Notes under the pieces: generated by a model
What the model was told of the DNA's origin: nothing
What the model saw: only the letters and a program-made list of their open reading frames with translations
Databases searched by the model: none
Shown here: positions 1 through 64,000 of the stretch, one piece after another
How positions within the stretch are numbered: the first letter of the stretch is position 1
How the letters are laid out: every line of letters starts with the position of its first letter
Program-made: the position numbers and the translations under genes
Assembly (NCBI RefSeq): GCF_026151205.1
Contig: NC_087074.1
Location: 8,349,726 to 8,413,725 of the forward strand
Direction of reading: 5' to 3'
Origin: Bolinopsis microptera
Lineage: Eukaryota; Ctenophora; Tentaculata; Lobata; Bolinopsidae
Length of the DNA stretch: 64,000 nt

Positions 1-205
1 CCATACTGTGAAAGAAGCTTTAACGGGAGCTTTAACAATGCTTAAAGCCAGCTTATTTTTTAATAAGTTGGTTGAATGGCGAGTAATTTTGTGTTTAAAT
101 GTAAAGTTTGCTTAAATAATTTGTACTAATATAGTAATATAATTGGTCGAAATTTCTATGTTTACTGTATGGTCAAAGTTCTTATGTGAATGACAAACAC
201 TGATA

Positions 206-373
206 CAGTGGCGTAACGAAGGGCCCCGCTGACCCCGCTGACCCCGCTGTAGTCGTTTGAATGTGGGACAATTTTGAAAAACTTAACTTCAGTACTATCA
301 AAACTTTTTTAAACAAATTTTAGAGAGGGGCGCTAAAAGGGGAGGGGCGCCAACATGCAACGTTTCGCCACTG
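206..373. mobile_element. Short hAT-like non-autonomous element (MITE)
   Basis: Terminal inverted repeats start CAGTGGCG on the left and end CGCCACTG on the right. The 8 bases outside each end (CACTGATA left, CGTTGATA right) match at 6 of 8 positions, which looks like an aged 8-bp target duplication as hAT elements make. It has no coding capacity. A relative with the same termini lies at 51568-51728, and part of its interior (TTTGAATGTGGGACAATTTT) recurs near 21226-21245. Confidence 0.6.
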
Positions 374-554
374 CGTTGATAACCAAAAGTGATTAAGAAA
401 CCTTAAAATCGTCATAACTGATTTCATAACAAAGAAATTATGGGATGTTAACATATGCCTTTTCTCAGGCAGCAGTATCTTTTGATATTGATTTTCCAAA
501 GTTGCAATAGCACATTATTTCTGTGTAACAATTTGAACCTGTAATAGGAAGGTC

Positions 555-2013
555 ATGACGTCTGAAACTTTGAAGAAGGAGCTGATATTCTACGGAAGTT
601 ATCACAGCGATGCTATCAACAAACTCATCCACGCTGTCTGTGTGCCCCTTCTTCTTTGGACAGGTGGGATATAATATATATATTGTAATACGGAATTCAC
701 TGTCAACCAAATTGTTCGAAGACAGAAAATCTGGTGTATATTTTATTGTAATAATTGTTTTTCAATCCTCTCTTCTCAGGTATGGCAATGTTGGCCCCTA
801 TCGACATAACGACAGTAACGGTCTCAGACTTCACTCTAGATATTACTGTATCTTATCTTGCTACTCTTATCTACATTCTCTACTACATCTACCTTTTCCC
901 TGCCGTCGGACTTATAACTTTACCTATACTCTCTGGAATGGTGAGTCAAATAGTTAGTTCCACAGAAAATTATTGTTGCTACTGGCTGTGCGGTCAACTT
1001 TTTTTACTGACATTATACCCTTCCTGTCTGATTTCATTATTGGTCATTTTATTGTTCATATTGATGGTAGGACTGAGCATTCCAACGCTGACATTAAGTC
1101 TCGCATTAGCTAATTTACGATGGACAACAAAGAGTATAGTAATAAAAGTCGGTTTATTACTGTACTTTCTGTTCATTCTGTGGAAATTGTTCCTAAAAAC
1201 ATTAATAATTAATATGGGATATTGACAATAAAAAACATGATCTGTTTTGTATAGTAATATTCTTACTTTGATTTAACCAAGGAGATAATATGACAAAGAT
1301 GAATAACCTTGTTGTACAGTATATGAAGCGTCCAAATCACGACTGAAAACTGATAGAATTGACAGTAAGTGACAAGAAAGATTTCACCACTTCACCAGGC
1401 ATACGGGGCACACGAGTATTGGAACGCTGACTGTGAGGATAAGTGGATGTGGCTTGTAGGGATTCACGTGGTCTCCTGGGTCGCTCAATTCGTTGGTAAT
1501 ACTCATATCTCACTTTATTTGTCCGAATTTGGTCGCCTTTGCAGCTATTTGCAGTTGCCTTCAAATCTTTTCGGTGGCAAAATCAGGATTTTTAGGATAT
1601 ATATAAATATGGCCCACTGTTTAACCCAGTAGCACTAAATAAACATCTTCAGGGCACGGAAAGTTTGAAGGTAGACGTCCAGCTCTCTTCGACAGCCTTC
1701 TCCAGGCCTTTCTCACTGCTCCTTTCTTTGTTTTCTTCGAGTACTGCTTCTTCTTCGGACTCTTCCAAGATCTCCACCATGAAGTAAGGAATATTACATG
1801 CTCGCAATCTGTTTGATTTTGGAGCCACTGCTACATTTAATAGTAACTATTGAAGTAAGCCATAATGGTTAACCTCAGTTATGGGTATAACATGTGGCAA
1901 ACGTGTGCGAAATCAAACACGTTTCTGTTTAATATTGAAAACCCCTAAAGTAATAATCGTTATTTCAGGTTCAGAGAGAAGTTTTCAAGAATCATCAACG
2001 CAAAGACAAATAG
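555..2013 (+). CDS. Mpo1-like (DUF962/YGL010w) membrane protein, five exons, complete
   Basis: Exons 555-663, 780-940, 1399-1495, 1653-1783 and 1969-2013 join in phase to a 180-residue protein. The family includes yeast Mpo1, an Fe(II)-dependent dioxygenase of 2-hydroxy fatty acid alpha-oxidation in the ER; the role here is inferred by family. The N-terminal FYGSYHSDAINKLIH carries the family's spaced His-Asn-His (H17, N22, H26), and exons 3-4 give IHVVSWVAQF followed by GHGKFEGRRPAL with two more conserved histidines. Hydrophobic helices lie in exons 1-2, exon 3 and exon 4 (APFFVFFEYCFFFGLF). The ATG at 555 opens exon 1 directly at the domain start. Length is typical (yeast about 174). All introns are GT-AG and short. 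Vertebrates generally lack this family. Confidence 0.88.
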
Positions 2014-2835
2014 ATAGAGGAATACCCTTCAGAAGCTTCTGAAGATTTCCCGGGGCTGACATGCAGCAACTGAAGTCCTGAAATGACATCTTTGGATCTG
2101 GTTCTAATTATCACATGTGGATTATGTGTAGAGTCCCTAGACTAGATTATAGTTGGGGCATAGTTATAGGAGTAGATGCTAGATCATTTTATCAGATATC
2201 TTAAACATTTTCAATTGTGCTCTAAACTTTTTTTAACAACTATTATTACAATTTATTGCGGAAGTCGAGATGAGAACTCGCGTATAACTTTGGGGATTTG
2301 TAACTATATTTTACTCGATATTAAAATTACCGCCTATGATATCTTCGGCTAACAACTTGTTGGTCAAATTTTGGTATGGTGAAAGTGTTAAAAACCTGCC
2401 AACTTATTTAGCCAATTTTTACTCTAATTTTGCATGCCTTGATAGCCCTAATAGCCCTCAGTTGTTTGATTTTATGTTTTATGATTTTTAGTTTTACTAA
2501 TATATAACGCCTGTTTGTATGATTTCTTAACTATTCTAGCTGGAATTAAAATTTTATGTACAAATTTGTAATGTCACTCATTTATGTAGAATTATATGAT
2601 TGAACGTATACTGTTGTTTTTACTTCAAAACTCTTGATTATTCGTTGAGCAATTCAACCGTGCCATATTTGAAAACTGTCCCAACATGATATTGAATATT
2701 GATAAAGGTATTTTATCAGGAATTTGAGATCTAAGAACTGCAGACAAATTTCCTGATCAATTGCTAAATGAAATTTGAATGAGACAGTTATTAATTTAAA
2801 TTAATTACTGACAACATGAATTATTTAACTATAGG
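2014..2835. other. Intergenic, AT-rich, no gene seen
   Basis: This is the downstream flank of the Mpo1-like gene and the upstream flank of the AP-4 sigma gene on the same strand. I see no coding exon or repeat. A pyrimidine-poor acceptor-like AACTATAG sits just before the next start codon. Confidence 0.5.
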
Positions 2836-3513
2836 ATGATAGAGTTTCTGTTAGTTTGCAACAAGACGGGTGCAGTGCGAGTGTCCAGGAGTTACACTAC
2901 TCGCCCCCTACCTGACCCTAGGTCCATTCTTCACGACTGCTTGAAACGAAACAGCCCCAGCCAGGTCGGTTTAACAAAGTTTTTATGCAAGTTTTATAAA
3001 GTCTCAGTAGATATACGAAACATTTCACTATTTCAAGATTGCTATTCAGTTAAAGAATGATGAACTTAAATCTGAATATAATTTCAGTGCCCCCACTTCT
3101 TGACAATGGATGGGAGTGAAGAAGTGAGGATAATATTCAGACAGTACGCGTCCTTGTTTTTCGTACTCGGAGTCTCCCCTGATGACAATGTCATGGCTCA
3201 CTTTGCCTTTATTCACAACCTTGTTGAAACTCTCAACTCATACTTTAGGTAAACTATCCTAATATATGTATCATCTAAATGAACATTTTATTGGTCCTGT
3301 GTAAAGTAATGATGGGCATTTCCAAGTCCCAATTTACATTTAATTAATTAATATTTCAGCAACGTATGTGAACTGGATCTGATGCACAATGTGGACCGAG
3401 CTCACATGATTCTAGACGAGATAGTTGTTAACGGTTTTGTAACAGAGTCTAACAGATCACGGGTACTGGCCCCCATTGCTATCCTCGACAAAACTGTTGA
3501 TAAAGTCAGCTGA
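2836..3513 (+). CDS. AP4S1: AP-4 adaptor complex sigma-1 subunit, three exons, complete
   Basis: Exons 2836-2964, 3088-3248 and 3360-3513 join in frame to 147 residues, against about 144 in human AP4S1. The product is the small sigma chain of an AP complex, which binds dileucine cargo signals; AP-4 works at the trans-Golgi network. It is one clathrin-adaptor small-chain (longin-like) domain: start [20 protein letters not shown], middle [15 protein letters not shown], then [20 protein letters not shown]. The C-terminal [19 protein letters not shown] followed by [10 protein letters not shown] matches AP-4 sigma rather than AP-1, AP-2 or AP-3 sigma. The insert between exons 1 and 2 is short relative to AP-2 sigma. 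An acceptor-like AG ends one base before the ATG, so a 5'-UTR intron or trans-splice site is possible. Confidence 0.9.
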
Positions 3514-5985
3514 TAAATTGAGCTGGATAGGTCAGTTTGAGTGAGATTGTAGACATCGTGATTTAACTTCATTTGATTACCCACCAACGATGTTGGAGAC
3601 ATTTTGATGCTGTGCACGGTTTGTCAATGCACGAAATCGCATATTCAAAATCAATATGTCCTAATTTTGTCGAGCTCCCATCTTCTCCGTTTCATTGCTT
3701 AATGCTCCGCTTATTTGCATGATTTCTCCGTGATTTGTGCATCCAATTTTATAATTACCTGATGAGTGATGAACTATAAAGAAATATATAGCTTTAGCTA
3801 TTACAGTTTACTTTTAGACAGAAGTTCGACAATTATTTACAAACAAAACACTGATTTCATTTCAACAATAAATTTATATATCGTAACTGTGACGAACATG
3901 CACTTGAGATAGGACCGGTGTTGCACCAGACTAGACTTTACAACCGCGGTATATAATTACAGTTACTGTAGACCACAAAGACTCTTTAGCTGCAACACCT
4001 CTGTCCACGGTAAATTGAATAGGGCGATCATCAATCAATAACTGAGAAAATGTATTACATGTTGGCATAATGGTCCAATCTTTCTAAGATGGTTTCAAGC
4101 GAAATCGCTTCAACTTCAATCATGTAACATTAATTTAAATTTCTTTTCAGGCGCTAAGTAGTAAGTACTGCAGTGAACCGCAATTGCATTGTTATGAAGC
4201 TCGTTGAAGACGATCAACACAAGTTATTATAAAACTTCTAGAACACCAGTCGCGTATCAACTTTATGTTTCAAGAACGATTTTCAAAGAACACGCGTCTG
4301 GCCCTTATATCATCAAGAGAGGACACTTTGGTATATAGCTTGTCAGAATTGGTGAAGATTGTTTTGGTTATGCAATGCGAAAAATAGAATAAACATACTG
4401 GTTTCCAAAGAGGAGCTTTCATTCGATTGTGGAAATGTGTCATGTTAACAGCTGTGCTGTGTTGTAATTGTTATTATTCAGTTTGAACATTGATCAAGGT
4501 CCGACCCTTGATCTCCAAGAGCTAGATGTTTCATTTGTTTCCGACGGTCAGCGATTAATGATCGAGTAGATCTGATATCGATATGAATATCACTCGATCT
4601 GAAACCTGAATGTGATTTAAACTGAAAATTAAAATGAAAGTGAAAAGAAATGCTTTAAGAATTTAATCGATCCAAAAATCTCACCCGAAATGACGAGGAG
4701 ATAATCTGTGCACTGTGCAGCTAACCTAGAAGTAGAACACCTAGAAGTCCAGGTCGGATGTCCGCGACTACTCGGTGTGGTGAGATTCAATTTACAATTA
4801 CTTTTGTGCATGTTGCAGTTGCACTCCGCAATTGCATGTTGCTCAATTGTCACACCTGAGTATATTAGTATATTAACAGGTGTATAATAATTATAATACT
4901 CCTCCTCCTCGCTAGTCACTAGTTACACCAGCCGACCACACACTAGTTCTATTGATTTTATTGACATGTTTTTCACCGGCTCAAGGCGGATTTGGCCACC
5001 CCAGCTAAGAGATTTCTTGTTAATTTGCGGCCACAAGATTTGCTTCAATCTGATTGGGGGGTTGTTTACGACAACGGTGTACATGTCAGATGCTATTTAG
5101 TTTAAATTTGACATATTTTTCTCTTTAACTTTGTTTTAAAAATGAACCGCCTTTTTAAAACATAGTTAGTCTATTCATGAGACGTCTTACAGATAGGACA
5201 TGCTTGAAATGATCCAACATTTCATTAACTTCTGAAATGTTAACTTCTGTATGCGCACTGCACTCACTACGTGTTCGAGACTTGTAGCTCCGTTCTTGTG
5301 AAGTTTTAAGACGCCTGCATTTGAAGTCAATATCACATTTTCGTATCATAATCACAGTACATGTCTTAGTTTCTTTTCCATTTGTAAACTTAGTATCGTT
5401 CCGTGGATGTCGCCGTAAATGATCCATTTGTTTTATATATGGGCCACACTGTAGCTCGAAAACCGGTTTTAAACTGTGTTTAGTTTTTTATATAAGTCTG
5501 ATTTAAGTCCGTTTTATCAAAGCAATTTCTCGCTTGTTTATACTTCGGCTTTTGAATAAAATATTTTGTACATAATTGCATATTATCTGCGATCATTGAA
5601 TTAATTTTGTAGCAAGAAGCAATGATAGCTCATCGTCATGGATAATATTAATACATCATTGTCATACGTTATTTAACTGCAGCGCCGTGTCACCGATTAT
5701 GCTTGATTGATATTCGCTGGTGTTTTAAATTTGCAGAAGCCTTAAACCTAAATAATCCTTATAGTCGATTCATTCAAAAGTCAACGTTTTCGACCACAAC
5801 GTATTATTTTGTTCACCACTTATGCTTATTGATTGTTGCATGATAAATGATAATGCTTTTGATAAACGGTAGATTCCCACTCAACTCCACCATTTCTGTC
5901 GTATGTTCATTTTAGTGTATTCCTGTAACTCTCATTACTATTATTAGCTTCTTCAATTTGTGTACTTAAGTAAACCACGTACAGT
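3514..5985. other. 2.5 kb without a recognised gene
   Basis: This is AT-rich sequence downstream of the AP-4 sigma gene. Short open frames on the minus strand (4629-4919, 5155-5427) resemble no family I know and lack supporting splice structure. No clear repeat was found until the minisatellite begins. Confidence 0.5.
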
Positions 5986-8900
5986 TCTTATAACCGTACT
6001 ACTGACTCTTATAACCGTACTACTGACTCTTATAACCGTACTACTGACTCTTATAACCGTACTACTGACTCTTATAACCGTACTACTGACTCCTATAACC
6101 GTACTACTGACTCTTATAACCGTACTACTGACTCTTATAACCGTACTACTGACTCTTATAACCGTACTACTGACTCTTATAACCGTACTACTGACTCTTA
6201 TAACCGTACTACTGACTCTTATAACCGTACTACTGACTCTTATAACCGTACTACTGACTCTTATAACCATACTACTGACTCTATAACCGTACTACTGACT
6301 CTTATAACCGTACTACTGACTCTTATAACCGTACTACTGACTCTTATAACCGTACTACTGACTCTTATAACCGTACTACTGACTCTTATAACCGTACTAC
6401 TGACTCTTATAACCGTACTACTGACTCTTATAACCGTACTACTGACTCTTATAACCGTACTACTGACTCTTATAACCGTACTACTGACTCTTATAACCGT
6501 ACTACTGACTCTTATAACCGTACTACTGACTCTTATAACCGTACTACTGACTCTTATAACCGTACTACTGACTCCTATAACCGTACTACTGACTCTTATA
6601 ACCGTACTACTGACTCTATAACCGTACTACTGACTCTTATAACCGTACTACTGACTCTTATAACCGTACTACTGACTCCTATAACCGTACTACTGACTCT
6701 TATAACCGTACTACTGACTCTTATAACCGTACTACTGACTCTTATAACCGTACTACTGACTCTTATAACCGTACTACTGACTCTTATAACCGTACTACTG
6801 ACTCTTATAACCGTACTACTGACTCCTATAACCGTACTACTGACTCTTATAACCGTACTACTGACTCTTATAAACGTACTACTGACTCTTATAACCGTAC
6901 TACTGACTCTTATAACCGTACTACTGACTCTTATAACCGTACTACTGACTCTTATAACCGTACTACTGACTCTTATAACCGTACTACTGACTCTTATAAC
7001 CGTACTACTGACTCTTATAACCGTACTACTGACTCTTATAACCGTACTACTGACTCTTATAACCATACTACTGACTCCTATAACCGTACTACTGACTCTT
7101 ATAACCGTACTACTGACTCTTATAACCGTACTACTGACTCTTATAACCGTACTACTGACTCTTATAACCGTACTACTGACTCTTATAACCGTACTACTGA
7201 CTCTTATAACCGTACTACTGACTCTTATAACCGTACTACTGACTCCTATAACCGTACTACTGACTCTTATAACCGTACTACTGACTCTTATAACCGTACT
7301 ACTGACTCTTATAACCATACTACTGACTCTTATAACCGTACTACTGACTCCTATAACCGTACTACTGACTCTTATAACCGTACTACTGACTCCTATAACC
7401 GTACTACTGACTCTTATAACCGTACTACTGACTCTTATAACCGTACTACTGACTCTTATAACCGTACTACTGACTCTTATAACCGTACTACTGACTCCTA
7501 TAACCGTACTACTGACTCTTATAACCGTACTACTGACTCTTATAACCGTACTACTGACTCTTATAACCGTACTACTGACTCTTATAACCGTACTACTGAC
7601 TCTTATAACCGTACTACTGACTCTTATAACCGTACTACTGACTCTTATAACCGTACTACTGACTCTTATAACCGTACTACTGACTCTTATAACCGTACTA
7701 CTGACTCTTATAACCGTACTACTGACTCTTATAACCGTACTACTGACTCTTATAACCGTACTACTGACTCTTATAACCGTACTACTGACTCTTATAACCG
7801 TACTACTGACTCTTATAACCGTACTACTGACTCTTATAACCGTACTACTGACTCTTATAACCGTACTACTGACTCTTATAACCGTACTACTGACTCTTAT
7901 AACCGTACTACTGACTCTTATAACCGTACTACTGACTCTTATAACCGTACTACTGACTCTTATAACCGTACTACTGACTCTTATAACCGTACTACTGACT
8001 CTTATAACCGTACTACTGACTCTTATAACCGTACTACTGACTCTTATAACCGTACTACTGACTCTTATAACCGTACTACTGACTCTTATAACCGTACTAC
8101 TGACTCTTATAACCGTACTACTGACTCTTATAACCGTACTACTGACTCTTATAACCGTACTACTGACTCTTATAACCGTACTACTGACTCTTATAACCGT
8201 ACTACTGACTCTTATAACCGTACTACTGACTCTTATAACCGTACTACTGACTCTTATAACCGTACTACTGACTCTTATAACCGTACTACTGACTCTTATA
8301 ACCGTACTACTGACTCTTATAACCGTACTACTGACTCTTATAACCGTACTACTGACTCTTATAACCGTACTACTGACTCTTATAACCGTACTACTGACTC
8401 TTATAACCGTACTACTGACTCTTATAACCGTACTACTGACTCTATAACCGTACTACTGACTCTTATAACCGTACTACTGACTCTTATAACCGTACTACTG
8501 ACTCTTATAACCGTACTACTGACTCTTATAACCGTACTACTGACTCTTATAACCGTACTACTGACTCTTATAACCGTACTACTGACTCTTATAACCGTAC
8601 TACTGACTCTTATAACCGTACTACTGACTCTTATAACCGTACTACTGACTCTTATAACCGTACTACTGACTCTTATAACCGTACTACTGACTCTTATAAC
8701 CGTACTACTGACTCTTATAACCGTACTACTGACTCTTATAACCGTACTACTGACTCTTATAACCGTACTACTGACTCTTATAACCGTACTACTGACTCTT
8801 ATAACCGTACTACTGACTCTTATAACCGTACTACTGACTCTTATAACCGTACTACTGACTCTTATAACCGTACTACTGACTCTTATAACCGTACTACTGA

Positions 8901-9153
8901 CTCTTATAACCGTACTACTGACTCTTATAACCGTACTACTGACTCTTATAACCGTACTACTGACTCTTATAACCGTACTACTGACTCTTATAACCGTACT
9001 ACTGACTCTTATAACCGTACTACTGACTCTTATAACCGTACTACTGACTCTTATAACCGTACTACTGACTCTTATAACCGTACTACTGACTCTTATAACC
9101 GTACTACTGACTCTTATAACCGTACTACTGACTCTTATAACCATACTACTGAC
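5986..9153. repeat. Minisatellite, about 150 copies of a 21-bp unit
   Basis: The unit reads TTATAACCGTACTACTGAC followed by TC and repeats with almost no interruption for 3,168 bp. Variants include a T-to-C change giving CTCCTATAACC at nine places, all at or before about 7500, an ACCAT variant (near 6266, 7064, 7316 and 9142), one AAACGT near 6874, and three 20-bp units lacking a T (near 6280, 6616 and 8441). The right half (7500-9153) is nearly uniform. As 21 is seven codons and the unit has no stop in some frames, long artefactual open frames of (TVIRVSS)n and similar arise on both strands. Confidence 0.98.
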
Positions 9154-9365
9154 GATTAACTTGCATTCGTGGAAGGGGTGTAAACTTGACGATCCCATTC
9201 TCAAATGCATTCTTCTATAATCTGAAAAAATACGTCCCGAGTGTGTTGTGTATGCACTATGCATTTTAGTTATTACCGTACCCTAACTCTGTTTATATCT
9301 GAAAACGAAATTGAACACCTCCATTCTGTCAGTATTATGTGAAAGTGGTGTGTCTGATATTTGAG

Positions 9366-12300
9366 ATGTTTCAGGCGATGGTACAGACCAGATACTCCGT
9401 TCCGGCCTTCACTGAGCCTACTCTGTCGGGAGATAATGGAAATGGGCCTCCTTTTAAACTCGAAGACTTGGAAAAGGTCAAGATGTACCCCGAGCTCAAA
9501 CATTACAGGTCAGATACGATCTCAATCTGCTTGAGTATTTCTGTTTTTGTGAATCACACGTTTTATCTTAACCGTGCACTGACACGTGTTCTGTAGCATT
9601 TCTAAAGAACTTTTAGATTGAAATTTAATGGAAACAGTTTGATGTCTTCCACATCCTCTGAAACAATATTTTTTCTCCCAACATCACTTTAAATTTGATA
9701 ACTTAGCAAATCATAACCTGTGCCACTGCCAACAATAAAATGAAACAAAGTCTGCAGCAATTTTGTACAGTAAAATAGAACCACTTGCACTAGTTAACAA
9801 GACCTACTCGTTTGTGACAGTTGGTGTCAGCTAGCATGTGGTAGCATGTTATTATTATTATTAAGCGTAGGCTTTCCGTCTCTGTTTAAATTCTATTGTT
9901 GAGTTTTAAATATTTGGAGCGCTTTAAAGTGGCTTTTAAACCGAGCTGACTTGAGGACATGAACTTCGCCGGATTAGTACTCAGTAGGTATTGTCCTTAT
10001 TGCTTATACTCTAGCACCGCTGCATAGCACGAGAGATCTTAATGTTTGGACATTGGATCTGAAGAGTCAGAGTACAGGGGTAGTTACTTGATCAGTAAAC
10101 AAACATTCTCCATGACATGCTTTTCTGAACGGTGTACGTTTTGGACCTCCTCCATGCAGTACCTGGCACAATGGTAACAATAAAAGAAAATCCCATAATT
10201 TATAAACAGGTGAACTGTTAAATGCTCTACAGTCTACAGCGCCATGTCTATATAACGTTGAGTATTGACCGCTATTCTACAAGAGATTGTAACCAGCATG
10301 TAGGCGGACTACTGGTCCGGAATGTCCCAACAATTACATGACGCATGTAGATTGTAGATGAGATGGCCAGATGCCACCTGTGCCTGTCAATTCAGCAACA
10401 TAACCAACATGAAATTCGTAGCCATTCCCATTAGTACTGTCCACGAAAATCCCGGCAATGTCGACAAATCTATATCGATTCTAGCTTCAGATTGTATAAT
10501 ATAATAAAGAATATTATATTGATAAAGAATTGTTTCTGCAGATTAGAAGAAAGCTACAAAGTTAGCCAAGATACGAGGAAAATATCTATACCACTCCGCA
10601 CAACGGAAGGAATCAGGCCATTCAGTCCTGGTCGCCTCAGTGACATGGCCAGACCAGTTACAGCACCTGTTGGACCTGTCCGGCCTATCGACTTGTACAG
10701 ATCACGACACGAATTCCAGGATAGAGATTCTGAAGGAAAACCTCGCCAAATTGACTTGAGGTATAGCATATTTGAATTATATTCCGTTGGATGCGTGCGT
10801 TTAATTTTGAAATTAGGTTTAAAGATATCAACATCAATCATGCTACTAGCATGATTGTGTTATCTTTAAACCAAATTCCAAAACGCGCTGCTAGCTTTTA
10901 ACTCTACCTACTGCTTCTGTTTAACATCTATTTTATTTCAAATAGCAGCGTACGGTTATTTAGTCTCATCGATACTGATTTGAATTGATAACTGCGTCTG
11001 CTTGACTACTAAAATGCAACTTTTAAGGAAACACTACTTCAAAATATTTTGACCTGGTACACTCTAACTTACGTAATGTATACTCCTAAGGTTGTCCATG
11101 GCCAGGGAGACGTTCAAGCCCCGCCTCCCCCCAGAGCCTACTCATGTGTGTCGTAGTGACTTCCCTGAGGGCATCTGCGGTAAACCCCAAAACATTATCA
11201 TCAGATCTTTAGAGAAACGGGCCAAAAGGGAGTCCCTCAACTATTCAACGGTGAGTTCCACTTTCATTAATTGTTCTTTCTATTTCTCATTGGCCTACTG
11301 GGTTGATCAGTAACAACGAACTGTAGGGCTGTGAAACGAACAACTTGTCTAATTGCTAATAGAGATAATAAACTGGACCTTGTCTGGTCATGTGGTACGA
11401 TCAGATGAATTCTCATGCGATTTTAACTCAGTGAACATATCCCCAGACCCAACGGAAGATAAACCTCGATAGCAAGGAGTGTAGTATTAACTACCCAATA
11501 CCGCTGAAAATATTCGGAAATTGCAAACCTATCGTACTCAGGACTTGGGAAAGGGTAAGTAAGATTTACTTTATTTCGAATTTTATCTTCCGGTATCTTT
11601 TGTGCGATATTTAGGTACTGACATGGACTCAAATGGCGATGAATCTCTTTGGAACCATTCCCAAAATCATGAATCTATAAAGCTATAATGAGCATTTCAA
11701 AGTCTACAGCTTACTGTAGACTTTGAGCCATGCACAGCAATCAATACAATGTGCAAAAAAGCTTTGAAATAACAACATAATTAATACTACAAACTCAAAT
11801 TACAAATAAGAACTAACCGTAGTCAATTAGGATCAAGGATTAGTCAAGGATACAAGATTAAAAAAGAATACCCATTAATTAGAAGAATCTGCAAATATCA
11901 TGTTGTTAGAAGGGGCACGTGAGAAGTGGGTGGTCGACCTACTTGGTAATCAGTCAATCAATCGGTTAAAATAGTAACGCAATTTTCAATTCGTTCGTGG
12001 TCTCGTCAATTAACGAGAATAGGATATCTGTCTCTTGTACCGTGGGGAATCAGTCAGGAACCTTCAAGGATGCATTCCCTGCTCCCATTTAGTTCCGAAA
12101 AGTGTCTCCTCCCAACGCAGCTTGATAAATTTCGCAACTTTACCTTCAAGAACTCTCTGAAACTCCTCTCCAGAAAACAGTAAATTATAATTGAGATAAC
12201 GTTTATGTTCCTGAGGTATTTAACAGCGTGCAGCAGAGGGGGACTGTAGTCAGAATGTCTTGTCACATTGACAGTGAACCAGGGAAGGAATGAGAGAAGG

Positions 12301-15300
12301 TAAATAGTGGTAACGAGAGTGACTCCCAGTAAACTCTGCCAGTGTAGCTGGTGCACGGTTCTCCTCCTTACTTTGCATGGTATCAGGACAGATGTTAGGA
12401 TCATTGTTGATGCTAGAACCACAAAACATACGCTCTGTATAAAATCACTCTTCTCTCTCCAAACAACTTTAGGAAGCTCCGTCTGTTGGTTAGCACAGGC
12501 TGAGTTGCTAAAAACAGGGCCTGATTGCACACACAGATAGATAACGAATACCCACACCAGGGCGCAGACTGAGTGAGCAGAGCTGCTCGACCAGTTTCTA
12601 GGTCTTAGAGGGATCCTTATCATCAGTAACTTAGCAACCAACAGAGCACATGTTAGACTGCCAGCCAGTGGACAGTAGATCCAGTTAACATGATCCTGGA
12701 TGAAGCACAGGATATCACTCAGTATCATGTGGTCTGAAGTATCACGTGTCACTTCCGGTATCATTACTTTAAACACAGAAAACAGGAGATTGTTCACAGC
12801 GTGATGTTGCAAGATGACTACGATTACCCTGTGTAGTTTAAAGGAAGTGTTTTTAGTTGTCACTATGAGGATAACTGTGTTTCCTGTGAATGAGAACAGG
12901 AATATTATGAGGTTGTAGGCTGTCCAAAAGTGCCGTTCTTCGTCTTTCATATCGAGCGTGTGGTTACTCTTAGGAATCATCTTATCGTACCTAAAAGTAA
13001 TTATGGCGTACAAAATTACATTAAACTTTATTCTAAAGATTGAGAACAGCAAATAAATTGTAACACAGTATATAACGCATGGTTGCAATAAGTACAAAAG
13101 GGAAACTGTTGACTTGCACGGCAATTGAAGTTCTCCAATAGATACAAATACCACGACGAGGATAAATCATGGTACAAATTATCCTAGTGACGTCAATAGC
13201 TTTGAGAATTTGTTCGGTGTACTACGATTATACTGTTGAACACTTAATTACGATCCGTAGCATAGAAATGGAGAAACCCGAAACGGTAAGATCAGTTATG
13301 CAGCAAGGGCAGGGCAACAATTATAGTACATACTCAGACAGTATTTTCATTCGGTCAAACTCTTCAAAGTATCTGAAATATGAGCCTTTGAAGTTAAATG
13401 AAGTACCACTGTCGTCTGTCGAGCAATGTAAAGGAAAATATGCAAAATCTGTGAGCGAGAATTATATTACGGTTGAACACGAATTTATGATCAAGAGCTT
13501 AGAAACAGAGAAAGTTGAAACGCGGTAATATCAGTTATGCAAAGGTAGGGCAGAATGTTAAACTACTCAATCAAAATGTTCATTTTGGCGAGCTTTGCAA
13601 TATATCTAAATTATGAATGTGATGACGTAAATGTAATTGTAACTTTCACTTTCGAGCTGTGCGTGCGAACAAAATGCCAAAATTGTAAATGAGGTAACAC
13701 TTCCTACGATGTAGCAAATACAGAAGCAAAACCTCTCCGGGCCATATTACTATGGAGACATATAGCGCTGGCCATGGAACTGTATATATAGTGTCATTCG
13801 TTATGTCGTCACTCCATTATTTGTTAATTACTGACTGGGTTTCAAGTGAGAGATCCAGTGCAGTGCACAGAGTAACAGAAGGGCCACATTATTAGCGATT
13901 CCCTCCAACAGTGACGTCAGCTCATGACTAATATTCCGTGTAATTAGATGTACAGTGCACACGGCTGCATCCAGGCGATAGTACCTACTGGGAGTTCCAT
14001 CCTACCCTATCCTGCTCTTAGCACGGTGCGTTTACCGTACAGTGCTACATAGCACGGTGAGTTTACCCCAGGGTTGTGGTGCCTGCCACCTAAAAGACTG
14101 GTACTCCTCCTAACGGATGTCATGCAGACTCAGACCGGCACTGTATCGATTTTCGGAGAACGTTCAATTTAACAAATTGAAATAATTGTAGTCGCGCCGT
14201 GAACGAAAGAGTTGGGGGGTCTTGCTGTTACGACAGGGGAACCTAGGGTGGACCTAGGGCGGTATTCAGAGTACCTTGCACCACTCTTCAGTGCCAAGTC
14301 AGTATGAATGCTCAATTCATGCAGTAAGATATCTGGCTTCGAAAAATTGGAGAGAAGGAGGACAAGGAAAACACTGAAATGTGACCAGGAAAACTAAGAA
14401 AATGACAACATTTTGTATTGAGACTCGAGAACCTACACCAACATATTCTTGTTAAATGGATCTAATTCATCACGGACAATAGCTACAAAAATTTCCATAA
14501 CAAAGAAGGATATAGCTAAATATTTAAATAGAAGACTGCATTGTTTAGCTTTTTTATCTTTGTTTTAATGACCCATAAATAATGTAGCACAACTCGATTA
14601 AACCTGTTATATTTCAGCCATCCTCTGGTTGGACACCAAGACAGAGAGCCCAATCTGCTCCTCCATACTCGCGTCCTGGTCCAGGTTTGCTTATTGACTC
14701 AGAGTACCATAAACATTATAGCTTGTTTTAAAACTTCATCAGGATATCGAATTATTGAAACTAATAATATCTAGTGATGACTCCTTTAGGATCCCAAGTG
14801 GCACTTAGCGAGTTCACAGAGCCAACAATAAGTGAGTCTGAGATATACGACTCGACACTTCAGCCTAATTACGAGTGCGAGTGCTATGTTTTGGACGAGC
14901 CTGATGAGGAGTTAAGGTGAGTACTTTCTGTTTTAGAAATTAGTATTTTAGGAATGTTTTTAAATCATATGTAGGAATATTGAAGGAATCATACTTGATA
15001 CCAGTCAACACTTCCCCTCTCATCTCTTTGATATTAATAAAACGTGACAATTATTTTTCATGATTTACATCTCTAGCCTACTAGAAAATCTTGTGCTAAA
15101 ATATACAAACTTGAACTCAAACTTTTAAGATCATATCATACAAACTTTCACTATATCGACCATCTTCTTCAGAGTAAACGAAGGTACATCAGAGCGGCTA
15201 GCACTTTCTCACTACCTCCACATAGTTGGGGAACTAGAGAGCAGTGTCACCTACACCGAGCTAGCTCAACATCTCAGCTCCTTTACACCTGGTAGACAGT

Positions 15301-18300
15301 TAAACATTGTGGAGATTGAGGGCATCAGAGATCTTCTAGATGATTCCAGTGAGATGAAAGTTCTTGCGGCGCTCTGCATCTTAGAAAGGTCTGTCGATTT
15401 TAGTATACATACAGAATATTTATATATGCAAAATGCTTTTTCTTTTTCACTAAAGCATTTTCATATCTCATAATTATTATTTTTTAAACATTTGATAACA
15501 GTGGACAATCAAATCCATCACTGATGTTATTCGGAATTCTTATTTCAACGTCCTCCTTTTTGCAGGTTGTCCACAAAGAAAGAGTTGGGTGAAATGATGA
15601 TAAAAGAATTCTTCATGTTAGTGTTAAGGAAGTGGGTGGCACTTATTAACAGTGACGACTGCCCGAGTAAACTTCTCAATCCCATCATCAACTTTATTGA
15701 AAACGTAAGCATTGGTTGCCAACATTATTTATACTGTGACTGTTTCTATCTTAATACTCTGGAATGTTTACTTACTAGCGGTCCATCCCACCAGACTCCA
15801 GAGTGAAAACTCAATATATGGCTGTTAATGTATTCATGTAACGGTGTCTGTAACTGTAAGCACGGAAAGTTCAAAGAACTAAGCCCCATTCACTGCTTCC
15901 TATGGACTAAATCTAATAAAAACTGCAAGACGTTAAATAATGATAACAATTTTTAAGCCAATATTAAAAAAGTGACAAGTAACTCCACTGTGAGCAGGTG
16001 ACACACTCCACACACCACGACTACTGGTTGGACGATGTGTACAAGGAGCAAATAGTGGAGCAGACTACCGCAAAGATGACGTTTGATGGCACCAGGGCAC
16101 GATGCTGCACTCTGCTGCTCCGGGTCTTCAGTGACTCTCCCTGCTGTGCTAATATTCTCGCTAATACAGCTCTGCCTGAGTGCATGATGCTGCCTCAGGT
16201 TTCAGCTTATATAAAAACTTGAATCCTTTTTTTCAATCGGCTTTTGCAATTATCCTCTGTATTTCGGTTGTTACGTTCTCTAGTTTTCAATTAAGGAATT
16301 GGGTTATGTATCTTGTCTCTTGTTCAACACTAATCTCCCAGTTGCAGGTAAAGCAGACGTATTGGGATGACAGCGAAGAAGCACTATATCTAGACGAAGA
16401 CATCTTCCTCCAGGAGGAAATCCTCAAAATCTTCTGCAACATCGCCCATTCCTCGAGCTTCGGACGGAAGGTCCTCATCTGCCACGCTGTCATAGAAACA
16501 ATATCACGAGTCCTGGTGTTCGCCACGTGTCCAGTGCAGTACCAAGCAGCACTGCTGTGTTCCGCGATATGTGCTGACGTCACAGGGGTAGATCACGTGA
16601 CCAGCAAACTAACCAACGAGAGGGCAGATGAGGCGACCTGTGTTAGACACCTGGCTAACCTCTTCACTCACTCAAAATGTTTGAAAGTGAAAGCGGCCTC
16701 TGGAGCTGCTCTGTTAAGGCTGTTCAGCACCCAGAACCGTAGTCTGGCTCACCGAGGTCTGAAGATGGTACATGATGTAGTGTTCCCTAAAACTAAACCT
16801 CAGCTCTCCAAACGACCCAAAACAGCTCCACCTAGAACTGTACCTGAACGGGCTGTTAATAAGACGGATATCAAGGACATGCTTCAGAAATACATGGAAC
16901 TGTGTACGTCGAAAGGTGCGTTCGCTGATCCTAGATATTTCAGATGTAGACTCATGGCGCTCGAAGCGGTTTACACTCTTCTTCATTTCCCCCTAAAGAA
17001 AGAAGGGCGCTCAATTCCCTTTCATGCTGATCTGGCTAAATCATTCTTTGCTTTCACTGGCAGCAGACTCTTCCGGGACTTGAAGAAAATTGCAGAAAAA
17101 CACCGCTACGTGAAAATATTACAAGACAAGATCCAGAAGATCCAGATAAACCTGATCAAGAAAACAAAACGTAACGTGATGGTCTCCCAGATCTTGGACA
17201 GGCAACTTCAAGAAATAGAAAGTGATAACTCTGTCTTGAAGATTCCAGGCAGAGACTTTGAGATGGCCCGAAACGAACTGGTGTACTGTGAAACTGTCAT
17301 CAAGATACTCAGTTTAATGCTAACGACTGTGAGCAGTAGTCTCAACTTACAGACTCTCGATAGTGGATCTCTTCTCGACTCTACTAGGAGGTTGGTTAGA
17401 ATTTTATTTACTTTCGAGCAATCTGCATTTACTACTTAGTTGTATTGTTATCGTCGTCCGTATTTAACATTGTTGCATAGTTATGCTTAACGTTCAGAAC
17501 ATGTATCGTTAAGCTGCCCTGCTTAACCATACATCTTTTGTCTGTGAAATGTCTTATTTTAAGACTTACTTTTTGATTTGGCACAGCGCACCCAAGATAT
17601 CTCTCCGTAAGGGATTTGGATAGGGTTGGAGCCTCGTCTCAGTGTGTATTTTCTTAATCCGTGCTCATAGGTCACCCCTCCAAAATCTGTATTGAGGATC
17701 GATAACATTTATGAGGAAGCAGGATGGTGCAATGTATCTCTATGCTTGGTTTTCACATCTAAATATAAAATGCCCTTTATTGTACTGAAATTACCAAAAT
17801 TTAAGAAAATGGCATTCCCCTATATTATACCTGGACAAGGTTTCATTTTATGAAGACCTGATCTTGTAATTTAGAAAAGAAGGCAATATTATACAGTTAC
17901 CGTTTCTAACTGAACATCGGCTCAGCCCCTCTTTCAAACTGACATAATAGGTAGGTCTCGCAGTGTAGTCTTTCAAAAATGTGTCTCCATGCTGACACCA
18001 CCTCGTACCTGAGTATCAGATATTGAGTTATGTAATTTTGTTCCCAGCTTCTTCATTATTTTGAACCTTATCGATATTGATTGCTAGAACTATATACAGT
18101 TCAAACTTTAAGGTTTAATCGTAATAAAAATAGAATCGTTCTGTCACATCCTTCTTTAAATCGTTTTGAAGCAGCTCCGGTTTTAGTTTTAGCTAAACTC
18201 ACCAGTTTTGGTTGGTTGTAAAGCGAGTAGCAATATCAGAATACTGATGTACAATGCTTTGCTTTTCCATTGCATCATCTCAAATTGTGTCCGATAAGGT

Positions 18301-21300
18301 AACACAGGTTGCAACCCTGTGTTGTCTGTGGCAGCTGCTCGTTTCACTTAAAGTATCGTGGGGCTCCCCGAGAATATATCTATACGAAAGCAGTCAGAAA
18401 AGCGATCTAAGGCTCAAGCCCAATATTCCTTCAATATTGGAATATATTCAAGTTTTAAACCTCTCAAATATTAAATATCGAATATTGAACATTGCCCCTA
18501 GTGCTAGGTATACCCTCCTCCGTGGATCCATTCACCGTTGTTATTTAATAACATACCATTCAGAAATTAATCTAACGAACACACATCTTGAGATTATTAG
18601 TATAGATTGAGCAGTTTGTCGTTGTTAAATTTTAGAAGCCTACATCCAGTGCTCAGCTACTTCATCTCATATAATTTAGGGTATATCTCGATAGTCGATA
18701 TACACCCTCCAAGAATTATAACTGCTGAATATTTCCGATACAACTCACAGCACACCACCCTCCAAGAATTGTAACTGCTGAATATTTCAGATACAACTCA
18801 CAGTACACCACCCTCCAAGAATTATAACTGCTGAATATTTCAGATACAACTCACAGTACACCACCCTCCAAGAATTATAACTGCTGAATATTTCAGATAC
18901 AACTCACAGTACACCACCCTCCAAGAATTATAACTGCTGAATATTTCAGATACAACTCACAGTACACCACCCTCCAAGAATTATAACTGCTGAATATTTC
19001 AGATACAACTCACAGTACACCACCCAGCACCCTCAAAGAATTATAACTGCTGAATATTTCAGATACAACTCACAGTACACCACCCTTCAAGAATTATAAC
19101 TGCTGAATATTTCAGATACAACTCACAGTACACCACCCTCCAAGACTCGCTCTACAACAAGTATGCTCTGAGTGTACTGCCTGGCCGAGTTAACAGTCCC
19201 TCAAAACCCGCTGTGGGAGACAACTCAGAACAACATCTAGCTTTGGTTAGGAGACTTCTCACCTTCCAAGTGGTGGAGACGTTAGTGCCGTGGCTTTATT
19301 GTGTATATCCTCCTATCACCGTGAGTATAAGTTCTACAAATTATTAAATTCTAAATTAGATTCAGATCGGATAATCCATTCTCTATAATTAAAGGCCCAA
19401 AATTGCGGAGGAGTGGCCGTGACTTCAGTTTCTGTTTCCCATTTTCATGTCAAAGGAAATTATATTAATTCATATAATGCTTTTGGACACGAAGGGAAAC
19501 ACACAAATCTTCGTAAAACTACATCATTAGAGCCTGTAAAAACATCTAACTTTAAGATAAGCACTCTATCAAATAAAATTCATACATAATCATCAGAGTT
19601 CATTAACTCAAAAGTAAAAATTGTAACAAAGACAAAATTTAATCAGTCAATATTCGTGGTTATATAAATTCAACGTGAAAAACTGTTGCCAAAATAAGAC
19701 TTAGAATGAAATCGTTCGTTTTGCGATTCAGCTTTTTCACATTCATTCTCGTTTAATTGTTCTTGTAGACAGCTATTTCAAAAGCTAACCACCCCCTAAC
19801 CAGTAACCACCAATATGAACCATCTGAACGACACACTTTACAGGCACAGGTGCTTTTGTCTCAGCACTTACCTAATATTTTTGAAATTACTTACTCCGAA
19901 GTATAACCTAATTTTCATCACACTTGCTTTACCATTTTCGATAAAATTGGGGGAAAATTTTAACAAAATATACGAACATATATACCACGTTGCAGTATTA
20001 AATTTAACAAAATTTAATATTTGGAATAAAATTAAATTCTGGTCGATGGTAAACCCGATGGTACCCAACTTTTTAGTTCTATTGTATTGGTAAAGGGAAA
20101 TCAGGGTGTGAAAAATTACTGTAATTCATCAGAGCAAAATCAGTCTTAAATATACGATAAAGTCTTTCAATAAGTTCCGGACCCTGCTGGGAAAGCGTCT
20201 CTTTGGCCCGCAGTGCAGACGTTTGGTTCCTCGGATCACTTGTATGGTCGTAGGAACCAAAAAGTTTCGTTGAGGTGTTGATTTTATTTTGTATTTCGTG
20301 GCTGAGAAGATTGCTGTATTCTAATGGCAAAATGTAGTCGTAGGTAACCCCAGGGATGTACAATGTTCGATACTGTGGAGTAAAATGGACGTTTAATCTA
20401 TCTAAATTATCCACAAGCCAACGGAGAAACTGGTTAAAAGTTGGATGACTAGGACTGCTTGTGATATTATCTATCATATTCATCTTCCTGGATATCATAT
20501 GAGCCATAGAGGTAAATGCTCTGCCCTGTGTGTGTTCTCCAGAAAGTTTGTCTCTATACCCCGACACGAGCCTTGTCCAGGGGTTACGAACTACTGTAAA
20601 ACTGAATATATCATCTTCTAGGCTTGCTTTGTTAGCCGCCTCTGATACGGCATTATTGGACATACGGAATGGTTCTGAGTATATCGAATGAACTTTCCAA
20701 ACGGCTCGTGGATCTAAATTCTTATTCAGCGCACCTTCAGCTTTCAGTAGAAACTCTATCCAGTTCGAACACCCAGATTTTGGTATTCCTGTAAATATGG
20801 TTTTTATTTTTGGAAAGTAGTAAGTGTGTTTTGCATTTCTTTCATTTTTCCCAGTCCACTTATTGGGAGATTCGTGAGTCGTGTAACCTAACAGTGATAA
20901 AGTCTTGTTTAATTGTTCTTTAACCCAGCCTTGAGATGGAGGTGGTAGATGGAGGTCGGTGGAACTGTTGGAGACGTGGACCCCAATTTCAATTTTAGGA
21001 CGATTTCCTTTGAATTCACTGATGAAAAAACTGCGTTTGAGTTCAAATAATGTTAAGACCAGGAAAATGATTAACACAGCCCATCTTCCATTCATTGTTT
21101 TAGCCTGCAAATGTAAAGCTCATAATGGGGAATTGTTCAAAATCGACAGCAAAACAAATTTGACAGAAGTATGTTCTACTAAAAACGTTCAAGCATCCAC
21201 GGGGAGGGGGAGGGGGGCTGGCGCTTTGAATGTGGGACAATTTTTAAAACTTAACCTTTTTTCTTTTTTTTTCTTTTTTTTAAAAGCCCCTCGTAAGGGG

Positions 21301-24300
21301 ATTGTCTCTGATTTATTGTTTACATCATAATAAGTTAAAATTAAAAACCCCAATGGGCACTCCAGAAACATAACTACTAGAAAATATATCAAAACTAAAT
21401 AGAAAAACTGAGGTCAAATGTGATAAAATCGCAACAAACTGCAAATAATTGAAAATAAATGTTGAATTCGTTATTTAATGGCACGCAGCAGATTATAAAA
21501 AATGTTATAAAAGTCAGAAAACTGAGGGGCTTAAATTCCGGTCTTTTTGGGCTGAGCGACTTCATAATTTTGCACCGGTTTAACTACGAAAATTTAATGC
21601 GTGTTTTCGAATATAATAGGCGGGTTTATACTTTTGGATTTCAGCTGCGATACTGCTTCTCATCATTTTCTTCCCCAATTGTTAACTTTCGACATTTCAC
21701 CACTTGAAGTTAATCCAAAATGTTTTGAAAAAGGTTTTGAGGGTTGACACAACAAGAGTAAACGCATATTAATCCTTATAGTAACTGTACAGCAACCTTA
21801 ATGAAACTGTACAATAACCGTAAAGTAACCGTTTAATAGCCACATAGTAACCACATAGTAACCGTAACTATATTCGCAGGAGAAGGTGGTAAGATGTCTG
21901 TCCTCACTGTTTACATTCAGTTCAGTACACTCCCTCACTCTACATTGCGACACTGCAGACAAGGAGGAACCTTTTAACGTCCCTGACTTCCTTAACCTCC
22001 AACCCTCCGATGTAAGTAGTTTTCAGTGTGACTTACATAGGATTATTTATAACAGATATTAGTATTACAAGTAATTTGTTTTTGGTTCAAAAGAAATCTT
22101 CCAACACTTCTGGCGTTGTTCCATCTATACCATATTATATACTATCGCATGAGCGACTAAACCTCATTCTTTCATTATAACCAGGAACAGTGATTCCTAA
22201 TTCGGAGCTAGAGTTTTAATTTTCACTGCATAACCCGAACTTCTTTTAAAACGTAGGTTGCTCAATATATGAAGAGTACAAGCGTCACCCCAAAACATAT
22301 CAGTAACAGGGACAGTCGGCCAGTTCGCTTCACAGAGTAAGTGATAATATAATAATAATGAGTGCAGATTTTATTCTAACTTTTTAATAGTCTGTCACTT
22401 CAAAACAGTAAGTAACACTATAATAAACATCAATCACACTATAAACACTATAAACATCAATCACAACTAAACATTTTCTGTTCACGCAAACTTTCCGGCT
22501 TATTAAACCCTTCCTTTCGTTAAATTTTTCGTTAAATTTTTAGTTATAGTATGCTAATGATGGTCGATGATGCTACAGATTAACGATACATACTTTCAGG
22601 CCGCCTCGAACAGCAGAAAGTAATCACGGTAGAATAGTACGACCACCTGTTATAACGATTCCAGTAGCAGGGGTTGTGAAACCAGTTGTAGTTGTTGAGC
22701 AGTGTACACATCATATAGGCAAGTATCGATATGTTTATTTGCAGTCACCATTGGTTGCATAAACACTGTTATTTTGGTTTTACATCTTTGCTTTCATAGT
22801 TAAGAACTCACTATATCATGAAGCACAATATACACAGCTCAGCTTCAGTACGATTGTTATGAAATCATCTGAAGCTACTACAAACAAGGGCCTCTAAAAT
22901 AACATCACACCTTCAGGACACTTGTGCTCAGGAGTTCTCACACAAAACCTACTGATTTGCAACAATCACACGGTCTCCCGTCTTACTGCTCAACTGCTGA
23001 GAGACATCGCCAAGTCAGTTACTGTAAGTACAGCCAATCTCATATTAAAATGTTTGGGAACGGGCAACCAATAACTATAACAATAATAATATTTATATTT
23101 TCTAGTTAATTCCCATCCGCCTGCACTTGCATATCAATGATAAATTGACAAAATTGCTTTATTATTTTCAGAGGGAACAGCTGCTGTGCATGGTAGACGA
23201 TTATCTGCTAGAAAAGCTGACGGAGTATATCATTTTGTGTAATGGTGATGAGGAGAGAATATTTGTTGGTAAGTCTAACTCTAATGACACTCTAAGTAAC
23301 TCTAATGATAATATAAGTGACTCTAAGTAACTCTGAGATCTCTAATGACACTCTAAGTGGCTCTAAGTGACCCTAATGAAACTATTCGAAAAATCGTACA
23401 ATTTTACTAAGCTGAACGTTATATTAAAGTCTCAACAGCCAATAATTCTAATTAAGATAAATTAAGATTGAAAGTCATCGCAAATTAAACTTATGACCAC
23501 TTTTCAGCCCTGGATATTCTAGAAACGCTGATTGAGTTCCAGCCTACGTTAGGAAAGTTATACAACACGGTGGGCGGCTTGAACACCCTAGTGGCTAAAC
23601 TCCTTGGAGCGGCTTCTGAGCAGCTCAAGCAAAAACTATTGAAGATAATCAATAGCCTCCCAAACGATGGTGAGGGCTATTTATGGAATTCTTAACCTAA
23701 CCGTGAATATCTTTGGAATTGATATATTTCACGAATACTTTGTCTTCAAGTTCAATGGACTTACGACGTGTGTGGTTCAATGTTATTGGCTAATAATGGA
23801 TTCCCACGCGGCAGTTTATTATATTTAATGCCACCAACGTGTCTCCAACATTGACCAAAGTAAATCCATTGTTAACATTTATTATATCGGTTAACAATGG
23901 ATTTACTTTCTCCCCGGCAATTTGGGAGTCTAATAAGTAAACCAATAATATGTAAAAAATAAAAAATAACACAAACAATAGAGTTCATATACACACATGT
24001 ATATTGTACATTGTACATTGTATATTGTATATTGTATATTGTACATTGTATGTATTTACGCATTACTAGAAAGCCCGTGGTCAAAGGGAAGAAGGTAATA
24101 TTATTTGTATCTATCTTTGGTAACTTCAGTTTTTATCGCATCAAAAAAATATTCGTCACAAACGAAGATACCGCCGAATTAAATGTAAAACACGTTAAAC
24201 ACAACGTAATTACCACAAAACCGATCAAAATGCCGTTCTAACAATCTTTGCAAGTGAACGTGCGTGTAACAACCATCGTTACTATGGTTACTAATACTAT

Positions 24301-26569
24301 GCAACTTTTATTTGTTTACCTAATTTGCACGTGGGCGGTCGTACATACATTCTACAAAAACAATTCTTTGAATTATAAGTAAGACTAGAAAGCCCGTGGT
24401 AACAGGGACGAAGCTAGTAGTATTCTTTGAAAGAAAGTTATAATCGCATCAAAAAATATCCATCTCAACCGAAGATACAGCCGATTTAAATATAAAACAC
24501 TTTGAACACAACTTAATTACCACAAAACCGATCAAAATGACGTTAAAACAATCTTTGCACGTGCATGTGTGCATTAAAACACCGTTGCTATGGAACCTTT
24601 TGGTTGTTACTTAAATTCCTATTTCTCGTCTAATTTGCACGTGGGCGGTCGTACATACATTCTACAAAAAGAATTCTTTGAATTATAGTAGAGACTAGAA
24701 AACCCGTGGTCACAGGGAGGAAGCTAGTAGTTTTATATTTTTTTGGCAGTCAGTTTTTATCAAATCAAAAATATCCATCACAACCGAAGATACAACCGAT
24801 TAAGATGTAGCTCGCACTGAACACAAATAACAACAAAAACGATCAAAATGCCATTCCAACAATCTTTGCACGTGCACGTGCGTGTAATAACCCTCGTTGG
24901 CAACTTGGTCGTTTAGCTCCGGACAGTCTATGCAACGTCTATGCAACGTCCATGCACAATGAACACTCTATGCACACTCCCTGCACGGTCAGTCTATGCA
25001 ACGTCTATGCAACGTCTATGCAACGTCTATGCAACGTCCCTGCACAGTACCATATGAACACCGGCTACTAGCCGGCTACTAGCCGGCTACTAGCCGGCTA
25101 GTAGCCACTTTTGTAATAACAGCTCCTCAACTTCACATTACCAACCGGCTACTAACCGGCACTTGAAAAGTGGTCACTAGCCGGCTACTAACCGGCTACT
25201 AGCCGGCTAGTGACCACAAAGTGGCTACTAACCGGCTACTAAGCGGTCACTAGCCGGCTATTAGCCGAGCTATAAAGCAGACCTACTAGTTAGTAGCCAC
25301 TTGGTGGTTACTAGCCGGTTAGTAGCCGGTTAGTAGCCGGCTAGTGACCGCTTTTCAAGTGCCGGCTAGTAGCCGGTTTAGAACCGGCTACTAATAGGTC
25401 TGCTTTAGAGCTCGGCTAATAGCCGGCTAGTGACCGCTTAGTAGCCGGTTAGTAGCCACTTTGTGGTCACTAGCCGGCTAGTAGCCGGTTAGTAGCCGGC
25501 TAGTGACCACTTTTCAAGTGCCGGTTAGTAGCCGGTTGTTAATGTGAAGTTGAGGAGCTGTTATTACAAAAGTGGCTACTAGCCGGCTAATAGCCGGCTA
25601 GTAGCCGGTGTTCATATGGTACTGTGCAGGGACGTTGCATAGACGTTGCATAGACGTTGCATAGACTGACCGTGCAGGGAGTGTGCATAGAGTGTTCATT
25701 GTGCAGGGACGTTGCATAGACGTTGCATAGACGGTTCTTTTGTTGTTGCACGGACGTTGCATAGACGTTGCATAGACTGTCCGGAGCTAAACGACCAACT
25801 TCCCCCCTCGTTACTATGGTTACTATAAAACTTCTTATTTTCATCTAATTTGTACGTGGGCGGTCGTACAGACAGCAGAAATAATTCTTTGAATTATAGG
25901 TCAGATAATATAAGATAATGTTTATGGAGTAATATTAAGGCTGTTCGCCAAAAATTGGATTTAATAACTATTGGTGATATATTTATGATATATATGATGT
26001 AACCAGCGACCCCTAAAGAAGATGAGCCTATCGTTTTATCATCTAAGAGCTTATAATTTTAAAATTTTACCGCAAATTCCTTGACCTTCAATTAAAAATT
26101 GCTGCAAAATAAAAATTGCTTAAAAATGCTAAATAACAATTTTCAGTTAGAGAACCTTATCTTACTTGTCTACCGACCAAATTATTGATAAATTGCATCT
26201 CAAACATTTACCACCCATATCAGATCGCTGGTGTCAAGCTAACAAAGTGGATTGCGTCAGTGACTGCAAGCATATTGATGTCTGGCATAAGGTTGGAACA
26301 TTTTCTTACAAAGAACCTACTTCAACTTTACTTCTAACTCTCGACCTCCAATAATTGAGAATGTTTTTTATCGTGTTCTTTAAATTCAATTAATAACATT
26401 GGTTTAAGGTTTACGTAACATAAAAGTAAGTTACATTCCTCCAGGTAACGAGCAAATGGGAAAACCAAGACAACGTCAGCAAGTTAATGTCAGTGGAACT
26501 CTAGCAATAGCTCCTCTAGTACCACCTAGTAATCTAGTCGTTATACCACCAACAACTGTGTCTTGTTAA
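9366..26569 (+). CDS. Large helical-repeat (armadillo/HEAT-like) protein, 17 exons
   Basis: Seventeen exons stay in phase for 1,113 residues: 9366-9508, 10542-10760, 11091-11250, 14618-14684, 14790-14916, 15173-15388, 15566-15704, 15998-16198, 16348-17390, 19116-19320, 21880-22011, 22257-22336, 22600-22718, 22917-23023, 23172-23268, 23508-23669 and 26445-26569. Residues 1-240 are Pro/Ser/Arg-rich and probably disordered, with the motif FTEPTLS in exon 1 recurring as FTEPTIS in exon 5. From exon 6 on the chain is amphipathic helices (for example LKIFCNIAHSSSFGRKVLI and ALLCSAICADV), interrupted by a basic linker in exon 9. I do not recognise the orthologue; an armadillo/HEAT fold is inference from helix pattern. 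Exon 13 uses a GC donor (AG/GCAAGT). The start is uncertain: ATGs at 9366 and 9378 are both in frame, and TTTCAG at 9369-9374 could make exon 1 internal. Introns 3 and 10 host antisense genes. Confidence 0.8.
9509..10541. other. Intron 1 of the helical-repeat gene
   Basis: AT-rich intron with a short ATT run near 9851-9862. I see no nested gene or clear transposon. Confidence 0.5.
10797..10888. repeat. Imperfect hairpin in intron 2, 36 bp past the exon 2 donor
   Basis: Two arms of roughly 45 bp face each other. AGGTTTAAAGATA on the left pairs with TATCTTTAAACC on the right, and the core AATCATGCTACTAGCATGATT is close to a perfect palindrome. It may be a small foldback MITE or a structured intron element. 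Confidence 0.7.
11698..11725. repeat. Perfect short hairpin in intron 3
   Basis: AAAGTCTACAG and CTGTAGACTTT form an 11-bp perfect stem around a 4-base TTA-type loop. Too short to assign a function. Confidence 0.6.
12054..12980 (-). CDS. Rhodopsin-like seven-helix receptor (GPCR), intronless, nested in intron 3
   Basis: The 308-residue chain starting at the ATG at 12980 has seven hydrophobic segments. The open frame continues upstream without an obvious signal sequence, so I start at the Met before the NHT glycosylation site. TM1 carries the class A GN motif (FTGNTVILIV). TM2 lacks the usual LxxxD Asp (AVNNLLFSVFKVMI). After TM3 the DRY position reads MIRIPLR. TM6 has LLSFLPWF, and TM7 reads NVISIIIYCFLERSF where NPxxY is expected, followed by a helix-8-like SFREFLKVKLRNL. 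The ligand is unknown. It lies antisense inside the 3.4-kb intron of the helical-repeat gene. Class A-like membership is inference from topology and TM1; the atypical motifs leave room for a divergent or non-signalling receptor. Confidence 0.7.
   Translation of the reverse strand: MIPKSNHTLDMKDEERHFWTAYNLIIFLFSFTGNTVILIVTTKNTSFKLHRVIVVILQHHAVNNLLFSVFKVMIPEVTRDTSDHMILSDILCFIQDHVNWIYCPLAGSLTCALLVAKLLMIRIPLRPRNWSSSSAHSVCALVWVFVIYLCVQSGPVFSNSACANQQTELPKVVWREKSDFIQSVCFVVLASTMILTSVLIPCKVRRRTVHQLHWQSLLGVTLVTTIYLLSFLPWFTVNVTRHSDYSPPLLHAVKYLRNINVISIIIYCFLERSFREFLKVKLRNLSSCVGRRHFSELNGSRECILEGS
17391..18702. other. Intron 9 body of the helical-repeat gene
   Basis: AT-rich intron without a recognised gene. 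The open frame at 18254-18610 shows no family signature. The intron ends in the 53-bp array described next. Confidence 0.5.
18703..19150 (+). repeat. 53-bp tandem array duplicating the 3' splice site of exon 10
   Basis: Eight units with a 53-bp period run into exon 10; one unit carries about 7 extra bases near 19025. Each unit holds CTGCTGAATATTTCAG, an acceptor, followed by ATACAACTCACAGTACACCA, the first bases of exon 10. Acceptor AGs end at 18790, 18843, 18896, 18949, 19002, 19062 and 19115. The first unit reads TTTCCG and has no AG. Only the last acceptor gives an open frame. From any earlier one, translation in the exon 9 phase meets TAA within the unit (GAA TTA TAA). Confidence 0.93.
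20079..21095 (-). CDS. HNK-1-family carbohydrate sulfotransferase (CHST8-14-like), intronless
   Basis: This 338-residue Golgi type II membrane enzyme should transfer sulfate from PAPS to a glycan. The acceptor sugar (GalNAc, chondroitin or HNK-1 type) cannot be told. Residues 5-20 form a single signal-anchor helix (WAVLIIFLVLTLFEL), followed by a stem. The 5'-phosphosulfate loop is GIPKSGCSNW (about 103-112) and the 3'-phosphate site is VVRNPWTRLVSGYRDK (168-183). FTPQYRTLYIPGVTYDYI matches the family's later conserved block. Seven or more N-glycosylation sequons are present. I use the ATG at 21095 and not the upstream TTG. Length is normal for Sulfotransfer_2 proteins. The gene lies antisense within intron 10 (19321-21879) of the helical-repeat gene and has no introns. 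Confidence 0.9.
   Translation of the reverse strand: MNGRWAVLIIFLVLTLFELKRSFFISEFKGNRPKIEIGVHVSNSSTDLHLPPPSQGWVKEQLNKTLSLLGYTTHESPNKWTGKNERNAKHTYYFPKIKTIFTGIPKSGCSNWIEFLLKAEGALNKNLDPRAVWKVHSIYSEPFRMSNNAVSEAANKASLEDDIFSFTVVRNPWTRLVSGYRDKLSGEHTQGRAFTSMAHMISRKMNMIDNITSSPSHPTFNQFLRWLVDNLDRLNVHFTPQYRTLYIPGVTYDYILPLEYSNLLSHEIQNKINTSTKLFGSYDHTSDPRNQTSALRAKETLSQQGPELIERLYRIFKTDFALMNYSNFSHPDFPLPIQ
23271..23382. repeat. Degenerate CTCTAAGTAA-type repeat starting at the exon 15 donor
   Basis: Immediately after the exon 15 donor (GTAAGTCTAAC) the sequence cycles through CTCTAATGACA and CTCTAAGTAAC-like units of about 10-20 bp. Several contain TAAGTAAC or TAAGTGAC, which resemble donor sites. Confidence 0.65.
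23857..23908. repeat. Short inverted repeat in intron 16
   Basis: AAAGTAAATCCATTGTTAAC is answered by GTTAACAATGGATTTACTTT after about a dozen bases, giving a 20-bp perfect stem. Confidence 0.8.
24000..24055. repeat. TGTATATTGTACAT-type microsatellite
   Basis: A run of 8-10-bp units alternating TGTACAT and TGTATAT lies directly before the first Helitron-like end. Confidence 0.7.
24066..24384 (-). mobile_element. Non-autonomous Helitron-like element, copy 1
   Basis: Read on the minus strand, the 3' terminus is a CCC...GGG-type hairpin followed by CTAG, and the 5' end begins TCTTACTTATAATTC. The interior shares blocks such as GCACGTGGGCGGTCGTACAT and CGATCAAAATG with copies 2, 3 and the plus-strand copy at 29724. 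It carries no Rep/helicase coding sequence. Helitron assignment rests on TC start, 3' hairpin, CTAG end and lack of TIRs. Confidence 0.6.
24385..24694 (-). mobile_element. Non-autonomous Helitron-like element, copy 2
   Basis: It abuts copy 1. On the minus strand it begins TCTCTACTATAATTC, a typical Helitron 5' end, and finishes with a CCTGTTACCACGGG-type hairpin, TTT and CTAG. Interior blocks are shared with copies 1 and 3. Confidence 0.65.
24695..25905 (-). mobile_element. Non-autonomous Helitron-like element, copy 3, split by a foldback element
   Basis: The 3' side (CTAGAAAACCCGTGG) and the 5' side (minus-strand TCTGACCTATAATTC, ending at 25905 before T) match copies 1 and 2. A 906-bp insert separates them at 24899-25804. 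The insertion point is in the TAACCCTCGTT block that is uninterrupted in the plus-strand copy near 29820. Confidence 0.65.
24899..25804. mobile_element. Foldback transposable element with arrayed arms, inside Helitron copy 3
   Basis: The two halves are inverted copies for nearly their whole length. The outer arms start with ACTTGGTCGTTTAGCTCCGG-like sequence and carry subrepeats of GTCTATGCAAC. The inner arms carry repeats of CCGGCTACTAG, and the centre is near 25290. The element is flanked on both sides by CCCTCGTT, an 8-bp target duplication at 24891-24898 and 25805-25812. No coding sequence is seen. The 8-bp duplication fits hAT-like mobilisation. Confidence 0.85.
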
Positions 26570-27640
26570 ACTTAATACTACCACTTCTGTTGGTTGAATT
26601 GATGAAATAAGTCTGATGGACAGGTTAAGAATTATGATTATTGTCCTACTCCTAGTATGGGCTGAAAATTGTATATCGTGCCTCATTGGACTAAATGAAG
26701 AGATTTACTTATTTCTAATGGAGAATATTATAATGATTGCAAGAAGATAATTTATCGGATTATAATTTAAAACCATGAATGGTAGTATAGACTAGCATCA
26801 ACAATGGATTGTAAATTTATTTTAAATTCAGTGTTATTTGTACTATCTTACTATTATGCGGACCGTGGAAAGTTCTTCCTGTTTCTTTTACTGACTTCCA
26901 GATACACCGTCAGTTTGAACAGAACCCAGAACTACAAATCACATAGTTATAAATAGGAATTTATTTAAAGAAAGTTTAACATTTTGCTCCCTCCAACATC
27001 ACCACTCTAAGTCAAGCACGTTCAATTTGCGACAAGACTGTATCATAGTTATACTCTAATATATTCTCTAGTCATTTTCATATCATGATGATTATTTAAT
27101 CTTTAACAATATATCTGTTCATATATGGTATTGTTTAGTTCTATATGTAATACTCAAGATTTGATACGAATTCAATGTAAATGTTAAAACAAATATACTG
27201 TTTCATTTATTCACTTTCCCCGCAATTAAAATCTACGCGGACAAATTTAAAATGAAATCGACAAAAAGATTGCGAAGTACGATTCAGATTAATAAAGACT
27301 TATATTAAAGATGTCTGATTAATTAGGAAAATTAGAAATTTATTTAGGCTTAGCCTAGTCGAGTCCAAAATCGTATATCGAGAGGTAGGACGGTAGGTAC
27401 TACTACTAGGTACGGACTTCAGAAAACTGAAAAAAATATGTTAGGCTTATAATGATTAGGGTAGCATGAACCGTGGAAAAATTGGTTTCCAGGAATCCAC
27501 TTTCACAAGCATTTCTTGACACACTCGTAGTCGTCTGCTGAGTGCTGGCCATGTCAACAATTTTAAAAGTTTTCCTAGAAATCACTTTTCTCCGCAGTTC
27601 ATACTACCCTGATCATTATGAACCGAAAACATTTTTTGGT
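26570..27640. other. 3' flank of the helical-repeat gene, no gene seen
   Basis: AT-rich sequence that probably includes the 3' UTR. AATAAAG near 27291 is one possible poly(A) signal. No coding signature is seen. Confidence 0.45.
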
Positions 27641-27649
27641 TTTTCGAAG

Positions 27650-27780
27650 TCCGGACCTACTCCTGATCAATATACGATATTGGAATCGAGGCTTCCCCTT
27701 TGTAATGCGGTCTCGAAGGGCAGACCTCCCGTATGCAATACGAGCTCGGAAGCGGGGAGTCTGCCTTTACTTTTAGAGGT
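27650..27780. repeat. Dispersed repeat, copy 1
   Basis: Blocks such as GAGGCTTCCCCTTTGTAAT and a GGCAGACCTCCC segment recur in reverse orientation at 34165-34235 and 39310-39440. Family unknown. The open frame across it (27542-27847) is probably fortuitous. Confidence 0.55.
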
Positions 27781-28372
27781 ACGTATTGAAAATGACTCGG
27801 GCCAAAAATTGTTTGAGCCAAAAATGTTTAAAGTGCCCAAGTACTAAGTAAAGTGCCCAAGTAATTTGATGACCAAAATTGATGGTATAAAATAGAAAAT
27901 TACTCACAGGTTTTCCCATTTTCTCCGCATAGAAAATGTTTTCATTTTATTGTTTATGCCATTGGGAATATAATAGGAGACCGACAGTGTTGTTATATAC
28001 TTATCTTCCACAAATACCGAAATTTCACCGCCGCGAAAACTATATGTATTTCTTATTTTAATCTATAAAATGTACAAAATCGAATGAATTGTCTAGATTA
28101 GCTGCTGAGGGAATGAAAAGCCCCCGTTAACAATAACAGTTAAACGTACAGCGGTTTTGGATTAAAAAATTTATTGTAAAATAACCTAGCGTGGCACCTG
28201 ATATGAGGGGGGGTGGGGTAAAAATTTTCCAAAAAATGATTATGTAATGTGTGATCACTGTGAACGACCCCTAACTCCTCAGGGAAAAATTGTTACCTAA
28301 TATAATTTGGGGTCTTTTGGAATCAGTACATCCAAAACTTTGTACATTTTTGTCCTTTATAATTATATGTTA

Positions 28373-28703
28373 TTTGACCAAAACCCATAATCATGGGTAG
28401 AGTAAACCGCTGCCAGTGTCTCTCTTTTCCAAACAAAAGGAAATGATATTAATTTGAGGAACCGTCCGCAAATGCAAATTGATACCGAGAATGAAATCGG
28501 TCGCTCGCTTTTTCCATTCAATACCTAAGCTTTATTACAATTCGTAAGCCGTGAATGAATGGGAAACGCGAGCGACCGATTTCATTCTCGGTATCAATTT
28601 GCATTTGCGGACGGTTCCTCAAATTAATATCATTTCCTTTTGTTTGGAAAAGAGAGACACTGGCAGCGGTTCACTCTACCCATGATTATGGGTTTTGGTC
28701 AAA
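28373..28703. mobile_element. Palindromic MITE with about 150-bp arms and TA target duplication
   Basis: The left arm begins TTTGACCAAAACCCATAATC and the right arm ends with its reverse complement. The arms stay nearly identical through GGAACCGTCCGCAAATGC and GAATGAAATCGGTCGC and meet at a short spacer near 28530-28557. TA flanks both ends, which suggests a Tc1/mariner-related element. No coding sequence. Confidence 0.85.
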
Positions 28704-29723
28704 TATCATCTCTTTTTGATTATAATATCAGAATAATTTACAAAGTTAATAAGTAGGTAATTTCAACGATTTCGAAATTTTACCTTTGAAAACGTTTCCT
28801 TGTGTTTAGGTAGGCATATCTGTCGATAACAGACTGAATATGACACTTTTTACTCATTCAAGTAGGCATTAAATTAATATACATATAATGCCATTTAAAT
28901 ATCGTGGGAAAGCAGAATATATCCGAAATCACGAATGAGCAAAATTCTCACCTTTCGCACGTGCAAACTTTGAGCGGACGTTGCGTGCGCATACAATATT
29001 GAATTACCGTAAATTTTTGCATAGTGTTATTTCATATATAGTTTGATAAGCATGCAAAGTTTCAGAAGATTTCAAAAAGAACTTAGGTCACAACGGGACT
29101 CCAAAGTTGATAAAAATCGTGAAAATAACATTTTTCAGTGATTTTAGCTATTTTAAATCAATTTGGGCGTGTCTCCACGTGTGCAACTTTTCGATTTTTA
29201 ACTTTATAATCTAAGCCTATAACACAATTTAGACCTTTAGGAACGAAAATTGAGCTCCAGAACTCAAGGGATGGCCCAACACCAGAGAATACTAATTCAC
29301 AACTTTTGTGTTTTTATAAAATTATTCTTCAAAAAAGCACTAACTAAAACTTCAATAGCAAATATCTTTATGAAGGAGCAAGATAAGAAAATTTTTCGGT
29401 AGATTTTCAGAATGCTTGAACAATTCTCTAAGGTGAAAATGACCTCAGATTTTGAATAAAATTACTAATACTTCTTAATGGTGTAAAATCGTTTTGAAAA
29501 GTTGTTATTCTGTCAAAAATCAAGTTTTAAAAACAACTAATTTGATTACGTCATCAAGTGTTGATGATTACGTTAGATTATTTTTTGATATAATGTAAAC
29601 TGAAGTGTGAACAATTATCTTTAAAACCTGTGGTTCTAGATGACTGTATCGTTTATACTTTTGAATCTACGGACACTTGAATGTAAGCTACAATTGACTG
29701 CAAATTGACTGCAAAAGCGTCTA
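28704..29723. other. Intergenic AT-rich DNA
   Basis: No exon or clear repeat boundary is seen apart from the flanking mobile elements. Confidence 0.4.
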
Positions 29724-30032
29724 TCTCTATTATAATTCAAAGAATTGTTTTTGTACAATGTTTGTACGACCGCCCACGTGCAAATTAGGTAAAAAGCAAA
29801 AGGTTGCAAAGTAACCATGGTAACGAGGGTTATTAATATTACCCGCACGTGCACGTGCAATGATTGTTTTAACGTCATTTTGATCGGTTTTGTTGATATT
29901 ACGTTGTGTTTAGTGCGAGCAACATTTTAATCAGCTGTATCTTCATTGGGGATGAATACTTTTTGACACAATTCAAACTGACTGCCAAAAATACTATTCT
30001 TAGGTTCCTTCCTGTGACCACGGGTTTTCTAG
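29724..30032 (+). mobile_element. Non-autonomous Helitron-like element, plus-strand copy
   Basis: It starts TCTCTATTATAATTC after an A and ends CCTGTGACCACGGG, then TTTT and CTAG before a T. The interior is the reverse complement of the three copies at 24066-25905. At 309 bp it shows the uninterrupted form of the family. Confidence 0.7.
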
Positions 30033-30034
30033 TA

Positions 30035-30811
30035 TCACCTTAATAACACCAGAATGTGTGTGTGTGTGTGTGTCTGTCTGTCTGTCTGTCCGTGTGTAAT
30101 TTCCGGTCGGTTATACAAAAAAAACGGTAAGAGTTACGGGACTGATTTTTTCGGTATAGTGTCGACAAAACTCTGATGAAGCCCATAGGAAATTTTTTTT
30201 TAAATCGGCCGGTGGTAAGTGGTTTTATTGATGGTTTTGTACCACAAATGTTACATAAAGTTGCTTGAGCAGAACGGCAAGAGTTACGGGGCCTGCTCTC
30301 TCTTTCTCTCGCTCTCTCTCATTACTGTGTAATATGTTATCTGCTGCATTTAAGTAGCGTCATAATTGGATTAGCCCGGTCCCCGGAAGATTTGCTGTAA
30401 TGTTATACCTTAAGCTTATTAGGGGAGGGAGTACTGTTAGTGTTTGGGGTCTGTTTGGACTGCAGAGAGAGAGAGAGAGAGAGTTCATACGACAATGTTA
30501 TGCGTGTTTTCAAATATAATATGCGGGTGTGGTGCGGAGTTAACAAGGGTTAATTTCTATAACGATTTAAATAAAAATAGAAAGCGGTTCAGGACGGGAG
30601 TGATGAGGTGTAATACTCGGTGTTCAGACCTTATGATCATGGAATGTGGTGCCTAATAATGATTAAATTATCCACAAGAAATAACTGATTATGAGATTAT
30701 TGTTTAAGAAACTATTGGGTCACCTAATGCGGGTTTTGACTCAGCGGGTAATTACTCCTACCCTTTTTAACTGCGGCAGTGAAATCCCGGCCGTAGGCCG
30801 GGTTACACTAG
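30035..30811 (+). mobile_element. Second Helitron-like element, different family
   Basis: The 3' end is textbook: a CCCGGCC-GTA-GGCCGGG hairpin, then TTACA, then CTAG before T. The 5' boundary is placed at the TC that follows the preceding element (TCACCTTAATAACACC), which is inference. The interior holds (GT)n and (CTGT)n microsatellites at 30056-30092, a CT run near 30298-30321 and a GA run near 30464-30483. Confidence 0.55.
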
Positions 30812-31014
30812 TATATATAATAATACCTTATTGTAGTTAGGGCAAGAGTTGATTTTTCTGTGAACAAATTCGTAACAAAGGTTTGTCTACTGGAATGTGT
30901 TGTCCATAGTCCCAGGAACCACAAAAAAAACTGTCCAGCTGAAACTTTTGGGCAAAAATTTTTATAGTCATTTTTCTTTACTTTTCGAAATAAATGGAAT
31001 TTTTCGAAATTTTT

Positions 31015-31433
31015 CTCAATTTTATTGACCTTATTTGGACGGACATTACTTGAACGCTGGAGGCCCTAGCGTTCATCTTAATGTCCGTTCAAATAAAGTC
31101 CGTTCAATTAATGTCCGTCCAAGTTAAAGTCCGTTGAAATTTGTTCAAAAATTTTTCCATTTCGAACTTTTTGTCCAGAATATGACAATTTTTTTATTTC
31201 AGTCAATTTCAATAGCTATCATTAAACTAAACTATATCGTTGAATCAATAAAAACAAGGTATTATAAAATTTTAACAATGGATTTAAAAATCATTTGCTA
31301 AAATTAAAAGCGTCAAAAAAGGATGAAAAAATTCGGATTTTTATGGTTTTGATTGCCTTCTAGCGTTCATATTAATGTCCGTTCATAATTATGTCCATTC
31401 AAGTAATGTCCGTCCAAATAAGGTCCGATAAGG
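31015..31433. mobile_element. Short pogo-related element (deletion derivative)
   Basis: The ends match the 890-bp element at 39477-40366: left GGACGGACATTACTTGAACG, right CAAATAAGGTCCGATAAGG followed by TA. It lacks the transposase remnant and the outer bases of its left end are degenerate. The arms carry several copies of an ATGTCCGTTCAA-like motif. Confidence 0.65.
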
Positions 31434-32517
31434 TACTTCACGACAATCTGTTGTAAAACAGGGGTTCCAGAAAACCCACTTCCCGATACACCTGAAACTT
31501 GAAATTTTTTTACAGTCGATTTGGTCAACGTATAGACGCCCTGCAAAATTTAGGATCTCTAACTCATTTTTAACATGGTTTTTATTTTTAAGGCACCTGA
31601 ATATGGCGATTTTGGGTTTTTTTACCTAATTTCGTATAACATCCTGTCATCTTTAACATTGAATTAGAATGTTTTGAACTTAAATATACCTACGAACTAC
31701 TTTCGATGAGGCTTAATGCCTGATAAATAATAAAGTGGTATAATAGTAAAGGGGGTAAATAGTAAAGGGGGTAAATAGTATTGTGAATATAATGGCACCG
31801 GTAATGCTTGCCAGCATTGTGATTATACTTTGACGGTTGCGCCTTGCGGTGATACTGATAAATTAAATTAATTATGTACTTACAGTTACTGTTGCTTTCA
31901 AAGTTCAACACACACTTACGCGAACGTACAGCGAATAGATCATTTGATTAATAAACATTCTAGGCTATCTATTTGGTATTCTACCAATGCTATAAATATT
32001 TTGGAATTTTAACATTCATTCGTTGTCTGATTGCGGGAAATGTTGATTCTTGGTCCATGATCTAGTACAACTACATAGTATTTGGTGTCGTGTTTTAGTT
32101 GTAGGTTTATAACCTACCAGGACGCGCGCCGAGTTGGACCCGTCGGTACGGTCCTAATATATGGAACAAATATCTTACGAGTATCACCCGTTAATTTTTT
32201 AGTGAATCATTCTTTTGCAATTGCAGTTTTGTAGGGCCAAATCTCTGCTACTCGTTTACTGGTATAAGTGTGGTATTTACTGGTGTTTAAGTGTGGAGAT
32301 TGCCAAACCACTTGTTATGGATTTCAATGGTGAAATAAAGCATTTTAGTCAACAAAACTCACAATTTAATTACAAGCTATACAGTTGTAGGGCGTGAATT
32401 TTGAATTAAGATATAACTTAACTTACTTGTTGGACATAATATTAACAACATTTTAAACCAAAAAGCAAAGAATCGCTTTATATTATTATTAAGAGATATC
32501 TCCTTGGATTCTACACT
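31434..32517. other. Gene-free stretch with one arm of a foldback family
   Basis: At about 32100-32190 the sequence (ACCTACCAGGACGCGCGCC, then GAGTTGG, ending ACGAGTATCACC) matches the arms of the inverted element at 44791-45230. The rest is AT-rich without a recognised gene. Confidence 0.5.
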
Positions 32518-33769
32518 ATGGGACCAAATGATAGCTCAATAAAGTTAAATGCAACAAACGCTTTACCAGGACGAGAAAAGCCATTAACGGTTGGTTCGTG
32601 TTTCTTTAAGAAATCGTGTTTTTTTTGTCAATTACTGGATTCAGGCTGAAATATAATTTGAGTCGTACATAAAAATAATATAAAGCATCCGTGATTTACA
32701 GGGGATTTCAGAAGTCCATGCTGTTAATGGAAACAGAATATTTCCACCTTTTCCTGAAGGGACCAAGTCAGCAACCTTTGGGATGGGATGTTTTTGGGGA
32801 GTTGAAAGAAGCTTCTGGAAGATAAAAGGGGTCTATTCTACTCATGTAAGTCCAGAAAATCATACAATTATATTTTAAAGACTATAAAGAGCAGTCAGAA
32901 GATATTAAACATCCGTATATTTCAGGCTGGCTATGCTGGAGGATATACTAAGAATCCCACTTACCAAGAGACGTGTACAGGAGCAACAGGGCACGCTGAG
33001 GTAGTGAGAGTTATTTTTGATCCAGAGCAAGTGAAATACAGTGCTCTACTAAAGAATTTTTGGGAGAACCACAATCCAATTGCTATAGGTGGAGAAGGAA
33101 GAAACAGAGGTATTGTACTCGCGTTTAATGTTTAGTCAATTAAAAGGAATGTATGATTTCCTTGGTTTCTTCAATTTAATTTTTAATTGACACTAAATAA
33201 GTAAATTTTTCATGTCTTTACTCATTATGTCTGCTGTTTTTGAATAACCACAAAGTAGAAAATGTGAATTTAAAAAGTAGATAACACATTGACCTCCCTC
33301 ATCCCATTCCCAGGACCAATGTATCGCTCTGCCATATTCTGTGACAATGAAACACAATTGGAACTAGCTAGGAAAAGCGCGGAGAAATTTCAGCAGAACC
33401 TAGACGAAAGGGGGGGTACCAGGTACAATTTGTCTCCTTCTATTCGCTTTATCACCTTCTATTCGCTCTAAAGGAAAAGGTATTACAAATAAAATGAATT
33501 TTGAATGGTCATACAGAAAGAAGCAATCCATAAAACAATTAAATATTTTTACCACGGGCGCAATCAAATAACATTAATTTAGTATTCAGTAAATCACACA
33601 GGAAATGCAGATCTAAATCTTGATTAATAATTGTGCAGGTGAGATAACAACAGAGATAAAACTGGACAATGTGTTTTACTATGCTGAAGATTACCACCAA
33701 CAGTATCTTCACAAGAACCCCGGAGGTTACTGTTCTCTGCGAGGTACAGGAGTTAACTGTATTTTGTAG
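32518..33769 (+). CDS. MSRA: Peptide methionine-S-sulfoxide reductase MsrA, paralogue 1
   Basis: Exons 32518-32589, 32702-32845, 32926-33109, 33314-33415 and 33639-33769 give 210 residues. MsrA reduces methionine-S-sulfoxide in proteins using a catalytic Cys. [20 protein letters not shown] holds that Cys, and [15 protein letters not shown] and TGHAEVVRV carry conserved binding residues. [16 protein letters not shown] and the final GTGVNC supply the two resolving cysteines. The segment matching [12 protein letters not shown] in paralogue 2 is [12 protein letters not shown] here, so the conserved Asp is Asn and the RQG is lost. The exon 4 donor (GGGG/GTACC) is weak. The start aligns with paralogue 2 and with the ALPGR of animal MsrA N-termini. 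No mitochondrial presequence is evident. Confidence 0.9.
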
Positions 33770-33923
33770 TTTCAACATTCGTACAAACATTTCTGTTATT
33801 GTGGGGAGAAAATTTAAGATTTCTGGTATACTCTTTTTGATCTAATTTGTATACAAAGTTTTTGATTTGGCTTATCTTTTTTTACAATGCACGATGATAA
33901 GAAATTCAAAGCCAACAGTTAAT

Positions 33924-34009
33924 GTTTTTTTTAAGTTTCGACCAAACTGTCGATCATTTGTCCGAACAATAGGCATATGTTCGACAGTTTGGTCGAAACT
34001 TTAAAAAAA
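33924..34009. repeat. Inverted repeat downstream of MsrA paralogue 1
   Basis: TTAAGTTTCGACCAAACTGT and its near-complement ACAGTTTGGTCGAAACTTTA face each other across about 35 bp. Confidence 0.8.
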
Positions 34010-34164
34010 CTGTAATTTGCCACACACTTTACAAAACTTTGACAACTTTTATTGGGCTTTTTACTAAAAGAATGTTATTTATGTAGGTATAATTGCAAAA
34101 ACTGGGTAGCGGCTCAACGTCTTTTGCTTTGTTACATTATTCATCCTTTTTATGCACCGATGAC

Positions 34165-34235
34165 AAAACCGAGATCGAATTACAAAGGGGAGCCTCGACT
34201 CCAAGAACGTATATCGAGGGTGGGGACTTTAAATG
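34165..34235. repeat. Dispersed repeat, copy 2
   Basis: GAGATCGAATTACAAAGGGG followed by AGCCTCGACTCCAAGAACGT is nearly identical to 39375-39430 and is inverted relative to 27650-27780. Confidence 0.65.
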
Positions 34236-34334
34236 GCAAGTACTACCGGCAATCCTAAAAGATATTGAGTGGATCTTAGATTCGAATATATATAATATAG
34301 ACCCAATAGGCAGTATCCAGATAGCCCGAACCCT

Positions 34335-34402
34335 GTTCGCGAACAATTGTACGCGAACAGTTGTTCGTGAACAGTTGTTCGTGAACAGTTGTTCGTGAAC
34401 AG
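34335..34402. repeat. GTTCGTGAACA tandem repeat
   Basis: Four to five units of about 15 bp, each with a palindromic GTTCGYGAAC core. A related block (CACCTGTTCGGCGAACAGG) lies at 36109-36127 beside TATGATCTGGTAAC, the complement of sequence flanking this array. The two are inverted relatives. Confidence 0.65.
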
Positions 34403-36977
34403 TTGATTGGTTACCAGATCATATGACCACATATGAAATTGAATGGTATGTACTATGTATGGTATCTTGGATGCAATTAGTTACGACTAGCAGGGTAGGG
34501 CTGAGTTCATCCGTTTCGTTTTCTCTGAGCCATAGTTGTTGTTGTTGACAGTTAAGTAAGTAGCTGTGTATTATGAAGTATAATATTAAGAAGTGTTCTA
34601 GCTCTCGACATGTGTTCACATAACGGACGTGAGCCAGGTTCGAAAGGGGCCGGTTCTCGTATCAGCCACTGCGATACCATATTCTACGTGATTGGATATG
34701 CCTATTGATTATTCGACTGCTTTTGGACGGTTATAGTTGGGTTAGCTAGTTATAGATTAAGATGCCGGTGTTAGGTAATAGGATTGCATAATTATGATTA
34801 AGATAATATGGAACTGGGAACAGGACACAGGTGGTTTGATCGTGACCTGTCAAGGACCATTAGGGTCGGTTCATTCAAGCATGCATATAATTGGCCGCTC
34901 TGACTTTAAATAAAGTACTTTAAATAAGAAGAAAAAGGTGCAGAATATACGGGAATTTTACTATTGGTCAACCACTAGACGAGGTAGCCGTCCATTGGTT
35001 GTAAGTCATGTGACCTAGGTCACATGACCATAGCAGGTGGACTAAGCTCATTAAACTATTGTAACCCCGGTCAACTCGTGCACTAACTTAGGTTTAACGT
35101 CAAAATAGTTGTTAGTACCTGCACGCCAGGTGATTCCTAAGTTATATAAATACAGTATGTTTCGTGTTCGAAAATCAGTTATAGTTATTAGTGCTTCTCA
35201 AAATAACTCGTGGTCTCTCATCTCTCAATAAAGTTAAACTAAAAAATAAAAGAACTCAACTAGAAGAAGAAGAACTCAACTAGAAGAAACACTTAAGAAG
35301 AGCTATTAACACCGGCCCACTTTTGTTAATGATATGGCTAAATTATAATCATAAATTTTACGTGTGGCAGTGCAATTGTTTCATATTCTAGCTCAAACTT
35401 AGCTCTCCTTCAAAGTTTTATCGGTTTAAAAAAAACAACAATTTCAAAGTTTGGCACCGGTAGTCTCTTAATAGGTTTCACGTCTTTGTGTGTTCAGTCT
35501 CGACGTTCCCTCATCGCATCATGACTAATATGCACGGAGTACTATAGGGCTACTTATACTGGGGGCGGAGTTTGTTGACATACCACCACTATTGTGCACC
35601 AAAGAAATATATCCATTATATTGCATATTGGTTCCGATGTAATGAGGGACAGTCTAAACTTCAAAAGTTTGAGAGCTGACAGATTAAACAATTGGTTAGC
35701 TCCTCAAATTCAGCCCTCGGTGCAAGACCGACGATAATGAAACTTCTAGATAATAAACAATGCAGTTGAGATTTGAATCTAAAAGATTGAGACATTCAGG
35801 GCAAATGAACGAGCGAGGACTATTGTTATGCAGCTGTTACGTAGCGACTCAAAAACGGCTGCATCCCCGCCTAGAAAGAAAAATCGTCTCACAGTTTTCT
35901 TAGTTATAAATTACTTCGACTTGGCGATTCAAATTTGTTTACTCCTATCAACATAATCCTCTCGAGCAATGAAACATTTCTACGCATCTGTAGTTTTGCT
36001 AACACTTTTAGTGTTTTTTAAACCTTCCTTAATCAGTTGCGTAACGTTGCCTGTTTGTTGGCAACTCATTACTGTTATTATGCAGTCATATGATCTGGTA
36101 ACACGAACACCTGTTCGGCGAACAGGGGTCGGGCTATCTGGATACTGCCACCCAATATTGCGCAACAATGATCCAAAGTAGAGCAAAGCATAGCAAGTGA
36201 CATCGTTTCACTCTCTAACCTAATCAAGCTGGATCACAAAAGAACTGTCACAGTTTACTGTGTCGAAATCCCAAGCTGCACAGACGAACAGAGTTGTCGA
36301 GCTTTAATTCTATTTACTCTCTGCTATCTACTACCTCATCAGTTGTTCTTTTATCTGGAACCAGAATATTTGAGAATATAGGACACGTGACGTGTCTCTC
36401 TCACGCCCTTACTGTATATGTATATACGCCCTTACTGTATATGTTTCTTTCATCAGAATATGCTAATGAAATGGTTATTGTTAAGGTATATTTCAAGATT
36501 AAGTTCGCCGAAGTAAAGTATTCTCTCGTGTGATTTTTATAGTGCTTGACAACCAACATTTTGTTTGCTCAGCTTTGTCCAAACCCTGCATCTTTACGAC
36601 TGGGCTTTTGTTGAAAATTTCAGATATATTAATAATTATTAGAGAGCATTGTTTTGATTTCAAGCCTGGTACTTTTAGTCGCTATGATCCCTGTTCAAAC
36701 ACATCGTACTTTCTACAAATGGAACATTTATGACAATCCTCCACATCAGCTAACGTGTTGAGTAATTCTGCAACTCTCAGTAGAAAATTCGAGAGTTGGT
36801 AGGATAATAGTGAGTCTATAACTACAAATATTGTAGAGCTGATCCTGTAAATACGCACTAGAAGACACACTACTAGTATTTATTAAAGAGTTTCTTGAAA
36901 AACCCGATTTCTTCTTCGACCTGCCTCTTTTCAGGGCCAAATGTATGTGTCCCCTTGATGGAAGTGTAATGTTTACA
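34403..36977. other. 2.6 kb without a recognised gene
   Basis: The region contains a TATATAAATACAG box-like site near 35140-35155 and AATAAAG near 35226, plus a duplicated GAACTCAACTAGAAGAA at 35251-35290 and a duplicated 24-bp CGCCCTTACTGTATATGT unit at 36408-36441. A solo LTR was considered but no convincing termini were found. Confidence 0.45.
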
Positions 36978-38188
36978 ATGCTGCTTAGTAATAGTCTTGT
37001 TTTCCTCGCAGTCCTTCCTCTCTTCCGATGTACAGAAATTATTACAAATACTGGTAACTAAGTTTACTATTACAAGCTGATACTTGCTTTTTGTTTATTA
37101 TTTCTTCTGTTTTCTTGTTTCGTGCTTTTTTCTTGTGTCGTCTCATGTCGTGTTGCGAATGATATTATAATTTAATTTTAGTATATTTCGATTTCATTAC
37201 TGTAAGTATGGCATAGCATACTTATCAATATTATGAAGATAATTTGTCCTCAGATTCAGAAGAACAGGAATGCAGCAACGATGACGATCAGTATGGTTGT
37301 GGAGATTTAACCATAAGCTATCAACAACGATCTGAACTACTACAAGTCTTACAACTGTACTCAGTGCACCTCTTTGAAAGGACTCCAGGGAGAGGCGAAC
37401 TGATATCAAATAACGGTTGTGTCGAAAAAAACGGGACCGGTTCAGAATGCTGTACTGACTTGGAAATTATACCATTCCACAAGAATCTTTTGTGCGTCAA
37501 TATCACATACGTGGGAGTCAATCAAACGAAAATTGATGTTTTCCTGACATGGAACGGCCAAGTCGAAATTCATGCTGAACTCATAGACTTCAGCCAACGC
37601 ATCTGCTTAAAACTTCCGTTATTTGGAAATGATCTTGTTGAAGTTTGTGTCTATTTCACGAAGATGTCGAGGGTAAGTTTTGCGTTAAGTGTAGTGGTTT
37701 CGATCAAACATTACCCTCTTAAATTATTTCATGTGAGTCATATAACCACAATCAGACTCACAATGTAGCACTTTGTGATATCATAGGAAAGTTATAAATA
37801 ACTCTAATATGCTTTCAATGAAAACAAAAATGTTTCATGTGTTTAATGCAAATCCCGTGCAAGTAGTAATTTCAAGTTAAGGCTTAAATATAATTTGTGA
37901 TATGAATATAAAAATAAGCATCAAGAACTTTGATTTATTTCAATATTTCAGGAAAACGGCACTCTGAGTGGATGCTTGAACCTATTCTTCAGATTTATAA
38001 TTCCATCCGCATCGGTCCAATTAGGTTGTTTCGGAAATGCAAGAAGTGCTGCATTCTCCGCTCAATTAAGCACTACACAAATCCTACTCACTTTCATGCT
38101 ACCTTTTTTGAATCTTTTGGTATTCAATGATTTCAGATTTGGGTATTGGAATCCAAAAACGATTCAGTCATCAGTGTTTCTTACCTAG
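36978..38188 (+). CDS. Secreted cysteine-rich protein, DUF4773-like, paralogue A
   Basis: Exons 36978-37053, 37254-37672 and 37952-38188 join in phase to 243 residues. Exon 1 encodes a signal peptide (MLLSNSLVFLAVLPLFRC) ending near Cys-Thr. Exon 2 starts with an acidic stretch (DSEEQECSNDDD) and continues with paired cysteines (GSECCTDLEI, LLCVNITYVGVNQT, RICLKLP, VEVCVYF). Exon 3 gives NGTLSGCLNLFFRFIIPSAS, then LGCFG. The Cys spacing and GCLNL/LGCF signatures resemble DUF4773 proteins of invertebrates, whose function is unknown; this family call is tentative. Paralogue B lies 4.9 kb downstream on the same strand with identical intron positions. The last 50 residues are hydrophobic and might form a membrane segment (TQILLTFMLPFLNLLVF). 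Confidence 0.75.
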
Positions 38189-38315
38189 CTTGCTAGTCTT
38201 TTGCTCGCTTCTCTCACTTGGTAGCTTTTATAAATTCTTCATATAGAAACAACTTTTCTATATCCTCACAAATAGAAGCTACGCTCTATTTCGGCTAGAT
38301 TAACCTACTGTTAAT

Positions 38316-38446
38316 CTACCTTACTCGGGAATATTATAGCGGGTTAATTATATTTATGACTGGGAAAATTAATGACCGGGAAAAATATGGCGGAATGTTC
38401 CAAAACCCACCACTTTATCCCAGTCATTATATTCCCGAGTAAGGTA
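38316..38446. repeat. Inverted repeat just downstream of paralogue A
   Basis: CTACCTTACTCGGGAATAT at the left is answered by ATATTCCCGAGTAAGGTAG at the right. Inner blocks (TGACTGGGA and TCCCAGTCA) also pair. Probably a small MITE. Confidence 0.8.
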
Positions 38447-39309
38447 GCTCAAAGTCACTCATCCGTCCAGAACAAGTCGACTTTGGGTAGCTGTAATGAC
38501 ATACCATTTAATTCGACATCCTAATCTTGATGTGACCTCCTACGTGGTCGTGGGGCGTGGTGGCATGCATGCAGTAATGAGTGTAATATACACTGTATAT
38601 TATGAAATCCTGATTTAGCATGATCATTTTATAGGTATGTTGTGTGACAGTGTGAACTGTTACGTTTGTTTTCCTTATTGTTGTTCTGTGCACTAGTTAT
38701 AAACATAATGTGCTCATGTGTGACTATGTAATGGTGATGTTATCAGTTTAAATTTAAAATGTAGTGGATCTCAATTCTTACGCTTCGAGACGTGAAGGAT
38801 GATGATTAATCGGTCTACTGATACACTCGACTATCACGTGACCTACTTTAACACTTTCTCTAGGTGGCCCTGAATTATTATTTAAAATCCTAATCCTTTT
38901 AACTCTGACCCCAATCCTAACCCTATCCCAATCCCTAACTAGAACATATACTAAAACCCTTACCTGGGGACCTCAGGTTTTTCTGTTCGTAAACAGATTG
39001 AAGATACAATGCGGCGGAATGACACTGACAGGCTGAGCCGGAGCCTGTACGAGTAATTAAACAAACTTCCTTAATTGGTCATTCCACGTGATCGAGGCAG
39101 TTTTTTGCCGAGGAGTATTTTAACACTTTGTCATGTGGTGTTATTGGGAATCAGCGTTCAAAAATACATCAATTCCATTTTGGTTCAATTGTCCGGGCCC
39201 TTTTAGAAAACACTCCAGCTTCGGGTGTAGAGTGATTAAGCACGCCCAGTGAGGTACTGGTAATGTTGTGTATCTTCTCATATTTTACTTTTAGTCATTT
39301 GGCATACAT
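38447..39309. other. Gene-free stretch with degenerate AACCCTA-like sequence
   Basis: Around 38890-38965 the sequence is rich in CCTAACCCTA-like words. A flanking block (CACTCGACTATCACGTGAC and GAATGACACTGACAGGCTGA) is an inverted relative of 45340-45540. Confidence 0.45.
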
Positions 39310-39440
39310 TGAAAGGCAATCTCCCCGTTTCCGAAATCGTATTGCATAGGTCCAGGGGAGGCCTGCCCTCCGAGATCGAATTACAAAGGGGAGCCTTGAC
39401 TCCAAGAACGTATATCGAGGGTGGGGACTTCGAAATCGGG
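39310..39440. repeat. Dispersed repeat, copy 3
   Basis: It carries the same GAGATCGAATTACAAAGGGG block as 34165-34235 and the reverse of the 27650-27780 repeat, ending just before the pogo element. Confidence 0.65.
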
Positions 39441-39476
39441 ATACATTTGGGGTCATTGATCACATATTATTACGTA

Positions 39477-40366
39477 CCTTATCGGACCTTATTTGGACGG
39501 ACATTACTTGAACGCTGGAGGCCCTAGCGGTCATCTTAATGTCCGTTCAAATAAAGTCCGTTCAATTAATGTCCGTCCAAGTTAAAGTCCGTTGAAATTT
39601 TTTCAAAAATTTTTCCATTTCGAATTTTTTGTCCAGAATATGACAACTATGAGAACTTTATTGTGCCGTAAGTTAACGACGGAAAGGTTCTCTTTGGTCT
39701 GCCGGAGGCACAGAAAACTTTACTAGTATATGATGTTTTCAAGGGTCACTTGGCGGAAAAAGTCAACGAAATTATGGCACTCAACAACATAGTTCATGAG
39801 CTAGTCCCCGCCAACATGACAAACTTGTTCCAGCCTCTAGATATTACGGTAAATCGTGTTGCCAAGGACATTGTCCGACGTTGTTATAGTTCATATTACT
39901 GAGGGGAGGTAATGAAACAGTTCTAGGAAAGCTCCACGTGATGTTAAGGTTAACCTAAAGTTGTCTAAGATAAAACCACTTCACGCCGAATGGCTTGTAA
40001 AAGTTAACAATGAAATGCAGGACCGGGGTATTTTGATAAAAAGATTTCCGTAAAGCTAGAAATCACTGATGCTTGTTTAAGCATAAACTATTTCATGGAC
40101 GAAAACTAATTTGATGAAGATGATATGTGATATTAGACACTGATCATGTACACATGTTTTAACATTTTTACTGCTTAATGACTGCTTTTCTTACTTACTG
40201 TATAAAAAATGGATTTAAAAATCATTTGCTGAAATTAAAAAAACGTCAAAAAATTGAAAAAAATTCGGATTTTTAATGGTTTTGAATGCCTTCGAGCGTT
40301 CATATTAATGTCCGTTCATAATTATGTCCGTTCATGTAATGTCCGTCCAAATAAGGTCCGATAAGG
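39477..40366 (+). mobile_element. pogo-type (Tc1/mariner superfamily) DNA transposon with broken transposase remnant
   Basis: TIRs of at least 31 bp begin CCTTATCGGACCTTATTTGG and end in the exact complement, flanked by TA on both sides. Between about 39735 and 39870 the plus strand encodes LLVYDVFKGHLAEKVNEI, NNIVHELVPANM and NLFQPLDITVNRVAK, the DDE_1 core of pogo-like transposases with the second catalytic Asp in VYDVFKG. A later fragment (39970-40030) reads PLHAEWLVKVNNEMQ. Stops and a frame change separate the pieces and the N-terminal half is missing, so it is defective. The copy at 31015-31433 is an internally deleted relative. Confidence 0.8.
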
Positions 40367-40461
40367 TAATTTTTACTCTTCAGTACGTGATTTTTACACT
40401 CTGCACTCCTTCCTTAGTTAACATAATATGATAATGACGTCTTGATGATATAGCTGGACAT

Positions 40462-40562
40462 GGTTGCCACTGCCAGTACTACTGCCAGCCAAACGGGACC
40501 TTTATTCGACATTTCGAATAAAGGACCCGTTTGGCTGGCAGTATTACTGGCAGTGGCAAACC
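40462..40562. repeat. 101-bp near-perfect hairpin
   Basis: GGTTGCCACTGCCAGTACTA on the left and its near-complement TACTGGCAGTGGCAAACC on the right pair for about 46 bp around a short loop at ATTTCGAATAAAG. One or two mismatches and a single-base bulge are visible. It could be a MITE or a small-RNA precursor. Confidence 0.85.
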
Positions 40563-41880
40563 GCAACTTAATAATGATTGGAGCAGAGAGGTCATGTGCA
40601 TGTCAGATGGATGATCACGTGTCAAGTGTTCCGACGCGCGCACCATGAGTCACTTCTAGGTTATATTGTCACAATTGTGAAGCAGTGGATTCTCGTAAGT
40701 TCTTGTAAGTTAGCGTTTGGGTTCGTTCATTGATGATTGATCCATAACCTTAAGGATGCCAATTAACAACCGCTCGAGCTTTTAGCTTATATTGTTTTAG
40801 TCCTATACAATGTATAGTTATACTACTCCTTGCTAGATAGAAATTCCGTTAACTTTAAGGTCGAGTCTATGACTATAATCGGGTCTTTGTTTAACTTGAC
40901 TGCAGAAAGCTATATTTTGATATATTATAACACATTTGTGATTCGTATTTCATCTTGCAACTTGATAATTTTTCCTTTCCGTTATATTACTAAGCTTGCT
41001 TCATTTGTAACATCAATGTGCGGCCTGTTTTTCGTGTTTCATTACCGGGACACCAATGCACAAAAGCAAGCTAAACCCTTATAATTAAGAAACTTTTTTA
41101 GTATAGTTCAGCTGCCAGCTGGTGGTAAAAGTTATGACTAAATATGCATTAATTTTGCTATTATTCCATATTTATCCAACACATATGTAATTGGTAATGG
41201 TAGATTTAGTTATCCATACTCAGTCGTGGGACATGGTGTTGTCATGGTTATTGATTTGCTGTTGTGTCTCTTTCTTCCTGTCATTGTACTATTGTATTGG
41301 GACAGGACTCATCGAATATTTTGTTACTGAAGGAAGTTGGGACAAACTCTAAAGAGGAACTGCGAATTCTGATGCGGGACAGGGATATATGGAGGGGGTT
41401 ATCTGGCGTAGATCGGACTTAGTTCCGACATAGTAGTAGTAGTAACTAGTAGCATAGTTTCCTAAAATGTTTGAATGTCGGTCTTAGCACAGTTAAAATA
41501 GCTTGAATGTATCACCATGGTGTGACCGGCGGCCGACCGGCGTTGTGCTCACTGCTCCCAGTCTAAGACCGGAATGTTCAACACTCACACTATAGTAGTT
41601 TTAATCTGCTGAAGCTGCCAAGTTATGTTAAACATGTAACATGATCCGTGAGTTGAATTTGATGGCACACTGCATATTATTCTTACGTTTGCATATTATA
41701 TTATAATATATACGAATAAGTAATGGGCGTGCTATTGAGAATAGTTGGTTAATATTTATCCAGTTTTGTTATTTTACTAGTTCCTTTGGTTCTTTTCGTT
41801 CTTTCTCTATCTAATGAAAACTTAGTTTCCAAAAGCACTATGACTATAAGATCAACTTGAAATAGTCCGTAATGTTGACA
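40563..41880. other. Gene-free stretch upstream of paralogue B
   Basis: No exon is recognised. The short open frame at 40830-41084 has no family signature. Confidence 0.4.
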
Positions 41881-43121
41881 ATGCTGCCCAGTCTGGTTTT
41901 CCTCGCAGTCCTTCCTCTCTTCCGATGTACAGAAATTATTACAAATACTGGTAACTAAGTTTATTATTACAAGCTGATACTTGGTTTTTGTTTAGTGTTT
42001 CTTTTGTTTTCTTGTTTCGTGTTTTGTTTTCTTGTGTCGTGCTGTTCGTGTCGTGTCGAGATAAATATAATTTGCTTTTAATATATCCTAAGTCGATTAC
42101 TGAAATTATAGCATAAAATGCTTATCAATATTACGAAGATAATTTGTCCTCAGATTTTGAAAACAAGAATAAATGCAAGGACGATCAGTACGGTGGTGGA
42201 AATATAACCATAAGCTATCTACAACGAGCTGAAATAGTACAACTCTTTGAAAAGACTCTTAGGGGAGGCGAACTGATATCAAATAACGGTTGTGTTAATA
42301 AAGGGGAAAACGGGACCGGTTCCGAATGCTGTACTGACTTGGAAATTATACCACACCACAAGAATCGTTTGTGCGTCAATATCACATACGTGGGAGTCAA
42401 TCAAACGGCAATTGATGTTTTCCTGACATGGAACGGCCAAGTCGAAATTCATGCTGAACTGATAGACTTTAACGAGTGCATTTGCTTAAAACTCCCGATA
42501 TGGAAGATTGGAAATCTTGTTGAAGTTTGTGTCTATTTCACGAAGATGTCGAGGGTAAGTTTTGCGTTAAGTGTAGTGGTTTCGATCAAACATTACCCTC
42601 TTATATTAATTATTTCATGTGAGTCATATAACCACAATCAGCCTCACAATGTAGCACTTTGTTCCTGATATCATAGAAAAGTTATAAATAACTCTAATAT
42701 GCTTTCAATGAAAACAAAAATGTTTCATGTGTTTAATAAATCGCAAATCCCGTGCAAATAGTACCTCAAAGTTAAGCCTCAAGTACAATATTTGATATGA
42801 ATCGAAAAATAAGCATCAACTTAATTCCTTGTACATGTTAATATGTGAGCACTTTAATCAATTTTAATATTTCAGGAAAACGGCACACTGAGTGGATGCG
42901 TGAACCTATTCTTCAGATTCATAATTCCCTCCGCATCGGTCCAATTAGGTTGTTTCGGAAATGAAAGAAGTGCTGCATTCTCCGCTCAATCAAGCACTAC
43001 ACAAATCCTACTCACTTTCATGCTACCTCTTTTGAATCTTTTGGTATTCAATGATTTCAGATTTGGGTATTGGAATCTTAAAAAAGATTCAGTCATCAGT
43101 GTCTCTGACCTAGCTCGCTAG
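41881..43121 (+). CDS. Secreted cysteine-rich protein, DUF4773-like, paralogue B
   Basis: Exons 41881-41950, 42154-42554 and 42876-43121 give 238 residues with the same exon phases as paralogue A. The signal peptide is MLPSLVFLAVLPLFRC. The body keeps the same cysteines (GSECCTDLEI, LCVNITYVGVNQT, CICLKLP, VEVCVYF, SGCVNLFF, LGCFG). Differences cluster in the first 40 residues of exon 2: paralogue A has an extra QVLQLYSVHL stretch, and B has an extra Lys-Gly-Glu near the GCVNKGENGTG motif. Introns and both flanks are also alike, including the run CAGTCCTTCCTCTCTTCCGA, so this is a recent local duplication. Function unknown. Confidence 0.75.
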
Positions 43122-44130
43122 CCTTTGCTCGTTTCTCTCACTTTGACTTAGCAGCTTGAAAAGAAGCTAGCCTTGAAACAATTCAGATCATTCTTAGAGT
43201 GTAAATCGAGTAATAAAATATAAGTATACTTATTACTTATAATGACACATTATCTTATCACTTATGAAGTTATTTATTGATCTATCGACTATCATCCATA
43301 AAAATATATAGTATTAATAAATGTATCAGTATAATATCATGGATTACAATTTATTGTTCTGGAAATGATATTGCATATTGATATAATATTGTATTTCAGT
43401 ATTTGTATACAGTAGAATGTGCATGAATATTGAATAATGAATATGAATATTTATATATTTATAGTCTGGTATTGGTAGTAACGATTATGTTAAAAAGGTA
43501 TTAAGATTTTAGAATTTGCGAACTTAATAACTATATACTACTATATACAGCTAGTACTACTACTTTATTATTATAAGCATTTGGCATAATGCATATAATT
43601 GAAAGCCAATATTGCAGAATGCAGATCAGAGTGTTATGTTGTGTGTGTGCTAATTAATGTTTTGGGGATCAATCCACCCACTCGTACTAGTACTCGTAAT
43701 GACAATCTACCTTTGTCATTTGTGTCCGACTGCAGTTTAGGCCTGGGTTATTGCCCGGCAAACGTGGTAAATGGTAAATCGGGGGTTAACGTATTTTTAT
43801 TATAAGTAAAACTTTAACAGACAACTTTTAACTTGCTTTTTTATATTAACTGCTTTTGGTTTCCCACGAGGTAGTAGCATGCTGCATGCTAAATTATTTT
43901 TGATCCGACTTGATCTGCAAACCAATATTTTGAATATTCTAAATCTAATCATTATCAGTTTTATAGCTGAGAGTAAGATAAGCTATTTTTCTCTTTTTAA
44001 GAAAAACGAGCCATATTTAATTGTTAATAAACCAGCAGCGTTATTGCGTTAATAGTATACAAGCTTTAGCTAAGGAAATTTCGCTTAGATATTGTCGTTT
44101 CACAAAGTTTCACTAAACCCCTGTAGCAGT
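43122..44130. other. Gene-free, very AT-rich stretch
   Basis: TATA- and ATATGAATA-type simple sequence dominates 43200-43560. No gene recognised. Confidence 0.45.
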
Positions 44131-44265
44131 TCTACGATACACAGGGGGAGCCGCGCACTCGTCCGCGGCGGGTCATACAACGTATGACAAGTAAATAAAA
44201 CTTGTCATACGTTGTATGACCCGCCGCGCACGAGTGCACGTGCGCAGCTCCCCCTGTATCGTAGA
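44131..44265. repeat. Palindromic element with GGGTCATACAACGTATGAC core
   Basis: The arms begin TCTACGATACACAGGGGGAG and end with the complement (CTCCCCCTGTATCGTAGA). The inner CGGCGGGTCATACAACGTAT is perfectly repeated in reverse. A single-arm copy lies at 45296-45336. Confidence 0.85.
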
Positions 44266-44790
44266 AACTTTACAGCGACAGTGGGGGTCACCACGTGATA
44301 CAAAATAAAACGTAATTCTAATTATTTAAATATTTAGATAATGGTTAGTTTTTGGGGTTTATGTGATAGTTTGAATAAAAATTAGAATTGAAGGACAATT
44401 TTTTGCCTCAACTGCATGTTAACAATAACATATTAAAAATTGAAATTAACGTTTAAAAAGCTAAGTACGCAGATGAGATAGCTTAGCTGCTTAGGTTTTT
44501 AAATATACAATATAACAACGCCCAAAAGCGGTGCGCCCTACTTAGAAAAAATTTATACGAAAATCATTTGTCCAGTCTTCGATTCGATCATCACCGCGTA
44601 TTATATCATATATATATAGTTATACAGCGACAATTAAGCGTGCTAAATCACTTTACAGTCGATTTTCGAGATCAAATTGTTCTAAAAATGCCGAACCCCC
44701 GACAGTTGAAACAAACTTGAATCGATGTATTTCATTTTTTTTTGTAGCGCGATGCGTTATTGTGCCGCGCCGCGCACTCAATGTTAACAG

Positions 44791-45230
44791 GTGATACTCG
44801 TAAAATATTTGTTCCATGTATATAGACAGAACCGTCAACGAGTCCAACTCGGCGCGCGTCCTGGTAGGTTGTAAACCTACTAAACCTATAACTCAATGAG
44901 GCTTATCACAGCGACATGGATCGGCGAAATGCGCTACTGTGCCGCGCCGAGCTGCGATGAATTGACATCGTCAATTAAATATTTTCGGACGATGATTCCG
45001 AATAACCCCCCACACCCCATGTGCCATGGCCATGACATAGAATTAAAATGCTCCCCTGGCGAGATATTGGCGAAAAACTGTTTTGTGTTTGATCGATCAC
45101 GTAATATTACCGTATAAGGAAGTTAATTTTATAAGTTAGGGTGTAGCTAGGTTAATAACCTATACTAGGACGCGCGCCGAGTTGGAGTCGTCGACGGTCC
45201 TATTTAAACAAATATTTTACGAGTATCACC
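44791..45230. mobile_element. Foldback element with GGCGCGCGTCCTGGTAGGTT arms
   Basis: The left arm runs GGTGATACTCGTAAAATATT to AACCTAC and the right arm is its diverged complement, ending ACGAGTATCACC. A single arm of the same family is at 32100-32190. Internal sequence (GCGCTACTG...GAGCTGC) recurs inverted near 48835-48875, upstream of the LINE. Confidence 0.7.
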
Positions 45231-45344
45231 AATCACCCGTCAAATTTTTGTATCACGTGGTGACCCCCACGGTCGCTTCACTGTAGCGTCTTCGCACTCC
45301 GTGCGCGGCGGGTCATACAACGTATGACAATCAAATTTAGGATT

Positions 45345-45420
45345 AGGGTTTCAGCAAATGCTTTTGTTAAGGATTGAGTTAGGGTTAGGGTTATGATTAA
45401 ATAAGAGGGTTAGGGTTTCG
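45345..45420. repeat. Short interstitial TTAGGG-like tract
   Basis: GTTAGGGTTAGGGTTATG and AGAGGGTTAGGGTTTCG hold a few TTAGGG units, with related GGATTAGGG words around them. It may be telomere-like or chance simple sequence. Confidence 0.5.
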
Positions 45421-45648
45421 AATAGTCGTCCAGAACCAGCTAGAGAATGGAGAACGGGTTGAAAAAGTCACGTGACAGTCAAGTGTAGAGTAATTAATCT
45501 TACTGGGCCGCGATCACAGATCATCAGCCTGTCATTCCGCTGAATCTCTATTCGGATTATAATATATATAATATATAAACAAAAGCTCTAAGAAACAGAT
45601 AGTAAACAAAGTAAACATTTCTGTCCCCTATTCTTTCTCAAACAAAAG

Positions 45649-48648
45649 TCATGCAATTTGCATACTTCTCCATTTAACTCTATTCTGAGCGATTAAAGTT
45701 AAATTGTTTAAATCACATAAATTATTTAACGATAATTTTCGAACACTAAGGTCGTGTAGAATCAGTGAGAAAAGGTTTGACTGCGGTCTTCCACGCCGCC
45801 CTTGAAGCTGTAAGGTGTTAACAGCAAAAACAAGCGACGAATAGGCTGGACCATCTGTAGGCCCACGCAGTACATGTCCGAGCATCCTCCACCGACTACG
45901 AGCCACTTTAGCTGACAATGGTTCGCTATTGCAGCGTTTATACAAGTTCTTGTTGGAAATGATGTGAGGGTATTTGTAATTCAAAATTGATCGCAGATGA
46001 CGTCTGTGAGCAATATCTAATTTTTCCAATACTGATTTAGGGGCAGCCCAGCAAGATGAATTGTACATTAAAACGGATACTACCAGAGCCTCATTCAACA
46101 GAAGCCTCTTGCTCAGAGGGATCTTATGGTTCCAAGCTTTCTTGTATTTGTTAAACGCGGCATATCCCAGACATATCCTTCTAGAGATGTCCTCCTTACT
46201 ACAAAGCATGGAGCCAAGCGTGATACTCTTTCTCCAGAGCTCGTTCCCTGCAATTGGCTTACCCTGATCGTCTTTAGCTCCCTTTTCAGCTAAGTACACA
46301 TGAGTGAAATCAGTTTTGTCTTCGTTAACGAAGAGATTCCAATCTTTAAGGACTTCTGTTGCAATAGGCAACAGCTCCCTCAAATTGTCCTCATCTTCAT
46401 CATTGAAGTCGATATCATCAGCATACTCACTGTCAAGTGGAAGACCGATATCGGTAATAGGTGGGTTAGGCCTATTCATTGCAGTTTCAAGCCTGTTACG
46501 GAGGTCACGCAAGGCACCCGCTAAGACAAGTGTGAACAAACATCCAGACAGACAGTCACCTTGGAATGCACAGAGAAAACTCTGGAATTCAGCAGACAGT
46601 GTACCGTTGATATTGACTTTGAGCTTGGTGTTGGAAAGCAAAAGTCTTACCAAACGGACTTCGTCATCATCACAGCCACACTAAACAAGAAGATCGAGGA
46701 TGGTAGATCGTCGTATAGTGTCAAAGGCACTAGACATATCGATCCCCATACGATGGTATTCCCACCTCTTCCTCTGGACAACTGATAACATCACACGCTG
46801 GCACCATACAATGTCAGCACATGATCTACCCTGCTTGTAAGCACATTGCCATGGACCAGTGAAGGCATTGACTTTATTCTCAATTCTCTTCAAGGTTGCC
46901 ATTGAAAGAATCTTTCTAACAGCATCTGAGAGAGTGAGGGGTCGTAGATTCTTCACTGAACCAATGGGCTTATTTGGCTTCTGTAAGGGGGTAATGTTTG
47001 CCTGTCCAATGGGGTCAAGGTAGGAATTGGTCTCGAAGCTTCTATTGATAATGTCTGCAAAACGTCTGTGTACTGATCCAGTAGAATACTTGAGAAGCTC
47101 GTTAGGAATTCCATCTGGGCCGTTAGCTCGACCATTTTTGAGACTTCTGGCAGCTGATCCGATTTCTTCACTTGTGAATGGCTTAACTAGTGGGCGAGGA
47201 GGTCCTACAAAAGGTTCTAAAGGTGCTTCATCACGAGTAAGTTGTTGCTCAAGGTACTTAGCAACTACGGCAGCTTTACCAGTGTCTGTTGCAATATTGC
47301 ACCTTTTCTCATCATGAACACCAATACAAGAAGGGGCTTTAGGTAAGTTCAGGGTTCGAACATCTTCAAACATTTTCTTACTATCTGTTGTTGAACTGAT
47401 GGTATTACAGATAGCATCAGCAGCAGCTGATCGTATGTTAGAAAGTCTCTGCTTGATCTGATTGGTGAGGCAGTTAATAGATGATCTAAGTGAGGTTCTG
47501 TCTAAAGACTGGTTATCATTAAGCTGCTGTCTCAACAAGTAACGCTGGCTAGATAAGTTTTTCACCTCATCATCGTCGCTGCGATTACGTTTCCTGTGTC
47601 TGATGACACCAATTGACGATTTTGCAGCATCCTTTATGGACTCAAGTAAGCCATTCAAGTCTGAATTTGGATCCAGAGCAGAAACAGTGTTACTTAAGTT
47701 ATCATCTAAGGATTGACGATATTTCACCTGAATGGTGGGGTTCGAGGTGTTGAACTTTAAGGATGTCTTGGAGTGGCGTTTATAGCAAAGACAGATGTCC
47801 TTAAAGTCTACTCTAGTGACAACAAATCTGTGATCAGAGTATGTCAAAGTGCCTGCATAAGATCTAGAATCTTGTAGCATTGGCTTCGACCTACTCCGAC
47901 ACAGGATGAAATCGATCTGAGAATAGACCGGGATCGTCTTTTTACTATTTCGCCCGGCACTCCAGTCCTTCCTCCAGCCAGTGTAGGTGGTCGTATGTCG
48001 AGCAGGATGATAAAAACCAGTGTTGGAGGCAAAGAGGTCAAATTCTGATAACAAGTCTAACAAGTTTTCCCCCATATCGTTGCGCAAACCCATACCATGT
48101 TTACCCATGAAACGACCAAAACCAAAGTCCTTATCTGAAGTAGTCATTTTTCCCAACTTTGAATTAAAATCCCCCAAAACAAATATCTCAACATTAGCAG
48201 GGACATTTAGAGCGTCCCTAACTTGGCCGTAGAAATTGATCAACAGTTGTTGATCATTTTCTGCAAGTTTCTTGTGTGGTCCATATACATTGACCACCCT
48301 ACATTTGATAAATTTTCCTGATTTTGTAGGGAGTTCTAGGTCCAAAAAGCTTACTCGATCACTAATACTGTTCCAGCATACCACATAGTCAATAAATCGG
48401 GCACTGATAACAAAACCAAAATTCGGATTATAAACATACATATAATAGAGGTCCCCAGGAGGAGCCGCAAACTTGGGGAAGTTAAGCTGCTTCTTTCGTC
48501 CTCGCACATCGCACCGCCCATCACGATGTTTCTTGCTACGATTAATATAAACTTGAAAATGCTTTTGAGTAGCATCATGCCATATATTATGCATAAGCTT
48601 TCGAGGTTGGAGGACTTCGCCGATTCGAAGCGCCGCGCGAACTAACAT
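45649..48648 (-). mobile_element. Non-LTR retrotransposon (LINE) ORF with endonuclease and reverse transcriptase, one in-frame stop
   Basis: The minus-strand frame runs from ATG at 48648 to the stop at 45649 and is broken once, by TAG at 46681-46683. The same frame continues directly with CGCDDDEVRLVRLLL. The endonuclease part shows VFVLGDFNSKLG and TYSDHRFVV (catalytic Asn/Asp and His), but the usual N-terminal residues with the catalytic Glu are not evident, so the 5' end may be truncated or replaced. The RT part has RPLTLSDAVRKI, IDMSSAFDTI (motif A), DCLSGCLFTLVLAGAL and SEYADDIDF (motif C), with a C-terminal tail ending VKWRSMQIA. The stop falls between motifs A and B. RTE- or CR1-like grouping is only a guess. 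Confidence 0.88.
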
Positions 48649-49608
48649 TCTTGCTTCAAAATTGACGATATCAATTGGCTGACATCGTCAATCAGGAATT
48701 AATCGAATGTGATCTTCGTCCATCAACATTGCCCATCAATCAAGCTAGTTGAAAATAGTATACTACCAAAATGGCCATGGTTTGATTTACGATGTCAATT
48801 GTCAATCCTTTGCTTAATTGAAGATATCAATTCTTTGCAGCTCGGTGAGGCCCAGTAGCGCATCCGCCGATCTAACGAAGTGTGGTTGCGAGAAACATTA
48901 TTGGATGCTCGCCAGTAACGCATTGTGCTACAATCCTTTGCATGTTCTATGTTGAAGCTCGTAGCGTTCAACATGGTAATCATAATTTGAAATGTGTCCC
49001 GGTGGTGATCTATTTTCCCTAGAATAAGATTGAAAGCTACTGATGACAGAAGCTTGCTTGTCCCTTAGCTCGATTAATGGCTAAGTATACTAAATTAAAA
49101 ATTGTAATTTTCCTGTGTGCTGTGGTTATTGTTTATAATAATGATTGCAATTATTATGGTCGTCACCTCTTATTGTAGGCAAGACATGTGTCCTGTCATT
49201 GAAATTATGGTCCTTGTTGATGTGTCCTGATATAAATTATATCTGAGTGACTGTAGCTGCATTAGCATGATTGTAACACAGCAAGATTCTTTTGAACTGA
49301 ATACTCTAAATAGATAAGATCACTCTCATTAAACTATATAAAAAATAAGTATAAAGAATAAGGAAAAGGAACGGGAATGAAGCCAATACCAGAAGTGAAA
49401 CCCCACCAAAGAATAATTGATCCTTAGGTAGACCTGGTGAAATAAAGTAACTGAACTGTAAGTTTAAGAAAAGACGGAAGGAATAAAGGAGAGAGGAAAT
49501 AATGTTATGTGAACATCATCAGCAGATGACTTGGCACACCGGTTTCGGGGGTTTAATACCTGTACCGGTTTAATGTGCCAAGACCCCCTAGCAATCACTC
49601 GTCAGTGA
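48649..49608. other. Flank between the LINE and the Penelope-like element
   Basis: 48650-48990 holds diverged, inverted pieces of the 44791-45230 foldback element (GATATCAATT, CAGCTCGG and GTAGCGCAT words). 49000-49600 has no gene and ends in a sequence with a repeated TACCGGTTT/AACCGGTGT-type word (GCACACCGGTTTC, CCTGTACCGGTTTAATGTGC). Confidence 0.5.
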
Positions 49609-51507
49609 TCACCTGTTCACGTTAAATGTGATGTCAAGGATGTCGCTGACATCAAGTATACTGTATTTGTACAGAATACTAGGTCGGTCTTTCAGAAGCT
49701 TTCTGAATTTACTCTTCAGGAGTCTGTCATTATAACATCTTGAAAGAAGTGTCCTATAAAGGGTGTTGGTAGAACACAGAAAAGAATCAAGGTCAGAGAT
49801 AATGGAAGAGTAACGAAGGACCTGACCGTAAAAAACATTATAACCAACAGAAGAGGAAATATTACTGTTAGGAAAGGTGTACATGACCACAGGAAAGTTG
49901 AAGTCATCAAGTTTGTTGTAAAGCTTGGTGGCGACGTGTCCGGAGTTATTCATCGAGATGTTGATGTCGAGATAGTTTACGGACTTATTGTCGTCACCAC
50001 TCCTCTCCATAAGCAGGTCAGGTGGATAAATGGACCTGATTAGGTTAGAGAAATGCAAATAGTTCATGGTGTTGAGGTCGTCGACATATCTGCAGTTTCT
50101 TGAGAGGAGCTTAGCGAGACCGAACTTCTTTTCTTTGATTAGGCGTGTCATGTAGTTGAATTCACACTTCCCTAGCGAAAGATCAGCGAACTGGCTACTA
50201 GAATTCCCTCCCATGGGAATGCCTTTCGTTTGTCTTAAAATCTGATCCCCAAAACAAACAAAAGTGTTAAACAGAATAAATGTAATAGCTGTTTTGAGTT
50301 TATCAGCAGAAAAACATAAGTATCCGTTATATTCCTTTTTAGAGAAAAAATTGTTGTTCTTATACAGAGAAACACAAATAAATTTATTCGTATTACTAAA
50401 GAGGAGATCTATTAGCTCGAAAAGCAGTGACTGTACAACCTGAAGGTCTAGATTGGTATACAGAGTGGTAAAGTCGTATACCTGCATATTAAAAATCTCT
50501 AGTCTAGGCAGCCTTTCCAGGAACTGTTTAGAGCTGTTAATGCTCCAGTCGCAGTTAATTCCAGTATTGTTGTAGATAGAGTTGCAGTATTTGGAAAAGT
50601 ATTCTTTTAAAACTTTTAAAGCTTTGTTGACTACAACTGATATCTGCTTAGTGGTACATTTACTGGCCCCAGCTATAAATCTAGACTTATAAGGATTCTT
50701 GTGAAGTTTAGGAATCCAAAAGATTCTCGGTAGACAAAGGTTGTCCTCAGAAACACGAATATTAAAGTTATCTTTAATGAAGTTCACATGTTCCTGAATA
50801 ATATCATCCTCTACAGAGTTAACCGGATGATAAGTAGAATTGCCACGACACTCTAGAGAAGTGAGATCGTAGCCAAGTTCGTTGAGAAGGGTTAAAAGAT
50901 AAAACTTCTTGCAGACAAAAACATAATTATTTGAAGCTTTATCTACGGAGCAAATAATAAAAGAAGAAGAAAGACTGTCGAGATAAGATTTAACATCATC
51001 CCTTTGTAGAATGGAATTGTAGGGAGTGAAGTTATTAGGGGAGGAGGAGAGGAAGTTAAGGCGATTGGTGAAGATCCGGGAGACCTCATCTTTCCAATCC
51101 TGGAATTCCAAACATGAAAGTCCATGTTTCCTAGCCATACGGGTGGCGAAGTTGGCTGAACACTCGTTGAGGCTCTCCAAGATTTGCTCAGGAGGAACAG
51201 ACACAGGTTCCCTAAATTTGGTACCGTAACTCATGATGCCTCTTAAATCCTCGTGCTCAATGAAAGCAAGGTCACCGGTGATGATGTGGCCTCGAGGCTG
51301 ATAGCAATAAGGGTTACTGGAACAGGGGCAATCACCTTCCAGGATGGAGGAAATAGTAGTATTATCAAGTGATTTAAGGAATCTATTATAATTAAAAAGC
51401 TTACACCCGACAGGAATATCGTACTTATAGTAAACTTTTAAGGGAAGGAAAGGCGTCAGGTTTGGAGGGAGAAGAGAATAAGAACACCACCAATAATATT
51501 GGTGGTG
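49609..51507 (-). mobile_element. Penelope-like retroelement reverse transcriptase ORF
   Basis: The frame is open on the minus strand from just after a stop at 51508-51510 to the stop at 49609, about 630 codons; the first ATG is at 51234. The N-terminal part has EGDCPCSSNPYC and HIITGDLAFI, then GTKFREP. The RT core shows LCLPRIFWIPKLHKNPYKSR, FIAGASKCTTKQIS, VYDFTTLYTNLDL (motif A), QTKGIPMGGNSSSQFADLSL (motif B) and CRYVDDLNTM (motif C). This arrangement is that of Penelope-like RTs. No GIY-YIG nuclease follows the RT, so it is either truncated, an endonuclease-lacking type, or has its nuclease elsewhere. The start of the frame coincides with a palindrome (CCAATATTATTGG). Confidence 0.8.
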
Positions 51508-51567
51508 TCATGACATTGTTCACTGCTTGTTATTGAAAAGTTACTCTGCTGGTTTCAAGCGTCAGTC

Positions 51568-51728
51568 CAGTAGCGTAACTTTTCCTGTTGGCACCCCTCC
51601 CCCAGCCCCCCGTCTAAAAAGTACCCCCTATTGGCGCCCCTCTCAAACATAAAATTGGACATATTAAGTGATTTAAGAGGAAACGCTGGTAAACAGCGGG
51701 GTTGGAGGGGCCCTTCGTTAAGTCACTG
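51568..51728. mobile_element. Short hAT-like MITE, second copy
   Basis: Termini CAGTAGCGTAAC and GTTAAGTCACTG are inverted repeats. The flanking octamers are CGTCAGTC (51560-51567) and CCTCAGTC (51729-51736), a 7-of-8 match. It is inverted relative to the copy at 206-373, with a shared GGGGCCCTTCGTTA-type end. Confidence 0.75.
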
Positions 51729-51932
51729 CCTCAGTCCTTGAGTAGTGGAATCTTTTCATGTTGGGTCTGTGCAGCTCCTCGGTCCACTTTTACAAAATCA
51801 ATGGCTATTTTATCGAAGTAGAATAAGTATGCATTGCACCATAAAAAGACATATCTTATATTAAAATAAAGCTCAACTTTTAGGGCCACATGTATGTCTA
51901 TTCTTAAAAACTTTCTATTTGGATTTGTCACA

Positions 51933-53687
51933 ATGGGAGCAAACTATGGCTCAATAAATGCAAGCAATGCCTTGCCAGGACGTGCAGAGGCTTTAAAGGT
52001 TGGTTGAATTCTGTATTGAACTTCACTGCTTTTAGCTGAATTTAAATTTATATTGTGTTTAATTGTAGATCATGGGATTATTCTAATTCTCAAACTCAGT
52101 TCTTGAATTGAAACTTAGGGGACTGGGGGCATAATAAATAAATTCCTCTCATGCAATGTGAGATCTGATTGTTTCTAGGTTACCCTCTGCTGCATATTTA
52201 AAGGATCTCCCAGGTTTTAGTGTAAAATTGATGTACAAAATAAGATGTATATGGTTTTTCAGGGTATATCAGAAGTCCATGCATTTAATGGGAACAGAAT
52301 GTTTCCACCTTTTCCTGAAGGGACCAAATCAGCAACCTTTGGGATGGGCTGTTTTTGGGGAGTTGAAAGAAGCTTCTGGAAGATAAAAGGGGTCTATTCT
52401 ACTCATGTAAGTCCAGAAAAAATCAATTGTTTGAATTTTGAATATCTTATACCAAGTTAATAAAGGATAGTGGCACGGGGAACCGAAGTTTGGAGGGGGT
52501 TAGAAATGCTTCAATGCTAATTTGACCAAACGATTAGAATGTCCACCTCCAAGCAAGAGAACAACAAAACCACAATGTCACCTAGTCTAGGGAGTGAGCT
52601 TAAGGATTCCTTAGTTGGATCTAAAACTTTCTGCAACATTGCACATCTGTGTAAAATATCCTTCTATCATAGAATAATCTCGATCTCTAACATTCAATAA
52701 ATGGTTTTTTTGAGGCTTCACTTGTCAAAAAGCTAAGATAACTTAGCAAACTTTTTGCCATTTTCTCCATCCATGATGTTGGTCATTTACAGGTCTAACA
52801 TTTTATATGCCAATTAGAGAAGCACCAAATCCTTACCAAACTCCTATCTGCAACTTATTATATTATTACTATTATTAATTAAGAAAGATCATTTTGATAT
52901 TTCAGGCTGGCTATGCTGGAGGATATACTAAGAACCCCACTTACCAAGAGACGTGTACAGGTGCAACAGGACACGCTGAGGTAGTGAGAGTTATTTTTGA
53001 TCCAGAGCAAGTGAAATACAGTGCTCTACTAAAGAACTTTTGGGAGAACCACAATCCAACCACCAAAGATAGACAAGGAAATGATACAGGTGGTTTAGAT
53101 TTGTTGAGTCTATTGAAAGGAATATCTGATTTTCTAAGCATATTCAATATCATTATTTACTTGTTATTAGGTTTTTTCCTAGCAGTATGAATATTTGTAT
53201 ACTGTCATTGTAGCTTCATAGCATGATATTTACAAAAATTTAAGTACAGGCAGAATGTTGCAATGACCAACCACAAAACTCAGGTCCAATGTACCGCTCT
53301 GCCATATACTGTGAAGATGAAACTGATTTGGAGCTAGCAAAGAAAAGTGCAGAGAAATATCAACAGAACCTCAGTGACAGAGGGATTAGAGGTATTTTGG
53401 CTATGATTGCTAATTACGCAGCCATCTAGATAAGATTATATAAATCAATCAGTAAGCCATGGCTCAAGGGAGCAGGTTTCACTTATCTGAAAGGCATTTT
53501 TAATTTAAACCCTCCCCTTTCCATAACCCATCAATGAAACCCTCTCAATTGTGCAGGCGAAATATCGACAGAGATAAAACTGGACAATGTGTTTTACTAT
53601 GCTGAAGATTACCACCAACAGTATCTTCACAAGAACCCCGGAGGTTATTGTTCTATGCGAGGAACAGGTGTTAAATGTACCTTGTAG
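51933..53687 (+). CDS. MSRA: Peptide methionine-S-sulfoxide reductase MsrA, paralogue 2
   Basis: Exons 51933-51998, 52263-52406, 52906-53089, 53284-53391 and 53557-53687 give 210 residues with the same intron positions and phases as paralogue 1. It repairs methionine-S-sulfoxide in proteins. The catalytic Cys is in [14 protein letters not shown]. Substrate-binding residues lie in [23 protein letters not shown] and the intact RQGNDTGPMYRS, and resolving cysteines are in [15 protein letters not shown]. It therefore keeps every motif expected for activity, unlike paralogue 1. Exons 2, 3 and 5 are nearly identical to those of paralogue 1, while introns differ in length and sequence, suggesting an older duplication with conserved exons, or exon conversion. 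Confidence 0.93.
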
Positions 53688-54846
53688 TCTTGTACAAGAA
53701 ATCCTGTCATTTTGGGAAATTTGAGAGTTTTATATCAGACATTTTTTGAAGTGATCTGTCATTGTAAATTGTTTAAGACAACTAAACGCTTTTCGTTGTA
53801 ATTTGAACATCATATTTTCAAATAGCAGTTATTTAAACTTGACCATTTTGAAGATCTTAATTTTCCTCAAAGTGTGACCCCCTCAAGGGTGACCCTCTTG
53901 AAATAAAACAATTAATTATGTGTATTTAGTGGAATGTGATTTTGGGTATCAATCGGATTATCTGGGCAGTATTAATTTGTGGGGTGTCGTGTATGTATAT
54001 AATCTTGGTGAAGTGACTCTCAATGAAAAAAGTTTTAAGTCAAAAGCTTGGATATCATTGAATTCTTACAACAGATATGATTAACGATTTGAAACGATTT
54101 GTTTGGTTTAATGATTAATAAGTATTGATTTAATGGATTCTATTTTTAGAATTTTTATGACGTACTTTTCTTCTGTGTCAAAACTTGCACCAATGAGTTA
54201 AGTTTATATTTACTAATGACTGATTGTCCTCCATTATGCAAAGCTGTCCCAGGTCAATAGACAAAGTCCAGAAAAGTACATTTTAGAATGTAAAACAAGT
54301 CGTGTTTATCAAATTAATTGTTGCACAACACAGACTATGACATTGCACTTATATGTTACTACATACTGTTTCAGTGTGTATCCTAGAAAATTCAAGTCCT
54401 AGTAGTTTAGATGTTAAGGAGCACCGATATATACATGCCTTAAATTCCCTCCGCCCCTCAGGAATGAATAGTACAAACCCTTTTAAGATTCCTTTATTGC
54501 ATAATTGATTTTTATTTTGCCTGAGGGGCTTTCCATAAATTATTTTTTTTAAATAATTGGTCCTTTTATTGATGTTTCATATTTCACGGCAGTTTCCTTT
54601 TCAGAGTTTGAGTTTATATTTAGAAACTAACCATACTATCTTTTAGATTTATGTCACTTATGATGGCTCCGGCTGAAAGTACTATGACTCATTTTATCTA
54701 GAAGATTGTAGTTTCATTGCTTTTGAAGTAGCTATCAGTTCGCCGGTCAATGTTGGGTATAATACTCTTATGATAATATGCTATTACTTAATTACCAACA
54801 TACCTACAGAATTTTACATTTCTGTAACCGATCTCACTATTCTAGG
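53688..54846. other. Intergenic flank between MsrA paralogue 2 and the Hsp70
   Basis: AT-rich; AATAAAAC near 53902 is a possible poly(A) signal for MsrA. No gene seen. Confidence 0.45.
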
Positions 54847-56295
54847 ATGTCTGGTGTTGGCATAGCTTTCGGGAACTCGTCCGCGTTTGTTTCGGTGTGT
54901 AGAGATGGCAGATCAGAGATAGTAGCAAACAGCGCAGGAGACCGCAGCACAGCGACCGTTGTGGCGCACCAAGAAGGAGAGCTGCTGACAGGGACACCCG
55001 CAGTGCAGATGACAGTCAGACAGCCTGCTAACACTGTCAGCAGTCTGAAGAGTCTGCTGGCTTGCAAACTTGAGAGTGCGGACAGCGCGTCTCAAGCCTG
55101 CAAGTTGGAGCAGCACGGCGAGGAAATTATAGTTAATTTTAACAATGCAACCAGAAAAGGTGTCAGTGCATTGGTTAAATGTGTGTTTGAGAACTTGAAA
55201 GAAACAGCAGATAGTGCGCTGGGTGAAGATAAACACGACACTGTCATCTCCATTCCACTGACATCCTCACCGGAGTTTAGGAAGACCGTCAAGAACTGTG
55301 CCATCTCCGCTGGTTTAAACGTCCTAGATCTGATACCGGAATCAGTTGCTGCTTTGCTGTCTCTTGACAGCGCTGCTAAACCTGCTGACGGACACACTGC
55401 CGTCGTAAGAGTTGGGGGATCTTCCATGGCGGTCACTGTGGTAAAAGTTGTGGCTGGAATGTATTCTGTTGTTGATAATACAGAGGAGAAAATTGGAGGA
55501 AACCTGTTTGATCGGTCTGTAGGGAAGTTCTTGTGTGATGATTTCAACAGGAAGAACAGATGTAAAGTAGAGGAAAATCCACGGAGTTACAGCAAAGTTT
55601 TGAAGGCTTCAAAGAGTGCTAAACATAATCTTAGCACCTTAAACACAGCAGAATGTAGCATAGAAAGTTTGTTCGACGGAATGGATCTCATCTCCAACCT
55701 CTCAAGACCTAGGTTTGAGACTTTAATACAGAACGATTTGAACAAGATAAAGGAGACCGTGCAGAAAATGGTAACCAAACACAGTTCCATCTCCATAACC
55801 AGAGTAGTTCTTACAGGAGGCACTTGTAAAGTCCCCAAAGTACAATCTATCATCAGCCAACTGTTCCCTGAGTCCAGTATTGTCAGCCAGGCACCTGACG
55901 AGATCATCTCACTCGGCGCTGCTACACACGCTGGAATGCTCTCTAAGTTCCCCAACTTATCCGCTAAATCAGAAGTGGAAGGTAACGGCACGGTCGGAAT
56001 CCCTCTTACCCCCAGTAATATTGAAGTAAGAGTAGGAGATGTTGTGACACAAGCAGTCGCTAAAAACACGCCCCTTCCATATAAAACAGACATTGAACTG
56101 CCTGAGGGAAATGTTATTGTGATAGAGGCTGATGGTAAATGTATTGCTAAGGCAGAGGTGGCTGGATCAGATGATAAGAGCAAAGTTTCGTTACATTTTG
56201 AAATTCTGGAGGACTGTAGCATTGAGGCAATCATTAAAGATAGTTTTACTAATGAGAGAACTGCTGTTCATATACCACCACCGAAAGGAGCTTAA
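54847..56295 (+). CDS. HSPA14: HSPA14-like (Ssz1-type) Hsp70 family protein
   Basis: A single open exon from the ATG at 54847 encodes 482 residues, close to human HSPA14 (509) and far shorter than canonical Hsp70. HSPA14 is the Hsp70L1 partner of the J-protein MPP11 in the ribosome-associated complex that acts on nascent chains. The N-terminus MSGVGIAFGNSSAFVSVCRD replaces the canonical DLGTT loop, as in HSPA14. Phosphate-2 (VVRVGGSSMAVTVVKV, about 185-200) and adenosine (VVLTGGTCKVPKVQSI, about 318-333) motifs are present. Residues from about 395 form a short substrate-binding part and lack the lid and EEVD tail. TTCTAG ends one base before the ATG and looks like an acceptor, so the start may follow a 5' intron or trans-splice site. 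GMPPA begins 305 bp downstream on the same strand. Confidence 0.9.
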   Translation: MSGVGIAFGNSSAFVSVCRDGRSEIVANSAGDRSTATVVAHQEGELLTGTPAVQMTVRQPANTVSSLKSLLACKLESADSASQACKLEQHGEEIIVNFNNATRKGVSALVKCVFENLKETADSALGEDKHDTVISIPLTSSPEFRKTVKNCAISAGLNVLDLIPESVAALLSLDSAAKPADGHTAVVRVGGSSMAVTVVKVVAGMYSVVDNTEEKIGGNLFDRSVGKFLCDDFNRKNRCKVEENPRSYSKVLKASKSAKHNLSTLNTAECSIESLFDGMDLISNLSRPRFETLIQNDLNKIKETVQKMVTKHSSISITRVVLTGGTCKVPKVQSIISQLFPESSIVSQAPDEIISLGAATHAGMLSKFPNLSAKSEVEGNGTVGIPLTPSNIEVRVGDVVTQAVAKNTPLPYKTDIELPEGNVIVIEADGKCIAKAEVAGSDDKSKVSLHFEILEDCSIEAIIKDSFTNERTAVHIPPPKGA

Positions 56296-56600
56296 ATTGA
56301 GATGTTGATGTTTCTATTTGAAATCTTTTAATTTTCTTGATTGAGTATAGTTTTTTAACTCTAGGTTTTTGAGAAAAAAGGTTGTTTCATTGCTTGATCC
56401 CTTAATAACATCACTGATATGTTACTTTATTCAAGAATCACCATTAGATCTGAAATAATATGATTAACGTTGATTGAAATTCTGCGATCTCTAAATATGA
56501 TGTACGAGCTAATAACTTGTTAACAACATTTCACTTCACTTTTACGATTTATTTGTATTCTGTTTCTAAATGTTTAACAATAATTTACCTCAGTAAGAGT

Positions 56601-59600
56601 ATGGTGAAAGCTGTTATTTTGGTTGGTGGTCCGGGGAAAGGAACAAGATTCAGGCCACTCTCTTTAGAGGTCCCTAAACCTCTCTTCCCTCTGGCTGGCA
56701 GGGCTATGATAGAGCACCACATCAAGGCGTGCAGTGAACTTAATGATATGCAAGAGGTTCGGTATTCAGTCCTGATAAACATTAAACATCGTGACGTTTA
56801 ACTTGCAATCTAACTTTCAGAAATATAGCACTCTACTAAAGATAACTGCCGATACTAAAACAGTATACTAATCGCAGGTAATACTGATTGGGTCGGAACC
56901 GACGTCAGACATATCCAACTTCACCAGAAAGGTGAGTTTCAGTGTTAGTTCTCTGGTAAAGTTTTGTAATACAAATTTAAGAACGAAAAATGTTAAGACC
57001 TGGATTGATTTAGCATAGTAGTTAGAACTTTGTGTCCCAATCAATGTTAGATATTATAAAATAGTAACGGTTAAACAAGGTTATACTTTTTATTCATAAT
57101 GAAAAATACACAATTTATGCCATTCCAGGTATCAAACAAATATGGAGTTCCAGTTACCTATCTACAAGAGTACAAACCTCTTGGTACAGGTGAGACAGAA
57201 ATTACAAATCCGAAATACATTTCATGAGAATCAAATATGGAATAAATTGCATGCCATTAAATTATGAAATATGACTAACATGCATTATGATGTCTAAAAT
57301 TTACAACCCAATAATGTAAAAATAAAATATTACCCCAAAATACACAACATGAACAACAATACAAAATCACTGCCAACACTATACTGGATTCAAATCGGAG
57401 AAATTGACAAAGCTGGACATATTTCCCCTGATCTTAACTTGAGAACCCACACTGTCATTCACATCATACACGTTCCATATCCGATTATTATATATCTTCA
57501 ACCTCTCGTACATTCTCACGTAGATCTTCCCCTGGTAAAACACGTAAAATACGTAACCGATCGCCACAGCTATTGAGATGATAATACGTTCTCTTTTGTG
57601 CTCCTGATTTCCCGCATATGTCAGGAGGTGAATGCAACAAACAAAACAAACCACCGTAACAACCACATTCAGTGCTCCGATCAGAATATATTTAGTCTTC
57701 TGAGCTTTAATGAGCGGGTCAGCTGTCCAATGTCTCCAACTTATCTTATCCGTTATAACTCTGTACATGTAGACACAACGTGGACATCTACCCTTGAAAA
57801 ATGTGTTCATCCAGTTGATGAGACAATCCTTGTGGACAGCACCGGTCAGCAGGGAACACTCACACGCCAACATCAGGGGTTCCACCTCCAACTTGTGACA
57901 TAACCAACATGACAACCCATTCTCAATTGCTGCTAGATCAGATTCTGAGCGGCCCGTGTCACTGTCAATGTAGATGCTGTCAGATTCGTCTGCTAGAGTA
58001 CTGCAGCCTGACCTGACTGAGAGAAGTCCTTCGCTTTTCTGCGGTTTTAAACGTTTGAATTCTGGGAGTTCCTTGCGGGGAGATTTTTGTTTTACAGGGG
58101 ACGACGCCTTCATGTCTTGAGCTAGCCGATAAGTTAGTAATTAGAATTAGAAGCATTAAATATTTAAATAATCACATTTAGAACGATTCATCAGCTTTAT
58201 TAATGCTTATGCTGATCAGATCAACAATCTGCAATCGCTTATATTCCACTCTAATTATACTCTAAAATTACTTTACACTTGGAATGCTTTAAGAAGACAC
58301 GTATAAAAACGAAATATAAACACTTTATCGATGATAAAAGGATAAATAAAAGATAAATTAGAGGACAATTAAATGATAATTAAAGTCACTATTATTTGCA
58401 TTCGAGACAGGTAATTAAGCTTTACTTGTACAATTTAACGATAACAAATGAATATTGAGCTGTTCTTATCGTAACACACAAAAGAGTCTACCAAAAGTAC
58501 CTCGATAACAGACACTGATACAAAGGGACAGACGGGCACAAAGGAAGGAATGGTTAATTGCTCACATGATTATAGTAACTCATTAAGTTAAAGAGTATAT
58601 TATATTTAGTGTATTATATTACAAATAACAGAGTGTATTATATAGTTAATATACGTTATTATTAGCTGAAGTTAAAAGTACCAAGTTAAAAGTACGAAAT
58701 CATATTGTGTTCTTGAAATTAGAACAGAACAACTTAAACATTAAACAAGTAGTGGTTTAGAAGGAATCGAATGCAGTAAGGGCTGAGTTGCAACAAAGAA
58801 GAAACAATAATTAATATCATGACGATAATATCAGAACTAAATAGTATGCACTGACCGAGTGACGACTTACCGGGTCATGCTAATGTATTAAGTAGCCATA
58901 ACAACAGTGTTCGCACATTAAATTGACACCTAAGTAGCTGTAACTGGAGGTGGTTTTCACAAGTTTTGTCATATGATATTGCGTGCCCATATGCAGGAGC
59001 TAGACTTCAAGACCAAACGTGAAAACTATTTAGATCAACTAAACTATTATGTTGTGGAGACTCATAATAAGCAATTAACTGAGCAACAACTTTTGTTGGA
59101 AATTATTTTTGTTTGGCCTCTGAGTCTCGTGACCGTTTTGTGCACACATATTATAATGGTAAAACACAAAGGTCTTGGAACAGGGCAATTTTGTATCCAG
59201 TAGTTTACATGAGTAATTCTACGACAGAGAGGCTGACCTTGTTAGTACAGAATTAGAAATTAAAGGAAAGTCTTGAATAGTGTTGTACTGCTGCTGGGAA
59301 AATAAGTGCACTAATGCTTTGTTCAAGAAATCATTAAAACTTGTAAATTCACAGATATATCGAAACTACTCAAGCACTTAAACAAATACCGATTTAGTTG
59401 AAATCTGAGATCAAAATTTAATCTTCGAGATTTTAATTGATTTATGACCAATATCTTATCATTTAATGGGATCTTTTGCCATGAAAGCAGTCCTAATTGG
59501 GTGGTCAAACTTAATAATACATTATTTCAGCAGGAGGAATATTCCACTTCAGAGATCACATCAGGAAAGGGAACCCTAACAGTTTCTTCGTGCTGAATGC

Positions 59601-61582
59601 GGACGTGTGCTGTGACTTTCCACTGCAGAACATGCTCAATAGCCACCTACGACACGGGTAAGTTGGGAACTATTTCACAGTTGTCAATATAACTTGTAGT
59701 CGTGTATGCGTGGAGTAGACATAGCACCGAACACTGATTAGCACTGTTACGTCACGCTACTATATTCATTTTAAACTAATTACAACACTACAAATCTATT
59801 ACATTTATTGAGAACGTTGCAAAAGGAATTGATTTGATGTAGTCCGAGCCCCGAGGAGTCCTAATCCTCCTCGCGTCCTAAGATGTTAGATGGCGTTTCT
59901 CTTGTCTCATATAGTGGTGTTGTTACACAATTCAATTAGCGCATTCTAATGACAGCCTATTATTATTATCATTATTATATTATATCATTGTATTAAAATG
60001 AATTTCTATAGCATTATATTATATCCAATTCATGGAATTCATTGAATCCATGGAATTCATTGAATCCATGGAATTCATGGAATTGGTTTGTCCATGCTCG
60101 CTAATGGAAGAATGTTACCATTATTCCAGAGTTTCACACCAGCATCCCACAACTAGAAGAGATCACTGTTCACAGAGCCAACCAAATGCTGTAGAGCGCT
60201 GTTTTCTGGCTCCTCCAGCAGGCTGCACCAACCCGACCATTTGGACTGGTGGTTTGAAGATGAAGTACGGACTAACAGATTAAAGAATATTTCAGACCGA
60301 CTGATGCTTTTACGCGGTCCTCACAGAGCTGAGAAGTGAACCGACCTCGACACCAGACTAGAGACCTACTAGAGACCTACTAGAGGCCCACTAGAGACCT
60401 AATCACATAACATATCGCGGCCTCTGATCCTGCCTAAACTGCATCACTAATTCTTTGATAAGAGAAAATGAAATCGCAATCACGACATCAAGCGCATCCA
60501 CCGAGATTATTAGTAGAATCAAATTAATCAGGCAGGTGCATGCCTCACAAAATGACGCTAAAAAAGGAATTTTGATTTTGCAGGTTTTACTATCTAGATC
60601 TACGGTATTTAATATCGATGCAATGAATGAACAGCACAAACGCTCATATTTATGTAAGAAATATGATTCCTAGCTCATTTTCATTCCTTGGGAAAGTGCT
60701 CATTAATACCATTTCTTGGAAAATTTTATATGTAGCAAAAATAATAAGTTTCAATCTTTAGGAAACCTGAGCTACAATGTGAATGTGGACTGTCATTTTG
60801 TGAGGCCTGTAATTTTGGAAGAATCGAAGTAGGTGTGTAGTACTTATATATAAGCAGTGGATATTATGGAAGAGATGAATCTCAAGAATGCTATTTTTGA
60901 TACTGATTACAATGTCCACCTTTACATCCAGAGAAGAGTCCCTCATTCAGCAGATGGTCCTACCATGTACTTCAACCTAGCTATTGAAGGTACAGTTACA
61001 GGATATCAAAAGTAGGATTTTGCGTGAACCTTCAAGAACCTTTTAACTGACCCTAGCTCTCTTATCTATGGAATGAGATACTATAAAGAATGTAGAATCT
61101 AACTGTGAGATGAGTTATCCAGTATTTAGCAAGTATCTATTCCTCATTGCTACATTCCCCAATCCCCATTGACAGAATCTTCAGAAAATATCTATGAAAT
61201 TCCTCAATATGTTCTAGTATACACACTTCAAAGTATTTCCAAATTGTGTTGCTGCAGAAGATGCCATGTTCAAGTTCAGAAACCCGAATTTATCCAGTTC
61301 GTATTAAAATCAGAGACCGGATCAAGTACTGTAACCCCTACCGTCTGTTTAAGATAGAATGCATAACGTAACGAGATCGAACATGATATCAGTTACTTAC
61401 CATAATTTAAGTTCAATGAACAAATCAATTACATATTCAGTTACCCATGACATAACGCATTACGTACAGTCAGCACTAATTTCAGGCGGGACGATGTTAT
61501 CACGGTTATGGGAACGGAAGTGGAGAAAGCTCACAGCGCTCTGTATGGCTGTATTGTTTCTAACGATGCTAATAGTAACGAG
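56601..61582 (+). CDS. GMPPA: Mannose-1-phosphate guanylyltransferase regulatory subunit alpha, first five exons (3' end outside window)
   Basis: Exons 56601-56756, 56878-56931, 57129-57189, 59531-59657 and 61486-61582 join in phase to 165 residues. GMPPA pairs with GMPPB and senses GDP-mannose; the fold is a nucleotidyltransferase. [20 protein letters not shown] is the pyrophosphorylase signature, followed by [44 protein letters not shown] and SALYGCIV. The [11 protein letters not shown] form and later blocks fit GMPPA better than GMPPB. Expected next sequence (the VEKP segment and the left-handed beta-helix) was not found before 64000, so the gene continues past the edge. Exon 4 has a tandem CAGCAG acceptor; using the first CAG gives GTAGG. 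A MARCH gene lies antisense in intron 3. Confidence 0.9.
57379..58113 (-). CDS. MARCH-type RING-CH E3 ubiquitin ligase, intronless, nested in GMPPA intron 3
   Basis: The 244-residue protein from the ATG at 58113 has a basic, Ser-rich N-terminus, then a RING-CH (C4HC3) domain with ligands C69, C72, C84, C86, H94, C97, C110 and C113 ([33 protein letters not shown]). Two membrane helices follow at about 142-164 and 177-199, the usual MARCH layout. Such ligases ubiquitinate membrane proteins in endosomes or the secretory pathway; the target is unknown. The loop between Cys pairs is close to MARCH2/3/9 spacing but I cannot assign an orthologue. It lies antisense within a 2.3-kb intron and has no introns itself. 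Confidence 0.88.
   Translation of the reverse strand: MKASSPVKQKSPRKELPEFKRLKPQKSEGLLSVRSGCSTLADESDSIYIDSDTGRSESDLAAIENGLSCWLCHKLEVEPLMLACECSLLTGAVHKDCLINWMNTFFKGRCPRCVYMYRVITDKISWRHWTADPLIKAQKTKYILIGALNVVVTVVCFVCCIHLLTYAGNQEHKRERIIISIAVAIGYVFYVFYQGKIYVRMYERLKIYNNRIWNVYDVNDSVGSQVKIRGNMSSFVNFSDLNPV
59658..61485. other. GMPPA intron 4
   Basis: AT-rich intron. It holds a GAATTCATTGAATCCATG repeat of about three units (60031-60085) and a CTACTAGAGAC repeat of four units (60352-60400). No nested gene was recognised. Confidence 0.55.
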
Positions 61583-61992
61583 GTAATCATAATAATAGTG
61601 TCACTTTCTTCCTTGTAATACTAGGACGGGGACTTTATCTGACCTAATTAATTGCCCAAATCTCGATAATTGATATCAATCATAGTTGTTAATAGCTAAA
61701 TTTGGATTAAGTTATAATATGGTAGAATAATCCTGGTAATAACTAATAGCTCGATAATGAGCAAATAATTGATGACAAGATTGGGGCGGTGCCACAAAAC
61801 CCAGAGTACATCTCCTGTGAAAGGGTCTTCATAACATTCTTATGGAACGCGCCATACTTTTATTGGTGGGATTGTCACGCGATTTTTACGCGCACATGCG
61901 CGCTCATATCACGTACTCGGCCGGCCGGCCTGTCCGCGACCGCTCGATCGATCGAGCAGGCTGACACTCAGTAGATGAATCCATAAATTTGG

Positions 61993-62940
61993 AACATGGG
62001 CACATCGCAGTATTAGCCGTATTTGAGTGCTGGGAAGGCTCAGTTCAGTTTTCTAAGATGGATATAGGTAAAAAAAACTAGGCCTAAGAGCCATCAAAAC
62101 TCAAATAACATTACCCAGGTTCATGGAATGAACGAAATCTTATATCCATCTTAGAAAACCGAATTGAGGCTTCCCAGCACCTAAATACAGCCAATACTTC
62201 GATGTACCCATGTTCCAAAAATCTGGATTCTCAGGAGGATTATTGTGACAAAATTGGAACATTTTGGAACATTGGTAACATCGGTTCTAGACATGCAGTG
62301 ATTCCCAAACTTGGTTTGAGTGGTCCTAGGACCAATTTAAACACTTTTCGACCAATTTTAAACCGTTCTGAGCATTTTTAGGACAATATTCATTTTCGTT
62401 CATTCCATGAACCTGGGTAATGTTATTTGACTTTTGATGGCTCTTACTTACTTTAGTTACTTACTTTGGTTGTGTTTATCCTCGTAGCAGGAAGGGTCAT
62501 CAGATTTCTGACCACCTCGATGGCGAGAAGTCTACCAGGGAATTAGACCAGCTGCAGCTATAACCGGAAGTCGGAGGGTTGTCCGGTATCAAAGCAATAA
62601 ACTTGGACAAACTAACTTTAAACGACTCAAACGTAGCTTCAGCTTTAATATTATCAGGCACTTTGTTCCACAGTTTTGGTCCTCTTACAGCAAATGAGCT
62701 GTCATAGAGTGTCTGGTTGCTCGAGGAACTCAACCTAGTTTTTACATATATCCATCTTAGAAAACCGAATTGGACTTCCCAGCACTTAAATACAGCCAAT
62801 ACTTCGATGTGACCATGTTCCAAAAATCTGGATTCTCAGGAGGATTATTGTGACAAAATTGGAACATTTTGGAACATTGGTAACATCGGTTCTAGACTTG
62901 CAGTGATTCCCAAACTTGGTTTGAGTGGTCCTAGAACTAA
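61993..62940. repeat. Cluster of direct and inverted repeats
   Basis: One block appears three times: plus orientation at about 61995-62066, and reversed at about 62140-62335 and 62752-62940; the latter two are long direct copies sharing CCAGCAC and GATTCTCAGGAGGATTATTG. A second pair (62090-62130 and 62398-62448, GGTTCATGGAATGAACGAA and complement) is inverted. The whole cluster can fold on itself. Confidence 0.8.
62500..62760 (-). mobile_element. LINE C-terminal tail fragment
   Basis: On the minus strand, LSSSSNQTLYDSSFAVRGPK continuing LWNKVPDNIKAEATFESFK, then VSLSKFIAL, matches the common tail (FAVRGPKLWN.LP...FK..L) found after the RT domain in many invertebrate CR1/jockey-like elements. 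RT and endonuclease are absent, so this is a dead 3' remnant. It stands between two direct copies of the repeat cluster. Confidence 0.7.
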
Positions 62941-64000
62941 TATAATATAACTAACTCCTGACACTAACCAAATTGAGATACTATGGTGAAAAACTAAAGA
63001 TTAAAGTAAATAGAGGTCAATACCGATCAAAATATCCAATGGTCTAGGTCTATTGATCGAATATCTGAAAATGTATACTCAAAATATTGGAATTGTAATA
63101 ATTTCCCGATCGGGAAAATACATCGGGAATGCTGATGTCGGGATCGTCTGCACTAATTAAAGTGGTTCAAATTGAAATAGATACCTGAAGCGGTATAATT
63201 ATATGCCAACATATTTTCATATTAGAAAATGAAATTCCTAATCGGGCTGTCTGCCGATAGAATTATAACCCTGGAACACTTCGCTGAAAATCTCCAACGA
63301 ATTTTGAGGGAGCTTTTGAGAGAAAACGACAAATTATTTGAGAGCAATTTTATGAATATCAAGATTTGGATTGTATTTCTAATAGTCTGAAAAGATGTGA
63401 TTAAATTTGAAATTAATAAGGTGGTCTAAAAGTCCGGATATAACCTACGGTTTGAGTTACTCAAAAGCCATGAAATTAAATGGTGTATTTTAAGTTTGGA
63501 AGGTTGCCATGGTCACCATAGCAACCTTAGTTAGTTCCCTAGCAACTGAAAATGAGATCATCTTTAGATGTAGCCTGTGTAATTTAATATCGTTCTACCA
63601 CATTGAACTTAAATTCCACATTCAAGCATAATAACATTAATTAGTCACATAAAGGCATTATATGTAGTTTAATTTCTGATGACGTACGATGATGCTTGTG
63701 TCATTATTAATTGATTTGATTCATTGTATCTCCAGGACTCACGAACCCTTACTCTTTTGTTTTTCTTTTGTTTTGCAGATATTTGTGGTATTTGACTATT
63801 ACACTGCTCAAGATTTACTCGCCTAAGTTTAAGTTTTGAACCGGTTCTTAAGTTAGATTATGTGCTATAAATAGATATATGTGCTATAAATAGATATATG
63901 TGCCATAAAATCCCTCCTGTTTTCTGATTTGCTGCTTCTAGGTCTCATGTAACATGTATAATGCGATTATACATAATCAGCTTCATTATATTTTCCCAGA
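62941..64000. other. Right-edge sequence, no exon recognised
   Basis: AT-rich DNA in the open GMPPA intron 5. TTTTGTTTTGCAG at 63767-63779 is a good acceptor-like site, but the following frame does not resemble GMPPA. ATATGTGCTATAAATAG is duplicated near 63858-63900. Confidence 0.45.

Follow-up and report, generated by a model that had tools for sequence, protein, structure and literature searches.

A 53-bp minisatellite straddles the border between an intron and a coding exon within the window, the 64,000-nucleotide stretch of DNA analysed here (positions 8349726-8413725 of contig C3; coordinates below are those of the window unless stated otherwise). We consider it likely that this array is a tolerated mirage that was homogenised recently; by mirage we mean a minisatellite that has expanded over an intron/exon border through tandem duplication. 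This explanation is the best supported because structures of this kind are known and have been reported as neutral for splicing in amphioxus, because the copies look young, and because acceptor arrays are not clearly enriched in the genome. A preliminary description of the same DNA had named a tolerated accident as one of three readings; for the other two, a poison-exon switch and a length-variable regulator of splicing, we found no positive evidence.

The host gene spans 9378-23695 on the forward strand and comprises 17 coding exons that encode a conceptual protein of 1112 amino acids. The exon model was built by joining AG acceptors and GT donors, with a single GC donor, through uninterrupted frame from a guessed start codon, and in this conceptual model the frame is open across all junctions of the 17 exons for 1112 codons, with a stop at its end. 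A long frame that is intact throughout argues against a pseudogene, and this possibility was rejected. The first 916 residues of the protein matched no Pfam family and gave no convincing match in the PDB, and searches of the genome with two of the gene's exons returned no paralogue, the one match at 27% identity (E 1.2) being noise. The array lies at the border between exons 10 and 11 of this model, which had been numbered 9 and 10 in the preliminary description. The upstream exon (16348-17390, forward strand) has an open frame with AG and GT borders and ends in phase 2 at the donor GAG/GTTGGT, while the downstream exon (19116-19320, forward strand; 205 nt) is open, terminates at the donor ACC/GTGAGT and continues into 21880-22011. 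The phase 2 end at 17390 and the downstream frame together fix the exon border.

The host gene and its surroundings contain a number of other features. The GC donor is found at 22719 (TAG/GCAAGT). Roughly 151 copies of a 21-bp minisatellite unit occupy 5986-9153, just 5' of the first coding exon, whose ATG is at 9378, and a degenerate 21-bp array (23276-23376) begins immediately 3' of the exon 16 donor (23269), its copies being similar to the donor region except that most have CTAAGT in place of GTAAGT. Two single-exon open reading frames on the reverse strand are nested in introns of the gene, one encoding a Sulfotransfer_2 protein (PF03567; 20082-21119) and one that by eye is GPCR-like and is without a Pfam match (12057-13166). 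Downstream of the gene, 24899-25804 is a large nested palindrome of 11-bp repeats, with 98% complementarity between its arms at 25072-25290 and 25390-25608.

Tandem Repeats Finder places the minisatellite at 18703-19145, with a period of 53, 8.2 copies, 94% matches and a score of 788, and the array is far beyond chance. It consists of eight full 53-bp units and a 12-bp partial unit, all read on the forward strand, with the unit sequence CACCCTCCAAGAATTATAACTGCTGAATATTTCAG/ATACAACTCACAGTACAC and small changes among the eight. With the border placed by frame, each unit contains 35 bp up to the AG followed by 18 bp beyond it. Units 3-6 (18809-19020) are identical, with no pairwise differences, and carry acceptors ending at 18843, 18896, 18949 and 19002. 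Unit 2 (18756-18808; acceptor end 18790), unit 7 (19028-19080; acceptor end 19062) and unit 8 (19081-19133; acceptor end 19115) each differ from these by one base, which in unit 2 is an A to G change at -20. Unit 1 (18703-18755) differs by two and has lost its acceptor, reading TTTCCG at 18737 where units 2-8 retain an intact TTTCAG. Between units 6 and 7 there is a 7-bp insertion (19021-19027, placement ambiguous) that widens the acceptor spacing to 60. The partial unit, CACCCTCCAAGA (19134-19145), is exonic and closes the array. Unit 1 begins, within the intron, with this 12-mer as well, and the window contains no copy of it outside the array. The seven acceptor positions listed in the preliminary description were therefore exact, as was its statement that a 53-bp unit, whose length is not a multiple of three, covers the intron/exon border and copies the acceptor together with the first bases of the exon. 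Its count of seven units has to be raised to eight, the additional one being unit 1.

In the whole 264.65-Mb assembly (232 contigs) the array sequence has a single match, and a mobile or multi-copy origin was rejected on account of this single locus. A second haplotype of the locus was likewise not found in the assembly.

The consequences of using each acceptor can be predicted from the reading frame. The acceptor of unit 8, at 19115, alone among those of the array leads through 19116-19320 into 21880-22011, such that the last copy would be the only productive one, as had been claimed. Splicing to 18790, 18843, 18896, 18949 or 19062 reaches a TAA after 34 nt. From 19002, 94 nt are read before a TAA, since the 60-nt spacing to 19062 carries this acceptor through one unit in another frame; the assertion that all six upstream acceptors meet a TAA within one unit therefore stands for five of them and fails for 19002. 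Skipping of the exon at 19116-19320 leads to a stop as well.

We then ranked the acceptors using a matrix built from the 15 other acceptors of the host gene, which is small and serves to rank sites, not to predict their usage. The acceptors from 18843 to 19115, six in number, all score 7.6 bits and outrank every other one of the 109 AGs found from the upstream donor to the exon end. The acceptor at 18790 is slightly weaker through its one base (5.7 bits), and so the suggestion that the upstream acceptors are as good as the last one applies to 18843-19062 but not to 18790. The preceding AG-free stretch is 22 nt in every unit, compared to 12-64 nt in the 15 other acceptors. Under the scanning rule for AG choice, the branch point should lie either in the AG-exclusion zone or at most some 15 nt 5' of it (PMC1431707), so that a branch point is expected within the length of each unit. 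Each acceptor-bearing unit would thus be a self-contained, complete acceptor, and with an AG-exclusion zone in every unit the choice would be a competition among acceptors as opposed to scanning from one distant branch point. Concealment of the upstream copies by RNA structure was rejected as weak, as no strong structure emerged when the region was folded (z -1.4).

If the array were merely intronic, the real acceptor would have to be within the exon, with 19196, 19172, 19250 and 19253 as examples, and the four in-phase AGs at these positions do leave the frame open. However, these four score between -4.5 and 2.8 bits, compared to 7.6 bits for 19115 and 3.3-16.3 bits for the gene's true acceptors, which were scored with the matrix that they themselves built, and from 19117 onwards no stop breaks the frame. 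We regard this placement as highly improbable. An in-frame ladder of 12-nt microexons was also considered, in which the GT near each acceptor would act as a donor. By inspection, this GT (ACA/GTACAC) is a poor donor, it is lost in unit 1, and its use would require a 41-nt intron; the ladder was dropped given the weak donor and the short intron.

The premature stops raise the question of whether the array acts as a switch, in which regulated use of an upstream acceptor adds a TAA-bearing extension and lowers expression through nonsense-mediated decay (NMD). The TAA at +34 or +94 that awaits every upstream acceptor is what such a poison extension would require, and five of the upstream acceptors score the same as the last, with the sixth nearly so. 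Yet any tandem copy whose unit contains a stop would behave alike, the copies look young and are homogenised, folding of the region revealed no regulatory RNA structure, and the protein, having no match to a known family, gives no indication of being an autoregulated splicing factor. We consider a regulated switch of this type unlikely.

A related proposal is that copy number varies between individuals, and that it determines what fraction of the mRNA is productive. The array is a minisatellite with identical central units, and the amphioxus globin gene BflGb6 has six and three copies in two haplotypes (PMC3087553), both of which are compatible with variable length. However, the assembly contains no second haplotype with which to compare the locus, and variation in length does not by itself make a regulator; we consider this reading very unlikely. 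Least probable, in our estimation, is its extension to a natural rheostat, in which copy number would change from one individual to the next and the balance between productive mRNA and NMD would depend on how many acceptors compete.

A tolerated mirage, our preferred explanation, would have arisen from a border that carried the 12-bp direct repeat CACCCTCCAAGA in two copies 53 bp apart. Slippage or unequal exchange between these repeats would have multiplied the branch site, the AG and the first exon bases together, and the array was probably seeded in this manner, although the 12-bp repeat could instead be a product of the duplication and not its cause. The centre of the array would afterwards have been homogenised while its edges drifted, and the identical centre and diverged edges fit ordinary minisatellite turnover; we infer both the origin and the age from the single array. 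From general knowledge of splicing, exon definition would favour unit 8, the only unit that runs straight into the real exon with its donor, and productive mRNA would use the last copy, at 19115. Use of an upstream copy would add between 53 and 325 nt together with an early stop, and the resulting mRNA would be directed to NMD. The array would thus be tolerated, although with a somewhat reduced output of the gene.

Next, we looked for a genome-wide excess of comparable arrays by counting three TTTNCAG words spaced 30-60 bases apart, with CAGNTTT, the same words in swapped order, as the control. There were 5903 matches for TTTNCAG and 4775 for CAGNTTT, a modest difference in raw matches that are dominated by a few long arrays, and one that is neither evidence of TTTNCAG enrichment nor proof against it. 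The backward control counts were far lower (965 and 1043), and word composition also contributes. With repeated TTTNCAG not clearly commoner than its order-swapped control, nothing suggests selection for acceptor arrays, and genome-wide selection was set aside as an explanation. Arrays with periods of 10-200 occupy 1.2% of 113 kb in 30 kinase loci, a rough substitute sample for array density, compared to 7.3% of the window, most of which is one 3.2-kb array. Among eleven array loci inspected on contig C1, with gene context judged by open frames alone, no second mirage was recognised. One of the eleven (L068) proved to be a coding repeat: an open frame at 1705-2178 on the reverse strand of that locus encodes a sequence that is Ig-like by eye and contains an in-frame 51-bp tandem repeat, with 17 residues per unit.

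Minisatellites that affect splice sites have been encountered in several settings. In human IFI6/6-16 (G1P3), which contains a minisatellite with multiple splice donor sites, a splice site is multiplied as it is here; that array, however, acts on the donor side and has a short unit. Internal tandem repeats at exon-intron boundaries have also been described in segmentally duplicated human genes (PMC2812944). These too are minisatellites located at boundaries, where they change splicing; they differ in that they were found by comparison of paralogues, are linked to new introns and have a mean unit of about 30 bp. Intron gain by tandem genomic duplication (for example PMC4974935) similarly copies splice signals by tandem duplication; unlike the present case it creates a new intron, whereas here we saw none and the units are without a good donor.

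The closest resemblance is to the mirages of amphioxus, which have been described for Adh3, the globins BflGb6 and BflGb9, TnC and PGBD5 (PMC3087553, PMC3902484), the same structure being reported for lancelet Adh, TnC and PGBD5 (PMC3902484). In BflGb6 the repeat combines the 3' terminus of an intron with the beginning of exon 2, its array has a homogenised centre from which the diverged boundary is excluded, and RT-PCR suggests that splicing is regular (PMC3087553). The present array likewise consists of minisatellite-like tandem copies across an intron/exon border (period 53, 8.2 copies), and as in BflGb6 the 3' end of the intron and a 5' part of the exon are repeated together. Its centre has evolved in concert, units 3-6 being identical and the edge units 1, 2, 7 and 8 differing by one or two bases, its unit size falls within the 10-160 bp range of the amphioxus examples, and many of its copies retain splice signals. 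It differs in that it lies in a different gene, in what is apparently a different organism, and is known from genomic sequence alone. At 264.65 Mb the genome is below the sizes known for lancelets, and the host may therefore be something else; a COX1 search gave no match. Judged by these comparisons, the array shows the tested structural features of an amphioxus-type mirage and appears to belong to this known kind of structure; regular splicing in spite of it would be expected by analogy, carried over from the papers on mirages in other genes. The array by itself does not demonstrate a new mechanism. Nevertheless, a series of seven acceptors that are almost the same amounts to a natural competition experiment on site choice by the spliceosome, as hardly anything except position sets the other copies apart from the productive one. 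If the host is not a lancelet, the array extends mirages beyond the group in which they were named.
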